Assembly: GCF_947648125.1 (NCBI RefSeq)
Contig: NZ_CANSMR010000032.1
Coordinates: 1-64,000, forward strand
Direction: 5' to 3'
From: an uncultured Bradyrhizobium sp.
GTDB taxonomy: Bacteria > Pseudomonadota > Alphaproteobacteria > Rhizobiales > Xanthobacteraceae
DNA: 64,000 nucleotides
A model generated the notes under the pieces. That model worked only from the letters and a program-made list of their open reading frames with translations, ran no database searches and was not told the DNA's origin. The translations under genes were made by a program, and so were the position numbers. This document shows, piece by piece, positions 1-64,000 of this stretch. Each line of letters begins with the position of its first letter. Within the stretch, counting starts at the first letter, position 1.

Positions 1-427
1 CCCCGAACACCCGTCGGTCATGTCCCCGGGCTGAACATCAAGCCGGGCGATGACACCGAGATGAAGTACGCACCGCCGGTGTGTCGTATCGCGCGAGAAC
101 CATCCTCATCGCCGTCCCGGCGAAAGCCAGGACCCATTAACGCGCATCGTTGTGCGACGCTGGAACGACGAGTCCCGCCAGCAACCTCCGCCGCGGAGTA
201 TGGGTCCCTGCTTTCGCAGGGACACCCTGAGATTGTGGCGCGTGAGCACGATCGATCGAATTCTTGTTCCCGGGCTGCGTCACAGAAGCGCGCTTAGACG
301 ACTTTCGGATAGCTTGCGTCACAGTCGCGATCGACTACCCTTGGTATGCAAGCAGGCGCGACGTCAGATCGCGCCGCAAGAGGGGACGCGCGCATTGCAC
401 GGACAGGCCGACTGGCGCAGCGAAGCC
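1..427. other. Left-edge non-coding stretch with possible gene tail
   Basis: No complete gene is supported here. One plus frame entering from the edge stops at 32-34 and could be the last residues of an upstream gene; another frame is open from the edge to 297 but runs through a repeat and has no recognisable protein character. Positions 111-223 hold a palindromic repeat listed separately. The rest, up to the permease start at 428, should contain the promoter of the ABC importer, but I see no clear -35/-10 pair. Confidence 0.4.
111..223. repeat. Palindromic intergenic repeat, type A copy 1
   Basis: The left end reads GTCCCGGCGAAAGCCAGGAC and the right end contains GTCCCTGC-TTTC-GCAGGGAC, so both ends are inverted repeats flanking CAT/ATG-type inner edges (ACCCAT and ATGGGT). 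The last 25 bp (199-223) are identical to 61776-61800 in the second copy. Repeats of this style are scattered between genes in Bradyrhizobium; a mobile or REP-like origin is inference. Confidence 0.7.
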
Positions 428-2170
428 ATGCGAAGCGCCAGGGAGGGAACCCGGCGCCGCGCATTCACGGGCCTCTGGGTCGCGGCGCTGCTGGCGATCC
501 TCAGCTTCCTCGTCATCTATCCTGTCTTCATGCTGCTGCTCGGCGCGCTCACCGACACCAATCCGGTGGTCGACGGCATCCGTCTCAGCCTGAGCCATCT
601 GTCGATCGCCAATTTCCTCGCGGTGCTTGCCAATCCGAATGTCGGCGAAGCCCTGCTCAACACGCTGATCGCCTGCGGCGGCGGCACGGTGATCGCGGTC
701 GCGATCGGGCTGCTGTTCTCGTGGATCGTGGTTCGCACCAACACGCCGTTCAAGGGTTTCATCGCCGCGGCCAGCATCCTGCCACTGTTCGCGCCGCCGC
801 TGGTGGCCGGTGTGGCCTGGGCGATCCTCGGCTCGCCGAAGACCGGGTTGATCAACACGATGTTCAAGTGGATGGGCTCCGACCTGCGCATCGATCTCTA
901 TTCGATGTGGGGCCTGGTGTTCGTGTTCGGCATCTACTACGCGCCCTATGTCTACATGTTCACATCGTCGGCGCTGCGCAACATGGACCCGAGCCTGGAG
1001 GAGGCGGCGGAGATCTCCGGCGCCAGCGCGTTCGCCACCCTGTTCACGGTGACGTTTCCGCTGATCATGCCGGCGATCGTCTCGGGCATGCTGCTGTCGT
1101 TCATCGTGATGCTCGGCATCTACGGCATCCCGGCCGTGCTCGGCGCGCCGACCAATCTGAATGTGCTGACGACCTATATCTTCAAGCTCACCAACTGGTC
1201 GCCGCCGCTCTACAACACCGCGGCCGCCGTCGCGATCATCCTGATGGTGGTTACGGGGATCCTGGTCTATCTGCAGCAGAAAATGCTCAGCGGGCGCAGC
1301 TACACGACCGTTGCGGGCAAGGCGTTCCGGCCGCGCAGCCTCGATCTCGGGCCGTGGCGCTGGCTCACATTTGGGCTCGGGATCGTCTACCTCGTCATCG
1401 TCGTCGTACTGCCGTCGCTGGCGCTGATCGTCGCGGCGTTCCGCAAGTTCATGTTCATCCGCGACGCCGCCAGCCTGTTCGACATGCGGCAATATTCGCT
1501 GACGCATTTCGAGAGCATCTTCGACAATCCGCTGACGATGAAGTCGATCTACAACGCGATCGAGGTCGGAATCATCACCGCTGTTATCGGCGGCGCGCTC
1601 GCCTTTGCGATCGGCTACACCATCCATCGCACCCGCGTCGCCGGCCGCGGTGCCATCGACCTGATCTCGACGCTGCCGGTCGCGATTCCCGGGCTCGTGG
1701 TTGGCGTCGCCTATCTCTGGGCCTGGATCGGCGTGCCCGGCGGGCTCTACGGCACGATCTGGATTCTGTCGCTGGCCTTCATCGCGCGCTTCATGCCCGA
1801 CACCGTGAAGGCGCTGTCGACCTCGTTCCTGCAGATCCACCGCGAGCTCGAGGAGGCCGCCTGGGTTTGCGGCCGGGGCATGCTCGGCACCATCAGGACG
1901 ATCGTGCTGCCGCTGGCGCGGCCGGGCGTGCTGGCGTCGATGACGCTGCTGTTCGTGCTGGCGATCCGCGAGCTCGGCTCGTCGCTGTTCCTCTACACCA
2001 GCAACACCATGGTGATGTCGGTGTTGCTGCTCGACTATTACGAAGGCGGCAATATCGGCAAGACCGCGGCCTTCAGCCTGGTGCAGACCGTGCTGCTCGG
2101 TGTCCTGATCGGCGGCGCCAACTGGCTGTCGCGCGGGGCGGCGCAGGGCAACGTGGCGCGGACCGGATAA
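428..2170 (+). CDS. ABC transporter permease, fused two-domain (Fe3+/spermidine type)
   Basis: Inner-membrane channel of a binding-protein-dependent importer, 580 aa from the ATG at 428. The frame is open further upstream, but that stretch lies in repeat DNA and has no protein character. Two BPD-type permease domains are fused: each has about six membrane segments and its own EAA loop, at about residue 190-215 (EEAAEISGASAFATLF) and about 470-500 (EEAAWVCGRGMLGTIR). This duplicated layout is typical of FbpB/ThiP-type iron, thiamine or phosphonate permeases. It is followed 24 bp later by the binding protein and then the ATPase, giving a complete importer. Substrate not determinable; iron or a small organic anion are both possible. 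Confidence 0.9.
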   Translation: MRSAREGTRRRAFTGLWVAALLAILSFLVIYPVFMLLLGALTDTNPVVDGIRLSLSHLSIANFLAVLANPNVGEALLNTLIACGGGTVIAVAIGLLFSWIVVRTNTPFKGFIAAASILPLFAPPLVAGVAWAILGSPKTGLINTMFKWMGSDLRIDLYSMWGLVFVFGIYYAPYVYMFTSSALRNMDPSLEEAAEISGASAFATLFTVTFPLIMPAIVSGMLLSFIVMLGIYGIPAVLGAPTNLNVLTTYIFKLTNWSPPLYNTAAAVAIILMVVTGILVYLQQKMLSGRSYTTVAGKAFRPRSLDLGPWRWLTFGLGIVYLVIVVVLPSLALIVAAFRKFMFIRDAASLFDMRQYSLTHFESIFDNPLTMKSIYNAIEVGIITAVIGGALAFAIGYTIHRTRVAGRGAIDLISTLPVAIPGLVVGVAYLWAWIGVPGGLYGTIWILSLAFIARFMPDTVKALSTSFLQIHRELEEAAWVCGRGMLGTIRTIVLPLARPGVLASMTLLFVLAIRELGSSLFLYTSNTMVMSVLLLDYYEGGNIGKTAAFSLVQTVLLGVLIGGANWLSRGAAQGNVARTG

Positions 2171-2194
2171 CAACGAACACGGGGAGGATTGGCG

Positions 2195-3232
2195 ATGGAT
2201 AGACGAACCTTCACCACACTGGCCTTGACACTGGCCTCGGCGGGCATGGCAATTCTCGCGCTGGCACCGGCCGCGCGGGCGCAGGAGTTCGGCTCGCCGG
2301 AATTGATCGCGGCCGCGAAGGCCGAAGGCAAGCTCGTGTTCTACACCGCGAATTTTGCCGAGATCGAGCAGCAGGTGATCAAGGCGTTTAACAAGCGCTT
2401 TCCCGAGATCAAGGTCGAGATGGTCCGTGCGCCCGGCGGCCAGCTCATCACCCGCGTGAAGACCGAAGCCGCGGCCGGCAAATTGATCGCCGACGTCGTC
2501 GACCACTCCGATCGCGCGCTGATGCAGCCGTTGGAGTATCTGTTCCAGGACTATGCGCCGCCGAACGCGGCCGATTACAGCAAGGACGCGCTGATCTCGC
2601 CAAAACTGTGGCCGCGTGCCACCATCGCCTGGTCGATCGGCTACAACACCGAGCTGGTGAAGGATCCGCCGAAATCCTGGATGGACCTGACCAAGCCGCA
2701 ATATGACAAGCTGATCGGACAGGTGTTCGCGCAGTCCGGCGGCACCACCTGGACCCGGATCATGTTCGAGCGCCAGGTGCTCGGCGAGGATTACTGGGCC
2801 AGGCAGGCCGCGACCCATCCGGTGCTCTATCCCTCCGGCGCGCCGACGGCCGATGCGCTGGTGCGCGGCGAGATCGCGATCGCGCCGCTGCTCTACAACG
2901 TGATCTATCAAAAGAAGAAGGACGGCGCCCCGATCGAGATCTTCTTTCCGCCCGAAGGCGCGCCGGTCAATCCCTATGCGAGCGGCATTCCGAAGACGGC
3001 GGCCCATCCCAATGCGGCAAGGCTGTTCCTGAACTGGTGCTTGTCGAAGGAAGGGCAGACCTTCATGATCAAGGAGCTCGGCAATCTCACCTCGCTGAAG
3101 GAGCCGCCAGCCTTTCCGGAGGGGTTCGATCCCAAGGTGGTCAAGCTTTGGTATCCGAAGTTCGACGAGTACGTGAAGCTTCACGCGGCGTGGGTCGCGG
3201 ACTGGGACAAAATCTACGGGTATCGGCAATAG
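2195..3232 (+). CDS. ABC transporter substrate-binding protein (iron/family 1 type)
   Basis: Periplasmic receptor of the importer encoded on both sides, 345 aa. The ATG at 2195 is preceded by a strong Shine-Dalgarno GGGGAGGA (2181-2188), so it is preferred over the in-frame TTG at 2189. Residues 1-30 form a signal peptide (short Arg-containing n-region, hydrophobic core, cleavage after ARA-Q). The mature part starts with an EGKLVFYTAN-type motif usual in Fe3+/AfuA-type binding proteins, then PGGQLITR, and ends with an RLFLNWCLSKEGQ helix. The tyrosines that bind iron in FbpA cannot be assigned with certainty, so ferric iron is only one possible ligand. Confidence 0.88.
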   Translation: MDRRTFTTLALTLASAGMAILALAPAARAQEFGSPELIAAAKAEGKLVFYTANFAEIEQQVIKAFNKRFPEIKVEMVRAPGGQLITRVKTEAAAGKLIADVVDHSDRALMQPLEYLFQDYAPPNAADYSKDALISPKLWPRATIAWSIGYNTELVKDPPKSWMDLTKPQYDKLIGQVFAQSGGTTWTRIMFERQVLGEDYWARQAATHPVLYPSGAPTADALVRGEIAIAPLLYNVIYQKKKDGAPIEIFFPPEGAPVNPYASGIPKTAAHPNAARLFLNWCLSKEGQTFMIKELGNLTSLKEPPAFPEGFDPKVVKLWYPKFDEYVKLHAAWVADWDKIYGYRQ

Positions 3233-3247
3233 GCTGATGGTGCAGCG

Positions 3248-4351
3248 ATGACGGCAACGCTCGAGGTCACCGATCTCAGGAAACAGTTCGCGATCGGCCG
3301 TCCGGCGATCGATGGCGTCAGCTTTGGCGTGCCGGCCGGCGAGATCGTGGTGCTGCTCGGGCCGTCCGGCTGCGGCAAGACAACGACCTTGCGCTGCGTT
3401 GCCGGGCTCGAGCATCCGACCGATGGCGAGATCAGCATTTCCGGGCGGGTGGTCTCGTCACCGGCGCGCGGCATCCTCGTGCCGCCGCGCGCGCGCAACC
3501 TCGGCATGGTGTTCCAGTCCTATGCGGTGTGGCCGCATATGACGGTGCGGCAGAACGTGATCTATCCGCTGAAGCACCGCACGGTCGGCCGCACCGATGC
3601 CGCTCGCATGGTCGACGACGCACTGGCGCTGGTCGGGCTGTCCGATTATGCCGACCGGCCGGTGGTGGCGCTCTCAGGCGGGCAGATGCAGCGCGTCGCA
3701 CTGGCGCGCAGCATGGTGTACCGGCCGCAACTCTTGCTGCTCGACGAGCCGCTGTCGAACCTCGATGCCAAGCTGCGCCTGCGGTTGCGCGACGACCTCC
3801 GCGTCATCCTCAAGCAGACCGGGATGACCGCGCTCTATGTCACCCATGATCAGGCCGAGGCCGTGGTGCTCGGCGACCGGATCGGCGTCATGCGCGACGG
3901 CAAGCTGTTGCAGATGGACACGCCCGACGTGATCTATAATCGACCGGCCGATCTGTTCGTCGCCAACTTCACCGGCGCGACCAACGAGCTCGCCGGGACG
4001 CTGGTCGCCTGCAACGGCGGCTATGGCGTAGTCGATTTCGGCGACGGCCGGCGAGGTGAGGTCGCGCTGTTCCAGGCGCTCAAGCCCGACGAGAAGGTGC
4101 GCGTGGCGCTGCGGCCCGAGAACATCGTAATCGGCCGGCCCGATGGCGCCAACACGTTTGCGGCAAAGGTGCTCGACCGACGCTACCAGGGCACGCAGAC
4201 CGCCTACGGCATCGAGCTGTTCGGCAAACGGCTGGAGGCGATCGAGCTCGGCACCGCCGCGCGCCATCAGGTCGGCGTCGAGGCGCAGGTCGCGCTGCCG
4301 CGCGAATGCCTGTGGGCTTACCGTGACAATGGGCCGGCGTCCCAAGACTAA
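3248..4351 (+). CDS. ABC transporter ATP-binding protein (FbpC/PotA family)
   Basis: Cytoplasmic ATPase energising the importer, 367 aa, starting 15 bp after the binding-protein stop. Walker A GPSGCGKTT (about residues 38-46), signature LSGGQMQR, Walker B LLLLDEPLSNLD and switch histidine in YVTHDQAEAV are all intact. About 120 C-terminal residues form a TOBE-type regulatory domain (ALRPENIVIG), as in Fe3+, polyamine and sugar importers. The three-gene order permease, receptor, ATPase is a single operon. The gene ends convergently against tctC with only 21 bp between them. Confidence 0.92.
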   Translation: MTATLEVTDLRKQFAIGRPAIDGVSFGVPAGEIVVLLGPSGCGKTTTLRCVAGLEHPTDGEISISGRVVSSPARGILVPPRARNLGMVFQSYAVWPHMTVRQNVIYPLKHRTVGRTDAARMVDDALALVGLSDYADRPVVALSGGQMQRVALARSMVYRPQLLLLDEPLSNLDAKLRLRLRDDLRVILKQTGMTALYVTHDQAEAVVLGDRIGVMRDGKLLQMDTPDVIYNRPADLFVANFTGATNELAGTLVACNGGYGVVDFGDGRRGEVALFQALKPDEKVRVALRPENIVIGRPDGANTFAAKVLDRRYQGTQTAYGIELFGKRLEAIELGTAARHQVGVEAQVALPRECLWAYRDNGPASQD

Positions 4352-4372
4352 ACATAATCTACTGAGCAGAAG

Positions 4373-5353
4373 CTATTGCAGCGCCATTCCCGAAGACTTG
4401 ATCACGGTCGTCAGCTTCTGCTGATCGGCCTTCATCAGCGCAGCGAGCTCATCGAGCGACATCGGCTTGCCCGGAATATTGGCAAGCGACAGCTGGCGCT
4501 GCACGTCGGGGTTCTGCAATGCCTTGTTGATCGCCGAATTGATCTTCTCGAGCAGCGGCGCCGGCGTCGCGGCCGGCACGTAGATGCCGTACCAGGGAAC
4601 GTAGGCGGCCTCGGCAAAGCCGGCTTCGGCGATGGTCGGAACGTCGGGCAGGTCGGGGACGCGCTTGTCGGTGAAGACCGCGAGCGGCTTGACGCTGCCG
4701 GCCTTGATATGTGGCAGCGCAAGTTCGAGCGAGACGATCTCGAAATGCATCAGGTTGGTCATCAGGTCGATCAGCGCCTGTGGCTGGCCCTTGTAGCCGA
4801 CATTGGTCAGCTTGATGCCGGCGACCTGAAACAGTTTTTGCGCGCTGAGGTCGATCGACGATCCCGTGCCGGGATTGCCGAAATTGAACTCTCCGGGCTG
4901 CTTGCGGGCCAGCTCGACGAATTCGCCGATGCTCTTCACCGGCATCGACGGATGCACCAGCGCGACGCTCTGATTCCAGACGGCGAGGCCGACGCATCTG
5001 AAATCCCTTGCCGCGCTCCAGCCGGCGTCCTTGTAGAGATCCGGGTTGACCAGCAGCGCGGGACCGGTGACGACCCAGGTGTAGCCGTCCGGCTCGCTGC
5101 GTGCGACGGCGGCCGTGCCGATGTTGCTGTTGCCGCCGGGCCGCGCCTCCACCACGACGGTCTGCTTCCAGTCGCGGCCGACCTGCTCGGTCACCGCGCG
5201 GGCGACGATGTCGACGATGCCGCCGGCCGGGTAGGGCACGATGATGTGGATCGGCCGGCTCGGATAATTGTCCTGCGCGTTGGCGCCGGCGCTAACCAGC
5301 AGGACGGATGCGATGGTCGCGAGCAGTCGAACGGCGGTTGCGATGCCGCGCAT
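4373..5353 (-). CDS. Tripartite tricarboxylate transporter receptor (TctC/Bug family)
   Basis: Periplasmic solute receptor, 326 aa, with a signal peptide ending ANA-Q. The Bug-family signature is clear: PYPAGGIVDIVAR, then EARPGGNSNIG and ARSEPDGYT. Shine-Dalgarno GGGAGGGAG lies just upstream of the ATG. No TctA or TctB membrane genes are in the window, so it is an orphan receptor, as is very common in beta- and alphaproteobacteria. It lies downstream of and co-directional with the IclR gene, which suggests the regulator senses or controls the same carboxylate-type compound; this link is inference. Confidence 0.9.
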   Translation of the reverse strand: MRGIATAVRLLATIASVLLVSAGANAQDNYPSRPIHIIVPYPAGGIVDIVARAVTEQVGRDWKQTVVVEARPGGNSNIGTAAVARSEPDGYTWVVTGPALLVNPDLYKDAGWSAARDFRCVGLAVWNQSVALVHPSMPVKSIGEFVELARKQPGEFNFGNPGTGSSIDLSAQKLFQVAGIKLTNVGYKGQPQALIDLMTNLMHFEIVSLELALPHIKAGSVKPLAVFTDKRVPDLPDVPTIAEAGFAEAAYVPWYGIYVPAATPAPLLEKINSAINKALQNPDVQRQLSLANIPGKPMSLDELAALMKADQQKLTTVIKSSGMALQ

Positions 5354-5403
5354 GTCTCCCTCCCCATATCTGCCGCATCGTCTGCGCGATGCGTACTTTT
5401 ATT

Positions 5404-5448
5404 GCATGATCTTTTCGGAAAACCGCTTCACATTTTTCCGGATCATGC
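5404..5448. repeat. Short palindromic repeat between iclR-type and tctC genes
   Basis: GCATGATC at the left and GATCATGC at the right frame an AT-rich TTTTCGGAAAA / TTTTTCCG core, giving an imperfect hairpin that starts one base after the IclR stop codon. This element resembles a repeat frequent in Bradyrhizobium intergenic DNA. Its position would let it stabilise or end the IclR transcript before tctC. Confidence 0.6.
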
Positions 5449-5449
5449 C

Positions 5450-6238
5450 TTAGTCGTTGGCCACCAGCGAGCGGATGCTGCGGGCGAGCCCGAGGATGCG
5501 CGGCCCGCATTCGCGCTCGATCTGCTCGGCACTGAAGCGGAACGAGGGGATGCCGCAATTGACCGACAGGCACTCGCCGGCGGGTGTGCGATAGAGCGGG
5601 GCGGCGACGCCGAAGATCTCGCGTCGCCATTCGCCGAGCGAGACCGCGAAGCCGCGTTCGTTGCAGAGCTCGATGTCCGGCAGCGTGCGCCGTTCGACGT
5701 AGTCGAGCTCCTCAGGGCGCTCGGCCTTCACACGCGCGACATAGGCGTCGCGTTCGTCCTGCGTGAACAGCGACAGCAGCGCGCGACCGACCGCGGTCGG
5801 CGCCAGCGAGGAGACGAAGCCCACGTCAGGCACGTGCGGCACCGCGTCCGTCGTGCGCAGCGTTTCGACATAGATGAAGTCGAGCCCGAACGGCATCGCG
5901 ATCGACACCGTGCCGCCGGTGTAGGCGGCGAAGTCGCGCATCAGCGGACGCGCGAGTTGGCGGACCTTCAGCGACGACAGCACCGGATAGGCGGCAGCGA
6001 GCACGCCGAGTCCGAGCACGAAGCGGCCCTTGGCATCGCGCCTGAGGTAGCCGAGCTGCTCCAGCGTGTAGGTCAGGCGCGAAACGGTCGGCCGCGACAG
6101 GCCGGTGTGCTCGGCAAGCTCCGCATTCGAGAGCGGGCCGGCGTGGTTGCGGAAGGCCGCCAGCAGATCGAGCCCGTGCGCCAGGGTGGTCGCAAAGGAG
6201 GGATCCGCCTGGGATTCGAGAGTGGACAATGCCGCCAT
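5450..6238 (-). CDS. IclR family transcriptional regulator
   Basis: DNA-binding repressor or activator, 262 aa from ATG 6238. The frame stays open upstream, but the family N-terminus fits this start. Residues about 14-75 form the winged helix (AELAEHTGLSRPTVSRLTYT), followed by the IclR effector domain with SVNCGIPSF near the end. It is divergent from the acyl-CoA dehydrogenase gene, with 103 bp between them holding a nested palindrome, so it most likely controls that catabolic operon and perhaps itself and tctC. Effector unknown; an aromatic or aliphatic acid would be usual. Confidence 0.92.
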   Translation of the reverse strand: MAALSTLESQADPSFATTLAHGLDLLAAFRNHAGPLSNAELAEHTGLSRPTVSRLTYTLEQLGYLRRDAKGRFVLGLGVLAAAYPVLSSLKVRQLARPLMRDFAAYTGGTVSIAMPFGLDFIYVETLRTTDAVPHVPDVGFVSSLAPTAVGRALLSLFTQDERDAYVARVKAERPEELDYVERRTLPDIELCNERGFAVSLGEWRREIFGVAAPLYRTPAGECLSVNCGIPSFRFSAEQIERECGPRILGLARSIRSLVAND

Positions 6239-6277
6239 ACGAAATAATGGTCTTAAATGGCCAGAAATGTCAATATA

Positions 6278-6304
6278 TCGAAATGAATTTGCAAATCGTT
6301 TCGA
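6278..6304. promoter_or_regulatory. Nested palindrome, candidate IclR operator
   Basis: TCGAAA (6278-6283) and TTTCGA (6299-6304) form an inverted repeat around the 10-bp palindrome ATTTGCAAAT (6287-6296); the two centres differ by half a base. It lies 37 bp upstream of the acyl-CoA dehydrogenase ATG and 39 bp from the regulator ATG, in the AT-richest part of this neighbourhood. That is where an IclR dimer would be expected to bind. Confidence 0.6.
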
Positions 6305-6341
6305 GATAGGCTTATCTGCCGCCCAAAATGCGGGAGGCGGC

Positions 6342-7586
6342 ATGGATTTCGCTCTATCCGAGCGATCGGAGCGTTGGCGGCGCGATCTGCTAGCCTTCTT
6401 CGAGAAGGAGGTGCTGCCCCGCCATCGCGCCTGGCTCGACCATGTCCGCGAGCACAACGACACGCCGCCCTTCATGGCCGAGCTGCAGCGGAAGGCGCGC
6501 GCAGCGGGCTTGTGGAATCTTGGCCTGCCCGAACTGGCGGACGATGAACCGGGCACGCGCCTCTCCAATCTCGACTACGCGCCGTTGGCGGAAATCATGG
6601 GGCGGCTGTTCTGGGCGCCGGAGGTGTTCAACTGCCAGGCGCCCGATGTGCCGAACATGATCGCGTTGCAGGCCTGTGCGACGCCGGCGCAGAAGAAGCG
6701 CTGGCTGGCGCCGCTGCTCAACGCCGAGACGCGCTCCGCCTTCGGCATGACCGAGCCGGATGTCGCCTCATCCGACGCCACCAACATTGCAACGCGGATG
6801 GTGCGCGACGGCGACCACTACATCCTCAACGGCCGCAAATGGTTCATCACCGGCGCCGCGCATCCCCGCTGCAGCTTCCTGATCGTGATGGGCGTCACCG
6901 ATGCGGGCGCCGAACGCACCAGCCGGCATTCCTGCATCATCGTGCCAATGGATGCGCCCGGCGTGCGGCTGGTGCGGCGGCTGCGCTGGATGGGTTGCGA
7001 AGATCATACAGCGCCGATCGGCGAGCTCGTGTTCGACAATGTGCGCGTGCCGGCGGAGAATCTGCTCGGTGCCGAGGGCGAGGGGTTCAAGGTCGCCCAG
7101 GTTCGGCTCGGTCCGGCGCGTATCCACCATTGCATGCGCTCGATCGGGCTCTGCGAGCTCCTGATCGAGCTGATGATGGCGCGCGCCGCGGAGCGCAGTG
7201 CATTCGGGCGCACCGTGATCCAGTACGATACCGTCCAGCGCTGGATCGCCGAAGCCCGCGTCGAACTGGAGCAGGCGCGGCTGCTCGCCTGGCGCTGCGC
7301 CTGGCGGCTCGATCAGGCCGGCCATCACGGCGCCTGGCGCGATGTCTCGCTGATCAAGGTCGCGGTGCCGGCGATGCTGCAGAAGATTGCGGATCGCGCG
7401 ATGCAGGTGTTCGGCGCGATGGGCGGCTCCGACGATACGCCGATCCATCAGGCGCTGGCGTGGGGACGTCTGCTGCGGATCGGCGACGGCCCCGACGAGG
7501 TGCATCTGCGGCAGATATTCCGGATGGAGCCGATGCCGGAATGGTCGATCGCCAACTCGCCCTATCTTGCTGCACATCCCGCCTGA
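6342..7586 (+). CDS. Acyl-CoA dehydrogenase family protein
   Basis: FAD enzyme introducing a 2,3-double bond into an acyl-CoA, 414 aa. ATG 6342 follows GGGAGGCGG; the longer open frame overlaps the divergent regulator and is not used. Visible family features are FGMTEPDVASSDATN (flavin/substrate loop), RKWFITGAAHPRC, the DNVRVPAENLLG segment and, in the C-terminal helical domain, RAAERSAFGR and QVFGAMGGSDDTPIHQ. The sequence resembles the long-chain ACAD10/11-like and FadE-type group. First gene of a plus-strand set with the monooxygenase and alkyl sulfatase (gaps 49 and 47 bp), probably under the adjacent IclR regulator. Confidence 0.92.
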   Translation: MDFALSERSERWRRDLLAFFEKEVLPRHRAWLDHVREHNDTPPFMAELQRKARAAGLWNLGLPELADDEPGTRLSNLDYAPLAEIMGRLFWAPEVFNCQAPDVPNMIALQACATPAQKKRWLAPLLNAETRSAFGMTEPDVASSDATNIATRMVRDGDHYILNGRKWFITGAAHPRCSFLIVMGVTDAGAERTSRHSCIIVPMDAPGVRLVRRLRWMGCEDHTAPIGELVFDNVRVPAENLLGAEGEGFKVAQVRLGPARIHHCMRSIGLCELLIELMMARAAERSAFGRTVIQYDTVQRWIAEARVELEQARLLAWRCAWRLDQAGHHGAWRDVSLIKVAVPAMLQKIADRAMQVFGAMGGSDDTPIHQALAWGRLLRIGDGPDEVHLRQIFRMEPMPEWSIANSPYLAAHPA

Positions 7587-7635
7587 GCGGCGCTAAAGTG
7601 TCCACCGAATTATCCTGAAACGAGGCGCCCTTCCG

Positions 7636-9456
7636 ATGACGATGACCGAGCAAGCCCGAGACGCCAAGCCCTCCGCGATCGACAAGGAGCGGATGCGCCT
7701 GAAATATCAGGAGGAGCGCAATAAGCGGCTGCGTCCTGACGGCAATGACCAGTATCTCCAGATCAAGGGCCAGCTCGCGCACTATCTCGAGGATCCCTAC
7801 ACGCCGGTGACGGAGCGCGCGCCGAAGACCGATCATGTCACCTTCGCCTTCATCGGCGGCGGCTTTGCCGGGCTCGCCACCGCGGCGCGGTTGACCGAGG
7901 CCGGGGTGAAGGATGTCCGCATCGTTGAGAAGGGCGGCGATTTCGGCGGCACCTGGTACTGGAATCGATATCCCGGCGCGCAATGCGACACGGCGTCGAT
8001 GGTCTACATGCCGCTGCTCGAAGAGACCGGCCACATGCCGACGGAGAAATACGCGCATGCGCCGGAAATCCTGGCGCACTGCCAGCGCATCGGCCGGCAG
8101 TTCAATCTCTACGACAATGCATTGTTTCACACCGAGGTGACGAGCCTCGATTGGGATGCGGCGCAATCGCGCTGGATCGTCCGTACCACCAGGGGCGACG
8201 CCTTCACCGCGCAATATGTCGGCATCGGCACCGGCCCGCTGCATGTGCCGAAGCTGCCCGGCATTCCCGGCATCGAGCGCTTCAAGGGCCACTCGTTCCA
8301 CACCAGCCGCTGGGATTACGACTACACCGGCGGCGATCCCAAAGGCGCGCCGATGGAGAAGCTTGCCGACAAGCGCGTCGGCATCATCGGCACTGGTGCG
8401 ACGTCGGTGCAGTGCATCCCGCACCTCGCGCGCGCCTGCAAGGAGCTCTACGTGTTCCAGCGCACGCCGTCGTCGGTCGACGTGCGCGGCAACGGCCCGA
8501 TCGATCCGGACTGGTTCGCCGATATCGCAACGCCGGGCTGGCAACAGCGCTGGCTGGAGAATTTCACCGCCAACCAGGCCGGTGGGTCGGCCGAGGAAGA
8601 CCTGGTGCAGGACGGCTGGACCGATTTGTCGAAGCGGATTCGCGCCAAGGTGATGCTGCTGCCGCGCGAGCAGCGCACCGTGGAAAATATGCGGGCGGTG
8701 TTCGAGGATTCCGACTTCGAAAAGATGGAGGAGATCCGCAACCGGGTCGACAGCATCGTTGGCGATGCCGAGACGGCCAGGAATCTGAAGGCCTGGTACG
8801 GCCAGCTCTGCAAGCGGCCATGCTTCCACGACGCCTATCTTCAGGCGTTCAACACGCCGGGCACGCATCTGATCGATACCGACGGCAAGGGCGTCGAAGA
8901 GATCACCGAGGACGGGATCGTCGTCGCGGGCAAGGAATACAAGCTCGACTGCATCATCTACGCATCGGGCTTCGAGGTGGGGACTGAATATCGCAGGCGC
9001 GCGGGCTTCGATCTGACCGGCCGCGACGGCATCAAGCTGTCGGCGCATTGGGCCAACGGCATGCGCACCAAGCACGGCATCCACGTGCATGGCTTCCCCA
9101 ACGTGTTCTTCGTGCAGCCGACGCAGGGCGCCAACCTCATTTCCAACGTGCCGCACAACCTGACCGAAGCTGCGCGGACCATCGCCCTGATGGTCGCTCA
9201 CGCCCAGGACAACGGCTTCAAGGAGATCGAAGTCAGCAAGGAAGCCGAGAACCGCTGGGTCGAGCTGCTGCTGACCGCGGTCGGCCGGATGATCGGCGGG
9301 CCCGATTGCACGCCAGGTTACTACAACAATGAGGGACGCGAGCCGGGGCCGGCGGCCAAGCTCCATGTCGGCTATCCGGCCGGCGCGTTGGCCTACTTCA
9401 AATATATCGACCAGTGGCGCAACAGCGGTCAGTTCGAAGGCCTACAATTCCGCTGA
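7636..9456 (+). CDS. Flavin-containing Baeyer-Villiger-type monooxygenase
   Basis: FAD/NADPH monooxygenase, 606 aa, of the cyclohexanone/steroid monooxygenase type that inserts oxygen next to a ketone. FAD Rossmann GGGFAG at 74-79, GTWYWNRYPGAQCD at about 105-118, the Baeyer-Villiger fingerprint FKGHSFHTSRWD at 216-227 (F-x-G-x3-H-x3-W-D) and the NADPH Rossmann GTGATS at 252-257 are all present. An N-terminal extension of about 65 residues precedes the first Rossmann, as in larger members. Start may be ATG 7636 or 7642. Adjacent acyl-CoA dehydrogenase and sulfatase suggest breakdown of an alkyl or cyclic alcohol or ketone; the actual substrate is unknown. Confidence 0.92.
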   Translation: MTMTEQARDAKPSAIDKERMRLKYQEERNKRLRPDGNDQYLQIKGQLAHYLEDPYTPVTERAPKTDHVTFAFIGGGFAGLATAARLTEAGVKDVRIVEKGGDFGGTWYWNRYPGAQCDTASMVYMPLLEETGHMPTEKYAHAPEILAHCQRIGRQFNLYDNALFHTEVTSLDWDAAQSRWIVRTTRGDAFTAQYVGIGTGPLHVPKLPGIPGIERFKGHSFHTSRWDYDYTGGDPKGAPMEKLADKRVGIIGTGATSVQCIPHLARACKELYVFQRTPSSVDVRGNGPIDPDWFADIATPGWQQRWLENFTANQAGGSAEEDLVQDGWTDLSKRIRAKVMLLPREQRTVENMRAVFEDSDFEKMEEIRNRVDSIVGDAETARNLKAWYGQLCKRPCFHDAYLQAFNTPGTHLIDTDGKGVEEITEDGIVVAGKEYKLDCIIYASGFEVGTEYRRRAGFDLTGRDGIKLSAHWANGMRTKHGIHVHGFPNVFFVQPTQGANLISNVPHNLTEAARTIALMVAHAQDNGFKEIEVSKEAENRWVELLLTAVGRMIGGPDCTPGYYNNEGREPGPAAKLHVGYPAGALAYFKYIDQWRNSGQFEGLQFR

Positions 9457-9503
9457 ATGACGCGATCGGGACTGATTTCTGCCAAACGAGGGAGTGCCTG
9501 AGT

Positions 9504-11447
9504 ATGACCCAGACCACCGCAGGTGAGACGTCGCGCGAACTTCCGAAGGCGGCGTCCGCGCCGGTCATCGCGCAGCACGAGGCGACGCTGAAAGCGCTGC
9601 CGTTCGCCGACACCAGGGATTTCGACGACGCCGCGCGCGGCTTCCTCGGCACCATCGAGAACGCGCGCGTTACCTCGACCCAGGGCAGGGTGGTCTGGAG
9701 CCTCGAGCCTTACGGCTTCCTCTCCGAGGAAAAGGCGCCCGCGACCGTCGATCCGAGCCTGTGGCGGCAATCGCGGCTCAATATGCATCATGGCCTGTTC
9801 GAGGTGGTGCCGGGCGTCTACCAGGTGCGCGGCCTCGACATCGCCAACATGACGCTGATCGAGGGTGACAAGGGCGTCATCGTGGTCGACACCCTGACCT
9901 CGATCGAGGGCGCGCGCGCCGCGATGGAACTGTACTTCCAGCATCGCGGTAAGAAGCCGGTCGCCGCCGTGATCTTCACCCATACCCACACCGACCATTG
10001 GGGCGGCGCGCGCGGCGTGCTCGACGACGCCATGCTGGCGGCCGGCGTGCCGATCATCGCGCCGAACTTCTTCATGGAGCACGCGGTCTCCGAGAACATC
10101 ATCGCGGGGCCCGCGATGCTGCGCCGCGCGCAATACCAGTTCGGGCCGTTCCTCGCCAAGGGCGTGCGCGGCCAGGTCGATTGCGGTCTCGGCAAGACCA
10201 TGGCGGCGGGCGGCGTGGCGCTGTTGCGCCCGACCGACCTGATCATCGCGACCGGCGACAAGCGCGTGATCGACGGGGTCGAGTTCGAATTCCAGATGGC
10301 GCCGAATAGTGAAGCGCCGGCGGAGATGCATTTCTTCATTCCGCGCTACAAGCTGTTGAACCTCGCGGAGAACTGCACGCATAATTTCCACAATTTGCTG
10401 CCGTTCCGCGGTGCTGACGTCCGCGATGCGCTGGCCTGGTCGAAATATCTCGGCGAGGCGCTGCAGATGTGGGGCGGCAAGGCCGAGGCGATGTGCGGCC
10501 AGCATCATTGGCCGGTGTGGGGCAAGGAGCGGATTGACACCATGATCCGCCAGCAGCGTGACCTCTACAAATACGCGCATGACCAGACCATCCGGCTGAT
10601 GAACCACGGCCTCAACGCGGCCGAGATTGCCGAGACGATCCGGCTGCCGCAGAGCTTGGAGGGCGCCTGGCACGGCCGCGGCTATTACGGTCACATCCGG
10701 CACAATGTGAAGGCGATCTACCAGAAGTATCTCGGCTGGTACGACGCCAATCCGGTCAATCTCGATGCCTTGCCGCCGATCGCGGCCGGCAAGAAGTATG
10801 TCGAATATATGGGCGGGGCCGACGCGATCCTGAAACGCGCCACTGCTGATTTCGCCAAGGGTGAATTCCGCTTCGTGGCGCAGGCCGTCAGCCACCTCGT
10901 GTTCGCCGAGCCCGACAATCAGGCGGCGCGCGCATTGCTGGCCGACACGTTCGAGCAGCTCGGCTACGCCGCGGAGAGCTCGACCTGGCGCAACGCCTAT
11001 CTGTTCGGTGCCCAGGAGCTGCGCCAGGGCATGCCGAAGACACCGCCGCGCTCGCCGATGCCGCGCGAGACGCTGGCTGCGCTCCGCACCGAGCAGCTCT
11101 GGGACGTGCTCGGCGTCCGCCTCAACGGCCCCAAGGCCGAGGGCAAGCGCATCGTGCTGAACTGGAGCTTTACCGACACCGGCGAGACCTTCGTGCTCAA
11201 TCTCGAGAACTCGGCGCTGACCTACGTCAAGGGCGCGCAGGCCGTCGACGCCCACGCCAGTTTCACGCTGGCGCGCAGCGTGCTCGACGAGGTCATCGCC
11301 AAGCTGACCACGTTCCCGGAAGCCGTCGGTGCAGGCAAGGTGAAGGTATCAGGCGAGCCGCTGCGGCTCGGCGAATTGATGATGCTGATGGACGAATTCC
11401 CGCGGATGTTCGAGATCGTCGAGCCGAAGCGGACGGTGGTGAGCTAG
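9504..11447 (+). CDS. Alkyl/aryl-sulfatase, metallo-beta-lactamase fold
   Basis: Zinc hydrolase releasing sulfate and an alcohol from alkyl sulfates, 647 aa. ATG 9504 has the Shine-Dalgarno CGAGGGAG. The HxHxDH zinc motif is T-H160-T-H162-T-D164-H165-W; further ligands are in AENCTHNFHN and the downstream CGQHHWPVWG. After the catalytic domain come the dimerisation domain and a C-terminal SCP2-like lipid-binding domain (from about residue 525), the layout of SdsA1/BDS1-type sulfatases. No signal peptide is apparent, unlike the secreted SdsA1, so it may work in the cytoplasm. The product alcohol could feed the dehydrogenase and monooxygenase upstream. Confidence 0.9.
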   Translation: MTQTTAGETSRELPKAASAPVIAQHEATLKALPFADTRDFDDAARGFLGTIENARVTSTQGRVVWSLEPYGFLSEEKAPATVDPSLWRQSRLNMHHGLFEVVPGVYQVRGLDIANMTLIEGDKGVIVVDTLTSIEGARAAMELYFQHRGKKPVAAVIFTHTHTDHWGGARGVLDDAMLAAGVPIIAPNFFMEHAVSENIIAGPAMLRRAQYQFGPFLAKGVRGQVDCGLGKTMAAGGVALLRPTDLIIATGDKRVIDGVEFEFQMAPNSEAPAEMHFFIPRYKLLNLAENCTHNFHNLLPFRGADVRDALAWSKYLGEALQMWGGKAEAMCGQHHWPVWGKERIDTMIRQQRDLYKYAHDQTIRLMNHGLNAAEIAETIRLPQSLEGAWHGRGYYGHIRHNVKAIYQKYLGWYDANPVNLDALPPIAAGKKYVEYMGGADAILKRATADFAKGEFRFVAQAVSHLVFAEPDNQAARALLADTFEQLGYAAESSTWRNAYLFGAQELRQGMPKTPPRSPMPRETLAALRTEQLWDVLGVRLNGPKAEGKRIVLNWSFTDTGETFVLNLENSALTYVKGAQAVDAHASFTLARSVLDEVIAKLTTFPEAVGAGKVKVSGEPLRLGELMMLMDEFPRMFEIVEPKRTVVS

Positions 11448-11471
11448 AGCCACATACTCAAAACGTCGACT

Positions 11472-11597
11472 GTCACCCTGAGGAGCCGCGTAGCGGCGTC
11501 TCGAAGGGTCGACGGCCACCGGTCGGGCCGTGCATCCTTCGAGACGCGCTTCGCGCTCCTCCAGCGACAAAGGCAAAGCCTTTGCGCGGGGATGACG
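11472..11597. repeat. Complex palindromic intergenic repeat, type B
   Basis: Lies between the convergent alkyl sulfatase and livF genes. It begins GTCACCCTGAGGAGCC and ends with a GGGGATGACG edge; inside are TCTCGAAGG / CCTTCGAGA arms, GCGCTTCGCGC, and AAAGGCAAAGCCTTT. The nested arms can fold into several hairpins and probably stop both converging transcripts. Repeats of this design are widespread in Bradyrhizobium and relatives. Confidence 0.65.
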
Positions 11598-11615
11598 GTT
11601 CGATAGTCGGGCCTC

Positions 11616-12320
11616 TCAGATCCCGAGATACGCCGCCTGCACCTGCTTGTTGCCCGCAAGCTCGGCGCTGGAGCCCTGCATGATCACGTTGCCGCTTTCC
11701 AGCACGTAGGCGCGCTGCACCAGCGACAGCGCGCGGCTGACATTCTGCTCCACCAAAAGGATCGCGGTGCCCATCTTGTGGATCTCGCCGATCTTCTCGA
11801 AGGTGACATCGGTCATTACAGGCGCCAGGCCCAGCGAAGGTTCGTCGAGCATCAGCAGGCGCGGCTTCAGCATCAGGCCGCGGCCGACCGCGACCATCTG
11901 CTGCTCGCCGCCGCTCATGGTGCCGGCGAGCTGTTTCTTGCGGTCGGCGAGCCGCGGGAAGATGCTGTAGACGAGCTCCATCGTGCGCGCGCGATCCGCC
12001 TTGGCCTTCGGCGTATAGGCGCCGATCTCGAGATTCTCCTGCACCGTCATTTCGGGAAATACCTGGCGGCCTTCCGGGACATGCGCGATGCCGAGTTCGG
12101 GGATCCGGTAGGGCGGCAGCGTGGCGAGGTCGACGCCGTCGAACGTGACCTTGCCGGCGAACAGCTTGACGAGCCCGGAGACGGCGCGGAGCGTCGTGCT
12201 CTTGCCGGCGCCGTTGGCCCCGAGCAGACCGACGGCTTCGCCCTCGCCAATCGAGATGCTGACGTCGGTGATGGCGGGGACCGAGCCGTAGCTGGCGCTG
12301 ACGCGGGAGAGCTCAAGCAT
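11616..12320 (-). CDS. livF: Branched-chain amino acid-type ABC transporter ATPase LivF
   Basis: Second ATPase of the Liv importer, 234 aa, the usual LivF length. Walker A GANGAGKST, signature MSGGEQQM, Walker B LLMLDEPSLGLAP and the switch segment ILLVEQNVSRAL are all present. Its start overlaps the livG stop by 8 bp, showing translational coupling at the end of the minus-strand order livK-livH-livM-livG-livF. Members of this family also carry urea, amides or aromatic acids, so the ligand is not fixed. Confidence 0.92.
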   Translation of the reverse strand: MLELSRVSASYGSVPAITDVSISIGEGEAVGLLGANGAGKSTTLRAVSGLVKLFAGKVTFDGVDLATLPPYRIPELGIAHVPEGRQVFPEMTVQENLEIGAYTPKAKADRARTMELVYSIFPRLADRKKQLAGTMSGGEQQMVAVGRGLMLKPRLLMLDEPSLGLAPVMTDVTFEKIGEIHKMGTAILLVEQNVSRALSLVQRAYVLESGNVIMQGSSAELAGNKQVQAAYLGI

Positions 12321-13062
12321 GGGCGTCTCCCTGCGCCGGCGGATGCACGTAGGAGCCGAGATAGGCGCGGATCACTTCCGGATTCTCCACGATCTCCTTT
12401 GGCGTGCCCTCGGCGATCTTCTGGCCGTGGTCGAGCACCACGATGTGACGGGCGACCGCCATGATCGCGCGCATCACATGCTCGACGATTACGATGGTCA
12501 GGCCGCTGGCGGAGAGTTTTTTCACCAGCGTCACGGCCTGGTCGATTTCGGCCGGGTTGAGACCAGCCATCACCTCGTCGAGCAACAGGATTTTTGGTTG
12601 CGTCGCCAGCGCGCGGGCCATCTCGAGCCGGCGCTGGTCGATCGTGGTGAGGTCCTTGGCCGGCGTCTGCTCCCTGGCGCCGAGGCCGACGAACTCGATC
12701 GCCTCTCGCGCCTTGTCGCGCGCGGCGGCGACATGGCGGTCGCGCAGGAAGGCGCCGGTCATCACATTGGCGAGCACCGTCATCGCGCCGAACGGCTTTG
12801 CCACCTGGAAGGTGCGGGCCATGCCGAGCGCGCAGACGTCGTGCGGCCTGAGGCCCACGACCTCCTGGCCGAAGGCGAGCACCGATCCGGAGTCCGGGCG
12901 ATGAAATCCCGTGATCAAATGAAAGCTCGTGGTCTTGCCGGCGCCATTCGGCCCGATCAGCGCGACCGTCTCGTTCTCCTGCACCGTGAAGCTGACGTCC
13001 TGCACCGCGCGCAGGCCGCCGAAGCGCTTGCTGAGACCCTTGATGACCAATGCTTCCGCCAT
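12313..13062 (-). CDS. livG: Branched-chain amino acid-type ABC transporter ATPase LivG
   Basis: First ATPase of the Liv importer, 249 aa from ATG 13062. The frame is open further upstream, into livM. Walker A GPNGAGKTT, the LivG-specific GFHRPDSGSV and GMARTFQ segments, a variant signature LTTIDQRRLEMARAL in place of LSGGQ (normal for LivG), Walker B ILLLDEVMAGLNP and the IVIVEHVM switch are visible. It starts 10 bp after livM. Confidence 0.92.
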   Translation of the reverse strand: MAEALVIKGLSKRFGGLRAVQDVSFTVQENETVALIGPNGAGKTTSFHLITGFHRPDSGSVLAFGQEVVGLRPHDVCALGMARTFQVAKPFGAMTVLANVMTGAFLRDRHVAAARDKAREAIEFVGLGAREQTPAKDLTTIDQRRLEMARALATQPKILLLDEVMAGLNPAEIDQAVTLVKKLSASGLTIVIVEHVMRAIMAVARHIVVLDHGQKIAEGTPKEIVENPEVIRAYLGSYVHPPAQGDAHA

Positions 13063-13072
13063 CGCAACGACC

Positions 13073-14059
13073 TCAGGCACGCGCCGGCTTGCGCCGGATG
13101 GTGCGGTGATAGACGTCGGTCGCAAACCCAATCAGCCCGGTCGGCCGCCACAGGATGACAGCCATCAGGATCAGGCTATAGACCGTGAGCTGGATGCCGC
13201 CGACCGAGCTGCCGAGCCAGCTTTGCAGCAGCGCCGAGGTGGTCTCCAGCAGCACGGTGCCGATCACCGGACCCCACAGCGTGCCAATGCCGCCGACGAT
13301 CGAGACCAGAGCTGCCTCGATCGAGACGCTGAAGCTGAACGCGGTCGCGGGATCGATGAAGTAGATGTACTGGGTGTAGAAGGTACCGGCGAGCGCGGTC
13401 AGGAACGCGCTGATCATGTAGATGTCGCGCTTGACCTTCGGTGCGTTGACGCCGACCGCCTCGGCCGCATCCTCATCCTCGCCGATCGCGACGAGGTAAT
13501 AACCCATCCAGGATTTCTCGATTTGGTGGGTGATCCAGAGGCCAACGACGAGCAGGCCGAGCACGACGTAGTAATACGAGGACTTCTCCTCGAACTGCAT
13601 CATCACCGGCGCGCTGCCGAGGTTCGGGATCGTGGTGCCTTCGGCGCCCCAGGCGAAGTCGCGGAATTTCAGGAAGATCAGCATCAGCACCTGGGCGGTC
13701 GCGATCGTCGCGATGGTGAAATAGGGGCCGCGCAGGCGGAAGCAGAGCCAGCCGATCGGCAGGCTCGCCAGCATCGCGACAACGCCGCCCGCGATCATCC
13801 CGATCCAGGGCGAGATGCCGTAATTCACCTGCATAATGGTCGAGGTGTAGGCGCCGAGCCCGAAATAGGCGGCGTGCCCGAGCGAGAGCTGCTTGGCATA
13901 GCCGCCCATCAGGTTCCAGGCGACGCCGATGAAGGAGAACAGCAGGATGCGGATGAGAATGTCGATCGCGAACGACGAGGTGACGAGTTGGGGCAAAGCG
14001 AGCATGACGATGGCCCCGATCGCCAGCCACAGCCACTTCATATTGCCTGAGGTCTGCAT
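13073..14059 (-). CDS. livM: Branched-chain amino acid-type ABC transporter permease LivM
   Basis: Inner-membrane permease, 328 aa from ATG 14059, overlapping the livH stop by one base (TGATG). The long upstream extension of the frame is only the antisense/other-frame shadow of livH. Hydrophobic segments and the permease motifs NLMGGYAKQLSLGHAAYFGLGAY (split over residues about 45-67), LRGPYFTIATIATAQ and GGIGTLWGPVIG are diagnostic for LivM. Confidence 0.92.
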   Translation of the reverse strand: MQTSGNMKWLWLAIGAIVMLALPQLVTSSFAIDILIRILLFSFIGVAWNLMGGYAKQLSLGHAAYFGLGAYTSTIMQVNYGISPWIGMIAGGVVAMLASLPIGWLCFRLRGPYFTIATIATAQVLMLIFLKFRDFAWGAEGTTIPNLGSAPVMMQFEEKSSYYYVVLGLLVVGLWITHQIEKSWMGYYLVAIGEDEDAAEAVGVNAPKVKRDIYMISAFLTALAGTFYTQYIYFIDPATAFSFSVSIEAALVSIVGGIGTLWGPVIGTVLLETTSALLQSWLGSSVGGIQLTVYSLILMAVILWRPTGLIGFATDVYHRTIRRKPARA

Positions 14060-14928
14060 CAGCGGCCCCTTTTGGCGCCGAGACCGCTCGGCCTGAAGGC
14101 AAGCGTCAACAGCAGCAGCGCGAACACCACGATCAGGCCGGAATCGGCGCCGACGAACTGGATGCCAAGCGATTCCGCCACGCCCATCATCAGGCTCGCG
14201 ACCAGCGCGCCCATCACATTGCCGAGCGTGCCCATCACGACCGCAACGAACGCCATCAGCACGAACACCTGGCCGACGAATGGATAGGCCGAATAGAACG
14301 GCATCAAGAGCGAGCCGGCGGCACCCGCGAGCGCCAGCGCGGTGCCGAACGCCACCGCGAACACGCGGTTCGGGTTGATCCCCATCAGCATCGCGACGTC
14401 GCGGTTCTGCGACGCCGCGCGCATCGCGCGGCCGAGATCGGTGGTGTGGAGGAACACCCAGAGCAGCCCGCTCAGCGCCATCGCGACCGCGAAGGCGATC
14501 AGCTTTGCCACCGGAATGTACAGCCCGCCGATGTGCCACGCTTCATCCGAATAGGAGGTGTGGACGGTGCGGTAATTGGCGCTGAACAGCATCAGCGAGA
14601 GATTGAGCAGCAATAGCGACAGCGCAAAGGTCAGGAAGATCTGCGGCATGTCGTTCGGCCCAAGCACCCTGCGGATCAGGAAGTGCTGGATCAGGACGCC
14701 GGCGAGGAACAGCACCGGCATCGAGACCACAAGCGAGACCAGCGGATCGATGCCGAACTGGGTGGCGAGGAAGAACGAGATGTACATCCCGATCATCACG
14801 AACTCGCCCTGGGCGAAATTGACGATCTTGACCACGCCGAAGATCAGCGTGACGCCGATGCTGACCAGCGCGTAGATGCCGCCGATGAGCAGGCCGTTGA
14901 TGACAGCCTGGGCCAGTGTCTCCCACAT
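14059..14928 (-). CDS. livH: Branched-chain amino acid-type ABC transporter permease LivH
   Basis: Inner-membrane permease, 289 aa, about eight hydrophobic segments. Family motifs: GLLIGGIYALVSIGVTLIFG at the N-terminus, NFAQGEFVMIG, MRAASQNRDVAMLMGIN, and GTLGNVMGALVASLMMG near the C-terminus. It begins 16 bp after the receptor gene stop, within the same operon. Confidence 0.93.
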   Translation of the reverse strand: MWETLAQAVINGLLIGGIYALVSIGVTLIFGVVKIVNFAQGEFVMIGMYISFFLATQFGIDPLVSLVVSMPVLFLAGVLIQHFLIRRVLGPNDMPQIFLTFALSLLLLNLSLMLFSANYRTVHTSYSDEAWHIGGLYIPVAKLIAFAVAMALSGLLWVFLHTTDLGRAMRAASQNRDVAMLMGINPNRVFAVAFGTALALAGAAGSLLMPFYSAYPFVGQVFVLMAFVAVVMGTLGNVMGALVASLMMGVAESLGIQFVGADSGLIVVFALLLLTLAFRPSGLGAKRGR

Positions 14929-14944
14929 GCGATGCGACCGCGGT

Positions 14945-16198
14945 TCAGGTCTTCATCAGCGGGGCGCGGGCGTCTTCCTTGGGGAAGATGCTGGCGAGAT
15001 CGGCATTCTGCCACTGCACGCCGACCGGACGGCCATAGACGTTCTTGCCGTCGGGGCCGAATTTCACCTTGCCACCGGGCGCCATCGCCGCAAAGCCCGA
15101 GGAAACGTCGAGCGTCGAGAGCGCCTCACGCACCTTCTTCGGATCGGCGGAGGCGGCGCGCTCCAGCGCGTCGGCCAGCATGAAGGTCTGCGCGACCAGG
15201 CCGCCGGCATATTCGAACGCGAACTCGCCGGTGCGCTTCTTGAACTCGGCATTGACCTTCTGCGCATCGTCATTGACGTCGTGGTTCCAGTGCGCGACGC
15301 CTTGCAGGCCCTCGGCGGCCTTGCCGACATTCTTGTAGAAGTCCGGCATCACGAAACCGCCCGAGCCGCCATTGATCGCGATGTTGAGCCCGACCTGCTT
15401 CACGGTGCGCACGATCAGGATGAGGTCGTTGAGATAGGACAGCGAGAATAGCGTGTTGGCGCCGGAAGCCTTGACCTTGTTGATCAGCGGGCTCGCATCG
15501 GTGAAGCCGGCCGAGTAGGGCTCGAACATCACGATCTCGACGCCTTCGCCGGGCGCCAGCTCCTTCAGCCCGTTCGAGGTCGAGGTGCCGAATGCGGTGT
15601 TCTCGAAGATGACGGCGACCTTGGCCTGCTCGCTGACCAGCTTCGCCATTTGCAGCTGCGCCTTGGCGAATTGCGAGGCGCGTGCGAACGGCGTGAAGGT
15701 GTAGGTGCGGCCCTTGTTGAGCTGGTCGGAGCTTGATCCGGTGATGATCGGAACCCTGGCGCGCTCGCAGACCTCGCTCGCGATCAAGGTCAGCGCGCTG
15801 GCGTAGCAGCCATGGATTGCCGACAGCTTGTTGCCTGATATCAGACGGTCGGTCTCGGTGCGGGTCACCGTGGTGTCGCTCTGCACGTCGGACACGATGA
15901 GGTTGAGCTTGGCGCCGCCGAGCGACTTGATGCCGCCGGCCTCGTTGACCATGTCGACCGCGAGCTTGGCTGCTGCAACGCAGCCGACGCCGATCTGTGC
16001 CATGCTGCCGGTGCTCGGATAGAGCGCGCCGATATTGATCGGGTCGGCAGCCCAGCCGCGCAGCGGGACGGCGCCGAATGCGCCGGCCGCGAGCACGCCG
16101 CCGGTTTTGACCAGGAATTTGCGGCGGGTCAGTTTCTTGCGTGAGGCTTTGGTCGACGCTGTATTATTAATGGCCGACGACCTGCGGTCCCCTGTCAT
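14945..16198 (-). CDS. Liv-type ABC transporter substrate-binding protein
   Basis: Periplasmic receptor of the Liv system, 417 aa. It carries a Tat-like signal (TRRKFLVKTGG around residues 24-34 plus a hydrophobic stretch ending GWA-A), then INIGALYPSTGSMAQIG, the normal start of a Peripla_BP_6 fold. A Shine-Dalgarno of GGGGGAACG precedes the ATG. As first gene of the operon it should define the ligand, but LivK-like receptors with this sequence occur for amino acids, amides and aromatic compounds. The Tat signal suggests folding before export. Confidence 0.9.
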   Translation of the reverse strand: MTGDRRSSAINNTASTKASRKKLTRRKFLVKTGGVLAAGAFGAVPLRGWAADPINIGALYPSTGSMAQIGVGCVAAAKLAVDMVNEAGGIKSLGGAKLNLIVSDVQSDTTVTRTETDRLISGNKLSAIHGCYASALTLIASEVCERARVPIITGSSSDQLNKGRTYTFTPFARASQFAKAQLQMAKLVSEQAKVAVIFENTAFGTSTSNGLKELAPGEGVEIVMFEPYSAGFTDASPLINKVKASGANTLFSLSYLNDLILIVRTVKQVGLNIAINGGSGGFVMPDFYKNVGKAAEGLQGVAHWNHDVNDDAQKVNAEFKKRTGEFAFEYAGGLVAQTFMLADALERAASADPKKVREALSTLDVSSGFAAMAPGGKVKFGPDGKNVYGRPVGVQWQNADLASIFPKEDARAPLMKT

Positions 16199-16499
16199 GG
16201 CGTTCCCCCTGTGCGACCGCGGCGCGGTTGCTCCGTCCGCTCGCTTATTATTTTTTGCTCAAGCGGGCCGCATAAGAGCACGTAATTCGGCAATCGCAAA
16301 GGCGATATCGGCCGGGCGCGCGGGGAACGAATTGCGACTGATGCGTCGCAGCAATCGCGCGACGCGCACGTGCGAACCGCGTCGCTGCTTGGGAGTTGTC
16401 GCCGGATGCGGCGGTATTATTGACAATCGAATGACCCGACGGACCGGCACAGAGGGTGCCGGCCGGCCCGCCGGATCATTCGATCGGCCGCTGCAACGG
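16199..16499. other. Intergenic region: liv promoter and upstream terminator
   Basis: No gene is supported. The right part (16428-16482) is a long hairpin that probably ends the glycosyltransferase transcript. The left part (about 16200-16270) is AT-rich around TTATTATTTTTTGC and is the likely liv promoter. No consensus operator was recognised. Confidence 0.5.
16428..16482 (-). terminator. Long imperfect hairpin after the glycosyltransferase gene
   Basis: CGAATGA (16428-16434) pairs with TCATTCG (16476-16482) and CCGGCAC with GTGCCGG around an AGAGG loop, giving a stem of roughly 22-25 pairs with small bulges. It sits 18 bp beyond the glycosyltransferase stop on the minus strand. There is no real T-tract, so Rho-independent termination is uncertain. 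Confidence 0.45.
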
Positions 16500-17567
16500 C
16501 TATTCCGCGCTCGCCACCAGCTTGAAGCGGGGCTTGGCCTCCATCAGGCTGCGATAGGCGGCGAGATAGTCGAGCGCCATGCGGCGCGCGGTGAAGCGGG
16601 TTTCGAACTGCTTGCGGATCGCATCGCGATTGAGCGTCGAAAGGCGGCCGACGGACGCGACCGCGCTGATCTCGTCCTCGACGATGAAGCCGGTCAGGCC
16701 GTCCTCGATGATCTCCGGCACCGAACCGCGGTTATACGCAATGACGGGCGTGCCGCAGGCCATCGCTTCGATCATCACGAGGCCGAACGGCTCCGGCCAA
16801 TCGATTGGAACCAACAGCCCGATCGCGCCGCTGAGAAAATCCGGCTTCTCGCGGTCGCTGATCTCGCCGATGAACTCGACCAGCGGATTGCTGGTGATCA
16901 GCGGCTTGATCAACTCGTCGTAATATTCCTGGTCGGCGCGATCGACCTTGGCTGCGATCTTCAGCGGAATGCCGCAGCGGGTTGCGATCTTGATCGCGCG
17001 ATCGACGCCCTTCTCCGGCGCGATGCGCCCGAGCACGGCGAGATAGGATTGTTTGGCCGGTTGCGGCGTCAGCAGATTCTCCGGCAGGCCGTGATGGATG
17101 GTGCGCACCCAGTGCGCCTGCGGCACCGGCCGCCGCTGCGCGTTGGAGATCGAGATCACCGGGACCTTGGAGAAGGTGTTGAAGACGGGCTGGTGCTCCG
17201 GCAGGTCGAGCCGTCCGTGAAGCGTGGTCACGAACGGCGTCGGCTGCCGCGCGAACAGCGACCACGGATAATAGTCGAGGTGACAGTGCAGGAAGTCGAA
17301 CTCGTCGTCGTCGGCCTTCTGCCGGACGCGCTCCAGCATCACCATGTGCAGCGCATTGGGGTCGCGGACGGAACCGTCGAGCCGCAGTGCCTTCGGCCAG
17401 GTCGCATCGAGCTTCGCGGAGGTCTGTGAATCGCCACTGGCGAACAACGTCACGTCATGTCCAAGTGTTACAAGTTCTTCGGTCAGCCAGTGCACGACCC
17501 GTTCGGTGCCGCCGTAGAGCTTGGGGGGAACAGCCTCCGTCAGCGGGGCAACCTGCGCGATGCGCAT
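16500..17567 (-). CDS. Glycosyltransferase family 4 protein
   Basis: Nucleotide-sugar-dependent transferase with the GT-B fold, 355 aa from ATG 17567 (Shine-Dalgarno GGAGA). N-terminal domain: PLYGGTERV-type glycine motif (KLYGGTERVVHWLTEEL). C-terminal domain: GRIAPEKGVDRAI and the EX7E region EPFGLVMIEAMACGTPVIAY, which binds the nucleotide sugar. Related proteins add sugars to exopolysaccharide or lipid acceptors. It is divergent from an ABC exporter and lies near a debranching-type hydrolase, which fits a glycan role. Acceptor and donor are unknown. Confidence 0.88.
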   Translation of the reverse strand: MRIAQVAPLTEAVPPKLYGGTERVVHWLTEELVTLGHDVTLFASGDSQTSAKLDATWPKALRLDGSVRDPNALHMVMLERVRQKADDDEFDFLHCHLDYYPWSLFARQPTPFVTTLHGRLDLPEHQPVFNTFSKVPVISISNAQRRPVPQAHWVRTIHHGLPENLLTPQPAKQSYLAVLGRIAPEKGVDRAIKIATRCGIPLKIAAKVDRADQEYYDELIKPLITSNPLVEFIGEISDREKPDFLSGAIGLLVPIDWPEPFGLVMIEAMACGTPVIAYNRGSVPEIIEDGLTGFIVEDEISAVASVGRLSTLNRDAIRKQFETRFTARRMALDYLAAYRSLMEAKPRFKLVASAE

Positions 17568-17636
17568 TTCTCCGTCTCCATGTTTGTAATGTGGATGAAC
17601 CCTCAGCCCTCTGATGGCAGCGACATGCCAAAGACG

Positions 17637-17663
17637 GGAACGTTCTCGCACGTGCGAGGTTCC
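17637..17663. promoter_or_regulatory. Palindrome in the glycosyltransferase/exporter divergent region
   Basis: The 14-bp perfect palindrome CTCGCACGTGCGAG (17645-17658) is flanked by GGAAC (17637-17641) and GTTCC (17659-17663), an outer inverted repeat displaced by 3 bp. It lies 70 bp upstream of the glycosyltransferase ATG and about 215 bp from the exporter start. The rest of the 297-bp divergent region shows no gene. A dimeric regulator binding here could control both directions. Confidence 0.5.
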
Positions 17664-17876
17664 TTAGGTGTGGGAGATCTGCCGCTTCTTTCTTCCATCA
17701 CACTGTGGTCTTGCTGATGCCATCTCGCTCCAACACGTTTTTGCGGACGCCAACGTTGCAAAATTGTCGCGCAGTGATGGCTGCATCAAGGAATCCCACC
17801 GCCGCCCTTCGCGTCATCGTGCACGAGAGTTTCGACTAAATTTTCTCGTTCACCTTCAACAGCTTTGCAGGACGTC

Positions 17877-19640
17877 ATGGACCATCTGTCAGGATACGCG
17901 CATCGCCCGTTCCCCTTTGTGCTGCGCTATCTGCGCCGGCGGCTTCCGTCGCATGTTGTGATTTTGTCGGCCGTCGTCGCGGCAGTTGCCTGCTCGGTAG
18001 GCACGCAATACGGCGTGAAGAATCTGGTCGACGCATTGTCGGCGGGGCCGTCGGCCGCAAATGGCGTATGGCTGGCATTCGCTCTGCTCATGTCGCTGAT
18101 CGCAGCCGACAACTTCCTGTGGCGGATCGCGAGCTGGACCGCGAGCTACACTTTCGTCAGCGTCAGCGGCGACCTTCGCCGCGACATGTTCCGTCATCTC
18201 ACCGGCCACGCGCCGAGCTACTTCACGGACCGGCTACCGGGCATGCTGACCAGCCGGATCACGGCGACGTCGAACGCGGTCTACACCGTCGAGAACATGT
18301 TCGTATGGAACGTGTTGCCGCCTTGCATCGCGACCTTCGCCGCGATCACCCTGGTTGGAACCGTCAGCGTGACAATGTCAGCAGTGTTGATCCTGATCGC
18401 GGGAACCATGGTGGTGGCGATGTTCCGCATGGCCGCCGCCGGCCGGCCGCTGCATGACGACTTTGCCAACAGGGCCGCCGCTGTCGACGGCGAAATGGTC
18501 GACGTCATCAACAACCTGCCGCTGGTGCGCGCGTTCTGCGGCCTCGGCTATGAGCACGACCGCTTCGACGCGACGGTCAATCGGGAACTCGTCGCGCGCG
18601 GCCGTTCCCTGCGCTATCTCGAAAAGCTCCGCCTCGTTCACGCAGGCGTGACCGTCATTCTGACGATCGCGATGCTCGCCTGGGCGCTCTCGCTCTGGCA
18701 GCAGGGCCAAGCCACCACCGGCGACGTCGTGCTGGTCTGCACCCTCGGCATCTCGATCCTCAGCGCCACCCGCGATCTCGCCGTTGCGCTGGTCGACGTC
18801 ACCCAGCATGTCGCTCGCCTGACCGAGGCGCTGGCGACGCTGTTGCAGCCGCACGAGCTGAAGGACCATCCGGAAGCCGAGGTGTTGGTGAAGAGCGGCG
18901 CGGCGATCGCCTTCAACAATGTCTCGTTCCGTTATCCCGGTGGCTTGCAGGTGTTCGAGCGCTTCAGCCTGCGCATCCAGCCCGGCCAGCGGGTCGGCCT
19001 AGTCGGCCAGTCCGGCGGCGGCAAGTCAACACTGTTTACCCTTCTGCAGCGCTTCTACGACGTCGAGCAGGGCAACATCACCGTCGACGGCCAGGACATC
19101 TCGCGGGTCACGCAGCAGAGCCTGCGCGCGGCGATCTCGGTGGTGCCGCAGGACATCTCGCTGTTCCACCGTTCGATCCTGGAGAACATCCGCTACGGCC
19201 GGCCGGACGCCACCGATGACGAGGTGCTGCGGGCGGCGATCGCGGCGCGGTGCGACTTCATCGAAAGCCTGCCGGAGGGCATGAACACCATCGTCGGCGA
19301 TCGCGGCGTCAAGGTCTCCGGCGGCCAGCGCCAGCGGATCGCGATCGCGCGCGCCTTCCTGAAGGACGCGCCGATCCTGTTGCTCGACGAGGCCACCGCG
19401 GCGCTCGATGCGGACTCCGAGGAGGCGATCCGCGAGGCGTTGTCGCGCCTGATGCGCGGGCGTACGGTGGTGGCGATCGCGCACCGCCTCGCGACGCTGC
19501 GCAGCTTCGACCGCGTGCTCGTGCTGCAGGGCGGCCGGATCGTCGAGGACGGTCCGCCCGATATCCTCGTGAAGGGAAGGGGCCCCTACCGCGACCTGGT
19601 CGCGCGCGAGATGGGCCGCCTCTCCACCAGCGCGGCCTGA
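17877..19640 (+). CDS. ABC exporter, fused membrane and ATPase domains
   Basis: Half-transporter of the MsbA/lipid or drug export type, 587 aa from ATG 17877; an in-frame TTG at 17865 is the alternative. Residues about 1-310 form the six-helix transmembrane domain. The ATPase has Walker A GQSGGGKST (about residue 377-385), signature VSGGQRQRIAIARA, Walker B ILLLDEATAALD and switch IAHRLATL. It works as a homodimer in the inner membrane. The divergent glycosyltransferase suggests a glycan- or glycolipid-related cargo; this is inference. Confidence 0.9.
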   Translation: MDHLSGYAHRPFPFVLRYLRRRLPSHVVILSAVVAAVACSVGTQYGVKNLVDALSAGPSAANGVWLAFALLMSLIAADNFLWRIASWTASYTFVSVSGDLRRDMFRHLTGHAPSYFTDRLPGMLTSRITATSNAVYTVENMFVWNVLPPCIATFAAITLVGTVSVTMSAVLILIAGTMVVAMFRMAAAGRPLHDDFANRAAAVDGEMVDVINNLPLVRAFCGLGYEHDRFDATVNRELVARGRSLRYLEKLRLVHAGVTVILTIAMLAWALSLWQQGQATTGDVVLVCTLGISILSATRDLAVALVDVTQHVARLTEALATLLQPHELKDHPEAEVLVKSGAAIAFNNVSFRYPGGLQVFERFSLRIQPGQRVGLVGQSGGGKSTLFTLLQRFYDVEQGNITVDGQDISRVTQQSLRAAISVVPQDISLFHRSILENIRYGRPDATDDEVLRAAIAARCDFIESLPEGMNTIVGDRGVKVSGGQRQRIAIARAFLKDAPILLLDEATAALDADSEEAIREALSRLMRGRTVVAIAHRLATLRSFDRVLVLQGGRIVEDGPPDILVKGRGPYRDLVAREMGRLSTSAA

Positions 19641-19736
19641 CCCCGCGTCATCAAGCGCGTTCTTGCGTTCCGGTGCGTTCGTTCGAACCGAGAGTCGGGC
19701 CAAGAGTCGGCCTAAGCAAAGTCGCCAGAGGTTCAG

Positions 19737-21938
19737 ATGGCAGCTGACGTCGTTACGCAGATCATCACTGCTCGCATCATTGAGCACGTCGCCGAATCGC
19801 CGTTCTACATTCCGATGACCGGGCCCGCGGCGCGGCCGCGGCGCTCGCTCAAGCATGACGACACCTTCATCGTGCTCGATAGCCACGGCGATATCGGTGC
19901 CTCGGCCGGCGGGCCGGACGGCCTGTTCAATGCCGATACGCGCTACCTCGCGCGGCTGGAGATGGTGCTGGAGGACGTGCAGCCGCTGCTGCTCGGCTCC
20001 AACATGCGCGACGACAATTCGGCGCTGACGGTCGATCTCACCAACTCCGACGTCTATCGCGACGGCCGTCTGACCTTGCAGAAGGATACGCTGCACATCG
20101 TGCGCTCGATCTTCCTGTGGCGCGGCACCGCCTATCAGCGCATCGGCCTGCAGAACCACGGCGATCTTGCCGCAAGCTTCGATCTCACGCTGCGGTTCGA
20201 CAATGATTTCGCCGATCTGTTCGAGGTGCGCGGCGAGCGGCGGCCGCGGCGGGGCATCGGCTCGAGCAAGCTGCTCGGCCCGACTGACGTCGTGCTGGAA
20301 TATTGTGGGCTCGACGAGCAGACGCGGATCACCGCGCTGCATTTCGATCCGCGGCCGACCCGGCTGTCGGTCAACACCGCGACCTATCATTTCGATCTCG
20401 AGCCGGGGCAGGCGACGTCGCTGTTCGTCGCGGTCTCCTGCAACAAGCCGATCATGCACAAGCCGGTGCCGTTCTTCCGCGGGCTGCTGGCGCATCGCCG
20501 CGAGATGCGGAATTCGTCGGCCGGCGCGGCCAGCATCGAGACCTCGAACAACATCTTCAACGAGGTGCTGTGCCAGGCGATGGCCGACCTCAACATGCTG
20601 ATGACGGAGACGCCGCAGGGCCGTTATCCCTATGCCGGCATTCCCTGGTATTCGACGACGTTCGGCCGCGACGGATTGATCACCGCGCTGCAGATGCTGT
20701 GGGTCGATCCGCGGATCGCCAAGGGCGTGCTGAAGCGGCTTGCGCTGTTCCAGGCCAAGGTGGTCGACCCGCTGTCCGATGCGGCACCGGGCAAGATCCT
20801 GCACGAGATGCGCGGCGGCGAGATGGCCGCGCTGCGCGAGGTGCCGTTCGCGCAATATTACGGCAGCGTCGATTCGACCCCGCTGTTCGTGCTGCTCGCC
20901 GGGCTCTATCTGGAGCGCACCGGCGATTTGGAGACGTTGCGTGAGCTTTGGCCGGCGGTCGAGGCTGGGTTGCAATGGATCGATGGCCCGGGCGATCCCG
21001 ATCGCGATGGATTCGTCGAGTATCAGCGCGCCACCGAGGAGGGCTTGCGGAACCAGGGCTGGAAGGACTCCTTTGACGCCATCTTCCACGCCGACGGCAC
21101 GCTTGCCGAAGGCAATATCGCGCTGGCGGAAGTGCAGGGCTATGTGTTCGCCGGCAAGCAGCTTGCCGCGCGGGCGGCACGCAAGCTCGGCTTTGTGGAC
21201 AAGGCGTCGAGGCTGGAGGCCGAGGCCGAGCGGCTGCGCGAGCGGTTCGAGGCGGCGTTCTGGTGCGAGGAGCTCGGTACCTATGCGCTTGCGCTCGACG
21301 GCGCCAAGCAGCCGTGCAAGGTGCGCACGTCGAATGCCGGACAGACGTTGTTTTCCGGCATGGTGCGCGAGGACCGCGCGCGACGGGTTGCCGCCGACCT
21401 GATGAGCCAGAAATTCTTCTCGGGCTGGGGCATCCGCACCGTCGCCGCGGGCGAGGCGCGCTACAACCCGATGTCCTATCACGACGGCTCGATCTGGCCG
21501 CACGACAATGCGCTGATCGCGCTCGGCTTCGCCCGCTACGGCCTGAAACATTCGGTCGCGCATCTGTTCAAGGGCCTGTTCGATGCCGCGAGCTATATGG
21601 AGCTGCGTCGGTTGCCCGAGCTGTTTTGCGGCTTCCGTCGCGAGCGCCGGCGTGGCCCGGTGCTTTATCCGGTGGCCTGCGCACCGCAGGCCTGGGCAAG
21701 CGCGACGCCGTTCACGCTGCTGGAGGCCGCACTCGGGCTGGAGTTCGACACCACGCGCGGCGAGATACGCTTGCGCGATCCGCGGCTGCCGGAATTTCTC
21801 AACGACGTCGTGCTGCGCGACCTCAGGCTCGGCGCGTCCAGCGTCGATTTGCGGCTGCGCCGTCACGGCGACGAGGTGTCACTCGAAGTGTTGCGCACGC
21901 GCGGCCAGATCCAGGTGTCGATCGTGCTGACGCATTGA
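19737..21938 (+). CDS. Glycogen debranching/amylo-alpha-1,6-glucosidase family protein
   Basis: 733 aa enzyme with an N-terminal beta-sandwich (GDE_N_bis-type, about 30-245) and a C-terminal (alpha/alpha)6 barrel. Recognition rests on SHGDIGASAGGPDGLFNADTR near the start (19880-19942), PYAGIPWYSTTFGRDGLITA, DSTPLFVLLAGLYLERTGD, GWKDSFDAIFHADG and NPMSYHDGSIWPHDNALIA, all hallmarks of this family. Acidic residues in GWKDS and the C-terminal barrel would be catalytic. Family members act on glycogen-like alpha-1,6 branches or on sucrose/trehalose-like glycosides. Shine-Dalgarno AGAGG; 96 bp after the exporter, probably co-transcribed. Confidence 0.88.
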   Translation: MAADVVTQIITARIIEHVAESPFYIPMTGPAARPRRSLKHDDTFIVLDSHGDIGASAGGPDGLFNADTRYLARLEMVLEDVQPLLLGSNMRDDNSALTVDLTNSDVYRDGRLTLQKDTLHIVRSIFLWRGTAYQRIGLQNHGDLAASFDLTLRFDNDFADLFEVRGERRPRRGIGSSKLLGPTDVVLEYCGLDEQTRITALHFDPRPTRLSVNTATYHFDLEPGQATSLFVAVSCNKPIMHKPVPFFRGLLAHRREMRNSSAGAASIETSNNIFNEVLCQAMADLNMLMTETPQGRYPYAGIPWYSTTFGRDGLITALQMLWVDPRIAKGVLKRLALFQAKVVDPLSDAAPGKILHEMRGGEMAALREVPFAQYYGSVDSTPLFVLLAGLYLERTGDLETLRELWPAVEAGLQWIDGPGDPDRDGFVEYQRATEEGLRNQGWKDSFDAIFHADGTLAEGNIALAEVQGYVFAGKQLAARAARKLGFVDKASRLEAEAERLRERFEAAFWCEELGTYALALDGAKQPCKVRTSNAGQTLFSGMVREDRARRVAADLMSQKFFSGWGIRTVAAGEARYNPMSYHDGSIWPHDNALIALGFARYGLKHSVAHLFKGLFDAASYMELRRLPELFCGFRRERRRGPVLYPVACAPQAWASATPFTLLEAALGLEFDTTRGEIRLRDPRLPEFLNDVVLRDLRLGASSVDLRLRRHGDEVSLEVLRTRGQIQVSIVLTH

Positions 21939-21986
21939 GCGTCGTCGCACGGCACGCGCGCGCCGGAAAATCGTGGGGAGAGGTAT

Positions 21987-22520
21987 ATGCGTCCGAGGAT
22001 CATGGTGATGCTGGTTGGAGCGGCGCTGCTGGCATGCGCGGGTGTCCGCGCCGCTGACGACGAAGCTCCGGCGCCGACGTCGTCGCCGCCGGCGGCTCAG
22101 GCGACGCCAGCGACTCCTCCGCCGCCAGCAGCCGCTGCACCGAAGGAACAAGCCAAGGAGCCGTCGCCGCCGCCTTCGGTGACCGTGATCGGCGCGCGCG
22201 ATGCGCACGGCATTCTCGGGCGCGACGTGCGCAGTTCCGCCAATGAGGACATGGGCCGCATCGTCGACGTCATCGTCGACCGCGACGGCAAGGTTCGCGC
22301 CGCGGTGATCGATTTCGGCGGCTTTCTCGGCGTCGGCAGCCGCAAGATCGTGGTCGACTGGAACGCGCTGCGCTTCGCCGGCGTTTCCAGCAAGAGCGAC
22401 AGCATCACGCTGGACCTCAACAAGCAGCAGGTGAGCGCTGCGCCCGAATACAAGGAAGATACGCCGCTGATCGTGCTTGGCGCGGCCGGCAATCTTCATC
22501 CATGGGATTACGAACATTAG
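21987..22520 (+). CDS. PRC-barrel domain envelope protein
   Basis: 177 aa. Residues 1-22 are a signal peptide (hydrophobic core, cleavage VRA-A). Residues about 25-60 are a Pro/Ala/Ser-rich linker likely to span cell-wall space. From about residue 66 a PRC-barrel follows (LGRDVRSSANEDMGRIVDVIVDRDG ... RKIVVDW, at 22217-22360). A strong GGGGAGAGG Shine-Dalgarno precedes the ATG. Secreted PRC-barrel proteins of this size are common in Bradyrhizobium, but their function is unknown. Not clearly tied to its neighbours. Confidence 0.85.
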   Translation: MRPRIMVMLVGAALLACAGVRAADDEAPAPTSSPPAAQATPATPPPPAAAAPKEQAKEPSPPPSVTVIGARDAHGILGRDVRSSANEDMGRIVDVIVDRDGKVRAAVIDFGGFLGVGSRKIVVDWNALRFAGVSSKSDSITLDLNKQQVSAAPEYKEDTPLIVLGAAGNLHPWDYEH

Positions 22521-22650
22521 GGGGCTAAAGCTGGTCGCGCGTCCGAACTCTTCCGTCGAGACGGTTGGCGACGGTCGTGGCGAGCGATCAGCCGGCGGCA
22601 CCAAAATTGTGCCGATCGTCTCCGATCAACCCGGTCCCGAGGAACCGCGC

Positions 22651-23847
22651 ATGCCGTCGCGCGAGAGCCAGCGCGGGCTCGACTGGTTCATCTTCTTCCT
22701 CGCCGACGTGCAAACCGGCTTCGGCCCATTCATCGCGGTCTACCTGACGACGCAGAAATGGACCCAGGTCGAGATCGGCTTCGTGCTCTCGATCGGCGGC
22801 ATCATCGGCCTGCTGGGCCAGGTGCCCGGCGGCGCGATCGTCGATGCGGCGCGCTCGGAGCGGGTCGTCGCGGGCTGGGCGGTGGCCGCGATCGGCGCCG
22901 CCGCGCTGGCCTACGCGCTCTGGCCGATCTTTCCGGTGGTGACGCTCGCCGCCACGCTGCACGCGCTCGCAAGCTGCGTGCTGGGTCCGGCGATCGCCGC
23001 GATCAGCCTCGGCCTCGTCGGGCCGCTGGCGATCGGCGAGCGGCTCGGCCGCAATGCCCGCTTCGCTTCGCTCGGCAGCGGCTCGGCCGCGGCGCTGATG
23101 GGCGCCTGCGGCTATTTCTTGTCGAGCCGATCGGTGTTCCTCGTGACCTTCATCCTTGCGATCCCGACGCTGCTGTCGCTGGCGCGGATCCGGGAGCGTG
23201 AGATCGACATCGCGCAGGCCCACGGCGAGGTGAAGCGCGAAGTTCCCGACAAACGAGCGACCAGTATCGTCGGTCTGGTGCGGCAGCGGTCGCTCCTGAT
23301 CTTTGCCGGCGCGATGATGCTGTTCCAGCTCGCCAATGCCGCGATGCTGCCGCTGATGGCGGGCGTGGTGACGACGCGGTCGAGCCAATGGGCGCCGGTC
23401 CTGATCGCCGCCTGCATCATCGTGCCGCAGGCGATTGTCGCGCTGTGCTCGCCGTCGGTCGGCCGCAAGGCCCAGGCCTGGGGCCGGCGGCCGCTGCTGC
23501 TGCTTGCATTCGCCTCGCTGGTGATCCGCGGCCTGTTGTTCGCAACGGTGCGGGATCCCTATCTGCTGGTTATGGTGCAGATCTTCGACGGCATCACCGC
23601 GGCGATCTTCAGCGTCATGGTGCCGCTGATCGTGGCCGACGTGGCGTTCGGCAGCGGCCATTTCAACCTGGCACAGGGCATCGTCGGAACCGCGGTCGGC
23701 ATCGGCGCGTCGCTCAGCACCGTGCTCGCCGGCTATGTCAGCGACAAGCTCGGCAGCAGCACCGCCTTCATGGGCCTGGCCGGCGTCGCCGCGCTGGGGC
23801 TGTTCATGATCTGGCTGGTGATGCCGGAGACGCGGCGGAGGGCATGA
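22651..23847 (+). CDS. MFS transporter
   Basis: Major facilitator superfamily secondary transporter, 398 aa from ATG 22651 (Shine-Dalgarno GAGGA). The open frame upstream overlaps the PRC-barrel gene and is not used. Twelve hydrophobic segments can be counted; the loop after helix 2 has GQVPGGAIVDAARSERVVAG, a degenerate MFS motif A. The last helix ends MIWLVMPETRRRA. Substrate not predictable; related proteins are annotated as drug or sugar efflux carriers. Confidence 0.88.
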   Translation: MPSRESQRGLDWFIFFLADVQTGFGPFIAVYLTTQKWTQVEIGFVLSIGGIIGLLGQVPGGAIVDAARSERVVAGWAVAAIGAAALAYALWPIFPVVTLAATLHALASCVLGPAIAAISLGLVGPLAIGERLGRNARFASLGSGSAAALMGACGYFLSSRSVFLVTFILAIPTLLSLARIREREIDIAQAHGEVKREVPDKRATSIVGLVRQRSLLIFAGAMMLFQLANAAMLPLMAGVVTTRSSQWAPVLIAACIIVPQAIVALCSPSVGRKAQAWGRRPLLLLAFASLVIRGLLFATVRDPYLLVMVQIFDGITAAIFSVMVPLIVADVAFGSGHFNLAQGIVGTAVGIGASLSTVLAGYVSDKLGSSTAFMGLAGVAALGLFMIWLVMPETRRRA

Positions 23848-23936
23848 CGCAGGCAGGTTTGGCCCCGCGGCGCCCTTCCTCATGCATGCGCCGTCATATA
23901 TGAGTGATTTGCTGGCGGAACGAGCCGATAGTCCCG

Positions 23937-23952
23937 TGGATTAATCAATCCA
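23937..23952. promoter_or_regulatory. Small palindrome upstream of L,D-transpeptidase gene
   Basis: TGGATT-AATC-AATCCA is a perfect 6-bp inverted repeat with a 4-base centre, 60 bp before the transpeptidase ATG. It may be an operator or simply part of an AT-rich promoter. Confidence 0.3.
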
Positions 23953-24011
23953 AAATCGTGATCTGGTAGGGATCGACGCAGCGCGGGCAGGCATTTCGAC
24001 CGAGGAATGGC

Positions 24012-25631
24012 ATGAAAAATCGAACGACGACGGCGCAAATCACCGGAGCGATGCGGCGTTGGGGGCCTCCCGCCTTTGTGACTTTCGCGGCGATGGTCAC
24101 ACTTGCGTCATTGACCGGCGGCGCCGCGGCAAAGCAGCTGCGTCCTGCGGCAACGGTCGAGGCGACCGCGCCGCGCGCCGCGGGCGAGCCGATCATGGCG
24201 ATCGTGTCGATCAAGGCCCAGAAGGTGACCTTCTACGACGCGGACGGCTGGATCTACCGCGCGCCGGTGTCGAGCGGCGTCAAGGGACGCGAGACGCCGG
24301 CCGGTGTCTTTGCGCTGGTCGAGAAGGACAAGGACCATCACTCGACCATGTACGACGATGCCTGGATGCCGAACATGCAGCGCATCACCTGGAACGGCAT
24401 CGCGCTGCATGGCGGCCCGCTTCCCGGCTATGCGGCCTCGCACGGCTGCGTGCGGATGCCCTATGACTTCGCCGAGAAGCTGTTCGACAGGACGCGAATC
24501 GGGATGCGGGTGATCATCGCGCCGAACGACCCGGCGCCGGAGGATTTCACCCATCCGGCGCTGTTCGTGCCGAACGCCCAGGCCATCGCGGCTGCTCCGG
24601 CACGTGCCGAGACGCTGTCCCGCGAAGCCGCGGATGCTGCCAAGGTGGCCGACGAGGCAAAGAAGGCTTCCGTGGCCGCGACCAAGGAAGCTGCACTGTT
24701 CACACCGGCATCATTGCGCAAGCTGGAAAAGGCCAAGACCCGTGCCGACGCCGAACTTGCGTTCGCCGACAAGACGCTGGCCAATGCCAAGACCGACCAG
24801 GCCAAGGCGCGCGCCGAGGAGCTGAAGCAGAAGGCTGCCGCCAAGGCCGCGGAAGCGACGACGCAGTTCGAGGCGGCCCAGGGCGACGCCAAGCCGAAGC
24901 TCGACGCCGCCGCGACCGCAAAGGACGCCGCCAAGGCGGCTGAGACCAAGAAGGTCGACACCCAGAAGGCGGCGACCGAAGCGAAGCTCGCGCTCGAGCC
25001 GGTCTCTGTCTACATCAGCCGCGCGACGCAGAAGCTTTACGTCCGGCGCAACACCCATAAGCCATGGGCGGACGGTGGCGAGGTCTTCGATTCTAGCATC
25101 GAGGTTCCCGTCACGATTCGCGATCCGGACCAGCCGATCGGCACGCATATCTTCACGGCGATGGCGCGCAACGACACCGGCCTGCGCTGGACCGAGGTGA
25201 CGATCGACGACGGTGACAACGCCAAGGACGCGCTCGACCGCGTCACCATTCCGCAGGACGTGCTGGATAGGATTGCGCCGACCGCCGTGCCGCGCTCATC
25301 GATCATCATCTCGGACGAGCCGCTGAGCGCCGAGACCAACTACCGCACCGAGTTCGTTGCCGTGCTGAGCAACCAACCCCAGGGCGGTTTCATCACACGC
25401 AAGCCGACCCGGCCGATGGAAACCGACGACATGGTTGCGAGCGGGGACGGTTTCGGCTTCTTCTCTCAGCGCAGCTGGAATCCCCAGTCTGGCACCCAAT
25501 ACGGCTATCCCCAATACGGCAATCCTCAAGCGCCGACCCAGTACGGTTCCCCGTATTATGGCAATCCGCAAGCTGCCAATCCGCGCCGGCGCGGCGGGCA
25601 ATACTACTGGCAGTCGCAGCAGGACTGGTAG
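24012..25631 (+). CDS. L,D-transpeptidase with coiled-coil insert and Tyr/Pro repeats
   Basis: Cell-wall enzyme or anchor, 539 aa, exported by an N-terminal signal/hydrophobic segment (about residues 18-40). Residues about 58-175 are a YkuD domain with the catalytic motif HGGPLPGYAASHGCVRMP, nucleophile Cys146 and the usual His. Residues about 190-325 are an Ala/Lys/Glu-rich coiled coil. A second conserved region (VSVYISRATQKLYVRRNTHKP, VTIPQDVLDRI) looks like a partial second YkuD-like fold without a cysteine motif. The C-terminus has QYG-x-P-x-YGNPQ repeats. This can cross-link peptidoglycan or attach outer-membrane proteins to it. Similar large YkuD proteins occur in Bradyrhizobium. Confidence 0.87.
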   Translation: MKNRTTTAQITGAMRRWGPPAFVTFAAMVTLASLTGGAAAKQLRPAATVEATAPRAAGEPIMAIVSIKAQKVTFYDADGWIYRAPVSSGVKGRETPAGVFALVEKDKDHHSTMYDDAWMPNMQRITWNGIALHGGPLPGYAASHGCVRMPYDFAEKLFDRTRIGMRVIIAPNDPAPEDFTHPALFVPNAQAIAAAPARAETLSREAADAAKVADEAKKASVAATKEAALFTPASLRKLEKAKTRADAELAFADKTLANAKTDQAKARAEELKQKAAAKAAEATTQFEAAQGDAKPKLDAAATAKDAAKAAETKKVDTQKAATEAKLALEPVSVYISRATQKLYVRRNTHKPWADGGEVFDSSIEVPVTIRDPDQPIGTHIFTAMARNDTGLRWTEVTIDDGDNAKDALDRVTIPQDVLDRIAPTAVPRSSIIISDEPLSAETNYRTEFVAVLSNQPQGGFITRKPTRPMETDDMVASGDGFGFFSQRSWNPQSGTQYGYPQYGNPQAPTQYGSPYYGNPQAANPRRRGGQYYWQSQQDW

Positions 25632-25670
25632 CAGGGCGCTGCCGCGGGATCAGCGAGCACTCTGAGCGCC

Positions 25671-25695
25671 GGACGGCGGTGTGACACCGCCGTCC
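25671..25695. terminator. GC hairpin between convergent genes
   Basis: GGACGGCGGTG (25671-25681) and CACCGCCGTCC (25685-25695) form a perfect 11-bp stem with a TGA loop, midway between the convergent L,D-transpeptidase and methyltransferase stops. Neither side has a T-tract, so termination is plausible but not assured. Confidence 0.5.
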
Positions 25696-25710
25696 AATCG
25701 CGTATCGCCG

Positions 25711-26769
25711 TTACGGGCGAGCTTCCAGGATCAGGTTGAACGGCGTTTCCGCCGCGCGACGGAAGCGTGAGAAGCCACCCTGGCGCGCCACCTCGCGCAG
25801 CCTGGTCTCGCCAGCCTGCGCGCCGAGTGCCAGCCCGACCTCCTGGTCCAGCGACGCCGGCGTGCAGATCATCGTCGACGCGGCGTAGTAGACCCGTCCG
25901 ATCGGATTGAGGTTGTCCTCCAGCCGGTCGTTGGCGAACGGCTCGATCAGCAGGCAGGTGCCGTCGTCGGCGAGGGTGGAGCGGGTGTGCCTGAGCGCGC
26001 CGACCGGATCTCCCATGTCGTGCAGGCAATCGAAGAAGCACACCAGGTCATACTTGTTGGCTGGGAAGTCCTTGGCCGAGTGCGTCTGGAAATGGACGCG
26101 GTCCGACAAACCCGCCTCCTTCGCGGCCATCCGCGCCGCCTGGATCGAGCCGTCATGATAGTCGAAGCCGTAGAAGGTTGATTTCGGAAACGCCTCCGCC
26201 ATCAACCGCGTCGAGACGCCGTGGCCGCAGCCGACGTCAGCGACAACCGCACCCTTCTTCAGCTTGTCGACGACGCCTTCGAGCGCCGGCAGCCACTCCT
26301 GCACCAGATAGTGCTTGTAGCTGGTGCGGAAGAAGCGGGCGGTGCCGCAGAACAGGCACTCGCTGCGCTTGTTCCAGCCGACGCCCTTGCCGGTCTTGAA
26401 GGCGTCGGTGATTTTCGGCTCGTCGAGAAACGTCGCGCCGACAAGGCTCCCCACGGCGCCGAGGAAGACCGGGCTCTCCTCGTCGGCGAGCGCGAGCGCC
26501 TGCTCGGGCAGCATCGAGAATTTTCCGGTCGCGCTGTCGTACTCGACGTAACCGGAAGCGGCCTGCGCGGAGAGCCATTCCTGAACGTAACGCCCGGCTG
26601 TTCCTGTTGCCTTGGCCAGGGCCGCCGCGTTCATCGGTCCTTGCTGCGCCAGAGCCTTGTAGAGCCCGAGCTTGTCGCCCAGCAGCATCAACGAGGCGTT
26701 CATCGCCGCGCCGACATCACCAATCATCTTTCCCATGAATGAATTAAGACGCTCCTCGTTGACGTCCAT
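25711..26769 (-). CDS. SAM-dependent methyltransferase with winged-helix N-terminus
   Basis: 352 aa from ATG 26769, preceded by GGAGGA. N-terminal about 90 residues look like a dimerising winged helix (LYKALAQQGPMNAAALAKATG). The Rossmann SAM-binding motif is VADVGCGHGVSTRLMAEAFP at about 178-197, then YGFDYHDGSIQAAR and, for the acidic loop, DLVCFFDCLHDMGDP. This architecture occurs in O-methyltransferases and in a widespread uncharacterised bacterial group. It lies downstream of the glycogen-synthase-like gene on the same strand, 189 bp away. Substrate unknown. Confidence 0.86.
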   Translation of the reverse strand: MDVNEERLNSFMGKMIGDVGAAMNASLMLLGDKLGLYKALAQQGPMNAAALAKATGTAGRYVQEWLSAQAASGYVEYDSATGKFSMLPEQALALADEESPVFLGAVGSLVGATFLDEPKITDAFKTGKGVGWNKRSECLFCGTARFFRTSYKHYLVQEWLPALEGVVDKLKKGAVVADVGCGHGVSTRLMAEAFPKSTFYGFDYHDGSIQAARMAAKEAGLSDRVHFQTHSAKDFPANKYDLVCFFDCLHDMGDPVGALRHTRSTLADDGTCLLIEPFANDRLEDNLNPIGRVYYAASTMICTPASLDQEVGLALGAQAGETRLREVARQGGFSRFRRAAETPFNLILEARP

Positions 26770-26958
26770 GATGTTCCTCCATCGCAATTGGGTTTTGCAA
26801 AAAGTCCATCATTGCCAATTTCATTGTGCGCTATCGTCCAGGCAGAAGGCCTTGGGCGCGGACATGATCGCACGAATAGGTTCGGCGGCGGAGGCTGAAT
26901 GTCTCAAAGCGGCTGGGATGCCAGAGTGGCGACTTCACAAGCCTGCGAGGCAGACGCC

Positions 26959-28386
26959 TTACGCTGCTGCCCGCGGCATGATCAGTTTTTTGTACAGCGC
27001 GCCGTAGCAGGCGGCCGACAGGTCCCAGCTGTAGGACTTGGCCATCGCGCTGGCGCGCATGGCGTTGAGGCGATCCTTGGCGCGATAGGCGTCGAACGCG
27101 CGCCTGACGCCGCCGAGGAAGGATTCCGCCGAGGGCTGCGAGAACAGGAAGCCGGTCTCGCCGTCGGCGATGGTCTCCGCAAGCCCGCCGGTCTGGTGGC
27201 CGATCGGTAGCGAGCCGAAGCGCTGCGCATACATCTGGCTGAGGCCGCAGGGCTCGAAGCGCGACGGCATCAGGGTGAAATCGCTGCCGGCGAAGATCCG
27301 GCGCGCCTGCGCGTCATTGAAGCCGATGATGACGCCGATCGCGTCGGGCCGGCGCCGATGCGCGGCCACCAGCGCGTCCTCGATCGCCGGCTCGCCGCTG
27401 CCGGTGACGACGATTTGTCCGCCGTCCCTGATAATCTCGTCGGCCGCCGACAGCACGAGGTCGACGCCCTTCTGATGCACGAGCCGCGCAACCAGGCCGA
27501 AGATCGGCCCGCGCGAGACCGCAAGCCCGAACTGCCGGCGGACATAGTCGGCGTTGGCCTGCTTGCCCTTCCAGTCGCCGGCGCCGAACGGCTGGGCGAG
27601 CTGTGCGCAGTGGCGCGGGTCCCAGCTCTCGTCGATGCCGTTGAGGATGCCGGTCAGCTGGTCGGCGTCGGAGCGCACGCGCAGCACGCCCTCCAGCCCG
27701 CAGCCGAGCTCAGCGGTCGTGATCTCCCTCGCATAGGTCGCGCTGACCGTGGTCAGATGCGAGGCGTAGACGAGGCCGCCTTTGAGGAAGGACAGCTTGT
27801 CGTAGAACTCCAGCCCGTCGATGTGGAATGAGCTTTCCGGTGCGCCGATCCGCCGCAGCGAGTCCCGCGGAAACAGGCCCTGATAGGCGAGATTGTGGAT
27901 GGTCAGGATCGATGGAATCCGCGCGCCTCGCCACGCGAGGTAGGCGGGTGTGAGTGCGGCCTGCCAGTCGTTGGCGTGAACGAGGTCCGCTGCCCAATTC
28001 TTGTCCAGCGTTCCGGCTGCAAGTTCGGCAGCGGCGGAAGCAAAGCGCCCGAAGCGGATGTCGTTGTCGGGCCAGTCGCGGCCGGACTCGTCGCCATAGG
28101 GATTGCCCGGCCGGTCGTAGAGCTGCGGACACAGCAGCACATAGACCGGCAGCCCGTCTTTGGTCGATGCGCGCCCGAGCGTGCAGGCCGGCATCTCGGC
28201 GAGAGCCGCGCATTGTCCAACGATTTCAATATGAGTGAACTGTTCGACCACGTCCCGGTAGCCGGGAAGCATGATCCTGACGTCGCTCCAGGGGCGGAGC
28301 GCCCGGGGAAGTGCAGCGGAAACGGCGCCGAGCCCGCCCACGCGGACGAAATCGTCCATCTCCGTCGTGACGAATAAGACCTTCAA
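26959..28386 (-). CDS. glgA: Glycogen synthase-like GT5 glycosyltransferase
   Basis: ADP-glucose-type alpha-1,4-glucan synthase, 475 aa, matching the usual GlgA length. No ATG fits: the protein begins with TTG at 28386 (or 28389) behind a GAGGG Shine-Dalgarno; the long frame beyond 28390 is antisense to the CaiB gene. GT-B features: LFVTTEMDDFVRVGGLGAV at the N-terminus, NDWQAAL, ARLVHQKGVDLVL, and PSRFEPCGLSQMYAQRFG followed by TGGLAETI. The conserved KxGGL lysine of classical GlgA is Arg here (VRVGGL). It is not in a glgBCX cluster, so it may be a paralogue with another donor or acceptor. Confidence 0.85.
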   Translation of the reverse strand: MKVLFVTTEMDDFVRVGGLGAVSAALPRALRPWSDVRIMLPGYRDVVEQFTHIEIVGQCAALAEMPACTLGRASTKDGLPVYVLLCPQLYDRPGNPYGDESGRDWPDNDIRFGRFASAAAELAAGTLDKNWAADLVHANDWQAALTPAYLAWRGARIPSILTIHNLAYQGLFPRDSLRRIGAPESSFHIDGLEFYDKLSFLKGGLVYASHLTTVSATYAREITTAELGCGLEGVLRVRSDADQLTGILNGIDESWDPRHCAQLAQPFGAGDWKGKQANADYVRRQFGLAVSRGPIFGLVARLVHQKGVDLVLSAADEIIRDGGQIVVTGSGEPAIEDALVAAHRRRPDAIGVIIGFNDAQARRIFAGSDFTLMPSRFEPCGLSQMYAQRFGSLPIGHQTGGLAETIADGETGFLFSQPSAESFLGGVRRAFDAYRAKDRLNAMRASAMAKSYSWDLSAACYGALYKKLIMPRAAA

Positions 28387-28563
28387 CAAGCGCCCTCGTT
28401 CCAGCCCGTGACAGGGCTTATGCAAGATCGGGTCCAATCTGCCTTTGAGTAAAATGCAAGACGGCCCGCGGTCCCGGTCTGGACGAGACGCTTTCCTGTC
28501 AGGGCGGCTCACTTTAGGGTCACGCCGCGCCGAACAACGGAAACGACGAAGCTGGAGGAAGCC

Positions 28564-29775
28564 TTGGCAACGACAATAGCCGCTGACGATGAGGGGAATT
28601 TGACACGGAGCTTTGACGGCCTTCGCGTGCTCGATTTTTCGACCACGATCGCCGGACCTCATTGCACGCGGATGCTCGCCGACATGGGCGCGGAGGTGAT
28701 CAAGATCGAGCCCGCCGAAGGCGAGACGATGCGGACGCGGCCGCCGGTGCGCAACCATTGCTCGACGGCGTTCGGCCAACTCAATATCGGCAAGAACAGC
28801 CTCGTGCTCGACCTGAAGTCGCCGGCCGGCGTCGAAGCCGTGCGCCGGTTGATCGCGACCGCTGACGTGCTGGTGGAGAATTTCCGCCCCGGCGTGATGC
28901 GGCGGCTCAAGCTCGACTATGCGTCGATCCGCGACATCAATCCGAAGCTGATCTTTTGCTCGATCTCCGGCTATGGCCAGACCGGCCCGTCGGCGGAATT
29001 GCCGGCCTATGCGCCGGTGATCCATGCCGCCTCGGGCTACGAGATGGCGCATCTCGCCTACCAACCGGGCCGCAGCCGGCCGGATTATTGCGGCATCTAT
29101 CACGCCGACGTGTTGACCGGGGTCTACGCCTTCGGGGCGATCTCGGCGGCGCTCTATCAGCGCGGTGCCAGCGGCAAGGGCCAGCATATCGACGTTTCGA
29201 TGCTGGAATCGATGCTGAGCCTGACCCTGAACGAGTTGCAATGGTCGCAATTCGAGGTGAAGCAAACCCAGCGGCCGATGTTCGGTCCGATCGAAACCAC
29301 CGACGGCTACGTGATGGTGGCGATCGCCAGCGAGAAGACGTTCCAGAACCTGATGCAGGTGATCGGCCGGCCCGAATGGGTGTCCGATCCGCGCTTCGCC
29401 AAATATTCCGATCGGCGGGACAATTGGGCCGGCCTGATGGAGGGCGTCGGGGCGTGGTCGCGCGCGATCAGCACGCAGGCCTGTCTTGCCGCGCTCAATG
29501 GATGTGGCGTGCCGTCGTCGGCCTATCGCACCGTGCGCGAGGCGCTCGCCGATCCGCAAATCGCCCATCGCGGCGCACTGGCCGAGGTCGAGGACGGCGG
29601 CGGCAGCTTCAAGGTGCTCAATCTGCCGTTCCGGATGTCCGGTGCTGCAGTCGGCGCGGCCAAGCGGATGTCGACGCTTGGTGAGCACACACGGTCCTAT
29701 CTGAAGGAGATCGGGCTCTCCGACGATCAGATCGCAGGCTTCGCAGCGCAACCGGCAAAAACCGTGCGCAGCTAA
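28564..29775 (+). CDS. CaiB/BaiF family CoA-transferase
   Basis: Type III CoA-transferase moving CoA between carboxylic acids, 403 aa. Starts at TTG 28564 with GGAGGA (28554-28559) 4 bases before. Typical features: FDGLRVLDFSTTIAGPHCTR, ADMGAEVIKIEP, KSPAGVEAVRRLIATADVLVENFRPG, and the conserved aspartate in YHADVLTGVYAF. It is 117 bp upstream of a peptide-type ABC importer on the same strand, suggesting activation of an imported acid, though this is weak evidence. Confidence 0.92.
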   Translation: MATTIAADDEGNLTRSFDGLRVLDFSTTIAGPHCTRMLADMGAEVIKIEPAEGETMRTRPPVRNHCSTAFGQLNIGKNSLVLDLKSPAGVEAVRRLIATADVLVENFRPGVMRRLKLDYASIRDINPKLIFCSISGYGQTGPSAELPAYAPVIHAASGYEMAHLAYQPGRSRPDYCGIYHADVLTGVYAFGAISAALYQRGASGKGQHIDVSMLESMLSLTLNELQWSQFEVKQTQRPMFGPIETTDGYVMVAIASEKTFQNLMQVIGRPEWVSDPRFAKYSDRRDNWAGLMEGVGAWSRAISTQACLAALNGCGVPSSAYRTVREALADPQIAHRGALAEVEDGGGSFKVLNLPFRMSGAAVGAAKRMSTLGEHTRSYLKEIGLSDDQIAGFAAQPAKTVRS

Positions 29776-29892
29776 GCCTGCGGCTTTTCATCCGTTTTAC
29801 GGTCTTGTCGCGCGCGGCGATTCCGGACAAGCTGCCTCCCAACGTACGACGATCCGGAACACCGGACGTCGCCCACCTGGGAGGGAGCATCG

Positions 29893-31434
29893 ATGAAGCT
29901 GGCCGGGCGCGCGCACGCAGTTGCGCGCATATTTCTTGTGGCGGGATTAGGTGCAGCGGCATTCGCTGCACCGGCGCATGCGCAGAAGCAGGGCGGTACG
30001 CTCACCGTCGGCCAGGAGCTGGACATCGCGGGCTTCGACCCGCTCAAGGTCGGCGTTTACGATACGTCGGCCAACACCGCGGCAGCCGCGATCTTCGACA
30101 CGCTGATGACGCTCGACGAGAAGGGCGAGCCGAAGCCGAAGCTCGCGCTGTCCTGGGAGCATGCTGAGGACTTCAAGACCTGGACCATCAAACTGCGGCC
30201 CGGCGTCAAATTCCACGACGGCACGCCGTTCAATGCGCAGGCGGTGAAGGAGAATTTCGACCGCCAGAAGGATCCGGCCAACAAGTGCCGCTGCGCCTTC
30301 TACATCACCAGCATCAAGAGCGTGGATGTCATTGATGACCTCACGGTGCGCTACAATTTCAGCGACCCTGCGGTGAACTTTCCGGCGACGCAGTCGATCC
30401 AGAGTTCCAACAATGTGATGCAGTCGCCGACCGCGTGGAAGACCAAGGGCGATGATTACAATCGCAACCCGGTCGGCACCGGTCCCTACATCCTGAAATC
30501 CTGGAACGCCGGCGATCGCATGGTGCTGGAGAAGAATCCGGACTACTGGGACAAGGGCAAGCCGTACCTCGACCGCATCATCCTGAAGCCGCTGCCGGAC
30601 GCGCAGTCGCGCTTCGCCTCGCTGCAATCGGGCGAGGCCGACATCGTCTGGGACGACGAGGCCGACGCCGACAACATTATCAAGGCGCGCAAGGACACCA
30701 GTCTAACCGTGCATACCTATGAAGGCTCGGGGGCTGCAGTCGCTGCCTTCAACACCAAGGTCCCGCCGTTCGACGACGTGCGCGTGCGCCAGGCGCTGGT
30801 GATGGCGCTCGACCGCAACAAGATGTCGCAAGCGATCACCAACGGACTGGCGCGGCCGGCCAGCAATCCCTACGGCGACGGGTCCTGGGTGAAGTGCAAG
30901 GATGACGGCGCGTTGCCCTTCGATGTCGAAAAGGCCAAGGCGCTGCTCAAGGACTACGGCAAGCCGGTCGAGTTCAAGATGCTGGTCACGGCGACGCCGC
31001 GCGGCCGCACCGGCGGTCAGGTGTTGCAGCAATTCTGGAAGCGCATCGGCGCAAATATGGAGATCGAGCAGGTCGATCAGGCGACCATTCCGCCGCGCGC
31101 CTTCATGCGCCAGTTCCAGCTCACGCCGTGGCGCATCGTCGATCTCGCCGATCCCGATCCGCAGATGTATGCCAATTTCCACACCGGCAGCCCGGTCGCG
31201 CTGGCGAACTACTCCAATCCGGAGCTCGACCGGCTGCTTGAGCATGCGCGAACCACCGCCGACGTCGCCCAGCGTACCGAGGACTATTGCGCGATCAGCC
31301 GCCTGATCAACAAGGAGGCGATCTGGTTCTGGACCTTCCAGAACACCTACTACGCGATCTCGAGCGTGAAGGTGAAGGGCGTGCCGAAAATGTTCAACGG
31401 GGTGCTCGACGTCTCCTACGCCTGGAAGGAATAG
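29893..31434 (+). CDS. Peptide-type ABC transporter substrate-binding protein (family 5)
   Basis: Periplasmic receptor of the Dpp/Opp family, 513 aa, with a signal peptide ending AHA-Q and a Shine-Dalgarno GGGAGGGAG. Family features: GGTLTVGQELDIAGFDPLK, the SWEHAEDFKTWTIKLRPGVKFHDG signature stretch (30151-30222), NPVGTGPYILKSW, and VRQALVMALDRNKM. Proteins of this group bind dipeptides, oligopeptides, opines, nickel or glutathione; the residues do not settle which. Confidence 0.92.
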   Translation: MKLAGRAHAVARIFLVAGLGAAAFAAPAHAQKQGGTLTVGQELDIAGFDPLKVGVYDTSANTAAAAIFDTLMTLDEKGEPKPKLALSWEHAEDFKTWTIKLRPGVKFHDGTPFNAQAVKENFDRQKDPANKCRCAFYITSIKSVDVIDDLTVRYNFSDPAVNFPATQSIQSSNNVMQSPTAWKTKGDDYNRNPVGTGPYILKSWNAGDRMVLEKNPDYWDKGKPYLDRIILKPLPDAQSRFASLQSGEADIVWDDEADADNIIKARKDTSLTVHTYEGSGAAVAAFNTKVPPFDDVRVRQALVMALDRNKMSQAITNGLARPASNPYGDGSWVKCKDDGALPFDVEKAKALLKDYGKPVEFKMLVTATPRGRTGGQVLQQFWKRIGANMEIEQVDQATIPPRAFMRQFQLTPWRIVDLADPDPQMYANFHTGSPVALANYSNPELDRLLEHARTTADVAQRTEDYCAISRLINKEAIWFWTFQNTYYAISSVKVKGVPKMFNGVLDVSYAWKE

Positions 31435-31440
31435 CGTTTC

Positions 31441-32391
31441 ATGCTGTTCTTCGTCGCGCGCAGGCTCCTGTACCTGGTACCGGTGCTGATCGCGGTTTCG
31501 GTTCTCACCTTCGTGATCGCCTCGCTGTTGCCCGGCGATCTGGCGTACGTGATCCTCGGCGACCAGGCGACGCCTGAGAATGTCGCGGCCCTGCGTCACG
31601 ACTTGGGGCTCGATCAGCCGATCTGGCTGCGCTATCTCGGCTGGCTGTGGCACATACTGCAAGGCGATTTCGGACGATCGTTCCGCACCGGGCAGACAGT
31701 GTGGCAGGCGGTCAGCGAGCGCGTCCCGGTCTCGTTCGAGCTGATGATCCTCGCCGAGCTGATCGGGCTTGCGATCGGCGTGCCGCTGGCGATCGCCTGC
31801 GCCGCCAAGGCGGGCTCCGCGTTCGACCGCTTCATGACCGGCTCGGCCTTCGGCATGCTGTCGGTGCCGACGTTCCTGTCCGCGATCCTCCTGATCTATT
31901 TGTTTGCGGTCGAGCTGCGCATGTTGCCGGCGACGGGCTACGTGCCGTTCACCGAGGACCCGGTCGCCAACCTGCGCTTCATGGTGCTGCCGGCGCTGAC
32001 GCTCGGGCTCGCGGAATGGCCGGGCATCATGCGCGTGCTGCGTTCCGACATGATCGCAGCGCTTCAGGAGGACTATATCGCGCTCGCCAAGGCGAAGGGC
32101 CTGAAGCCGTCGCGCATCCTGTTCGTGCACGCGCTGAAGCCGTCGTCGCTGACCCTCGTCACCATCACCGGCATCAATATCGGCCGGCTGATCGGCGGCG
32201 CCGTGATCGTCGAATCGATCTTCGCATTGCCGGGGATCGGGCGCCTTCTGGTCGGCGCGATCTATACCCGCGACCTCATCATCCTGCAGGGCGTGGTGCT
32301 ACTGGTGGCGGCGGGCTTCGTGATCATGAACTTCATCGTCGACTTGCTTTACGCCGTGCTCGACCCGAGGATCCGCCATGGCCACGCTTGA
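31441..32391 (+). CDS. Peptide-type ABC transporter permease (DppB type)
   Basis: Inner-membrane permease, 316 aa, beginning 6 bp after the receptor stop. The N-terminal helix RRLLYLVPVLIAVSVLTFVI, the RHDLGLDQPIWLRYLGWL segment and the EAA loop DYIALAKAKGLKPSRILFVHAL are diagnostic. About six membrane segments. Its 3' end overlaps the next permease by 14 bp. Confidence 0.93.
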   Translation: MLFFVARRLLYLVPVLIAVSVLTFVIASLLPGDLAYVILGDQATPENVAALRHDLGLDQPIWLRYLGWLWHILQGDFGRSFRTGQTVWQAVSERVPVSFELMILAELIGLAIGVPLAIACAAKAGSAFDRFMTGSAFGMLSVPTFLSAILLIYLFAVELRMLPATGYVPFTEDPVANLRFMVLPALTLGLAEWPGIMRVLRSDMIAALQEDYIALAKAKGLKPSRILFVHALKPSSLTLVTITGINIGRLIGGAVIVESIFALPGIGRLLVGAIYTRDLIILQGVVLLVAAGFVIMNFIVDLLYAVLDPRIRHGHA

Positions 32392-33243
32392 GCTCAGCCT
32401 CGACGAGACCGAAGCGACGCCGGTGCGGCGCAGGCGCCGGCTGGGCATGCTGTTCTGGTGTGCGATCGGCTGGATGGTGCTGGTGTTCGCGGTCGCGATC
32501 TTCGCCGACTTGCTGCCGCTGCCGAGCCCGACCGACATGGACATGCTAGAGCGGCGGGCGCCGATCTCGGCCGAGCATTGGCTCGGCACCGACGGCCTCG
32601 GCCGGGACGAACTGTCGCGGCTGATCTATGGCGCACGCATCTCGCTGATCGTCGGCCTCTGCGCACCCATGATCGGCGTCACTATCGGCGGCGCGCTCGG
32701 CATCCTCGCCGGCTATTTCCGCGGCCGTTTCGGATCCTTCGTGGTCGGCAGCATGGATGTGCTGCTGGCATTCCCGCCGCTGATCCTGGCGCTTGCGGTC
32801 ACCGCCTATCTCGGCCAGTCGATCTTCAACCTGACCTGCATCCTCGGCGTGCTCGGCATTCCCGCCTTCATGCGGGTGGCGCGGGCGGCGACGCTGACAC
32901 TGGCACGGCGCGAATTCGTCATCGCGGCGCAGGCGCTCGGTGCCACCCATGCGCGCATCCTGCTGCGTGAGCTGCTGCCCAACGTGCTGCTGCCGCTGCT
33001 CGCCTTCTTCCTGCTCGGCGTCGCCGTCACCATCGTGGTCGAGGGCTCGCTGTCCTTCCTCGGCCTCGGCGTGCCGCCGCCGATCTCGAGCTGGGGCAGC
33101 ATGATCGGGGAGGGGCGCGAAAGCCTCGAGGTGGCGCCACAGCTCGCCTTCATTCCGGCGATCGCGATGTTCCTGACGGTGCTTTCGTTCAACCTGATCG
33201 GCGACACGATACGCGCGCTGACCGACCCGAGGCAGGGTGCGCT

Positions 33244-33247
<4 letters not shown>
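32378..33247 (+). CDS. Peptide-type ABC transporter permease (DppC type)
   Basis: Second permease, 289 aa. HWLGTDGLGRDELSRLIYGA is the DppC hallmark after the first helix; the EAA loop is REFVIAAQALGATHARILLREL. C-terminal helix with TVLSFNLIGDTIRALTDPR. Overlaps DppB by 14 bp and the following ATPase by 4 bp (ATGA), so the operon is translationally coupled. Confidence 0.93.
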
Positions 33248-34226
<979 letters not shown>

Positions 34227-34230
<4 letters not shown>

Positions 34231-35195
34231 TGTTGCAGGCCGCACCCAATCCGCTGATGAAGGTGGAAAACCTCGTCGTCGAATATTCGGTGGGGGGCAA
34301 GACCATCCATGCCGTCTCCGATGTCAGCCTCGAGATCGCGCGCGGCGAGACGCTGGGGCTGGTCGGCGAATCCGGCTGCGGCAAGTCCACGCTCGGCCGC
34401 GCCGTGCTGCAATTGCGCCAGGCCGTCTCCGGCAAGGTGGTGTTCGACGGCCACGATCTCACCACCCTGAAGGGCGAGGCGCTGCGCAAGATGCGCCGGC
34501 GCGTGCAACTGATCTTCCAGGATCCGATTGCCTCGCTCAATCCACGGCGGCGGATCGGCGATATCGTTGCCGAGCCGCTGGCGATCGCGGGTGTCAAGGA
34601 TCCAGAGGAACGCCGGCGGCGCGTCAGCGAGGTGCTGTCGGCGGTCGGCCTCGATCCGGCGCTGGTGAGCGGACGCCTGCCGCACGAATTCTCCGGCGGA
34701 CAGTGCCAGCGCATCTGCATCGCCCGCTCGCTGGTGCTCAATCCGGAATTCGTGATCTGCGACGAGCCGGTGTCCGCGCTCGACGTTTCAATCCGTGCCC
34801 AAATCCTCAATCTGCTGGAGGAGATGAAGGCGCGTTACGGCCTGACTCTGCTGTTCATCGCCCATGACCTCGCCGTGGTGAAGGCGGTCTCGGATCGCGT
34901 CGCGGTGATGTATCTCGGAAGGCTCTGCGAGGTCGGTCCGTCGGAGCAGCTGTTTGCGCGGCCGGCGCATCCTTATACCGCGCTGCTCATCGAAGCTATC
35001 CCGGTGCCCGATCCGGATGTCCGGCCGACCACGAGCGTGCCGGTCGGGGAGCCGCCGTCGCCGATCGCGCCGCCGTCGGGCTGCCGCTTCCGCACCCGCT
35101 GCCCGCGGGCCGATGCGCGCTGCGCCAGCGAGGTGCCGGAACTGCGCGTGGTTGCGCCCGGCCAGTTCGCGGCTTGCCATCATCCGTTGATCTGA
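34227..35195 (+). CDS. Peptide-type ABC transporter ATPase (DppF type)
   Basis: 322 aa ATPase. Walker A GESGCGKST, signature FSGGQCQRICIARSL, Walker B FVICDEPVSALDVSIR, switch FIAHDLAVVK, and C-terminal cysteine segment SGCRFRTRCPRADARC with AACHHP. Last gene of the five-gene importer 29893-35195; no peptidase gene is attached. Confidence 0.93.
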
Positions 35196-35338
35196 CTAGT
35201 CACGCCTCTGAATGGTGGCGCGTTGGCCTTCGAGCGCGCTGCATGGCGGCTTGCTCGAAAATGGGGGCTTGAGCGTTTGTCCCGGGCGGGCAGGCGTGGC
35301 AAGGTCCGCCGCAAGAACAAAGCTTCGGGAGAACAGCG

Positions 35339-36409
35339 ATGAAGAGTTTCCAGGTCGTCGATTTCAATGCCCCCTTGAAAGAGGTCGATCAACCGACGCC
35401 GCAGCCGTCGGGTACGCAGGTGCTGATCAAGGTCAAGGCCGCCGGCGTCTGCCACAGCGACCTGCACATCTGGGAGGGCGGCTATGATCTCGGCCATGGC
35501 CGCAAACCGCTGTCGCTGAAGGACCGCGGCGTCTCGCTGCCGCGCACAATGGGCCATGAGACGGTCGGCGAAATCGTCGCCTTCGGGCCCGACGTCAAGG
35601 ACGCCGACAAGGGCGGCCTCAAGGTCGGGGACGTCACGCTGGCTTATCCGTGGCTCGGCTGCGGCAAATGCCCGACCTGCCTCGGCGGCGACGAGAACAT
35701 GTGCGCGATCAAGCCGAATGCGCTCGGCGTCTACTGCGACGGCGGCTATGCCGATCACATGACGGTGCCGCATCCGAAATATCTGCTCAATCTCAAGGGG
35801 CTCGATCCGGTTACGGCGGCGCCTTACGCCTGCTCCGGCGTCACGACCTACAGCGCGCTGAAGAAGGTCGAGAAGGATCTCGACACGCCGATCGTGATCT
35901 TCGGCGCCGGCGGTCTCGGCCTGATGGCGCTCTCGCTGTTGAAGGCGATGGGCGGCAAGGGCGCGATCGTGGTCGATATCGATGCGAGGAAGCGCGAGGC
36001 GGCCGAGGCGGCCGGTGCTCTCGCCACCGTCGACGGCAAGGCGCCCGACGCGTTGGAGCAGCTCATCAAGAAGGCGGGGCAGCCGATCCGGGCCGCGATC
36101 GACCTGGTCGGCAATGCCCAGACCTCGCAGCTCGGCTTCGACTGCCTGACCAAAGGCGGCAAGCTCGTGATCGTCGGCCTGTTCGGCGGCGGCGCGACCT
36201 GGGCGCTGCCGCTGATCCCGATCAAGGCGGTCACCATCCAGGGCAGCTATGTCGGCAATCTGCGCGAGACGGAGGAACTGCTCGACCTCGTGCGGACCAA
36301 GAAGATTCCGGCGATCCCGGTCACGCCGATGCCGCTGGCAAAGGCGAACGAGGCGCTGACCAATCTGCAGAAGGGCCAGCTCGTCGGCCGCGCGGTGCTG
36401 ACGCCGTAA
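35339..36409 (+). CDS. Zinc-dependent alcohol dehydrogenase (MDR family)
   Basis: NAD(P)-dependent medium-chain dehydrogenase, 356 aa. Catalytic zinc ligands are in GVCHSDLHIWEGG (Cys) and GHETVGEI (His-Glu); the structural zinc loop is CGKCPTCLGGDENMC with four cysteines; the Rossmann motif is GAGGLGLMALSLL. Shine-Dalgarno CGGGAGAA just before ATG. Monocistronic in appearance: 143 bp after the importer and 134 bp before the next gene, with an 84-bp repeat behind it. The alcohol substrate is not evident. Confidence 0.92.
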   Translation: MKSFQVVDFNAPLKEVDQPTPQPSGTQVLIKVKAAGVCHSDLHIWEGGYDLGHGRKPLSLKDRGVSLPRTMGHETVGEIVAFGPDVKDADKGGLKVGDVTLAYPWLGCGKCPTCLGGDENMCAIKPNALGVYCDGGYADHMTVPHPKYLLNLKGLDPVTAAPYACSGVTTYSALKKVEKDLDTPIVIFGAGGLGLMALSLLKAMGGKGAIVVDIDARKREAAEAAGALATVDGKAPDALEQLIKKAGQPIRAAIDLVGNAQTSQLGFDCLTKGGKLVIVGLFGGGATWALPLIPIKAVTIQGSYVGNLRETEELLDLVRTKKIPAIPVTPMPLAKANEALTNLQKGQLVGRAVLTP

Positions 36410-36425
36410 CGCGGCCCGGCCCATC

Positions 36426-36509
36426 CGTCATTGCGAGGAGCGAAGCGACGAAGCAATCCATATCTCCGCAAGCGGCGGCATGGATTGGTTCGCTTCGCTC
36501 GCAATGACG
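36426..36509. repeat. 84-bp palindromic repeat, type C copy 1
   Basis: Begins CGTCATTGCGAGGAGCGAAG and ends in the reverse complement CTTCGCTCGCAATGACG (with a small bulge), with AATCCAT/ATGGATT inner arms. A second 84-bp copy at 57073-57156 matches at 78 of 84 positions by direct comparison. This family is well represented in Bradyrhizobium and relatives. Confidence 0.8.
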
Positions 36510-36543
36510 GGCACAATGCTTCCTGTCGACTCCGGAGATCCCC

Positions 36544-37626
36544 ATGTCCGCCAACGACGCACTTCACATCGCAGTTCTCGGTGGCGATGGCATCGGTCCC
36601 GAGGTGATGGCGCCGGCGCTCGAAGTGCTGCGCAAGATCGAGGCGTCGTCCGGCCTCAAATTCCGCTTCACCGAGGCACCGGCCGGCGCTGGCCACTACA
36701 AGGAGACCGGCAAGTCGATGCCGGAGAGCACGGTGCGGCTGTGCGAGGAGGCCGACGCGATCCTGCTCGGCGCCTGCGGCCTGCCGTCGGTGCGCTACCC
36801 CGACAACACCGAGATCGCGCCGCAGATCGAGTTGCGGATGATCTTCGATCTCTATGCCGGCGTGCGGCCCGCGCGATTGATCCCGGGCGTGCCGAGCACG
36901 ATCGTTGGCGCCGATCAGAAAGGCATCGACCTCGTCGTGATCAGGGAATCAACCGAGGGCCTGTTCGCCTCGATGGGCAAGGGCGTCGTCACCGACAGCG
37001 AGGCGCGCGAGACCATGGTGATCACGCGCCGGACCTCGGAGCGGCTGTTCGAGTTCTCGTTCCGGCTTGCCGAACGCCGCAAGGCGCGCGGCCGCGTCGG
37101 TGGCGGGCTGACCTGTGTCGACAAGGCGAACGTGTTCAAGGCGTTTGCATTCTTCCGGAGCATCTTCGACGAGACCGCGAAGCGTCATGCCGACGTCAGG
37201 GCCGATCACCTCTACATCGACGCGGCTGCGGCTGCGCTGGTGAAGCGCCCCTGGGACTTCGACGTCATGGTGACCGAGAACATGTTCGGCGACATCCTGT
37301 CCGACCTCACCGCCGGCCTGATCGGCGGCATGGGCATGGCGCCGTCGGCCGACATCGGCGACCGCTACGCGGTGTTTCAGCCGTGTCATGGCACGGCGCC
37401 CGACATCATGGGGCAGGGCAAGGCCAACCCGACTGCGATGATCCTGTCGGCTGCGATGATGCTGGACTGGCTCGCCGACAAGCACGGTCTGGAGAGCGCC
37501 GCTGAAGCTGCCGAAAGCATCGAGCGCGCCGTCGACAAGGTCTATGCCGGCGGCATCAAGCCGTTCGAGTTTGGCGGCAGCAACGGCACCGCCGACGTCG
37601 CGAAGGCTGTGCTGGCGGCGCTTTGA
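36544..37626 (+). CDS. Isocitrate/isopropylmalate dehydrogenase family protein
   Basis: NAD-dependent beta-decarboxylating dehydrogenase, 360 aa. GGDGIGPEVMAPALEVL at the start, RESTEGLFASMGKGV (substrate loop), ENMFGDILSDLTAGLIGG (metal-binding aspartates) and PCHGTAPDIMGQGKANP are conserved. The substrate loop differs from classical LeuB (RELTGGIYFG type), so tartrate or another 2-hydroxy acid with a 3-carboxylate is as likely as isopropylmalate. No leuCD neighbours here, which also argues against a leucine-pathway role. Confidence 0.88.
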   Translation: MSANDALHIAVLGGDGIGPEVMAPALEVLRKIEASSGLKFRFTEAPAGAGHYKETGKSMPESTVRLCEEADAILLGACGLPSVRYPDNTEIAPQIELRMIFDLYAGVRPARLIPGVPSTIVGADQKGIDLVVIRESTEGLFASMGKGVVTDSEARETMVITRRTSERLFEFSFRLAERRKARGRVGGGLTCVDKANVFKAFAFFRSIFDETAKRHADVRADHLYIDAAAAALVKRPWDFDVMVTENMFGDILSDLTAGLIGGMGMAPSADIGDRYAVFQPCHGTAPDIMGQGKANPTAMILSAAMMLDWLADKHGLESAAEAAESIERAVDKVYAGGIKPFEFGGSNGTADVAKAVLAAL

Positions 37627-37678
37627 CGGCGACGAGACCGAGCCCGCCTCGATTCGGCGCGCCGGCTGAGCGGAGCCG

Positions 37679-38926
37679 TCACGGCAGCAGCGTTGCGTCG
37701 CCGTCGAACGGGCCGGCGTACCAGGCGCTCTCGTCTTCGAGGGCGCGAGCCAGGCCTTCGTCCGTCGTCTTGTAGACGAGCGGATCGGTCGGGTAAGTCC
37801 TGACGTAGGGATTCCATCTCATCAGGACCTGTCGGATATGTCCGGGCACGCCGACCAGCTCGAAGAGATGATCGCCCGAAGCGACCGCGTTCGCATAGGC
37901 CGCTTCGAGCAGCGCCTCGGTCACGTCTGAGTCATCCTGCTCCACCAGGATGTCGGCGAGCATCGACCGTCGCAAACCTGTCTCGCGGTCGACCGCATGC
38001 AGCACGACAGCATACCCCGCCAAGCGCTGGAATCGATGGCAGCAGAGCACGGCAACCGTCGAAGAGCTCCCAGGGAGCGTGAAGTGCCACCTGAGGGAGG
38101 CGGGACTTCGGTCGGCCAGCAACCGAGGGGCCTCGCCCAATTTGCGTCGCCACAGCGCTTCGAATTCGTCCCCGATGTCCTTCACATCGATTTCCGTTAC
38201 TTTGCCGGTCAGACGGCCCCGTGGTCCGCGGCGGAGCGAATCCAAACGCATGGCCGACGAGGCTAGGAAAGCTCCGACAGATTCCATTCCGCTCCCGACG
38301 TCGAACTTCGCTGCGAGCACCCGCGCGAACTGATGGACATCCAGGATCCAGAACAGGATCTTGTCGTAGTCGGGGTCAGGCAACGACCTCGCATGAAGGG
38401 CTTTTGATTGATTGACCACCGATGCTGTCGAGTGCGTGATGACAAGGAGATCGACATCTCGCTGCCGAAAGAACGAAGCCAGCAGGCCGATGCAGCGCGT
38501 GCGGTACGCCGGTTCGATCACCAAGCCAGCGGCTGTCGCGGCGAATATCGTTCGGCCTTCGAGCTGGTAGAGCACGGGAATATTTCCCTGGTACCCGACA
38601 ATCCCATGCTCGGTCTCCAAGACCCACCCCATGCTGGGCCGCGATTTGGCGGCGGACATCGCGGGATTTTGTCGCCAGAGCCGATCCCAGTTCTCCGGGC
38701 TGTCTTTCGCAAGGCCCCCGCGTTCCTTCAGCCTCGCGACGCTTTCGAAATCCGCGAACCGGACCTCCCGCTGCTTCGCCGGCGCCAACGCGCTTCCGGA
38801 GAGCGTTGCCGCTTCGGCTTGAGCGGACGCAGGACGGCGCCGGCTTTTCAGGAGTCGGAGCAGGATATCGGCGGCGTGATACTTGGAGCGTGTCTGAATT
38901 TGCGCCGGCGCGCGGGTCTCCGCCAT
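37679..38926 (-). CDS. GNAT-like protein of the biosynthetic island
   Basis: 415 aa from ATG 38926 (11 bp after the carrier-protein stop). I recognise no strong motif. The arrangement of a central segment with VLYQLEGRTIFAATAAGLVIEPAYR and LLASFFRQRDVDLLV resembles the beta4-alpha3 core of GNAT N-acyltransferases, and the C-terminal half may be a second GNAT-like lobe (RFQRLAGYAVVLHAV ... SMLADILVEQDDSDVTEALLE). Last gene of a tight operon with a monooxygenase, an adenylation enzyme and a carrier protein. It could transfer the carrier-bound acyl group to an amine, but this role is inferred only from context. A FemAB-like fold is an alternative. Confidence 0.65.
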   Translation of the reverse strand: MAETRAPAQIQTRSKYHAADILLRLLKSRRRPASAQAEAATLSGSALAPAKQREVRFADFESVARLKERGGLAKDSPENWDRLWRQNPAMSAAKSRPSMGWVLETEHGIVGYQGNIPVLYQLEGRTIFAATAAGLVIEPAYRTRCIGLLASFFRQRDVDLLVITHSTASVVNQSKALHARSLPDPDYDKILFWILDVHQFARVLAAKFDVGSGMESVGAFLASSAMRLDSLRRGPRGRLTGKVTEIDVKDIGDEFEALWRRKLGEAPRLLADRSPASLRWHFTLPGSSSTVAVLCCHRFQRLAGYAVVLHAVDRETGLRRSMLADILVEQDDSDVTEALLEAAYANAVASGDHLFELVGVPGHIRQVLMRWNPYVRTYPTDPLVYKTTDEGLARALEDESAWYAGPFDGDATLLP

Positions 38927-38937
38927 CAATCCCCTCC

Positions 38938-39255
38938 CTAGCCGAATGGCGGCGACGACCCGGTGGCCCCATCTCGCCACCGAGGCTGCGTCAATTGCTC
39001 GGACACGAACAGGCACAGGGGACCGATCAGCGTCATCTGTTCTGGATCGAGGTTCTCGAAATCGATCTCCCTGTCGAAGTGCTCGCCCGCCGCCATCATC
39101 ATCTCGACGAAGGCGAGCGAATCGAGCGCCCCCGACAGCAGCAGGTCGTAATCATCGGGGAGATCGCGCAGCGGACGCTGCCCGCGGTCTTGGAGCTTCT
39201 GGTTGAGGAAGGCTCCGAAGAACGCGCGGACGTCATCCGTGGTCGGACCGCTCAT
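38938..39255 (-). CDS. Acyl/peptidyl carrier protein
   Basis: 105 aa. The phosphopantetheine site is GALDSLAFVEMM with Ser46 in a DSL motif. The rest fits the four-helix fold of a stand-alone carrier (DYDLLLSGALDSLAF, then EIDFENLDPEQM). It carries the substrate activated by the adjacent adenylation enzyme as a thioester. Its ATG overlaps the adenylation gene stop by 4 bp (ATGA), so both proteins are made together. No phosphopantetheinyl transferase is in the window. The longer frame upstream is a shadow of the adenylation gene. Confidence 0.88.
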   Translation of the reverse strand: MSGPTTDDVRAFFGAFLNQKLQDRGQRPLRDLPDDYDLLLSGALDSLAFVEMMMAAGEHFDREIDFENLDPEQMTLIGPLCLFVSEQLTQPRWRDGATGSSPPFG

Positions 39256-40859
39256 GGGCTGTCTCCCAAGACCGCCGGCATGGCCTCGCGGTCGTATTTT
39301 CCGTTGGCGTTGCGCGGCAGCCGGCTGCGAACGTGCCATCGTCTCGGGACCATGTAGTCCGGCAGCCGGGCGGCGACCGCCGCGCGAAGCCGGTCGAGAT
39401 CGACCGGCCTGCCTTCGATGAGCACTTCGATGCCGCCGTAGCCGCTCGACGTGATGGGCCAGCCGATCGCCACGACGCCGTCGATGCCCGAGGCCTCGCG
39501 CACCACGGCTTCGACCTCTCCGAGCTCCACCCTGTGGCCGAGGATCTTCACCTGCGAGTCCATGCGGCCGAGATGGGTCAGGGGACCATCGCCGGCGGGC
39601 CGGCGCACGCGGTCGCCGGTGCGGTAGAACATCTCCCGCCGTCCGGGCGGGACGACGAAGGCTGCGGCGGTCTTCTCGGGATCTTTCCAGTAGCCGAGCG
39701 ACATCTGCGGACCGCTCATCAGCAGTTCGCCCTCCGCGCCCGGCCCGACCTCGTTCAGCTGCCCGTCGACGACGAGGACGCTCATTCCCGGGAACGGCGC
39801 GCCGATCGGCACGATGCCCATCTCCGCTTCGGCCGGCGTCCGCTTCGGATCCCACCGGTAGCCGGTGCACGCGATGGTCAGCTCGGTCGGTCCGTAGATG
39901 TTCTCGACGACGCTGTTCGGCGCGGCCATCGCCCAGGCCTCGACGCAGCTGACGGGCAGCGGCTCGCCGCAGAACAGGCTCAGCCTGAGCGAGGGAAACC
40001 CTCCCGGCTTCAGCAGGCCGGACTGCTTCATCAGCGCGACCATCGAGGGCACCGAGAACCAGACCGTCAATCCCTGCTCGCGGATGAACCGCCCCGGATT
40101 GATCAGCGCCTTCTGCGAGGGGCAGTACACGCAGGCGCCGCGTTCCCACGCCACGAACATGTCGGATGCCGACAGGTCGAACGTCATGTCGAACGTCTGC
40201 GAGACGACGTCTAGCTCCGTGATGGCGAAGCGATCCGCGGCATGGTCGACATAGGCTGCGACGTTGCGGTGTGCGACCATCACCCCTTTCGGAACCCCGG
40301 TGCTGCCGGAGGTGAACAGCAGATAGGCGATCGCGTCCGTGCGCGCGTCCGGCTCGCGCCAGTCGGCGTATCCTTCGAGATCGGCAGCTCCGACGATGAT
40401 GTGCAAGGGCCATCGTCCGCGATAGGGGCCCGGGTCCTCGAGACAGGGCGCGATCACGAGCAGCGGTTCGTCCACGCCCGCCATGAGCGCGCCCATTTGC
40501 GGCAAGGATTCCGCGTCGACGATGATCGATCGGCACTCCGAACGGACGAGCATCGACCTGGTGCGCTCGACCGGGAAGGTGCGGTTCAGCGGCACGTAGC
40601 CGTTTCCGGCCAGAAGCGATCCGAGCACGCCGGCGAAGGCCGTCGCGCTGCGATGCGCGAACACGCCGGTCAGCGGCATCGACGCCCCTTCACGATGCGC
40701 CTGGATGCAGGCTGCGATGCGGACCGCGGCGTCGCGAAGCTGCCGATACGACAGCGACGTACCCTGCGCGACGACAGCAGGACGGCCGGGAAACAATTTC
40801 GCCGAGCGCAGGAAGCCCGTCCACAATCCCCGCCGTGATCCGTCCGCGCGCAACTCCAT
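39252..40859 (-). CDS. Stand-alone adenylation (AMP-binding) enzyme
   Basis: Acid:carrier-protein ligase of the ANL superfamily, 535 aa. Motifs in order: A3 LLFTSGSTGVPKGVM (about 180-194), A4 SQTFDMTFDLSASDMF (220-235), A5 NIYGPTELTIACTGY, A7 FYRTGDRVRR, and A10 PRNANGKYDREAM with the catalytic lysine near residue 518. It resembles DltA-like and stand-alone NRPS A domains that load an amino acid onto a separate carrier. The A4 aspartates would allow an alpha-amino acid, but the substrate cannot be read by eye with confidence. Starts 16 bp after the flavin monooxygenase gene. Confidence 0.88.
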   Translation of the reverse strand: MELRADGSRRGLWTGFLRSAKLFPGRPAVVAQGTSLSYRQLRDAAVRIAACIQAHREGASMPLTGVFAHRSATAFAGVLGSLLAGNGYVPLNRTFPVERTRSMLVRSECRSIIVDAESLPQMGALMAGVDEPLLVIAPCLEDPGPYRGRWPLHIIVGAADLEGYADWREPDARTDAIAYLLFTSGSTGVPKGVMVAHRNVAAYVDHAADRFAITELDVVSQTFDMTFDLSASDMFVAWERGACVYCPSQKALINPGRFIREQGLTVWFSVPSMVALMKQSGLLKPGGFPSLRLSLFCGEPLPVSCVEAWAMAAPNSVVENIYGPTELTIACTGYRWDPKRTPAEAEMGIVPIGAPFPGMSVLVVDGQLNEVGPGAEGELLMSGPQMSLGYWKDPEKTAAAFVVPPGRREMFYRTGDRVRRPAGDGPLTHLGRMDSQVKILGHRVELGEVEAVVREASGIDGVVAIGWPITSSGYGGIEVLIEGRPVDLDRLRAAVAARLPDYMVPRRWHVRSRLPRNANGKYDREAMPAVLGDSP

Positions 40860-40875
40860 CGAACGATCGCCTAGA

Positions 40876-41943
40876 CTAGCCTGCGAGGCCCTGACGCGCC
40901 GGATCGCGAAGCGCTGATGACTTCAGACGCCGGGCCTTCGTCAGCGCCTGTCCGAAGACCTCGCCCGTATGGACCAGTTCCTCGCGGGTGGGTGGAATGT
41001 CCAGGATGAACGTCCCGTAGCCGGCCGCGGCGTAGCGCGCGAGTTCGTCGGAGACGACCCCGTAGTCGCCGACCAAATACGGGCAGAAGGTCTTGTAGTT
41101 TTCGAATGGCACCAGCCAATAGGGTGTCTCCTCGGTGGCCGTCTCGGCTGCGAGATCTGACATCTGCTTGTGCCACGCCGAATCCGAGACCTTCATGGCC
41201 AGCTTGTGCGCCAGCTGCCCCTTCTTGTCGGTCGGGAAGCGTTCGTGCGCGACCCGCCAGGCCTCCTCGGCGTTCGCGCGGGCGATGATGCCGACGCGCA
41301 CACCCGACCCGACGCAGTCGGCGTCGGCCTGCCCGTACTCTGCGGCCGGCTTGGGATACTTCACCGGTGTTGCGCCCAGCGCCTTGGCGGCAGCGAGCCC
41401 CGCTTCCGAGGAGCCAGACACGAATACGCCGGGCAGCAACTCCTGCGGCAGCGGTGGCGTCATCCTCAGATTCCGCACGGCATGGAATTCCCCTTCGAGC
41501 GTCACCGGCTCGGCGTTCTCCAGCAGCAGCTTGATGATGGCGGTGTATTCGACGAGCCTCGCGTACCGCTTGTCGTGCGCCGTCGCGTCGCCGAGCGCCG
41601 CAAGCTCGGTCGTGTAGCCACCCGCGACCATGTTCAAATAGAGCCGGCGTCCGTACATATGCGCAAACGAGCTCACCATCTTGGCGACGCTGTACGGATG
41701 CATGTAGACCGGCTGCACTGCCACCAGCGGACAGAGTTCCGTGGTGCTCTGCAGGATCACCTGCGAGACGAGCCAGGGATCGACCAGGGAGTTTTCCGTA
41801 TAGACCAGGATTCCCTTGCAGCCCGCCTCTTCGCTCCAGCGGGCGACGGCCTTCACCCGTTCGACATAGTCCGCCGCCTGCACCGCGCCGGATTGCGGGC
41901 ACGTGCTGAAAACGTCGAACCGAATGTCGGAAAACGTATCCAT
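40876..41943 (-). CDS. Luciferase-like (LLM) flavin-dependent monooxygenase
   Basis: FMNH2-dependent oxygenase of the bacterial luciferase/SsuD superfamily, 355 aa from ATG 41943; the neighbouring ATG 41946 sits too close to the GGAGG. Motifs: GCKGILVYTENSLVDPWLVSQ (barrel start), RRLYLNMVAGGYTTELAALG, RYARLVEYTAIIKLLL, and LPGVFVSGSSEAGLAAAKALG. First gene of the operon with the adenylation, carrier and GNAT-like genes. Relatives of this family hydroxylate substrates held on carrier proteins or free acids and sulfonates. No flavin reductase is present nearby. Confidence 0.88.
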   Translation of the reverse strand: MDTFSDIRFDVFSTCPQSGAVQAADYVERVKAVARWSEEAGCKGILVYTENSLVDPWLVSQVILQSTTELCPLVAVQPVYMHPYSVAKMVSSFAHMYGRRLYLNMVAGGYTTELAALGDATAHDKRYARLVEYTAIIKLLLENAEPVTLEGEFHAVRNLRMTPPLPQELLPGVFVSGSSEAGLAAAKALGATPVKYPKPAAEYGQADADCVGSGVRVGIIARANAEEAWRVAHERFPTDKKGQLAHKLAMKVSDSAWHKQMSDLAAETATEETPYWLVPFENYKTFCPYLVGDYGVVSDELARYAAAGYGTFILDIPPTREELVHTGEVFGQALTKARRLKSSALRDPARQGLAG

Positions 41944-42194
41944 CATCCACCTCCATCCAAAAGGCGTCGAAACGCCATGGCTGGTGGAGAACCGGGTCAT
42001 GGTAGCAGATGCGTTCGTGAGCTCCCCCGACGCAAAGGTGGTACTCCGTCAAGCGATGGGAACGGATGCCCGGCCGACTATTCAGGGGCGGCGCACTGCA
42101 CTTTTGCGGAGCTTGATTTCCGCCGCCTCTCTGCAACGATGCCGCGGCACCTGCTCGATTTTCGCTTGGGCGCGATCCGTCCAGGGGGTGTTGA
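41944..42194. other. Divergent promoter region of the biosynthetic island
   Basis: 251 bp between the monooxygenase and carbamoyltransferase start codons. No gene, no clear palindrome and no sigma-54 signature. It should carry both promoters, so the island is probably co-regulated. Confidence 0.45.
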
Positions 42195-43961
42195 ATGGCG
42201 AAAGTAATCGGCATCAGTGGATTCGAGAGCTCGATCCCCTTCAAGAGGAAGCACTGGCCGGGCCTGGAGGAGCGCGAATATCGGATCTCACAAGGCCACG
42301 ATTCCGCTGCGGTGCTGGTGGTCGACGGCAGGATCGTCGCCGGTGCCGCCGAAGAGCGCTTCAACCGCAAGAAGCACACCGGTGATTTCCCGATCGGCGC
42401 CATTAGCTACTGCCTGGAGACCGCTGGCCTGAAGCCATCCGACATCGACGTGATCTCTCACGGCTTCGACTATGCGCCCTACAAGGCAGCCTTCATGCTG
42501 GATCCGACCTCCGCCCGACAATACAGGGAGGTGTTCTCGCGCGAAAAACTGCTCGCGCAAGTCGATCAGCACCTGCCCGGATTTCCAGCCAGCAAGGTCC
42601 ACCACGTCAACCATCATCTGTCCCACGCCGCCAGCGCCTACTACACCTCCGGTTGGGACGAATGCCTGGTGGTGATCCTCGACGGCATGGGCGAAGTCCA
42701 AGCCGTCACCGTCTATCACGCGCACGACAACGCGATCGACAAGCTCGCGGAAATCACCGCCCAGGATTCGATCGGCATCCTCTATTCCACGCTGACGCTG
42801 CATCTCGGCTTCGATTTCAACTCCGACGAATACAAGATCATGGGCCTCGCGCCCTACGGCGATCCCGCCCGCCGCCGTGCTTTCTTCGAACGGACTGTGG
42901 AGCTGCGCGACGACGGCCTGATCAGGATTCCTCTGCTCCGCCTCAATATCGAGCGCCAGGATCGCGAAACCTACGGCGCGACGCGACGCCATCTCGGCGA
43001 GCATCTGATCCCGGCTCGCGCGCCCGACGGCGACGTCACCGACGACCATCGCGACGTCGCCGCAGCGCTGCAGGAATGCCTCGACAGCGTCATGCTCCAC
43101 ATCTGCGGCCATTTCGGCCGCAGCACCGGCCTGCGCAGGCTCGCGATGGCGGGCGGCGTCGCGCTCAACTGCACCGCCAACGGCCGCCTGCTGCAGTCCG
43201 GCCTGTTCGACGAGATCTACGTTCAGCCGGCTGCAGGCGACGATGGCTCCGCGCTCGGCGCCGCGCTCTGGTCGGCATCGCGCGACAGTGGCGTGAAGAA
43301 CGTCCGGATGCCGGTCCCCTTCCTCGGCCCCGCACCCACGCAAACCGAGATTTACAGGGCGCTGGCCGACACCGCCGGCCGCATCGAGATCACGCGCTTT
43401 GCTGATCTCGACGAGACCTGCGCGGTGGCGGCGAGACTGATCGCGGCCGGACGCGTGCTCGGCTGGTACCGCGGACGCATGGAGTTCGGTCCTCGCGCGC
43501 TCGGGCACCGGAGCATCCTGGCCGATCCCGGACATCCGGAGATGCGCGACCGCATCAACGCGATGGTCAAGATGCGCGAAGCCTTCCGCCCGTTTGCGCC
43601 GGCGGTCAGCCTCGAGCAGGTGCATGACTGGTTCGAGGTGCCGGAGGGGCTCGAGCTTCCCTACATGATCATGACCGCCGACGTGCGCCCGGAGCATCGC
43701 TCCGCGCTGCCGGCGATCACGCATGTCAACGGCTCGGCCCGCGTGCAGACGGTCAGCGTCAGGGACAATCCGGAATTCCACGCACTGCTGCGGGCGGTCG
43801 GCCGGGCGACCGGCCGCGAAATGGTGCTGAACACGAGCTTCAACGTGAAGGGGCAGCCGATCGTCAACACCCCGCGCGAAGCCATCGACACCTTCCTCGG
43901 CACCGGCATCGAGTATCTCTTCCTCGAGAACGTGCTCGTCCGCCGCGTGGGACAGACGTAG
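42195..43961 (+). CDS. Carbamoyltransferase, NodU/TobZ family
   Basis: 588 aa enzyme that O-carbamoylates a hydroxyl using carbamoyl phosphate and ATP. N-terminal Kae1/HSP70-like ATPase domain with GISGFESS, QGHDSAAVLVVDG, the metal ligands in HHVNHHLSHAASAYY, DGMGE, and GGVALNCTANGRL; C-terminal domain with YRGRMEFGPRALGHRSILADP and LNTSFNVKGQPIVNTP. All expected motifs are intact. In rhizobia NodU modifies Nod factors, but no nod genes are near; here it more likely acts on the product of the divergent adenylation/carrier operon. Confidence 0.92.
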   Translation: MAKVIGISGFESSIPFKRKHWPGLEEREYRISQGHDSAAVLVVDGRIVAGAAEERFNRKKHTGDFPIGAISYCLETAGLKPSDIDVISHGFDYAPYKAAFMLDPTSARQYREVFSREKLLAQVDQHLPGFPASKVHHVNHHLSHAASAYYTSGWDECLVVILDGMGEVQAVTVYHAHDNAIDKLAEITAQDSIGILYSTLTLHLGFDFNSDEYKIMGLAPYGDPARRRAFFERTVELRDDGLIRIPLLRLNIERQDRETYGATRRHLGEHLIPARAPDGDVTDDHRDVAAALQECLDSVMLHICGHFGRSTGLRRLAMAGGVALNCTANGRLLQSGLFDEIYVQPAAGDDGSALGAALWSASRDSGVKNVRMPVPFLGPAPTQTEIYRALADTAGRIEITRFADLDETCAVAARLIAAGRVLGWYRGRMEFGPRALGHRSILADPGHPEMRDRINAMVKMREAFRPFAPAVSLEQVHDWFEVPEGLELPYMIMTADVRPEHRSALPAITHVNGSARVQTVSVRDNPEFHALLRAVGRATGREMVLNTSFNVKGQPIVNTPREAIDTFLGTGIEYLFLENVLVRRVGQT

Positions 43962-44027
43962 CCGGCACTGGCCGCCCGGCGACGGAGACGCTGGCAGCAC
44001 CTTGTATTCTTGTCGTGCTCTGGCGCG

Positions 44028-44055
44028 AAAAAGGTGAGGGGGCCAAAGCCCCCTC
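44028..44055 (-). terminator. Rho-independent terminator of the His-rich protein gene
   Basis: GAGGGGGC (44036-44043) and GCCCCCTC (44048-44055) form a perfect 8-bp stem with a four-base loop. On the minus strand it is followed by ACC and five T residues (44028-44032). It begins 9 bp past the stop codon at 44064. Confidence 0.8.
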
Positions 44056-44063
44056 GCTGATGA

Positions 44064-44390
44064 TTAGCGGCGGTGTCCGCCGTGATGTCCGCCGCCGTGA
44101 TGGCCGCCACCATGATGCCCGCCGTGATGACGGTGCCCGTGATGATGGTGGCGGGGGTAGTAGTGCGGACGATGATGCCATCCGTGATGGCGCGGTGCGT
44201 AGCCGTAGCCCGGTTGCCAGTAGCAGCGGCCCCAGCGATCGCAGACCTGGCGCACCTTGTCGACATTGGACGTTTCGCCTGCGATGTGGCTGGCCTGCGG
44301 AAGCCCGTTCGGCATCGCCGATGCCGCACCGGACATCAACGCTGCGCTTCCGAGCGCGGCCAGTCCAATAACGGCAAGCTTGATATTCAT
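44064..44390 (-). CDS. Secreted His/Gly-rich small protein
   Basis: 108 aa from ATG 44390, behind a GGAGA Shine-Dalgarno; the longer frame has no protein character. Signal peptide residues 1-24 (LAALGSAALMSGAASA-M). A short middle part has VRQVCDRWGRCYWQPGYG with two cysteines. The last 45 residues are mostly His, Gly, Arg and Pro with GGHHGG repeats, which should bind Zn, Ni, Cu or Co. Small secreted proteins with this CDRWGRCYW-type motif are frequent in Bradyrhizobium. Function unknown. Confidence 0.82.
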   Translation of the reverse strand: MNIKLAVIGLAALGSAALMSGAASAMPNGLPQASHIAGETSNVDKVRQVCDRWGRCYWQPGYGYAPRHHGWHHRPHYYPRHHHHGHRHHGGHHGGGHHGGGHHGGHRR

Positions 44391-44612
44391 TGAGATCTCC
44401 TTGGTTGAAGCCTGAAAACGTCCATGCGGCCGCTTCGTTGCTGCGACAAAAAAGCCAGGCAGATGCACTCGGTTCCGGCGATGCCGGTTCAACGCAGGAA
44501 ATACGGGAGTTGTGAGGTCGCTCCATGCGCGGGCGACAATTGGCCGCGCGACAGAATGGCGAGGCGCAAACAAAACGTGATGACCTTTGGCGGCGCTTCG
44601 CGGAAAAGTGCT

Positions 44613-45944
44613 CTACTGCGCGGTCGGCCGATGTTCGGCGGCCTTGTTGAAGAAGGCAGCTTCCTCGGCGGTGGCTTCGAGGAGTTGCTGGTCCTGGTCG
44701 TAGACGTCGTTGCGGAACTGGACGGTCCGGTCCTTCGTCATCCACGCCGTGAGGTAGATCCAGGCCACCGGCACCTTCTTCAGCATGCGGACGTCCTGGC
44801 GTTGTCCTGTGGCGATCGCGGCATCGATGGCAGCGCGGGTCCACTGCGGCTGGTCTTTCAGCAGCCATGCCGCGAGATCGCGGACATTGTCGACGCGCGA
44901 GCAGCCATGCGAATCGAAGCGATAGTCGTCGTTGAACAGGCTGTGCTGATTGGTGTCGTGCATGTAGACCGAATAGGAATTCGGCATGTCGATCTTGACC
45001 GCGCCGAGCGCATTCCATGCGCCGCTCTGCTGACGCACCGTGATATTCGGCGCGTGATCGCCCGACCAGTCGACCGAACGCGGATCGATCGGGTTGTCGT
45101 GGGCGTCGAGCACGTCCATGTGCATGCGCGACAGGTAGGCCGGATCCTTGCGCATATGGGCCGCGATCTCCGTCTTCGTGATCGATGACGGCACCGTCCA
45201 GGTCGGATTGAGAATGACGTCGGTGATCTCGGACGTCAGCGTCGGCGAGGGTTTCTCGGTCTTGCCGACGATCACGCGGTAGCGCCGCACGACCTTGTCG
45301 TCCTCGACGGCCTCGGCGAAGGTGGCGGGAATGTTGACGACGACATAGCGCTGCCCGAACTGGAAATCCATCTGGTCAAGCCGCTCCAGCGAGGCCTCGA
45401 GCTGCTTGATCCGCTTCTGCACGGGAACGTTGAGTGCAGCCAGCGTCCGCGGCGTCACCGAGCCGGTCGCCGCGAGCCCGTGGCGTGTCTGGAAGCGCTT
45501 CACCGCGTCGGCCACGACTTCATCATAGGAGCCGGTGGCCTTGTCGGCGGCAAGGTCGCCAGTGATGATCAGACGGTTGCGCAGCAGATCGTCATGGGCG
45601 CCCTGGACGCCCAACGCAAATTTCGCGTCCGTGGGGATCGTGGGCCAACCGCCGCGGGCGGCGAGATCGGAATAGCTCTTCACCACGTCGCGAATGCGTT
45701 GTGCGCTGCCCTGGTCGTAGGTCGGCTCGCGCGACAGCGCGAGCGCGGCAGCCGATCGCGTTTCCGCGACCGAGGCCGACGCGGCCGGCTTGGCCTGGCT
45801 TGGCTGGGTGGCCGCCGGTGCCGCAGCCGGCAGGGCATGATGAGGCGGGACTGCCGCAGTCGGGCCGGGCGCGCCGGTGGTTTGGGCGAATGCCGGTAGG
45901 GCCGCAAGCATCGTGGCTACGACGACGAGAGTCACTCTCTGCAT
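44613..45944 (-). CDS. L,D-transpeptidase (YcbB-like)
   Basis: Periplasmic peptidoglycan cross-linking enzyme, 443 aa from ATG 45944. Signal peptide 1-20 (ending AFA-Q) then a long Pro/Ala linker. A peptidoglycan-binding segment YDEVVADAVKRFQTRHGLAATG is at about 138-160. The catalytic YkuD domain has NPTWTVPSSI, MHDTNQHSLFNDDYRFDSHGC (44905-44965) with nucleophile Cys348 and then SRVDN: the residue after the cysteine is Ser instead of the usual Val or Ile. 222 bp upstream of the His-rich gene on the same strand. Confidence 0.9.
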   Translation of the reverse strand: MQRVTLVVVATMLAALPAFAQTTGAPGPTAAVPPHHALPAAAPAATQPSQAKPAASASVAETRSAAALALSREPTYDQGSAQRIRDVVKSYSDLAARGGWPTIPTDAKFALGVQGAHDDLLRNRLIITGDLAADKATGSYDEVVADAVKRFQTRHGLAATGSVTPRTLAALNVPVQKRIKQLEASLERLDQMDFQFGQRYVVVNIPATFAEAVEDDKVVRRYRVIVGKTEKPSPTLTSEITDVILNPTWTVPSSITKTEIAAHMRKDPAYLSRMHMDVLDAHDNPIDPRSVDWSGDHAPNITVRQQSGAWNALGAVKIDMPNSYSVYMHDTNQHSLFNDDYRFDSHGCSRVDNVRDLAAWLLKDQPQWTRAAIDAAIATGQRQDVRMLKKVPVAWIYLTAWMTKDRTVQFRNDVYDQDQQLLEATAEEAAFFNKAAEHRPTAQ

Positions 45945-46383
45945 ATCTCGATTCTCCGGACTGCGTCGCTTGCGCGAAAAATCGGAAGGCACGGCCCCGG
46001 CCGCACGAATGGAGGAGGGCGGCGCGTTCGTTCGAAGGTGATGATCTATCCCGAGACCGTTGCGTCTTGATTAAGTTTTGGTTGCGGTCGGAACATTACC
46101 GTGACCGTCGTGCCGGCCCAGGGCGGTCGCCATCGTTGGCATCGCGGCCGCTCGACCTTGTGGCGTACATCAACGCGGAGATCGCTCGCTCGTTGTGCCG
46201 AAGCCGGGGCACGGACCTTGCAGCGCCGACCGGTCAAAGAAAAAGCGCTGCCATCGCCGATGGCAGCGCTTCGATATCTTCCCGGTCCGACCGGCGCGTG
46301 GCGATCCCAATGACCGGTCGCGGCCGATCCGCTCGCCCTGGTCGATCGCGTTCGCGGTATCGCGATCGTACCTGTGCTAGCGT
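45945..46383. other. 439-bp intergenic region
   Basis: No coding frame with protein character. It holds the terminator of the XRE gene (46236-46271) and, to its left, the presumed promoter of the L,D-transpeptidase gene, including an AT-rich TTGATTAAGTTTTGGTTG patch near 46066-46083. Otherwise nothing recognised. Confidence 0.5.
46236..46271 (-). terminator. Rho-independent terminator for the XRE gene
   Basis: A perfect 13-bp stem, AAGCGCTGCCATC (46243-46255) with GATGGCAGCGCTT (46259-46271) and a three-base loop. On the minus strand it is followed by TTTTTCTTT (46244-46236). It lies 112 bp beyond the regulator stop, so the XRE mRNA would carry a 3' untranslated tail. Confidence 0.85.
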
Positions 46384-46779
46384 TCAGTCTTCGTTGGCGG
46401 CGATCGATTCCATCAGCGACACCAGTTGGCGCTGTACGGTCTGATCCTTGATCTTGCTGTAGGCGCGCAACAACCGGAGGCTGAACGCGCTGTCGAGGAA
46501 CAACAGGCTCTCGACTTCGCGGGCCTTGTTGTCGCCGTCGTAGAAGAAGGTCACCGGCACGTCCAGCGCGCTCGCGATCTGCTGAAGGCGGGCGGCGCCG
46601 ACACGGTTCACGCCCTTCTCGTACTTCTGAACCTGCTGAAAGCTGACGCCCAGCTTGTCGCCGAGTTCCGCCTGCGAGATCTTCTGCTCCACACGGCGCA
46701 GACGAATCCGCTTGCCCAACTCAATGTCCGGCTTGCCGGCGCTGCGCTGCTTCATCTTCTTTGCTGCTGATCTGTTCAT
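46384..46779 (-). CDS. XRE family transcriptional regulator
   Basis: 131 aa DNA-binding protein. The helix-turn-helix is at about residues 20-75 (LGKRIRLRRVEQKISQAEL, then LGVSFQQVQKYEKGVNRVGA). The C-terminal tail from about residue 85 is a helical dimerisation region. Such compact HTH_3 proteins are frequent in Bradyrhizobium and Rhodopseudomonas; their targets are mostly unknown. The upstream 568 bp carry several palindromes, making autoregulation plausible. Confidence 0.9.
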   Translation of the reverse strand: MNRSAAKKMKQRSAGKPDIELGKRIRLRRVEQKISQAELGDKLGVSFQQVQKYEKGVNRVGAARLQQIASALDVPVTFFYDGDNKAREVESLLFLDSAFSLRLLRAYSKIKDQTVQRQLVSLMESIAANED

Positions 46780-46955
46780 TCTCGTGACCCGTCCTTCAAA
46801 TCGAGAATCCCTGGCCCGGTCGGGTCAGGGACACGTTCATGATGTACCGCGTTAAGCTCGAGTGGATCGTCAGTTCGTCTGAACGACGAAATCCAAGAAG
46901 ATCGCGGGATGGTATCCAAACGCACTTGCGCATTGGAAGCACCCAAGTACCGACT

Positions 46956-46998
46956 CGGTCGACTACCTGAAGTCGACCGTGCCAAGGTGTCTGTCGAC
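46956..46998. promoter_or_regulatory. Inverted repeat with three GTCGAC hexamers
   Basis: CGGTCGAC (46956-46963) and GTCGACCG (46972-46979) form a perfect 8-bp inverted repeat with an 8-bp spacer; a third GTCGAC follows at 46993-46998 inside a GTGTC/GACAC arm pair (46987-47000). Located about 180 bp upstream of the XRE start. Fits an operator array for a dimeric regulator. Confidence 0.5.
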
Positions 46999-47013
46999 AC
47001 CCCGCCCTCTACA

Positions 47014-47034
47014 TTTGGCAAAATATTGACCAAA
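47014..47034. promoter_or_regulatory. TTTGG-N11-CCAAA palindrome
   Basis: TTTGG (47014-47018) and CCAAA (47030-47034) surround a central AATATT (47022-47027). It adjoins the GTCGAC cluster and may be a second operator or the core promoter. Confidence 0.45.
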
Positions 47035-47347
47035 CCACAACTAGCGCGAGTTTGATCGACACAGATTTTGCGCGCATGCTTACTGGGCGGCATTGCACTC
47101 GCCCGTAGTTCTACGGGCAGCCAATATTGTACGAGCGTCCTAGTATGGATGCAACCCCAGCTAGTGCATCCTGAGGTCGCGGCGACGGTCTGCGGTTGCT
47201 TGACTGAATCGTCGCCAATGCGAAAAGTTTGACGTAAGTCCAAGTCAGGCTTTCGGAATGTTGCTGGACAATTGCCTAAAAGTTCTGAATCATCGGGAAC
47301 AATTGTGCGCCTACGGAAAGCCGGCGAACTCTGGCAGGAGAGGCCAA

Positions 47348-47659
47348 ATGAAGCGGAAGAGGGGAACACCTCGACTCTACCTCGCGGCTTCGGGAGTGGA
47401 AGATATGCCGGTCGCAAATACGGAAGAACGGTTGCTGGCGCTGCTGGCGACCTTGGAAGAATGTCAGGCATTTCTGACTGACCGGGCGAACACGGAGACG
47501 GCGCGGCTGTTGTCCCTTGCCATCCTCGAGCTCCGGATGGAGCTGCACAAGGTGACGGATTCCGAGTTGAAGGCGCTGTGTGACCTGATCGCGTCGGACG
47601 AGCCGGTGCAGGAACCGGCGACCAGGCAGTTGCCGCCGTATCTGCGGCTGATCAAGTAA
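47348..47659 (+). CDS. Small hypothetical protein
   Basis: 103 aa from ATG 47348, with GGAGAGG just upstream; the frame is open further left without protein character. Basic N-terminus (MKRKRGTPRLYL) then an acidic helical part: NTEERLLALLATLEECQAFL, RLLSLAILELRMELHKVTDSELKALCD, and a short Pro-rich end. No membrane segment or signal. The helical pattern suggests a small dimeric or partner-binding protein. I do not recognise a family. It shares its upstream region with the XRE regulator. Confidence 0.7.
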   Translation: MKRKRGTPRLYLAASGVEDMPVANTEERLLALLATLEECQAFLTDRANTETARLLSLAILELRMELHKVTDSELKALCDLIASDEPVQEPATRQLPPYLRLIK

Positions 47660-47666
47660 GCCGGCG

Positions 47667-47683
47667 CCCGCGCCATGCGCGGG
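47667..47683. terminator. Short GC hairpin between convergent genes
   Basis: CCCGCGC-CAT-GCGCGGG, a 7-bp stem just beyond the hypothetical-protein stop and 27 bp before the dctA stop. No T-tract; weak evidence for termination. Confidence 0.35.
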
Positions 47684-47709
47684 ACGCCGCAGGCCCGGTG
47701 CCGCGTGGC

Positions 47710-49029
47710 TCAGCCCGCGGTCACGTCGACCGCCTCTGTGCCCTCGAGCACGCGACGGGCCTTGTCTCGATCCAGGTCACCTTCCCATGCCGCGACCACG
47801 ACGGTGGCGACGCAGTTGCCGATCAGATTGCCGACCGCGCGCGCCATGCCGATGAACCAGTCAACCGAGAGCACCAGCACGAGGCCGATCGCCGGGATGC
47901 TTGGCACCGCGTTGAGCGTCGCCGCCAGGATGACGATCGCCGAGCCCGGCACGCCGTGCGCGCCCTTCGAGGTGATCAGCGACACGCCGAGCACCAGCAG
48001 CAGGTCGCCGAACGACAGCGGTGTGTTGGTCGCCTGCGCGATGAAGACGACCGCCAGCGTCAGGTAGATCGAGAACGCATCGAGGTTGAACGAATAGCCA
48101 GTCGGAATCACGAGGCCGACCACCGAATCCTTGACGCCGAAATGCTCCAGCTTGCGCATCACCTGCGGCAGCACCGCGTCGGAGGATGCGGTGGCGACCA
48201 CGATCATCAGCTCCTCGCGCAGGTAGCCGAGGAACTTGAGGATATTGATGCCGGCCAGCGCCATCACTCCGCCGAGCACACCGAGCACGAAGATCGCGAC
48301 CGAGACGTAGAACAGCGCCACCAGCGACAGCAGCTGCTTCAGCGAGCCGACACCGTATTTGCCGACCGTGTAGGCGACGGCGCCGAGCACGCCGATCGGC
48401 GCGAAGCGCACGATCAGGCCCATGGCCCGGAACAGCACGGTCGAGACCGCGTCGATGAACGAGGAGATCTTCTCGCCCTTCTCGCCGCCGACCAGCGCCA
48501 GGCTGACGCCGAAGATGATGGCGAAGAACAGGACCTGCAGCACGTCGTTGCGCGACAGCGCGTCAAACGAGGTGGTCGGGATGATGTTGAGCAGGAAGCT
48601 GCCGATGCCTTCGCCCTTCAGCTTCTGCGCGTTGCTGGCATAGTTGCCGAGCGCCTTGGCATCCAGCGTCGAGGTATCGATGTTCATGCCGTGACCGGGC
48701 CCGAACAGGTAGGCCAGGATCAAGCCGACCACGAGCGCGACCGTCGTCATCGCCTCGAAATACACCAGCGCCTTGACGCCGACGCGTCCGACCTTCTTGA
48801 GGTCGCCGGCGCCCGCGATGCCGTGCACCACCACGCAGAACACGATCGGCGCCACGATCATCGAGATCAGCTTCAGGAAGGCATCGCTGAAGATCTTCAG
48901 CCCGATCGCGAAATCGGGCGCGGCCATGCCGATGATGATGCCGAGCAGCAGCGCGACGAGCACCTGCACGAACAGCGATGTGTAGAGCGGCTTGCGTGCA
49001 ACCGTGGCTTCCGCTGCGATGGTCGACAT
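47710..49029 (-). CDS. dctA: C4-dicarboxylate:cation symporter DctA
   Basis: Inner-membrane importer of succinate, fumarate and malate, 439 aa, normal DctA length. Family motifs: LKLISMIVAPIVFCVVVHGI, the serine-rich re-entrant loop replaced in sequence by VVATASSDAVLPQVMRKLE, VVGLVIPTGYSFNLDAFSIY, and TSKGAHGVPGSAIVILAATL. Shine-Dalgarno GGGGGAGT. A near-perfect sigma-54 promoter lies about 54 bp upstream. In nodules this transporter feeds bacteroids; here it is not adjacent to dctBD. Confidence 0.95.
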   Translation of the reverse strand: MSTIAAEATVARKPLYTSLFVQVLVALLLGIIIGMAAPDFAIGLKIFSDAFLKLISMIVAPIVFCVVVHGIAGAGDLKKVGRVGVKALVYFEAMTTVALVVGLILAYLFGPGHGMNIDTSTLDAKALGNYASNAQKLKGEGIGSFLLNIIPTTSFDALSRNDVLQVLFFAIIFGVSLALVGGEKGEKISSFIDAVSTVLFRAMGLIVRFAPIGVLGAVAYTVGKYGVGSLKQLLSLVALFYVSVAIFVLGVLGGVMALAGINILKFLGYLREELMIVVATASSDAVLPQVMRKLEHFGVKDSVVGLVIPTGYSFNLDAFSIYLTLAVVFIAQATNTPLSFGDLLLVLGVSLITSKGAHGVPGSAIVILAATLNAVPSIPAIGLVLVLSVDWFIGMARAVGNLIGNCVATVVVAAWEGDLDRDKARRVLEGTEAVDVTAG

Positions 49030-49082
49030 GAACTCCCCCTGTTTTTGGCCGGTGTTCTTGCCGGCCGGTCCCGCCCCATCTT

Positions 49083-49099
49083 AGCAACTTGCGTGCCAA
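49083..49099 (-). promoter_or_regulatory. Sigma-54 (-24/-12) promoter of dctA
   Basis: Read on the minus strand the sequence is TTGGCACG-CAAG-TTGCT, an exact match to the consensus YTGGCACG-N4-TTGCW. The -12 element is about 54 bp from the dctA ATG. RpoN-dependent transcription of dctA under DctD is well established in rhizobia. It lies downstream of the sensor-kinase stop, so dctA has its own promoter. Confidence 0.9.
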
Positions 49100-49130
49100 G
49101 ATGTCGCAGGTTTGGGGGGCATTTGCCCGG

Positions 49131-50639
49131 TCAGTCGCCGGTTTCGAGCGTGCTGGTCACCGTGTAGACGACGCCGTGGGGCAGGAAATCCACCGTGGCC
49201 TCGCCGCCGAGCTGGTCGCGGGCGCTGCGCTCGATCAGCCGGGAACCGAAGCCGCGCTGCACCGGCGCCGCGACCGGTGGGCCGCCGGCCTCCGTCCAGA
49301 TCATCCGGAGGTTCGGTCCGGAGCTCTCCCCGAGGATTTCCCAGTCCAGCGTCACCGTGCCGGTGTCGTTGGACAGCGCGCCATATTTGGCGGCGTTGGT
49401 CGCCATCTCGTGCAGGAGCATCGACAGCACCAAGGCGAGCCGGGGCGACAGCGGCACGCGCGGTCCGAACATCCTGACTCGTTCGGAGGCGTTCAGCAGA
49501 TAGGGCCGCAGCACGCGGCTGATCACGTCCTGCAGGTCGGAGCCCTGCCATTTGTCGGTCGAGAGCAAATTGTGCGCCTCGGCGAGCGCGCCGAGCCGTC
49601 CCTCGAACTTGTCGCGCTCGGCGCGGCTCGCGCTGCGGAAGGTCTGCGTGGCGATCGATTGCAGGATCGCCAGCGTGTTCTTGACGCGGTGGTTGAGCTC
49701 CTCGATCAGCAGGTCGTGCAGCATCTCGCCGCGCGCGATCGTGGTCGCCATCCGCACCGCAAAGCCGAGGCCGACCAGGAGCAGGACGCCGCCGATCACG
49801 CTTGTGATCGCAAGCGAGCGCCACAGCGGCGCCACCAGCGAGTTCTCGGCGATGCCAGCGGCGACGGTCCAGCCGGTGACGCGCGATCGGGTGAAGCCCG
49901 TGATCAGCGCGACGCCTTCGAGCGAGACCGTCGGCAGTGTCGCCTCGCTGCGGCGGAACATCTCGGCAAACAACGTTGGCGAGGCGCGCTGCCCGATGGT
50001 CGCCTGCGGATTCGGCACGCGGGCGAGGTTGACGCCGTCGCCGTCGAAGATCGAGATGGTCCAGTCCTGGTTCAGGCGCTGCCGCTCGATCATGGCCTGG
50101 AAGACCTCGATCGGCGGGCTGAAGGAGATGTCGTAGAGCACTTCGCCGTCGCGGATCACCGGCACCTCGACGGTGATGATCAGTTGCTGCTTCACCTCGC
50201 CGAAGAACAGGTTGGAGTATTGCGGCTGCCGCGTCGTAAACACCTTCTCGACGATCTCGAGATTGTTGCGCGGCGGCAGGCTTGCGGTGTCCGGCGTCAG
50301 CGAGGAGAACGCCTGGCGTCCCCTGCGGTCCGCCACCAGCACCACGCCGTCCTTGCCGTACTGGTCGAGGAAGCCGGCCGCGACGCGGCGGAAATTGTCG
50401 AAGTCGCTGTCGCGCAGCGAGTTGGTCAGCGCCAGCACCTGCAGCCCGCCGGTCATGCGCTGCAATTCCGCATCGAGCAGCAGGCGGATGCTGCGCGCCG
50501 TCTCCAGCACGCGCTGTGTGGCCGCCTGACGATCCCGCTGGTAATTGTGGAAGACGATCCCGACCGCGAAAACGATCAGCGGCAACATCGTCCCCGCGAC
50601 CAGAAGCGCGAGACGCACTGGCAATGTCAGTTTCGGCAC
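49131..50639 (-). CDS. Sensor histidine kinase, HWE/HisKA_2 type
   Basis: 502 aa, GTG start at 50639. Transmembrane helix at about 8-28, an extracytoplasmic Cache-like sensor domain to about residue 270 (VLVADRRGRQAFSSL, DISFSPPIEVFQAMI), second helix about 276-298, then the kinase: phospho-acceptor box EELNHRVKNTLAILQSIA and HEMATNAAKYGALS, which marks HWE/HisKA_2 kinases, and GFGSRLIERSARDQLGG. No response regulator is adjacent. It sits between a hydrolase and dctA. The ligand may be a small organic acid, but this is inference from position only. Confidence 0.9.
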   Translation of the reverse strand: MPKLTLPVRLALLVAGTMLPLIVFAVGIVFHNYQRDRQAATQRVLETARSIRLLLDAELQRMTGGLQVLALTNSLRDSDFDNFRRVAAGFLDQYGKDGVVLVADRRGRQAFSSLTPDTASLPPRNNLEIVEKVFTTRQPQYSNLFFGEVKQQLIITVEVPVIRDGEVLYDISFSPPIEVFQAMIERQRLNQDWTISIFDGDGVNLARVPNPQATIGQRASPTLFAEMFRRSEATLPTVSLEGVALITGFTRSRVTGWTVAAGIAENSLVAPLWRSLAITSVIGGVLLLVGLGFAVRMATTIARGEMLHDLLIEELNHRVKNTLAILQSIATQTFRSASRAERDKFEGRLGALAEAHNLLSTDKWQGSDLQDVISRVLRPYLLNASERVRMFGPRVPLSPRLALVLSMLLHEMATNAAKYGALSNDTGTVTLDWEILGESSGPNLRMIWTEAGGPPVAAPVQRGFGSRLIERSARDQLGGEATVDFLPHGVVYTVTSTLETGD

Positions 50640-50721
50640 GAAGTCCCCGGATCGGTGCCCATTTCGCTGTGAGCGGAGGGGAGGCGGGAAAGATCCGCCA
50701 AAGGAAATGACTGGCTATCTG

Positions 50722-50755
50722 AAAAATTCCGCGGCGCACACCGTGCGCCGCGGAA
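50722..50755 (-). terminator. Rho-independent terminator of the serine hydrolase gene
   Basis: TTCCGCGGCGCAC (50727-50739) and GTGCGCCGCGGAA (50743-50755) form a perfect 13-bp stem with a three-base loop, followed on the minus strand by a T-run (50726-50722). It starts 10 bp after the stop codon, isolating the hydrolase from the kinase gene. Confidence 0.88.
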
Positions 50756-50765
50756 GAGCCCTTGG

Positions 50766-52040
50766 TCAGAGATTGCTCTCGGTGATCGCGGCGTAGACCA
50801 TGGTGCGCAGCTCGCGGCGCAGCGGATAGGCGCTCGACGGCAGCACCTGGGTCATGAAGATCGTGATCAGCTCCTCGGCTGGATCGATGAAGAACGATGT
50901 CGTCGCGGCGCCGCCCCAGTTGAATTCGCCTGGGCTGCCCGCAATCAGGGTCTGCGCAGGGTGCATGGTGACGGCGAAGCCGAGGCCGAACCCGATGCCG
51001 TTATAGGCGGCTTCGGCGAACATCGAACGCGACATCGCCGGCAGGTCGACCCCGCCGGGGAGATGGTTGCTGGCCATCAGCTTCAGCGTCTTCGGACCGA
51101 GCAGCCGGACGCCGCCGAGCTCGCCGCCGTTGAGCAGCGCGCGGCAGAAGGTCAGATAGTCGGCCGCGGTCGAGCACAGCCCGCCACCGCCCGAGACCAG
51201 CGAGGGCGGCGACAGGAACGAGCTGGTGGTCGGATCGTCCTGCAGCGTCAGCGTGCCCTTGCGCTCGGCGGCGAGCGGGTTGAAGCCGCCCTGCGGGTCG
51301 GCGGAATAGCAGGCGGCAAAGCGGTGCGCCTTGTCGGCCGGCACGAAGAAGTCGGTGTCGTTCATGCCGAGCGGCTTGAAGATCCGCTCCTTCAGGAACT
51401 GCTCGAACGGCACCCCTGAAATCTTGCCGACGAGATAGCCGAGCACGTCGGTGGAGACCGAGTAATTCCAGGCTTCACCCGGCGAAAACTCCAGCGGGAT
51501 CTTCGCCAGATCCTCGATCATGCTGTCGAGCGTGCCGGCCTTGATGACCTCGCCGATCTTCTTTTCGCGATAGGCCGCGTCGACATTGGAACGCTGCTGG
51601 AAGCCGTAGGTGAGGCCCGAGGTGTGGCGCAGCAGGTCGACGATCAGCATCGGCCGCGTTGGCGGGCGGGTCAGGAAGGCCGGCGCGGTGCCGGCAACGA
51701 ACACGCCGAGGTTCTTCCATTCCGGAATGTATTTGGCGACCGGCTCGTCGAGCGCGACCTTGCCTTCCTCGACCAGCATCATGAAGGCCACCGAGGTGAT
51801 CGGCTTGGTCATCGAATAGATGCGGAAGATGGTGTCGTCCTTGACCGGCACCTTGCGCTCGAGATCGGCAAAGCCCTGGACGGTGGAATGCACGATCTTG
51901 CCGCGGCGGTAGATCAAGAGCTGCGTGCCGGGAAAGCGGCCGGAATCGATGTAACGGCTCTTCAGATGCGCTTCGAGGCGGTTCAGCGCTGTGGTCGACA
52001 TTCCCGCGGATTCGGGCGAGGCAGGCGTGGGGGCTAACAT
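50766..52040 (-). CDS. Class C beta-lactamase-like serine hydrolase
   Basis: 424 aa from ATG 52040 (Shine-Dalgarno GGAGAA). Catalytic SxxK is S76-M-T-K79 in RIYSMTKPITSV; the second motif is WNYSVSTDVLGYLV, with Tyr as general base but no YxN asparagine, as in EstB-type esterases rather than true beta-lactamases. LRHTSGLTYGFQQ and GFNWGGAATT-type C-terminal segment (EFNWGGAATTSFFI) are present. No signal peptide, so probably a cytoplasmic esterase. Divergent from an intradiol dioxygenase (145 bp); a shared pathway is possible. Confidence 0.9.
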   Translation of the reverse strand: MLAPTPASPESAGMSTTALNRLEAHLKSRYIDSGRFPGTQLLIYRRGKIVHSTVQGFADLERKVPVKDDTIFRIYSMTKPITSVAFMMLVEEGKVALDEPVAKYIPEWKNLGVFVAGTAPAFLTRPPTRPMLIVDLLRHTSGLTYGFQQRSNVDAAYREKKIGEVIKAGTLDSMIEDLAKIPLEFSPGEAWNYSVSTDVLGYLVGKISGVPFEQFLKERIFKPLGMNDTDFFVPADKAHRFAACYSADPQGGFNPLAAERKGTLTLQDDPTTSSFLSPPSLVSGGGGLCSTAADYLTFCRALLNGGELGGVRLLGPKTLKLMASNHLPGGVDLPAMSRSMFAEAAYNGIGFGLGFAVTMHPAQTLIAGSPGEFNWGGAATTSFFIDPAEELITIFMTQVLPSSAYPLRRELRTMVYAAITESNL

Positions 52041-52185
52041 CAGGCGTTTCTCCGGCTTGCGAGGCAGACTTGATAGCCGAAAAGTGTCCCTTTCACCAAC
52101 CGGCTGCCGCTTACCGGCACAGGGCCGGTGGTGTACGGTCGCCCCTGCAATCGCGCCCTCAAGGGAGCCGAAGGGAAACGCCGAG

Positions 52186-53100
52186 ATGACCCAGTTCAAC
52201 GAAACCGAGCTCACCACAGCCGTCATCCGCAGCTTCGACCAGACGCCCGATCCGCGGGCCAAGTTCCTGATGCAGGAACTGGTGAAGTCGCTGCACGATT
52301 ATGTGCGCAAGACCGATCTCACCTTCGAGGAGTGGGACCACGCGATCGGCTTCCTGACCCGCACCGGGCAGAAGTGCACCGACATCCGCCAGGAATTCAT
52401 CCTGCTGTCCGACGTGCTCGGCGTGTCGATGCTGGTCGATGCCGTCAACCACAGGGATCGCGACGGCGCGACCGAGACCACGGTGCTCGGCCCGTTCTAT
52501 GTCGGCGAGCACAAGGTGACGCCGCACGGCACCGACATCTCGGCAAGTCTGCCCGGCGAGCGGATGTTCGTGCAGAGCCGCGTCACCGACCTCGACGGCA
52601 AGCCGCTGGCCGATGTGCCGGTCGATATCTGGCACGCGGACGATGACGGCTTCTATGACTCGCAGAAGCCGAGCTATGCCACCGAGGGCCCGTCCTCGCG
52701 GGCGCGCTTCATTACCGATGCCGACGGCCGCTTCTTCTTCCGCACCATCGTGCCGTGCAGCTATCCGATCCCGACCGACGGTCCGGTCGGGCAGATGATC
52801 ACGCAGACCAACCGGCATCCGATGCGGCCGGCGCATGTCCACTTCCTGGTCAACGCCAAGGGCCATGAGCCGCTGATCACGCATGTCTTCGTCGAAGGCG
52901 ACAAGTACATCGACTCCGATGTCGTGTTCGGCGTGAAGGACGAACTGATCGCCAAGGTCGAGCGGCGCACCGATCCTGTGATGCCCGACGGCCAGCGGTC
53001 GGATGGCCCGTGGAGCCTGATGACCTACGAATTCCACGTGAAGCCCGGCGGCGGAATGGCGCCTGCGCCGCTCGGAACCAAGGTCGCCGAAGACGCCTGA
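52186..53100 (+). CDS. Intradiol ring-cleavage dioxygenase (catechol/hydroxyquinol type)
   Basis: Non-haem Fe(III) dioxygenase opening catechol-type rings between the hydroxyls, 304 aa. ATG 52186 is preferred to the longer open frame, which overlaps the divergent hydrolase. Iron ligands by spacing: Tyr157 (DDGFYD), Tyr193 (CSYPIP), His217 and His219 (RPAHVHF). N-terminal about 100 residues form the helical dimerisation domain of catechol/hydroxyquinol 1,2-dioxygenases (AIGFLTRTGQKCTDIRQEFI). Hydroxyquinol is favoured by the LGPFYV and DGFYD context, without proof. No maleylacetate reductase nearby. Confidence 0.92.
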   Translation: MTQFNETELTTAVIRSFDQTPDPRAKFLMQELVKSLHDYVRKTDLTFEEWDHAIGFLTRTGQKCTDIRQEFILLSDVLGVSMLVDAVNHRDRDGATETTVLGPFYVGEHKVTPHGTDISASLPGERMFVQSRVTDLDGKPLADVPVDIWHADDDGFYDSQKPSYATEGPSSRARFITDADGRFFFRTIVPCSYPIPTDGPVGQMITQTNRHPMRPAHVHFLVNAKGHEPLITHVFVEGDKYIDSDVVFGVKDELIAKVERRTDPVMPDGQRSDGPWSLMTYEFHVKPGGGMAPAPLGTKVAEDA

Positions 53101-53217
53101 TCACTGCGGTCCAAGCGCTCTGCTCAATTCATGTGCGGCGCACAAGAATTGGGCGAATCGCATTCTTTGGCAGCGCGCGGGGACTCCGTGCGCGCTGCGA
53201 CAAGTTGCGCAAAACAT

Positions 53218-53239
53218 TGCATTAAAATCGATTTTTGCA
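53218..53239. promoter_or_regulatory. Palindrome upstream of sigma-54-like promoter
   Basis: AAAATCGATTTT (53224-53235) is a perfect 12-bp palindrome flanked by TGCA on both sides (53218-53221 and 53236-53239). It lies 12 bp upstream of the -24 element. TGCA edges recall NtrC sites, but the spacing is longer than the NtrC consensus, so the binder is uncertain. Confidence 0.45.
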
Positions 53240-53250
53240 CTGCGGTAGCT

Positions 53251-53265
53251 TGGCACAAGGCTTGA
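53251..53265 (+). promoter_or_regulatory. Sigma-54-like promoter before nitrate transport genes
   Basis: TGGCAC-AAGGC-TTGA matches TGGCAC-N5-TTGC at all positions but the last. It is 181 bp upstream of the nrtA ATG. Nitrogen-limitation control by NtrC and RpoN would fit the genes downstream. Confidence 0.55.
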
Positions 53266-53445
53266 ATAGTCAGGTGCCGACGCCATTGAAGCCGTCCCTC
53301 GAGGCCACCCCATCGGATTTCTGACGCCGCCAGTCCGGGGCATCCCCGGTGCATGCCCTTTTGCGCCCTGCGCGCGTCGCCACCCGATGGACGGTGCTCG
53401 ACGCAAAGACGCAACACCGCAACGCAACGACGCAAAGGACGACCG

Positions 53446-54756
53446 ATGACCAAGCCCACCAACAAGCCTCCAGGCCGTGCGATCAGCCGTCGCCAGCTCC
53501 TGAAGGCAACCAGCGGTGCCGCCGCGTTGCTCGCCGCAGCCAGGCTCAATTTTCCCGCTGGTGCATTCGCGCAAGGCGCGGGTCCGGAAGTGAAGGGCGC
53601 CAAGCTCGGCTTCATCGCGCTCACCGACGCCTCGCCGCTGTTCGTCGCCAAGGAGAAGGGCATCTTCGCCAAATACGGCATGCCCGATGTCGAGGTGCAG
53701 AAGCAGGCCTCGTGGGGCACCACCCGCGACAATCTCGTGCTCGGCTCCGAGGGCAACGGCATCGACGGCGCGCATATCCTGACCCCGATGCCGTACCTGA
53801 TCTCGGCCGGCAAGGTGACGCAGAACAATCAGCCGACGCCGATGTACATCATGGCGCGGCTCAATCTGAACGGTCAGTGCATCTCGGTCGCCAAGGAATA
53901 TGCCGATCTCAAGGTCGGCGTCGACACCACGCCGTTCAAGGCGGCGCTCGAGAAGAAGAAGGCCTCCGGCAAGGCGGTGAAGGCCGCGATGACTTTCCCG
54001 GGCGGCACGCATGATCTGTGGATCCGCTACTGGCTCGCCGCCGGCGGCATCGATCCCGACAAGGACATCGAGACCATCGTGGTGCCGCCCGCGCAGATGG
54101 TGGCCAACATGAAGGTCGGCACCATGGATTGCTTCTGCGTCTGCGAGCCATGGAATCTGCAGCTGATCCATCAGGAGATCGGCTACACCGCGATCACGAC
54201 AGGTGAGCTCTGGGACAAGCATCCGGAGAAATCGTTCGGCCTGCGCGCCGCCTGGGTCGACAAGAATCCGAAGGCCGCGAAGGCGTTGCTGATGGCGGTG
54301 ATGGAAGCCCAGCAGTGGTGCGAAAAGGCTGACAACCGCGAGGAGACCGCGGCGATCTGCGCCAAGCGGCAGTGGATCAACTGCCCGGTGGAAGACATCA
54401 CCGACCGCATGAAGGGCAAGTTCGACTACGGCACCGGCCGGGTGGTCGACAACTCGCCGCAGCAGATGCGGTTCTGGAAGGACAACGCGTCCTATCCCTA
54501 TCAGAGCCACGACCTCTGGTTCCTGACCGAGGACATCCGCTGGGGCAAGTACGAGGCGGGTTTCGACACCAAGGCGCTGATCGCCAAGGTCAACCGGGAG
54601 GATCTCTGGAAGGAGGCCGCCAAGGAGCTCGGCGTGTCGGACATTCCGGCGTCGACCTCGCGCGGCAAGGAGACCTTCTTCGACGGCAAGGTGTTCGATC
54701 CCGCCGATCCCGCCGCTTACCTGAAGTCGTTGTCCATCAAGCGTGTCGACGTCTGA
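53446..54756 (+). CDS. nrtA: Nitrate-type ABC transporter substrate-binding protein
   Basis: Periplasmic receptor of the NrtA/CmpA family, 436 aa from ATG 53446. Tat signal ISRRQLLKATSG followed by a hydrophobic stretch ending AFA-Q. Family features: LGFIALTDASPLFVAKEKGIF, KYGMPDVEVQKQASWGTTRDN (split over 53673-53735), FPGGTHDLWIRYWLAAGGI, and CEPWNLQLIHQEIGYTA. The HDLWIRYWL motif is characteristic of nitrate/bicarbonate receptors. Followed by permease and ATPase. Nitrate is most likely; nitrite, cyanate or bicarbonate cannot be excluded. Confidence 0.9.
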   Translation: MTKPTNKPPGRAISRRQLLKATSGAAALLAAARLNFPAGAFAQGAGPEVKGAKLGFIALTDASPLFVAKEKGIFAKYGMPDVEVQKQASWGTTRDNLVLGSEGNGIDGAHILTPMPYLISAGKVTQNNQPTPMYIMARLNLNGQCISVAKEYADLKVGVDTTPFKAALEKKKASGKAVKAAMTFPGGTHDLWIRYWLAAGGIDPDKDIETIVVPPAQMVANMKVGTMDCFCVCEPWNLQLIHQEIGYTAITTGELWDKHPEKSFGLRAAWVDKNPKAAKALLMAVMEAQQWCEKADNREETAAICAKRQWINCPVEDITDRMKGKFDYGTGRVVDNSPQQMRFWKDNASYPYQSHDLWFLTEDIRWGKYEAGFDTKALIAKVNREDLWKEAAKELGVSDIPASTSRGKETFFDGKVFDPADPAAYLKSLSIKRVDV

Positions 54757-54816
54757 TTTTGAGTGGAGCCGCGCGCATCGCGCGGCTCTCCCTTCGACCA
54801 CGGAGATTGTCTGTCA

Positions 54817-55719
54817 ATGTCGATGCCTGCCATGAAGACCGAAGTGTCAGCGGTGGCGATCCCGCAGGCCACGGCCGCGGCGCCGGTCGTGACCATGACG
54901 CCGAAGCGCGCGCCGCGCGCCGAAACCTACGCAAAGATGGCGAAGGAGATCGCGGCGCGCGTGGTGCCGCCGCTGATCGTGATCGCCTTGCTGCTGGTGG
55001 TGTGGGAGCTGATCTGCCGGCGCGCCGGCTCCAGCCTGCCGCCGCCCTCAAAAGTGTTCAAGGACACCAGGGAGCTGATCCTCGATCCGTTCTTCGACAA
55101 TGGCGGCATCGACAAGGGCCTGTTCTGGCATCTCTCCGCCAGCCTTCAGCGCGTCGCCTACGGCTATTCGCTGGCGGCGATCGCGGGCATCGGGCTTGGC
55201 ACGCTGGTCGGCCAGTCAGTCTGGGCGATGCGCGGGCTCGATCCGCTGTTCCAGGTGCTGCGCACCATCCCGCCGCTGGCCTGGCTGCCGCTCTCGCTCG
55301 CGGCATTCCGCGACGGCCAGCCTTCGGCGATCTTCGTCATCTTCATCACCTCGGTGTGGCCGATCATCATCAACACCGCGGTCGGGATCCGCAACATTCC
55401 GCAGGACTACCGCAACGTCGCTGCCGTGGTGCAGCTCAATCCGCTGGAGTTCTTCACCAAGATCATGATCCCGGCGGCCGCCCCCTACATGTTCACCGGT
55501 CTGCGCATCGGCATCGGCCTGTCCTGGCTCGCGATCGTCGCTGCGGAAATGCTGATCGGCGGCGTTGGCATCGGCTTCTTCATCTGGGATGCGTGGAATT
55601 CCTCGCACATCAGCGAGATCATCCTGGCGCTGTTCTATGTCGGCATCATCGGCTTCGTGCTCGACCGGCTCATTGCCGGCCTCGGCAAAGTCGTGACCCG
55701 CGGCACGGCTGCGAACTGA
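54817..55719 (+). CDS. nrtB: Nitrate-type ABC transporter permease
   Basis: Inner-membrane permease, 300 aa from ATG 54817 (CGGAGA upstream); a second ATG at 54823 is possible. Hydrophilic N-terminus to about residue 42, then six membrane segments. Motifs: LSASLQRVAYGYSLAAIAGI, RTIPPLAWLPLSLAAF, FIFITSVWPIIINTAVGIRN and the EAA-like NVAAVVQLNPLEFFTKIMIP, all typical of NrtB. 60 bp after nrtA. Confidence 0.92.
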   Translation: MSMPAMKTEVSAVAIPQATAAAPVVTMTPKRAPRAETYAKMAKEIAARVVPPLIVIALLLVVWELICRRAGSSLPPPSKVFKDTRELILDPFFDNGGIDKGLFWHLSASLQRVAYGYSLAAIAGIGLGTLVGQSVWAMRGLDPLFQVLRTIPPLAWLPLSLAAFRDGQPSAIFVIFITSVWPIIINTAVGIRNIPQDYRNVAAVVQLNPLEFFTKIMIPAAAPYMFTGLRIGIGLSWLAIVAAEMLIGGVGIGFFIWDAWNSSHISEIILALFYVGIIGFVLDRLIAGLGKVVTRGTAAN

Positions 55720-55731
55720 GGAGGACAAGTC

Positions 55732-56526
55732 ATGCAGGCCTATCTGAAGCTCGATCACATCGACAAGACCTTCACCCGCGGCAGCGCCACCACGGAGGTG
55801 TTGAAGGATATCAACCTGACGATCGAGAAGGGCGAATACGTCTCGATCATCGGTCATTCCGGCTGCGGCAAGTCGACCCTGCTCAACATCGTCGCCGGCC
55901 TCACCGGCGCCACCAATGGTGGCGTGCTGCTGGAGAACCGCGAGGTCAACGCGCCGGGGCCGGATCGCGCCGTCGTGTTCCAGAACCACAGCCTGCTGCC
56001 GTGGCTGACCGTCTACGAGAACGTCAAGCTCGGCGTCGACAAGGTGTTTGCCAGGACCAAGAGCCGGGCCGAGCGCGACGCCTGGGTGATGCACAATCTC
56101 AGCCTCGTGCAGATGGCGCATGCCAAGGACAAGCGACCGAGCGAGATTTCAGGCGGCATGAAGCAGCGCGTCGGCATCGCGCGGGCGCTCGCGATGGAGC
56201 CGAAGGTGCTGCTGCTCGACGAGCCGTTCGGCGCGCTCGACGCACTGACCCGGGCGCATCTGCAGGATTCGGTGATGGCGCTGCATCAGAAGCTAGGCAA
56301 CACCATCCTGATGATCACCCACGACGTCGACGAGGCCGTGCTGCTGTCGGACCGTATCGTCATGATGACCAACGGCCCGAGCGCGCGGATCGGCGAGGTG
56401 CTCGAGGTGCCGCTGGCGCGCCCGCGCAAGCGGCTCGAGCTCGCGACCAACCCCGGCTACCTGAAGTGCCGGCAGCGCGTGCTCGAATTCCTCTATGAGC
56501 GCCACAGCTTCGTCGAGGCGGCGTAG
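55732..56526 (+). CDS. nrtD: Nitrate-type ABC transporter ATPase
   Basis: 264 aa ATPase, the short NrtD form without a receptor-like extension. Walker A GHSGCGKST, Q-loop VFQNHSLLPWLTVYENV, signature ISGGMKQRVGIARAL, Walker B VLLLDEPFGALDALTR and switch MITHDVDEAVLL. Starts 12 bp after nrtB. The family closest by motif is NrtD/CmpD. Confidence 0.92.
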   Translation: MQAYLKLDHIDKTFTRGSATTEVLKDINLTIEKGEYVSIIGHSGCGKSTLLNIVAGLTGATNGGVLLENREVNAPGPDRAVVFQNHSLLPWLTVYENVKLGVDKVFARTKSRAERDAWVMHNLSLVQMAHAKDKRPSEISGGMKQRVGIARALAMEPKVLLLDEPFGALDALTRAHLQDSVMALHQKLGNTILMITHDVDEAVLLSDRIVMMTNGPSARIGEVLEVPLARPRKRLELATNPGYLKCRQRVLEFLYERHSFVEAA

Positions 56527-56563
56527 CGCGATGAGCAGCGCCTTGCTCACGTGAGAGCTTTTT

Positions 56564-56593
56564 CTGCCTCGCCGCAATGGCGCGGCGAGGCAG
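56564..56593 (+). other. Perfect 12-bp hairpin between nrtD and globin gene
   Basis: CTGCCTCGCCGC (56564-56575) pairs with GCGGCGAGGCAG (56582-56593) around a six-base loop. No T-tract follows, so it is not a classical terminator. It ends 10 bp before the globin Shine-Dalgarno GGAGG (56604-56608) and could act in mRNA processing, partial attenuation or in modulating globin translation. Confidence 0.6.
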
Positions 56594-56613
56594 CAGCGTG
56601 CATGGAGGCACAC

Positions 56614-57039
56614 ATGACGGAAGACCAGGTCAAGCTCGTTCAGCAGACCTTCGCCGAGGTCGCACCGACCTCGGAGCAGGCAGCGGTCATCTTCTACGAC
56701 CGCCTGTTCGAGGTCGCGCCCGGCGTGAAGGCGATGTTTCCCTCTGATATGACCGAGCAGCGCAAGAAGCTGATGGGAACGCTTGCCGTCGTCGTCAATG
56801 GATTGAGCAATCTATCGTCGGTGCTTCCCGCCGCGAGCGCGCTCGCCAAGCGCCATGTCGGCTATGGCGCCACGCCCGAGCATTATCCGGTGGTCGGCGG
56901 CGCATTACTGTGGACCTTGGAGAAAGGCCTCGGCGAAGCCTGGACGCCTGACGTCGCCGCCGCATGGACTGCGGCCTACGGCACGCTGTCCGGCTACATG
57001 ATTTCCGAAGCCTATGGCAGCGCGCAGGCGGCGGAGTAG
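56614..57039 (+). CDS. Single-domain bacterial haemoglobin
   Basis: 141 aa globin of the Vitreoscilla haemoglobin/flavohaemoglobin-like class without a reductase domain. By alignment the proximal haem ligand is His90 in TPEHYPVVGGALLW; the CD region has MFPSDMTEQRKKLM. It would oxidise NO to nitrate with a partner reductase or buffer O2. It follows the nitrate ABC genes by 87 bp on the same strand. In B. japonicum a comparable globin (Bjgb) is encoded with nitrate-assimilation genes, so NO detoxification during nitrate use is the best guess. Confidence 0.9.
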   Translation: MTEDQVKLVQQTFAEVAPTSEQAAVIFYDRLFEVAPGVKAMFPSDMTEQRKKLMGTLAVVVNGLSNLSSVLPAASALAKRHVGYGATPEHYPVVGGALLWTLEKGLGEAWTPDVAAAWTAAYGTLSGYMISEAYGSAQAAE

Positions 57040-57072
57040 GTAAATGCCATAAGCGCCAGAACGGCGGTCCAG

Positions 57073-57156
57073 CGTCATTGCGAGGAGCGAAGCGACGAAG
57101 CAATCCATCTCACCACAAGCGGAGGTATGGATTGCTTCGCTTCGCTCGCAATGACG
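57073..57156. repeat. 84-bp palindromic repeat, type C copy 2
   Basis: Same length and ends as the copy at 36426-36509, differing at six positions, most of them in the loop (37, 40, 43, 51, 54, 63 of the element). Lies between the globin and SMP-30 genes, where it could end the nrt-globin transcript. Confidence 0.8.
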
Positions 57157-57238
57157 ACGTGAGCCGGTGCGGAATTCGACGACACCAGCGATCTCCTCTA
57201 TTGTCCCCCGTTCTGCAAACGGGTGCGAGCCAATAAAA

Positions 57239-58138
57239 ATGATGTTCCTGGAAACGCCGCCGAAACTGATCCCGACCGAAATCTTCTCTGCCGTTCCCGC
57301 CGAATTCCGCCGCAAGGTGGCGAGCGAATGGGCCGACGCCAACCGGCCGGGCGCGGTGACCGATTGCTTCATCGAGGGGCCGTCGTTCGATGCGTCAGGC
57401 AATCTCTACATCGTCGACATTCCGTTTGGCCGCATCTTCAGGATCGCGCCGGACAAGTCATGGACGCAGGTCGCCGAATATGACGGCTGGCCGAACGGGC
57501 TGAAGATCGATCCGATGGGCCGCATCCTGATCGCCGACTACCGCCACGGACTGATGGAGCTCGACGCCAAATCGGGCGAGGTCGTGCCGCTGCTGCGCTC
57601 GCGCAATTCGGAATCGTTCCGCGGCTGCAACGACCTGCACATCGCCTCGAACGGCGACATCTATTTCACCGATCAGGGCCAGACCGGGCTGCACGATCCG
57701 ACCGGCCGGGTCTATCGGTTGCGCGTGAGCGGTGCGCTCGACTGCCTGATCGACACCGGCATCAGCCCGAACGGGCTGGTGCTCGATCCGCACGAGGCGG
57801 TGCTGTTCGTCGCCATGACGCGCGACAATGCGGTGTGGCGCGCGCCGTTCATGAAGGACGGCAGCGTGTCCAAGGTCGGGCGCTTCTGCTCGCTGTTCGG
57901 CCCCAGCGGACCCGACGGCATGACGATGGACAGGGCCGGGCGATTGTTCGTCGCGCACGCCTCGCTCGGCCATGTCTTCGTGTTCGCGCCGAACGGCGAG
58001 TGCATCGCGCGGATCAAGTCCTGCGCCGGACCAAGCTGCACCAATGTCGCGATCGGCGGCGCCAACCGCGACCGGCTCTACATCACGGAGTCGGTGACAG
58101 GCACGGTGCTGGTCGCCGATATCAGCGGGCTCGGTTGA
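57239..58138 (+). CDS. SMP-30/gluconolactonase-like family protein
   Basis: Six-bladed beta-propeller hydrolase, 299 aa from ATG 57239 (or the adjacent ATG 57242). Metal-site acidic and Asn residues expected of the family appear in CFIEGPSFDASGNLYIVD, NGLKIDPMGRILIAD, CNDLHIASNGDIYFTDQG, SPNGLVLDPHEAVLFVA and GPDGMTMDRAGRLFVA. Related enzymes open sugar lactones or hydrolyse phosphotriesters. Weak ribosome-binding site. Ends 3 bp from the convergent amidotransferase gene. Confidence 0.9.
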   Translation: MMFLETPPKLIPTEIFSAVPAEFRRKVASEWADANRPGAVTDCFIEGPSFDASGNLYIVDIPFGRIFRIAPDKSWTQVAEYDGWPNGLKIDPMGRILIADYRHGLMELDAKSGEVVPLLRSRNSESFRGCNDLHIASNGDIYFTDQGQTGLHDPTGRVYRLRVSGALDCLIDTGISPNGLVLDPHEAVLFVAMTRDNAVWRAPFMKDGSVSKVGRFCSLFGPSGPDGMTMDRAGRLFVAHASLGHVFVFAPNGECIARIKSCAGPSCTNVAIGGANRDRLYITESVTGTVLVADISGLG

Positions 58139-58141
58139 TCC

Positions 58142-58879
58142 TCACGCACCTGCGCTGAAGTGAAGCACGCCGTCGATTGGCGCGATGGACAACAACCAGT
58201 CGCCGAACACCTGCTCGGCTTGTGTGGCGACCGGCCTCGCCAGCGCCTGCGTCGTCGCGCGCAGCTCGGGAATCGAGACTTTCGCCGCCGACAACTCGAC
58301 GGCGTGGCCGACATACCATTCCTCGAGCTGCCGCGGATCGGCCTCGAGGTGGAATTGCAGCGCGAGTGCGTTGCGGCCCCAGGCGAAGGCCTGGTTCTCG
58401 TAATTGGCGTTGGAGCCGAGCCGCACGGCGTCCTTGGGCAGGTCGAAGGTGTCGCCGTGCCAGTGCAGCACCTTGGTGTGCAGGTTGCGCAGGCAGGATG
58501 ATTTGCCTTCCGGCGTCAGGTCGATCGGGCCCCAGCCGATTTCCTTGACCTTGCCCGGGAACACTCGGCCGCCCAGCGCCTGCGCCATCAGTTGCGCGCC
58601 GAGGCAGATGCCGAGCGTCGGCAGTCCGCGGCGCAGCCGGTGTTCCAGCAGTGCAAGCTCGGTCGAGAGGAACGGATAGGTGTCCGTCTCGTAGGCCCCG
58701 ATCGGCCCGCCCAGCACGACCAGGAGGTCCGCATCGCGAATCGCGCGATCGGAGAGGTCGTCGACCGGCGCATCGCAGAACGACACGCTCCAGCCGGCAC
58801 GCTCCATGATCGGGGCCAGCAGCCCGAGGTCCTCGAACGCCACATGGCGGATGGCAATGGCGGAGCGGGGTGGTCGCAT
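58142..58879 (-). CDS. Class I glutamine amidotransferase
   Basis: 245 aa stand-alone GATase. Catalytic triad Cys92 (LGICLGAQLMA), His177 and Glu179 (LQFHLEAD), with the oxyanion GGPIGAYE loop at 57-64. This is the GMP-synthase-like/YfeJ group that lacks a synthase partner; members act as gamma-glutamyl hydrolases or amidohydrolases. A molybdate-box-like palindrome lies 20-43 bp before its ATG. Confidence 0.9.
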   Translation of the reverse strand: MRPPRSAIAIRHVAFEDLGLLAPIMERAGWSVSFCDAPVDDLSDRAIRDADLLVVLGGPIGAYETDTYPFLSTELALLEHRLRRGLPTLGICLGAQLMAQALGGRVFPGKVKEIGWGPIDLTPEGKSSCLRNLHTKVLHWHGDTFDLPKDAVRLGSNANYENQAFAWGRNALALQFHLEADPRQLEEWYVGHAVELSAAKVSIPELRATTQALARPVATQAEQVFGDWLLSIAPIDGVLHFSAGA

Positions 58880-58898
58880 CTCGAACGTCCAGTGTTTT

Positions 58899-58922
58899 CG
58901 CTATATAATATCGAATATAGCG
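58899..58922. promoter_or_regulatory. Molybdate-box-like palindrome
   Basis: CGCTATAT (58899-58906) and ATATAGCG (58915-58922) form a perfect 8-bp inverted repeat with an 8-bp AT-rich spacer. This closely resembles the ModE operator, whose half-site is CGnTATAT. It lies between the amidotransferase start and the stop of the ModE-HTH regulator, where it would overlap the amidotransferase promoter. Confidence 0.6.
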
Positions 58923-58964
58923 CGGCGGATCGCGGCGAGTCCAGCCGCCACGGCGCGTGGCTGA

Positions 58965-60050
58965 TCAGCGGTCCGAATGCATCTTCTCGAGAAAATCCTT
59001 CACGCCGCTGACGGCGCCGGTATTCGAGGCGACATAGCCCGGGAGCGCGCCCACGGCCTTGTGAAACTCGCTGCTCTTGATGATGTCGAGGACCCGCTGC
59101 ATTGGCTCGGTCTCGAGGAACGCGCGCTTGCAGACGAAGAAGTAGTCTTCCGTGAGCAGGCGGATGAAATCGAGGCCGAACTGCCGTGCGGCAGCCTCGA
59201 CGCCGAAACTCGCATCCGCCATGCCGCTTGCGACATAGGCGGCGACCGCGGCATGGGTGAACTCCATGTGCTGGGCGCCGTTGATCCGGCTTTGCGGGAT
59301 CTTGTGCAGCGTCAGCAATTGATCGAACAGCAGCCGCGTGCCGGAATCATGGTCGCGGTTGACGAAGCGGGCCTTGCGCTCGACCAGGTCCTTCAGCGAA
59401 GTGATCTTCAGCGGGTTGCCGCGCTTGACCATCAGGCCCATCTCGCGCGTGACGAAGTTGATCACGCGGTCCTCGCGCGGGTCGAGCCATTCCCGGCAGG
59501 CCTTGATGCCCCGCGCGCGCAGTTCGCCGTGTGGCAGATGCACGCCGGAGAGATCGCAGGCGCCCTGCGCCAGCGAGACCAGCGAGTTCTGGTTGCTGAC
59601 GTAGCGGAGGTCGACGCCCACGCCGCCTTTGCGATCGAGGAATTCGCGCAGCTTGGACACGGCAAAGCCGTGGCTGGCATGGACGCGGATGACCTGTGGC
59701 CGCTGCTCGAGGAACGGCTTGATCTCGGTGACCAGTTCCTGCGCGAGGTTCTCGAGCTGCAAGCCGAGCCGCGCCTGCATGCGCTCGCCGGCCCACACCA
59801 GCCTCTCGCCGAACGGTGTCAGTTTCGAGCCCTTGCCGCGCTGGGTCTCCACCAGCGGCACGCCGAAGAACTCGGACCATTGCTCGATCAGATTCCAGAC
59901 ATGGCGATAGGACAGCTGCGCATCGCTGGCGGCGCTGGTGATCTTCCCGGTCTTCCTGATCTCGTTGAGGATGCCGAGCATCACGACCGCGGTCTGCGGT
60001 GAGTTCTCTTTCCGAAAGCGCCAGACGGTCTCGATCTCGATCTGCAGCAT
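58965..60050 (-). CDS. ModE-type HTH regulator with periplasmic-binding-like domain
   Basis: One-component regulator, 361 aa from ATG 60050; a GTG at 60062 would add four residues. Residues about 20-95 match the ModE/LysR-like winged helix (GKITSAASDAQLSYRHVWNLI, QRGKGSKLTPFGERL). Residues about 118-345 resemble a molybdate/tungstate-type binding protein used as an intracellular sensor (IRVHASHGFAVSKL, HLPHGELRARGIKA, RDHDSGTRLLFDQLL, GMADASFGVEAAARQFGLDF). The TOBE domains of classical ModE are absent. Divergent from an aldehyde dehydrogenase. Ligand could be an oxyanion or an organic molecule. Confidence 0.85.
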   Translation of the reverse strand: MLQIEIETVWRFRKENSPQTAVVMLGILNEIRKTGKITSAASDAQLSYRHVWNLIEQWSEFFGVPLVETQRGKGSKLTPFGERLVWAGERMQARLGLQLENLAQELVTEIKPFLEQRPQVIRVHASHGFAVSKLREFLDRKGGVGVDLRYVSNQNSLVSLAQGACDLSGVHLPHGELRARGIKACREWLDPREDRVINFVTREMGLMVKRGNPLKITSLKDLVERKARFVNRDHDSGTRLLFDQLLTLHKIPQSRINGAQHMEFTHAAVAAYVASGMADASFGVEAAARQFGLDFIRLLTEDYFFVCKRAFLETEPMQRVLDIIKSSEFHKAVGALPGYVASNTGAVSGVKDFLEKMHSDR

Positions 60051-60063
60051 CGTGGTCACCACT

Positions 60064-60081
60064 TATGAAATTGACTTCATA
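60064..60081. promoter_or_regulatory. Palindrome in the regulator/aldehyde dehydrogenase divergent region
   Basis: TATGAA-ATTGAC-TTCATA, a perfect 6-bp inverted repeat with a 6-bp spacer, 14 bp from the regulator ATG and about 85 bp from the dehydrogenase ATG. Half-sites differ from the molybdate-box-like site at 58899. A likely binding site for autoregulation. Confidence 0.5.
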
Positions 60082-60164
60082 TCCTGGCATACCAATAGGC
60101 ACAAGATATCATATTTACTGCGGATCAAAGCCTCCTACGTTGAGTCACAACACCAGGAGGAAAT

Positions 60165-61649
60165 ATGATGTCGGTTGCATATGACTATGAACGCGACGAG
60201 CGCGCCCCGACCGTTCGGAACGAATTGCTGCTGATCGATGGCGCCCGCGTCCGCTCGCTGTCAGGAAAAACCTTCAAATCGCTCAATCCCGCCACCGAGC
60301 AGGTGATCGCGACCATTGCCGAAGGCAATGAGCACGACGTCGACCGCGCAGTCGCCGCTGCACGCCGCGCCTTCGAAGGTCCCTGGCGGACCATGCGCGC
60401 CGCCGAGCGCGGCCACATCCTGCTTAAATGGGCCGAGCTGCTCAAGCAGCACGCCGATGAAATCGCAGCGCTGGAAAGTCTCGATGCCGGCAAGCCGATA
60501 TCGGCGGTGCTGCGCCAGGATTTTCCGGCCGCGATCGACACGCTGACCTATTACGCCGGCTGGGCCGACAAGATCAGCGGCGATGTGGTCTCGACGCGCG
60601 ACGACGCGCTGACCTACACGGTGCGCGAGCCGGTCGGGGTGGTCGCCGCGATCGTGCCGTGGAATTTCCCACTGATGATCGGCATGTGGAAGCTCGCGCC
60701 GGCGCTGGCCTGCGGCTGCACGGTCGTGATGAAGCCGGCCGAGCTGACCTCGCTGTCGGCGCTGCGGATCGGCGAGCTCGCGCTCGAGGCCGGATTGCCG
60801 AAGGGCGTGCTCAACATCGTGACCGGACCCGGTCGCGTCGTCGGCGACGCGCTGGTCAATCACCCCGATGTCGACAAGGTCACGTTCACCGGTTCGCCCG
60901 GCGTCGGCCGCGGCATCATGAAAGGCGCCGCCGGCAACTTCAAACGGGTCTCGCTCGAGCTCGGCGGCAAGTCCGCCAATGTGATCTTCGACGACGCCAA
61001 TCTCGAAGCCGCCGCCAAGGCTGCCGCGGCCGGCATTTTCTTCAATGCGGGACAGGTCTGCTCGGCCGGCTCGCGCGTGCTGGTGCAGGAGCAGGCCTAT
61101 GACGAGGTGGTCGAGCGCCTGGTCGCCCGCGCCGAAACCTTGCGCATCGGCGATCCCGCGGATCGCGCCACCGTGCTCGGACCAGTCATCTCCGAGAAGC
61201 AGATACGCTCGATCCTCGATTATGTCGAGATCGGCAAGAACGAGGGCGCGCATCTCGCCACCGGCGGCGAACGCGTCGGCGACCGCGGCTATTTCATCAG
61301 CCCGGCGGTGTTCGCCAACGTCGCGCACGAGATGCGTATCTCGCAGGAAGAGATCTTCGGCCCCGTCGTCAGCGTCATCAAATTCAAGGACGAGGCCGAT
61401 GCGCTGCGCATCGCCAACGGCACCGCCTACAGCCTCGCCGCCGGCGTCTGGAGTGCCGACATGGGCCGCGTGCAGCGCTTCGCCAAAAAAGCCCGCGCCG
61501 GCACGGTGTGGATCAACACCTATGGCTACACCGACGTGCGTTTGCCGTGGGGCGGCGAACGCGACTCCGGCCTCGGCCGCGAGCACGGCACCGCGGCGCT
61601 CGACAATTTCACCGAGCCGAAGGCGGTGTGGATGAATCTCAACGTATGA
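60165..61649 (+). CDS. Aldehyde dehydrogenase
   Basis: NAD(P)-dependent aldehyde dehydrogenase, 494 aa. AGGAGG (60155-60160) precedes two in-frame ATGs, 60165 and 60168; the second has better spacing. Motifs: PWNFPLMIGMWKLAPALACG, FTGSPGVGRGIM (Rossmann), catalytic Glu in LELGGKSANV (about 265) and Cys in NAGQVCSAGSRV (about 298), EEIFGPVVSV. Closest in style to betaine/phenylacetaldehyde-type dehydrogenases. Divergent from the ModE-HTH regulator, which probably controls it. Confidence 0.93.
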   Translation: MMSVAYDYERDERAPTVRNELLLIDGARVRSLSGKTFKSLNPATEQVIATIAEGNEHDVDRAVAAARRAFEGPWRTMRAAERGHILLKWAELLKQHADEIAALESLDAGKPISAVLRQDFPAAIDTLTYYAGWADKISGDVVSTRDDALTYTVREPVGVVAAIVPWNFPLMIGMWKLAPALACGCTVVMKPAELTSLSALRIGELALEAGLPKGVLNIVTGPGRVVGDALVNHPDVDKVTFTGSPGVGRGIMKGAAGNFKRVSLELGGKSANVIFDDANLEAAAKAAAAGIFFNAGQVCSAGSRVLVQEQAYDEVVERLVARAETLRIGDPADRATVLGPVISEKQIRSILDYVEIGKNEGAHLATGGERVGDRGYFISPAVFANVAHEMRISQEEIFGPVVSVIKFKDEADALRIANGTAYSLAAGVWSADMGRVQRFAKKARAGTVWINTYGYTDVRLPWGGERDSGLGREHGTAALDNFTEPKAVWMNLNV

Positions 61650-61681
61650 ATTGTTGGCACGAGTGAGCACCACAAAACAGG

Positions 61682-61804
61682 CGTCGTCCCGGGCTTGACC
61701 CGGGACCCATAACCACAAGTTTTTGAACTGAAGAACGCTGTGGCCACAGCTTTCTCGACAACAGCGTTCCGTGGTTATGGGTCCCTGCTTTCGCAGGGAC
61801 GACG
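61682..61804. repeat. Palindromic intergenic repeat, type A copy 2
   Basis: Outer arms CGTCGTCCCGGG and the terminal GCAGGGACGACG are inverted; the next layer is ACCCATAACCAC / GTGGTTATGGGT, and a third is AACGCTGT / ACAGCGTT, giving a large cruciform. Its right part shares 25 identical bp with 199-223. Between the aldehyde dehydrogenase and aldo/keto reductase genes. Confidence 0.75.
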
Positions 61805-61872
61805 GTGGGGAGACATCGTTGCCTCATTCGTCTATCCTTCGCGTGTGGCTTTAGCGCGAACAAGGGCAACCC

Positions 61873-62712
61873 GTGCAGACAAGAAAATTCGGCAACAACG
61901 GCCCGCAGGTCTCGGTGATCGGGCAGGGCACCTGGTACCTCGATCGCGGTGACCGCAAGGCGGCGATCGCCGCGCTGAAGCGCGGTATCGACGCCGGAAT
62001 GACGCATATCGACACGGCGGAGATGTATGGCGACGCCGAACTCGTGATTGCGGACGCGATCATCGGCCGCCGCGACGAGCTGTTCCTGGTCTCGAAGGTG
62101 TTGCCGAGCAACGCCTCCCGGCGCGGCACCATCACCGCCTGCGAACGCTCGCTGAAGCGGCTGAAGACCGATCGCCTCGATTGCTACCTGCTGCACTGGC
62201 GCGGAACCTACCCGCTCGCCGAGACGGTCGCGGCGTTCGACGAGTTGATCGCGGCCGGCAAGATCCGCTCCTGGGGCGTCAGCAATTTCGACGCAGACGA
62301 TCTCGATGAACTGCTCGATGTCGCGGGCGAGGGCAAGATCGCCTGTAACCAGGTGCTCTACCACCTGCGGGAGCGCGCCATCGAGCACGCCGTGATCCCG
62401 TGGTGCGAGCAGCATGGTGTGGCCGTGGTCGCCTACTCGCCGTTCGGCCACAATGATTTTCCTGCGCTATCGAGCAAATCAGGCGCGGTGCTGCAATCGA
62501 TCGCGCAGGCGCACCAGGCGACGCCGCGCCAGGTCGCGCTGAGCTTTCTCACGCGGCTGCCCTCGGTGCTCGCGATTCCGAAGGCGTCGAACGCGGACCA
62601 CGCGGCGGAGAATGCCGCGGCGGGAACGCTCAAGCTCAGCGGCGACGAGATCGCCGCGCTCGACGCGGCGTTCCCGCGCGGGCCGAAGCCACGCTCGCTG
62701 CCGATGCTCTAA
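61873..62712 (+). CDS. Aldo/keto reductase
   Basis: NADPH-dependent TIM-barrel oxidoreductase, 279 aa, GTG start with AAGGG upstream. The catalytic tetrad is Asp47 and Tyr52 (HIDTAEMYGDAE), Lys75 (LVSKVLP) and His108 (YLLHWRG). Further family segments: WGVSNFDADDL, VVAYSPFGHNDFP and VLAIPKASNADHA. Similar to YeaE-type methylglyoxal reductases. Reduces aldehydes or ketones; exact role unknown. Confidence 0.92.
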   Translation: MQTRKFGNNGPQVSVIGQGTWYLDRGDRKAAIAALKRGIDAGMTHIDTAEMYGDAELVIADAIIGRRDELFLVSKVLPSNASRRGTITACERSLKRLKTDRLDCYLLHWRGTYPLAETVAAFDELIAAGKIRSWGVSNFDADDLDELLDVAGEGKIACNQVLYHLRERAIEHAVIPWCEQHGVAVVAYSPFGHNDFPALSSKSGAVLQSIAQAHQATPRQVALSFLTRLPSVLAIPKASNADHAAENAAAGTLKLSGDEIAALDAAFPRGPKPRSLPML

Positions 62713-62906
62713 TTCGCGGGATTCACTAGAAGCCCCGCTCCACGCAGTTCTTAACAAACTGTTGCAGTTGCGGCCGCGCACAGGCTGCGGCGGGCGGTCG
62801 CGCGCGCTGGTGCATATCGGAGTCCCGTTTTCGGGCATTGTTCTTGCGGCGGAATTGGCGTTCTCTGTGAACAGCAGATTCCCCTTATTTTGCCTTCGAG
62901 ATTGCC

Positions 62907-63896
62907 GTGACACCGCCCCCCGCCGTAGCCGCCAGGCTGGACAGCGTTCCTCTTGCATTGCCCGCGAAAACATCCGTTGCACGCAAGGCGCCGGCCCGCA
63001 CCGACCGGCCGTTCAAGGGCATTGCGCTGATCCTGCTGTCGACCGTGTTCTTGGGCACCTCCGACGTCACCGCGAAATATCTGTCGTCCACGCTGCCTTC
63101 GATCGAGATCGCCTGGATCCGCTTCCTGGTGTTTGCGCTGATCATGACGCCGGCGATGCTGCCGGGCACGCCGCTGTTCGCGCTGCGCAGCAGCCGTCCC
63201 GGCCTGCACGTGCTGCGCGGCGCCGCGCTGCTCGGCTCCTCCCTGATCTTCATTACGGGGCTGGGCTTCCTGCCGATCGCCGAGGCCTCGGCCACCAGCT
63301 TCGTCTCGCCGCTGTTCGTCACCGCACTGTCGATCGCTTTCCTCGGTGAGAAGGTCGGCATGCGCCGCTGGATCGCAACCGCAGTCGGCCTCGCCGGTGT
63401 GTTCATCATCCTGCGGCCGGGCACCAGCGCCTTCCATCCCGCGGCGGTCTTCCCGCTCGTCTCGGCGCTGGCCTGGGCCGGCACGCTGATCCTGACGCGC
63501 ATGATGAGCGGCAGCGAACGCCCGATCACCGTGATGACCTATTCGTCCATCGTCGGCGTCGCCATTGTCAGCGCGCTGGTGCCGTTCGTCTGGGTCACGC
63601 CGAGCTGGCACGACATCATGTTCGGCATCCTGATCGGCGTTGCGTCCACCGTCGGACAGTGGATCGTGGTGCTGGCGTTCCGCTACGGCGATGCCTCGGT
63701 GCTGGCGCCGTTTTCCTACACGCAGCTGCTCTGGGTCAGCATCCTCGGCTTCCTGATCTTCGGCGAAGTGCCCGACCGCTGGACCATCCTCGGCGCCGGC
63801 TTCATCGTCGCCTCCGGCCTCTACACTGCGCACCGCGAGCGCATGCGCCGCTCGCAATTGGTGGCGGTGGCCAGCGAGCCGTCGCCGAACGCCTGA
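62907..63896 (+). CDS. EamA/DMT family transporter
   Basis: Inner-membrane exporter of the drug/metabolite superfamily, 329 aa, GTG start at 62907 without a strong ribosome-binding site, so a later start is possible. Ten hydrophobic segments in two EamA repeats (about 34-168 and 178-305): IALILLSTVFLGTSDVTAKY and LSALAWAGTLILTRMM begin the repeats; FLPIAEASATSFVSPLFV and SVLAPFSYTQLLWVSILGF are conserved. Basic N- and C-terminal tails. Substrate unknown; relatives export amino acids or metabolites. Confidence 0.9.
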   Translation: MTPPPAVAARLDSVPLALPAKTSVARKAPARTDRPFKGIALILLSTVFLGTSDVTAKYLSSTLPSIEIAWIRFLVFALIMTPAMLPGTPLFALRSSRPGLHVLRGAALLGSSLIFITGLGFLPIAEASATSFVSPLFVTALSIAFLGEKVGMRRWIATAVGLAGVFIILRPGTSAFHPAAVFPLVSALAWAGTLILTRMMSGSERPITVMTYSSIVGVAIVSALVPFVWVTPSWHDIMFGILIGVASTVGQWIVVLAFRYGDASVLAPFSYTQLLWVSILGFLIFGEVPDRWTILGAGFIVASGLYTAHRERMRRSQLVAVASEPSPNA

Positions 63897-64000
63897 CGGC
63901 GCGTATCTCTTTTACAACAGCCGCCCTGAATCCGCTCCAATCCGGGCCGCGCGCCACGACGGTGCACGGCCTGAGAAGACGCTTGCCCCGCGAATTGCAA
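63897..64000. other. Right edge, no gene seen
   Basis: The last 104 bp after the EamA stop show no start codon with a ribosome-binding site and no strong hairpin. Confidence 0.4.

Follow-up and report, generated by a model that had tools for sequence, protein, structure and literature searches.

Gene layout and protein families

The island described here lies within a 64-kb window, the whole stretch of DNA analysed, which forms the first part of an 83.65-kb contig from an 8.57-Mb genome whose close relatives are Bradyrhizobium. On the minus strand, an operon begins with a gene for a luciferase-like, SsuD-like flavin-dependent monooxygenase of the LLM type (355 residues; 40876..41943) and continues with those for a stand-alone NRPS-type adenylation (A) domain (535 residues; 39252..40859), a carrier protein (CP; 105 residues; 38938..39255) and a GNAT-like transferase (415 residues, ending in DGDATLLP; 37679..38926). 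The LLM and A genes are separated by 16 bp, the A and CP genes overlap by 4 bp, and 11 bp lie between CP and transferase if the ATG at 38926 is taken as start. Divergent from this operon, on the plus strand, is a gene for an O-carbamoyltransferase (CT) of the NovN/GdmN/TobZ kind (588 residues; 42195..43961). All five genes, with their coordinates, strands and gaps, are thus as an earlier note on this DNA had described them. The divergent intergenic region between the LLM and CT genes (41944..42194) contains a 24-bp block (42030-42053) that is identical in 10/10 aligned islands, and a simple pattern search of the region found no nod-box or sigma-54 pattern. Neither condensation domain, thioesterase, PKS nor nod genes were seen in the window (Pfam searches of 19 window proteins, with the remainder of a rough gene list read by eye), nor was any polysaccharide locus seen around the island in the window. 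A single glycosyltransferase gene is present in the window (16500-17651), 20 kb from the island.

The families proposed earlier for the first two proteins are borne out by Pfam and NCBIfam scores over cut-off. The LLM oxygenase passes the Bac_luciferase model (PF00296; 109.7 bits, cut-off 27.9); its best-scoring NCBIfam models describe alkanesulfonate monooxygenases and are far from reaching their cut-offs (109.8 bits against 518.2 for the SsuD equivalog), and TIGR04020, a natural-product LLM subfamily, was not among the 13 NCBIfam families matched at E <= 0.01. Among 398 genomes of the phylum, eight, the host's own included, gave a match to this protein at E <= 1e-40, the best of the other seven being 49% identical (G295) and the rest 36-37%. 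Six of these seven chromosomal loci were fetched (G092 was seen in its 1.5-kb flanks), and all six carry A-domain matches near the LLM gene; they include G295, with three AMP-binding enzymes and genes for a P450, an acyl-CoA dehydrogenase and a phosphopantetheinyl transferase, and G557, with a two-module NRPS containing condensation domains and a phosphopantetheinyl transferase. A plasmid search matched seven records, five of which were opened (H2 and H4 were left out), and all five (Tritonibacter, Rhizobium, Gemmobacter and two Streptomyces) have AMP-binding or NRPS genes nearby. Since A-domain or NRPS genes lie near every LLM relative opened, there is good evidence, of a genomic kind, that the oxygenase forms part of carrier-bound chemistry.

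The A domain scores 226.3 bits against the AMP-binding model and 328.9 bits against AA-adenyl-dom (TIGR01733), over the cut-off of 317.4. In A domains the Asp of the FDxS motif binds the alpha-amino group, and because this residue is retained in 12/12 orthologues an alpha-amino acid is the likely substrate. The pocket letters, placed by motif at presumed positions on which the alpha-amino-acid assignment depends, read D-L-S-F-L-C-I-I-A and are not known to match any specificity. Across the 12 orthologues they vary at two places, '239', where 11 have S and one has F, and '322', where I, L and V all occur. The carrier assignment of the earlier note stands on the Ser motif SGALDSLAF, the phosphopantetheine Ser of its DSL motif being present in 12/12 orthologues, but not on the PP-binding model (PF00550), for which the score of 17.1 bits lies under the cut-off of 20.8. 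The CT is complete, with N- and C-terminal carbamoyltransferase domains over cut-off (PF02543 and PF16861; 196.6 and 227.2 bits). Its nearest counterparts in the PDB are NovN (407 bits) and GdmN (387), followed by TobZ (282), and an alignment with NovN spans residues 35-584 and takes in the motifs, which confirms the earlier description of a NodU/TobZ-type enzyme with intact motifs.

Conservation, selection and exchange within the island

The transferase was found in 9/146 genomes of the genus, in eight as a strong match (61-100% identity, the host's own included) and in one at 27%, with no match on plasmids, and a close-relative pattern scan of an 84,980-genome collection returned eight Bradyrhizobium loci. 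With four scan loci taken to be the same as G069, G042, G044 and G023, this gave 12 distinct genomes, all of them found via the transferase. All five genes are syntenic in 11 of the 12, our own included, and their neighbours, an alcohol and an isocitrate-type dehydrogenase gene, are the same throughout, so that the conserved neighbourhood which the earlier note had proposed to search for in other genomes does exist. B. tropiciagri (L060), one of the 11, has frame breaks in A and CT, whose rows are partly out of frame and whose dN/dS is spoiled; as the neighbouring dehydrogenase gene is broken too in the same draft, the breaks point to sequencing error. In the twelfth genome (G023, Bradyrhizobium sp. 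AUGA SZCCT0283) the order is A, CP, formyltransferase, transferase, LLM, with the CT on a separate 4-kb contig; the best-scoring model for the inserted formyltransferase is ArnA, far under cut-off. Comparison with the window gave dN/dS values of 0.065-0.33, indicating at the sequence level that the five genes are under purifying selection.

At 17 island-free loci of the genus, anchored on the isocitrate-type dehydrogenase gene, four have the XRE gene that lies downstream of the island no more than 1.5 kb away, corresponding to an empty site, two have a piece of an LDT gene instead, and 11 show neither in the short flank. Intact CT orthologues (over 85%) are present in 5/60 genus genomes, our own included, and the transferase accompanies all five. 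One more of the 60, G028, has only a CT fragment. The region around it encodes a PF13480 GNAT and a protein resembling polysaccharide lyases, and reading by eye added type I secretion genes and one for a glycosyltransferase.

In two genomes (G004 and G139) the LLM, A, CP and CT proteins are 87-96% identical to those of the window and the transferase only 61-62%, although the two transferases share 89% identity and are followed by a common extra methyltransferase gene (88%). In G004 the transferase gene has a synonymous divergence of 0.89, against 0.13-0.28 for the other four. Because the transferase has diverged alone, it was exchanged within an otherwise stable operon, the tailoring methyltransferase gene probably having been swapped along with it; such an exchange would represent a change of acceptor or of final tailoring.

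The transferase and its distant relatives

The label GNAT-like, given to the fourth protein by the earlier note, finds support in a predicted model and weak relatives but not in family matches: neither Pfam nor NCBIfam gave a family at E <= 0.01, and a profile of its orthologues searched against the PDB gave a best E of 1.6. An AlphaFold model from an alignment of 27 diverse rows reached pLDDT 80 (the model from orthologues alone, at pLDDT 43, was not used) and has a double-GNAT fold of myristoyltransferase/Eis type over the whole chain, residues 47-411 aligning, with a Foldseek TM of only ~0.5 and ~10% identity to N-myristoyltransferase (NMT) or Eis. The model alignment to human NMT1 stops at the last residue of NMT1, 496, where the transferase family has conserved carboxylates; GD occurs inside the last eight residues in only 14/27 aligned rows, eight of which are orthologues.

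Neighbourhoods of 18 distant transferase relatives were inspected (G802 was seen in 1.5-kb flanks only), and carrier-thioester genes were present in only seven; none were seen in the other 11, for which genes were mostly read by eye and some contigs were short. The relative in G256 belongs to an operon ordered GNAT-A-CP-KamA-like aminomutase, with CP and aminomutase under their family cut-offs. Beside other relatives lie FkbH, a polysaccharide deacetylase and MaoC-SDR (G195); FkbH, a weak ACP, MaoC-SDR, a PIG-L deacetylase and a NodU-type carbamoyltransferase of 37% identity (G821); and a ketoacyl synthase and a glycosyltransferase (G211). Single-chain AMP-binding/PP-binding/GNAT fusions occur in G790 and G023; they were missed by the orthologue-only profile A1 at E <= 0.001 and reached by A2 over the first GNAT domain only, so that generic GNAT similarity may account for these matches. 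An AMP-binding gene was seen within 2 kb at 4/18 loci, two of which share one genome and are not independent, against roughly 1-4% per locus expected by chance. This rough background comes from G256 (13 AMP-binding genes in 4.1 Mb), G790 (29 in 5.6 Mb) and G734 (54 in 5.0 Mb). Because of the double-GNAT model, and because some distant relatives lie beside carrier- or polysaccharide-type genes, acyl transfer to an amine acceptor would be the better reading of this protein than release of an acid.

Proposed chemistry and comparison with known systems

From gene content, conservation, selection, protein families, predicted fold and neighbourhoods we propose that the island is a cassette that loads, oxidises, transfers and carbamoylates an acyl group, a reading whose chances of being correct we put at about even. 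Judging by their families, the A domain would use ATP to activate an alpha-amino acid and load it onto the phosphopantetheine arm of the carrier, where, given reduced flavin in trans, the LLM oxygenase may oxidise the aminoacyl group, most simply by hydroxylation, as the genomic company of its relatives suggests. The double-GNAT transferase would then move the acyl group from carrier to amine, forming an amide with no condensation domain, and its C-terminal carboxylates (DGD) may sit about where the C-terminal carboxylate of NMT serves as base. Finally, the CT would carbamoylate a hydroxyl, either that made by the oxygenase or one on the acceptor; the latter could, at a guess, be an amino sugar belonging to a glycan or to an aminoglycoside-like molecule with genes elsewhere. 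Loading, oxidation and the type of the final step are supported by family and genomic company, and the transfer step by the predicted fold and some relatives. Counting against this scheme, genes for a glycosyltransferase, a deacetylase, a flavin reductase or a phosphopantetheinyl transferase were not found adjoining the island in the window. More broadly, and tentatively, with its chances somewhat below even, we suggest that an NMT/Eis-fold acyltransferase performs an undescribed amide-forming step, in which an aminoacyl or hydroxyacyl group passes from an NRPS-type carrier to an amine with no condensation domain; in Proteobacteria this step would be encoded by separate genes, by an A-CP-GNAT-aminomutase operon or by A-CP-GNAT polypeptides, its last part being exchangeable and, in some Bradyrhizobium, replaced together with a tailoring gene.

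The earlier note had an acid loaded, oxidised, carbamoylated and released; the first three steps fit the evidence, but simple release does not sit well with the double-GNAT model and the neighbours of the transferase relatives. Release of a small carbamoylated hydroxy or amino acid in free form, with the GNAT-like protein as accessory or release aid, would be consistent with the lack of glycan genes seen adjoining the island, with the natural-product-type clusters that hold the LLM relatives and with palmerolide, in which a hydroxyl made by an LLM and a carbamate are proposed to occupy adjacent carbons (PMC8739492). We nevertheless consider it unlikely, as no thioesterase was seen, the predicted fold of the fourth protein is that of an acyl-to-amine transferase, and polysaccharide-type genes lie beside some of its distant relatives. 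A shared fold is no proof of function, NMT and Eis themselves using CoA thioesters, and the protein might be an acetyl-CoA-dependent, Eis-like N-acetyltransferase, serving self-protection or capping and not using the carrier-bound group; the A-CP-GNAT operon in G256, the A-CP-GNAT fusions and the fact that in the window its gene immediately follows that of the carrier make this improbable.

Decoration of a Nod factor, with the CT acting as NodU, would share the logic of acyl carrier, NodA and NodU, and is in keeping with a rhizobial host genus and with nodA in 5/8 island genomes. However, nodA was not found in the other three, our own among them, by a search positive in 14/20 genus members, the CT scores 150.3 bits against a cut-off of 1000 for the NCBIfam NodU equivalog, and no nod-box pattern was seen in the promoter region; this candidate is largely refuted and must be deemed very improbable. 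The related concern of the earlier note, that the CT might consistently accompany nod or polysaccharide genes, is answered in the same way by the NodU score and by an island that does not track nodA; as to polysaccharide genes, one genome, G028, has its CT fragment near a polysaccharide-lyase-like protein and secretion genes. That the five genes are accidental neighbours or decaying, as the few positive genus members (8 strong/146), the B. tropiciagri breaks and the G028 fragment might suggest, is refuted by synteny in 11/12 genomes and low dN/dS, with sequencing error the better account of B. tropiciagri, and scarcely merits credence.

If correct, the transfer-and-carbamoylation scheme would provide, in bacteria that are in culture, a minimal and testable system of five genes in which a myristoyltransferase-like enzyme carries out carrier-to-amine transfer, an amide route missed by genome-mining rules based on condensation domains. 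It would also hint that Bradyrhizobium makes a carbamoylated metabolite, or a surface decoration, that is new and unconnected with the Nod factor.

The enzyme types of the island are each known and comparable logic exists, while for their combination no paper was found in our literature search, which covered titles and opening abstract lines, with most subscription journals outside its reach, and likewise returned nothing on a carrier-linked double-GNAT step. The tetronate-perosamine of V. cholerae O1 exemplifies pathways that pass an acid on ACP to an amino sugar. The FkbH/GNAT clusters of G195 and G821 resemble these in placing FkbH or an ACP by a GNAT relative together with a deacetylase, whereas in the island an A domain and an LLM oxygenase replace FkbH, and no sugar genes are seen adjoining. 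The CT shares both domains and the motifs with NovN, GdmN and TobZ, but is shorter than NovN and GdmN (588 against about 680 residues) and sits with an A-CP-LLM-transferase operon. For palmerolide, an LLM oxygenase and a carbamoyltransferase likewise occur in one pathway, with the hydroxyl and carbamate proposed on adjacent carbons (PMC8739492); unlike the island, that system is a modular PKS-NRPS with an LLM matching TIGR04020. The island transferase differs from NMT and Eis in matching no family model and in its suspected donor, a carrier protein and not CoA.

In the route to the AHBA side chain of butirosin, the BtrI carrier holds an aminoacyl group that is hydroxylated and then passed to an aminoglycoside amine; the loading ligase is different and the product has no carbamate. 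The BtrO monooxygenase belongs to the LLM superfamily and the BtrH acyltransferase has a papain-like fold (PMC2922099), where the island transferase is predicted to be a double GNAT. With a carrier-bound aminoacyl group, a monooxygenase of the same superfamily and transfer to an amine, the latter proposed for the island, the butirosin side chain offers the nearest known logic.

Conserved and variable features of the island

The divergent promoter region contains an invariant 24-bp block (42030-42053), identical in 10 of the 10 islands that were aligned, which may represent an operator or promoter. The second transferase allele, i.e. the version 61-62% identical to the transferase of the window, is accompanied by a methyltransferase gene at both loci concerned (L049:11882-12856 and L050:7146-8273). 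In the draft genome of B. tropiciagri (locus L060) the genes for the A domain, the carbamoyltransferase and the adjoining dehydrogenase all contain frame breaks, which are likely to arise from sequencing error.

Fusions and operons containing transferase relatives

AMP-binding, PP-binding and GNAT domains occur fused in single proteins of 1074 amino acids in Bradyrhizobium sp. AUGA SZCCT0283 (L047:8849-12073), where the gene lies close to that genome's island, and of 1101 amino acids in G790, a genome with a distant transferase relative (L121:548-3853). In G256, another such genome, an operon in the vicinity of flhA (L104:9944-14173) encodes a GNAT protein, an A domain, a carrier and a KamA-like 2,3-aminomutase, the latter two scoring below family cut-offs, and possibly constitutes a beta-amino acid transfer system. 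A single cluster in a third (G821, locus L132) combines FkbH, a weak ACP, MaoC-SDR, a PIG-L deacetylase, GNAT, methyltransferases, asparagine synthase and a NodU-type carbamoyltransferase.

Clusters containing LLM relatives

Four loci from further Bradyrhizobium genomes (L091, L092, L093 and L094) encode LLM relatives of 35-37% identity with A-domain genes nearby; L092 (G557) encodes a 2153-residue NRPS with two C, two A and two CP domains, together with a PPTase. Four alphaproteobacterial clusters (L133, L134, L137 and L089) share AMP-binding enzymes, an LLM protein and a PPTase, with a P450 and an acyl-CoA dehydrogenase each present in three and an annotated carrier in two. On two Streptomyces linear plasmids (L135 and L136) the LLM gene is clustered with NRPS, MbtH, HppD and halogenase genes, accompanied by two free condensation-domain genes.
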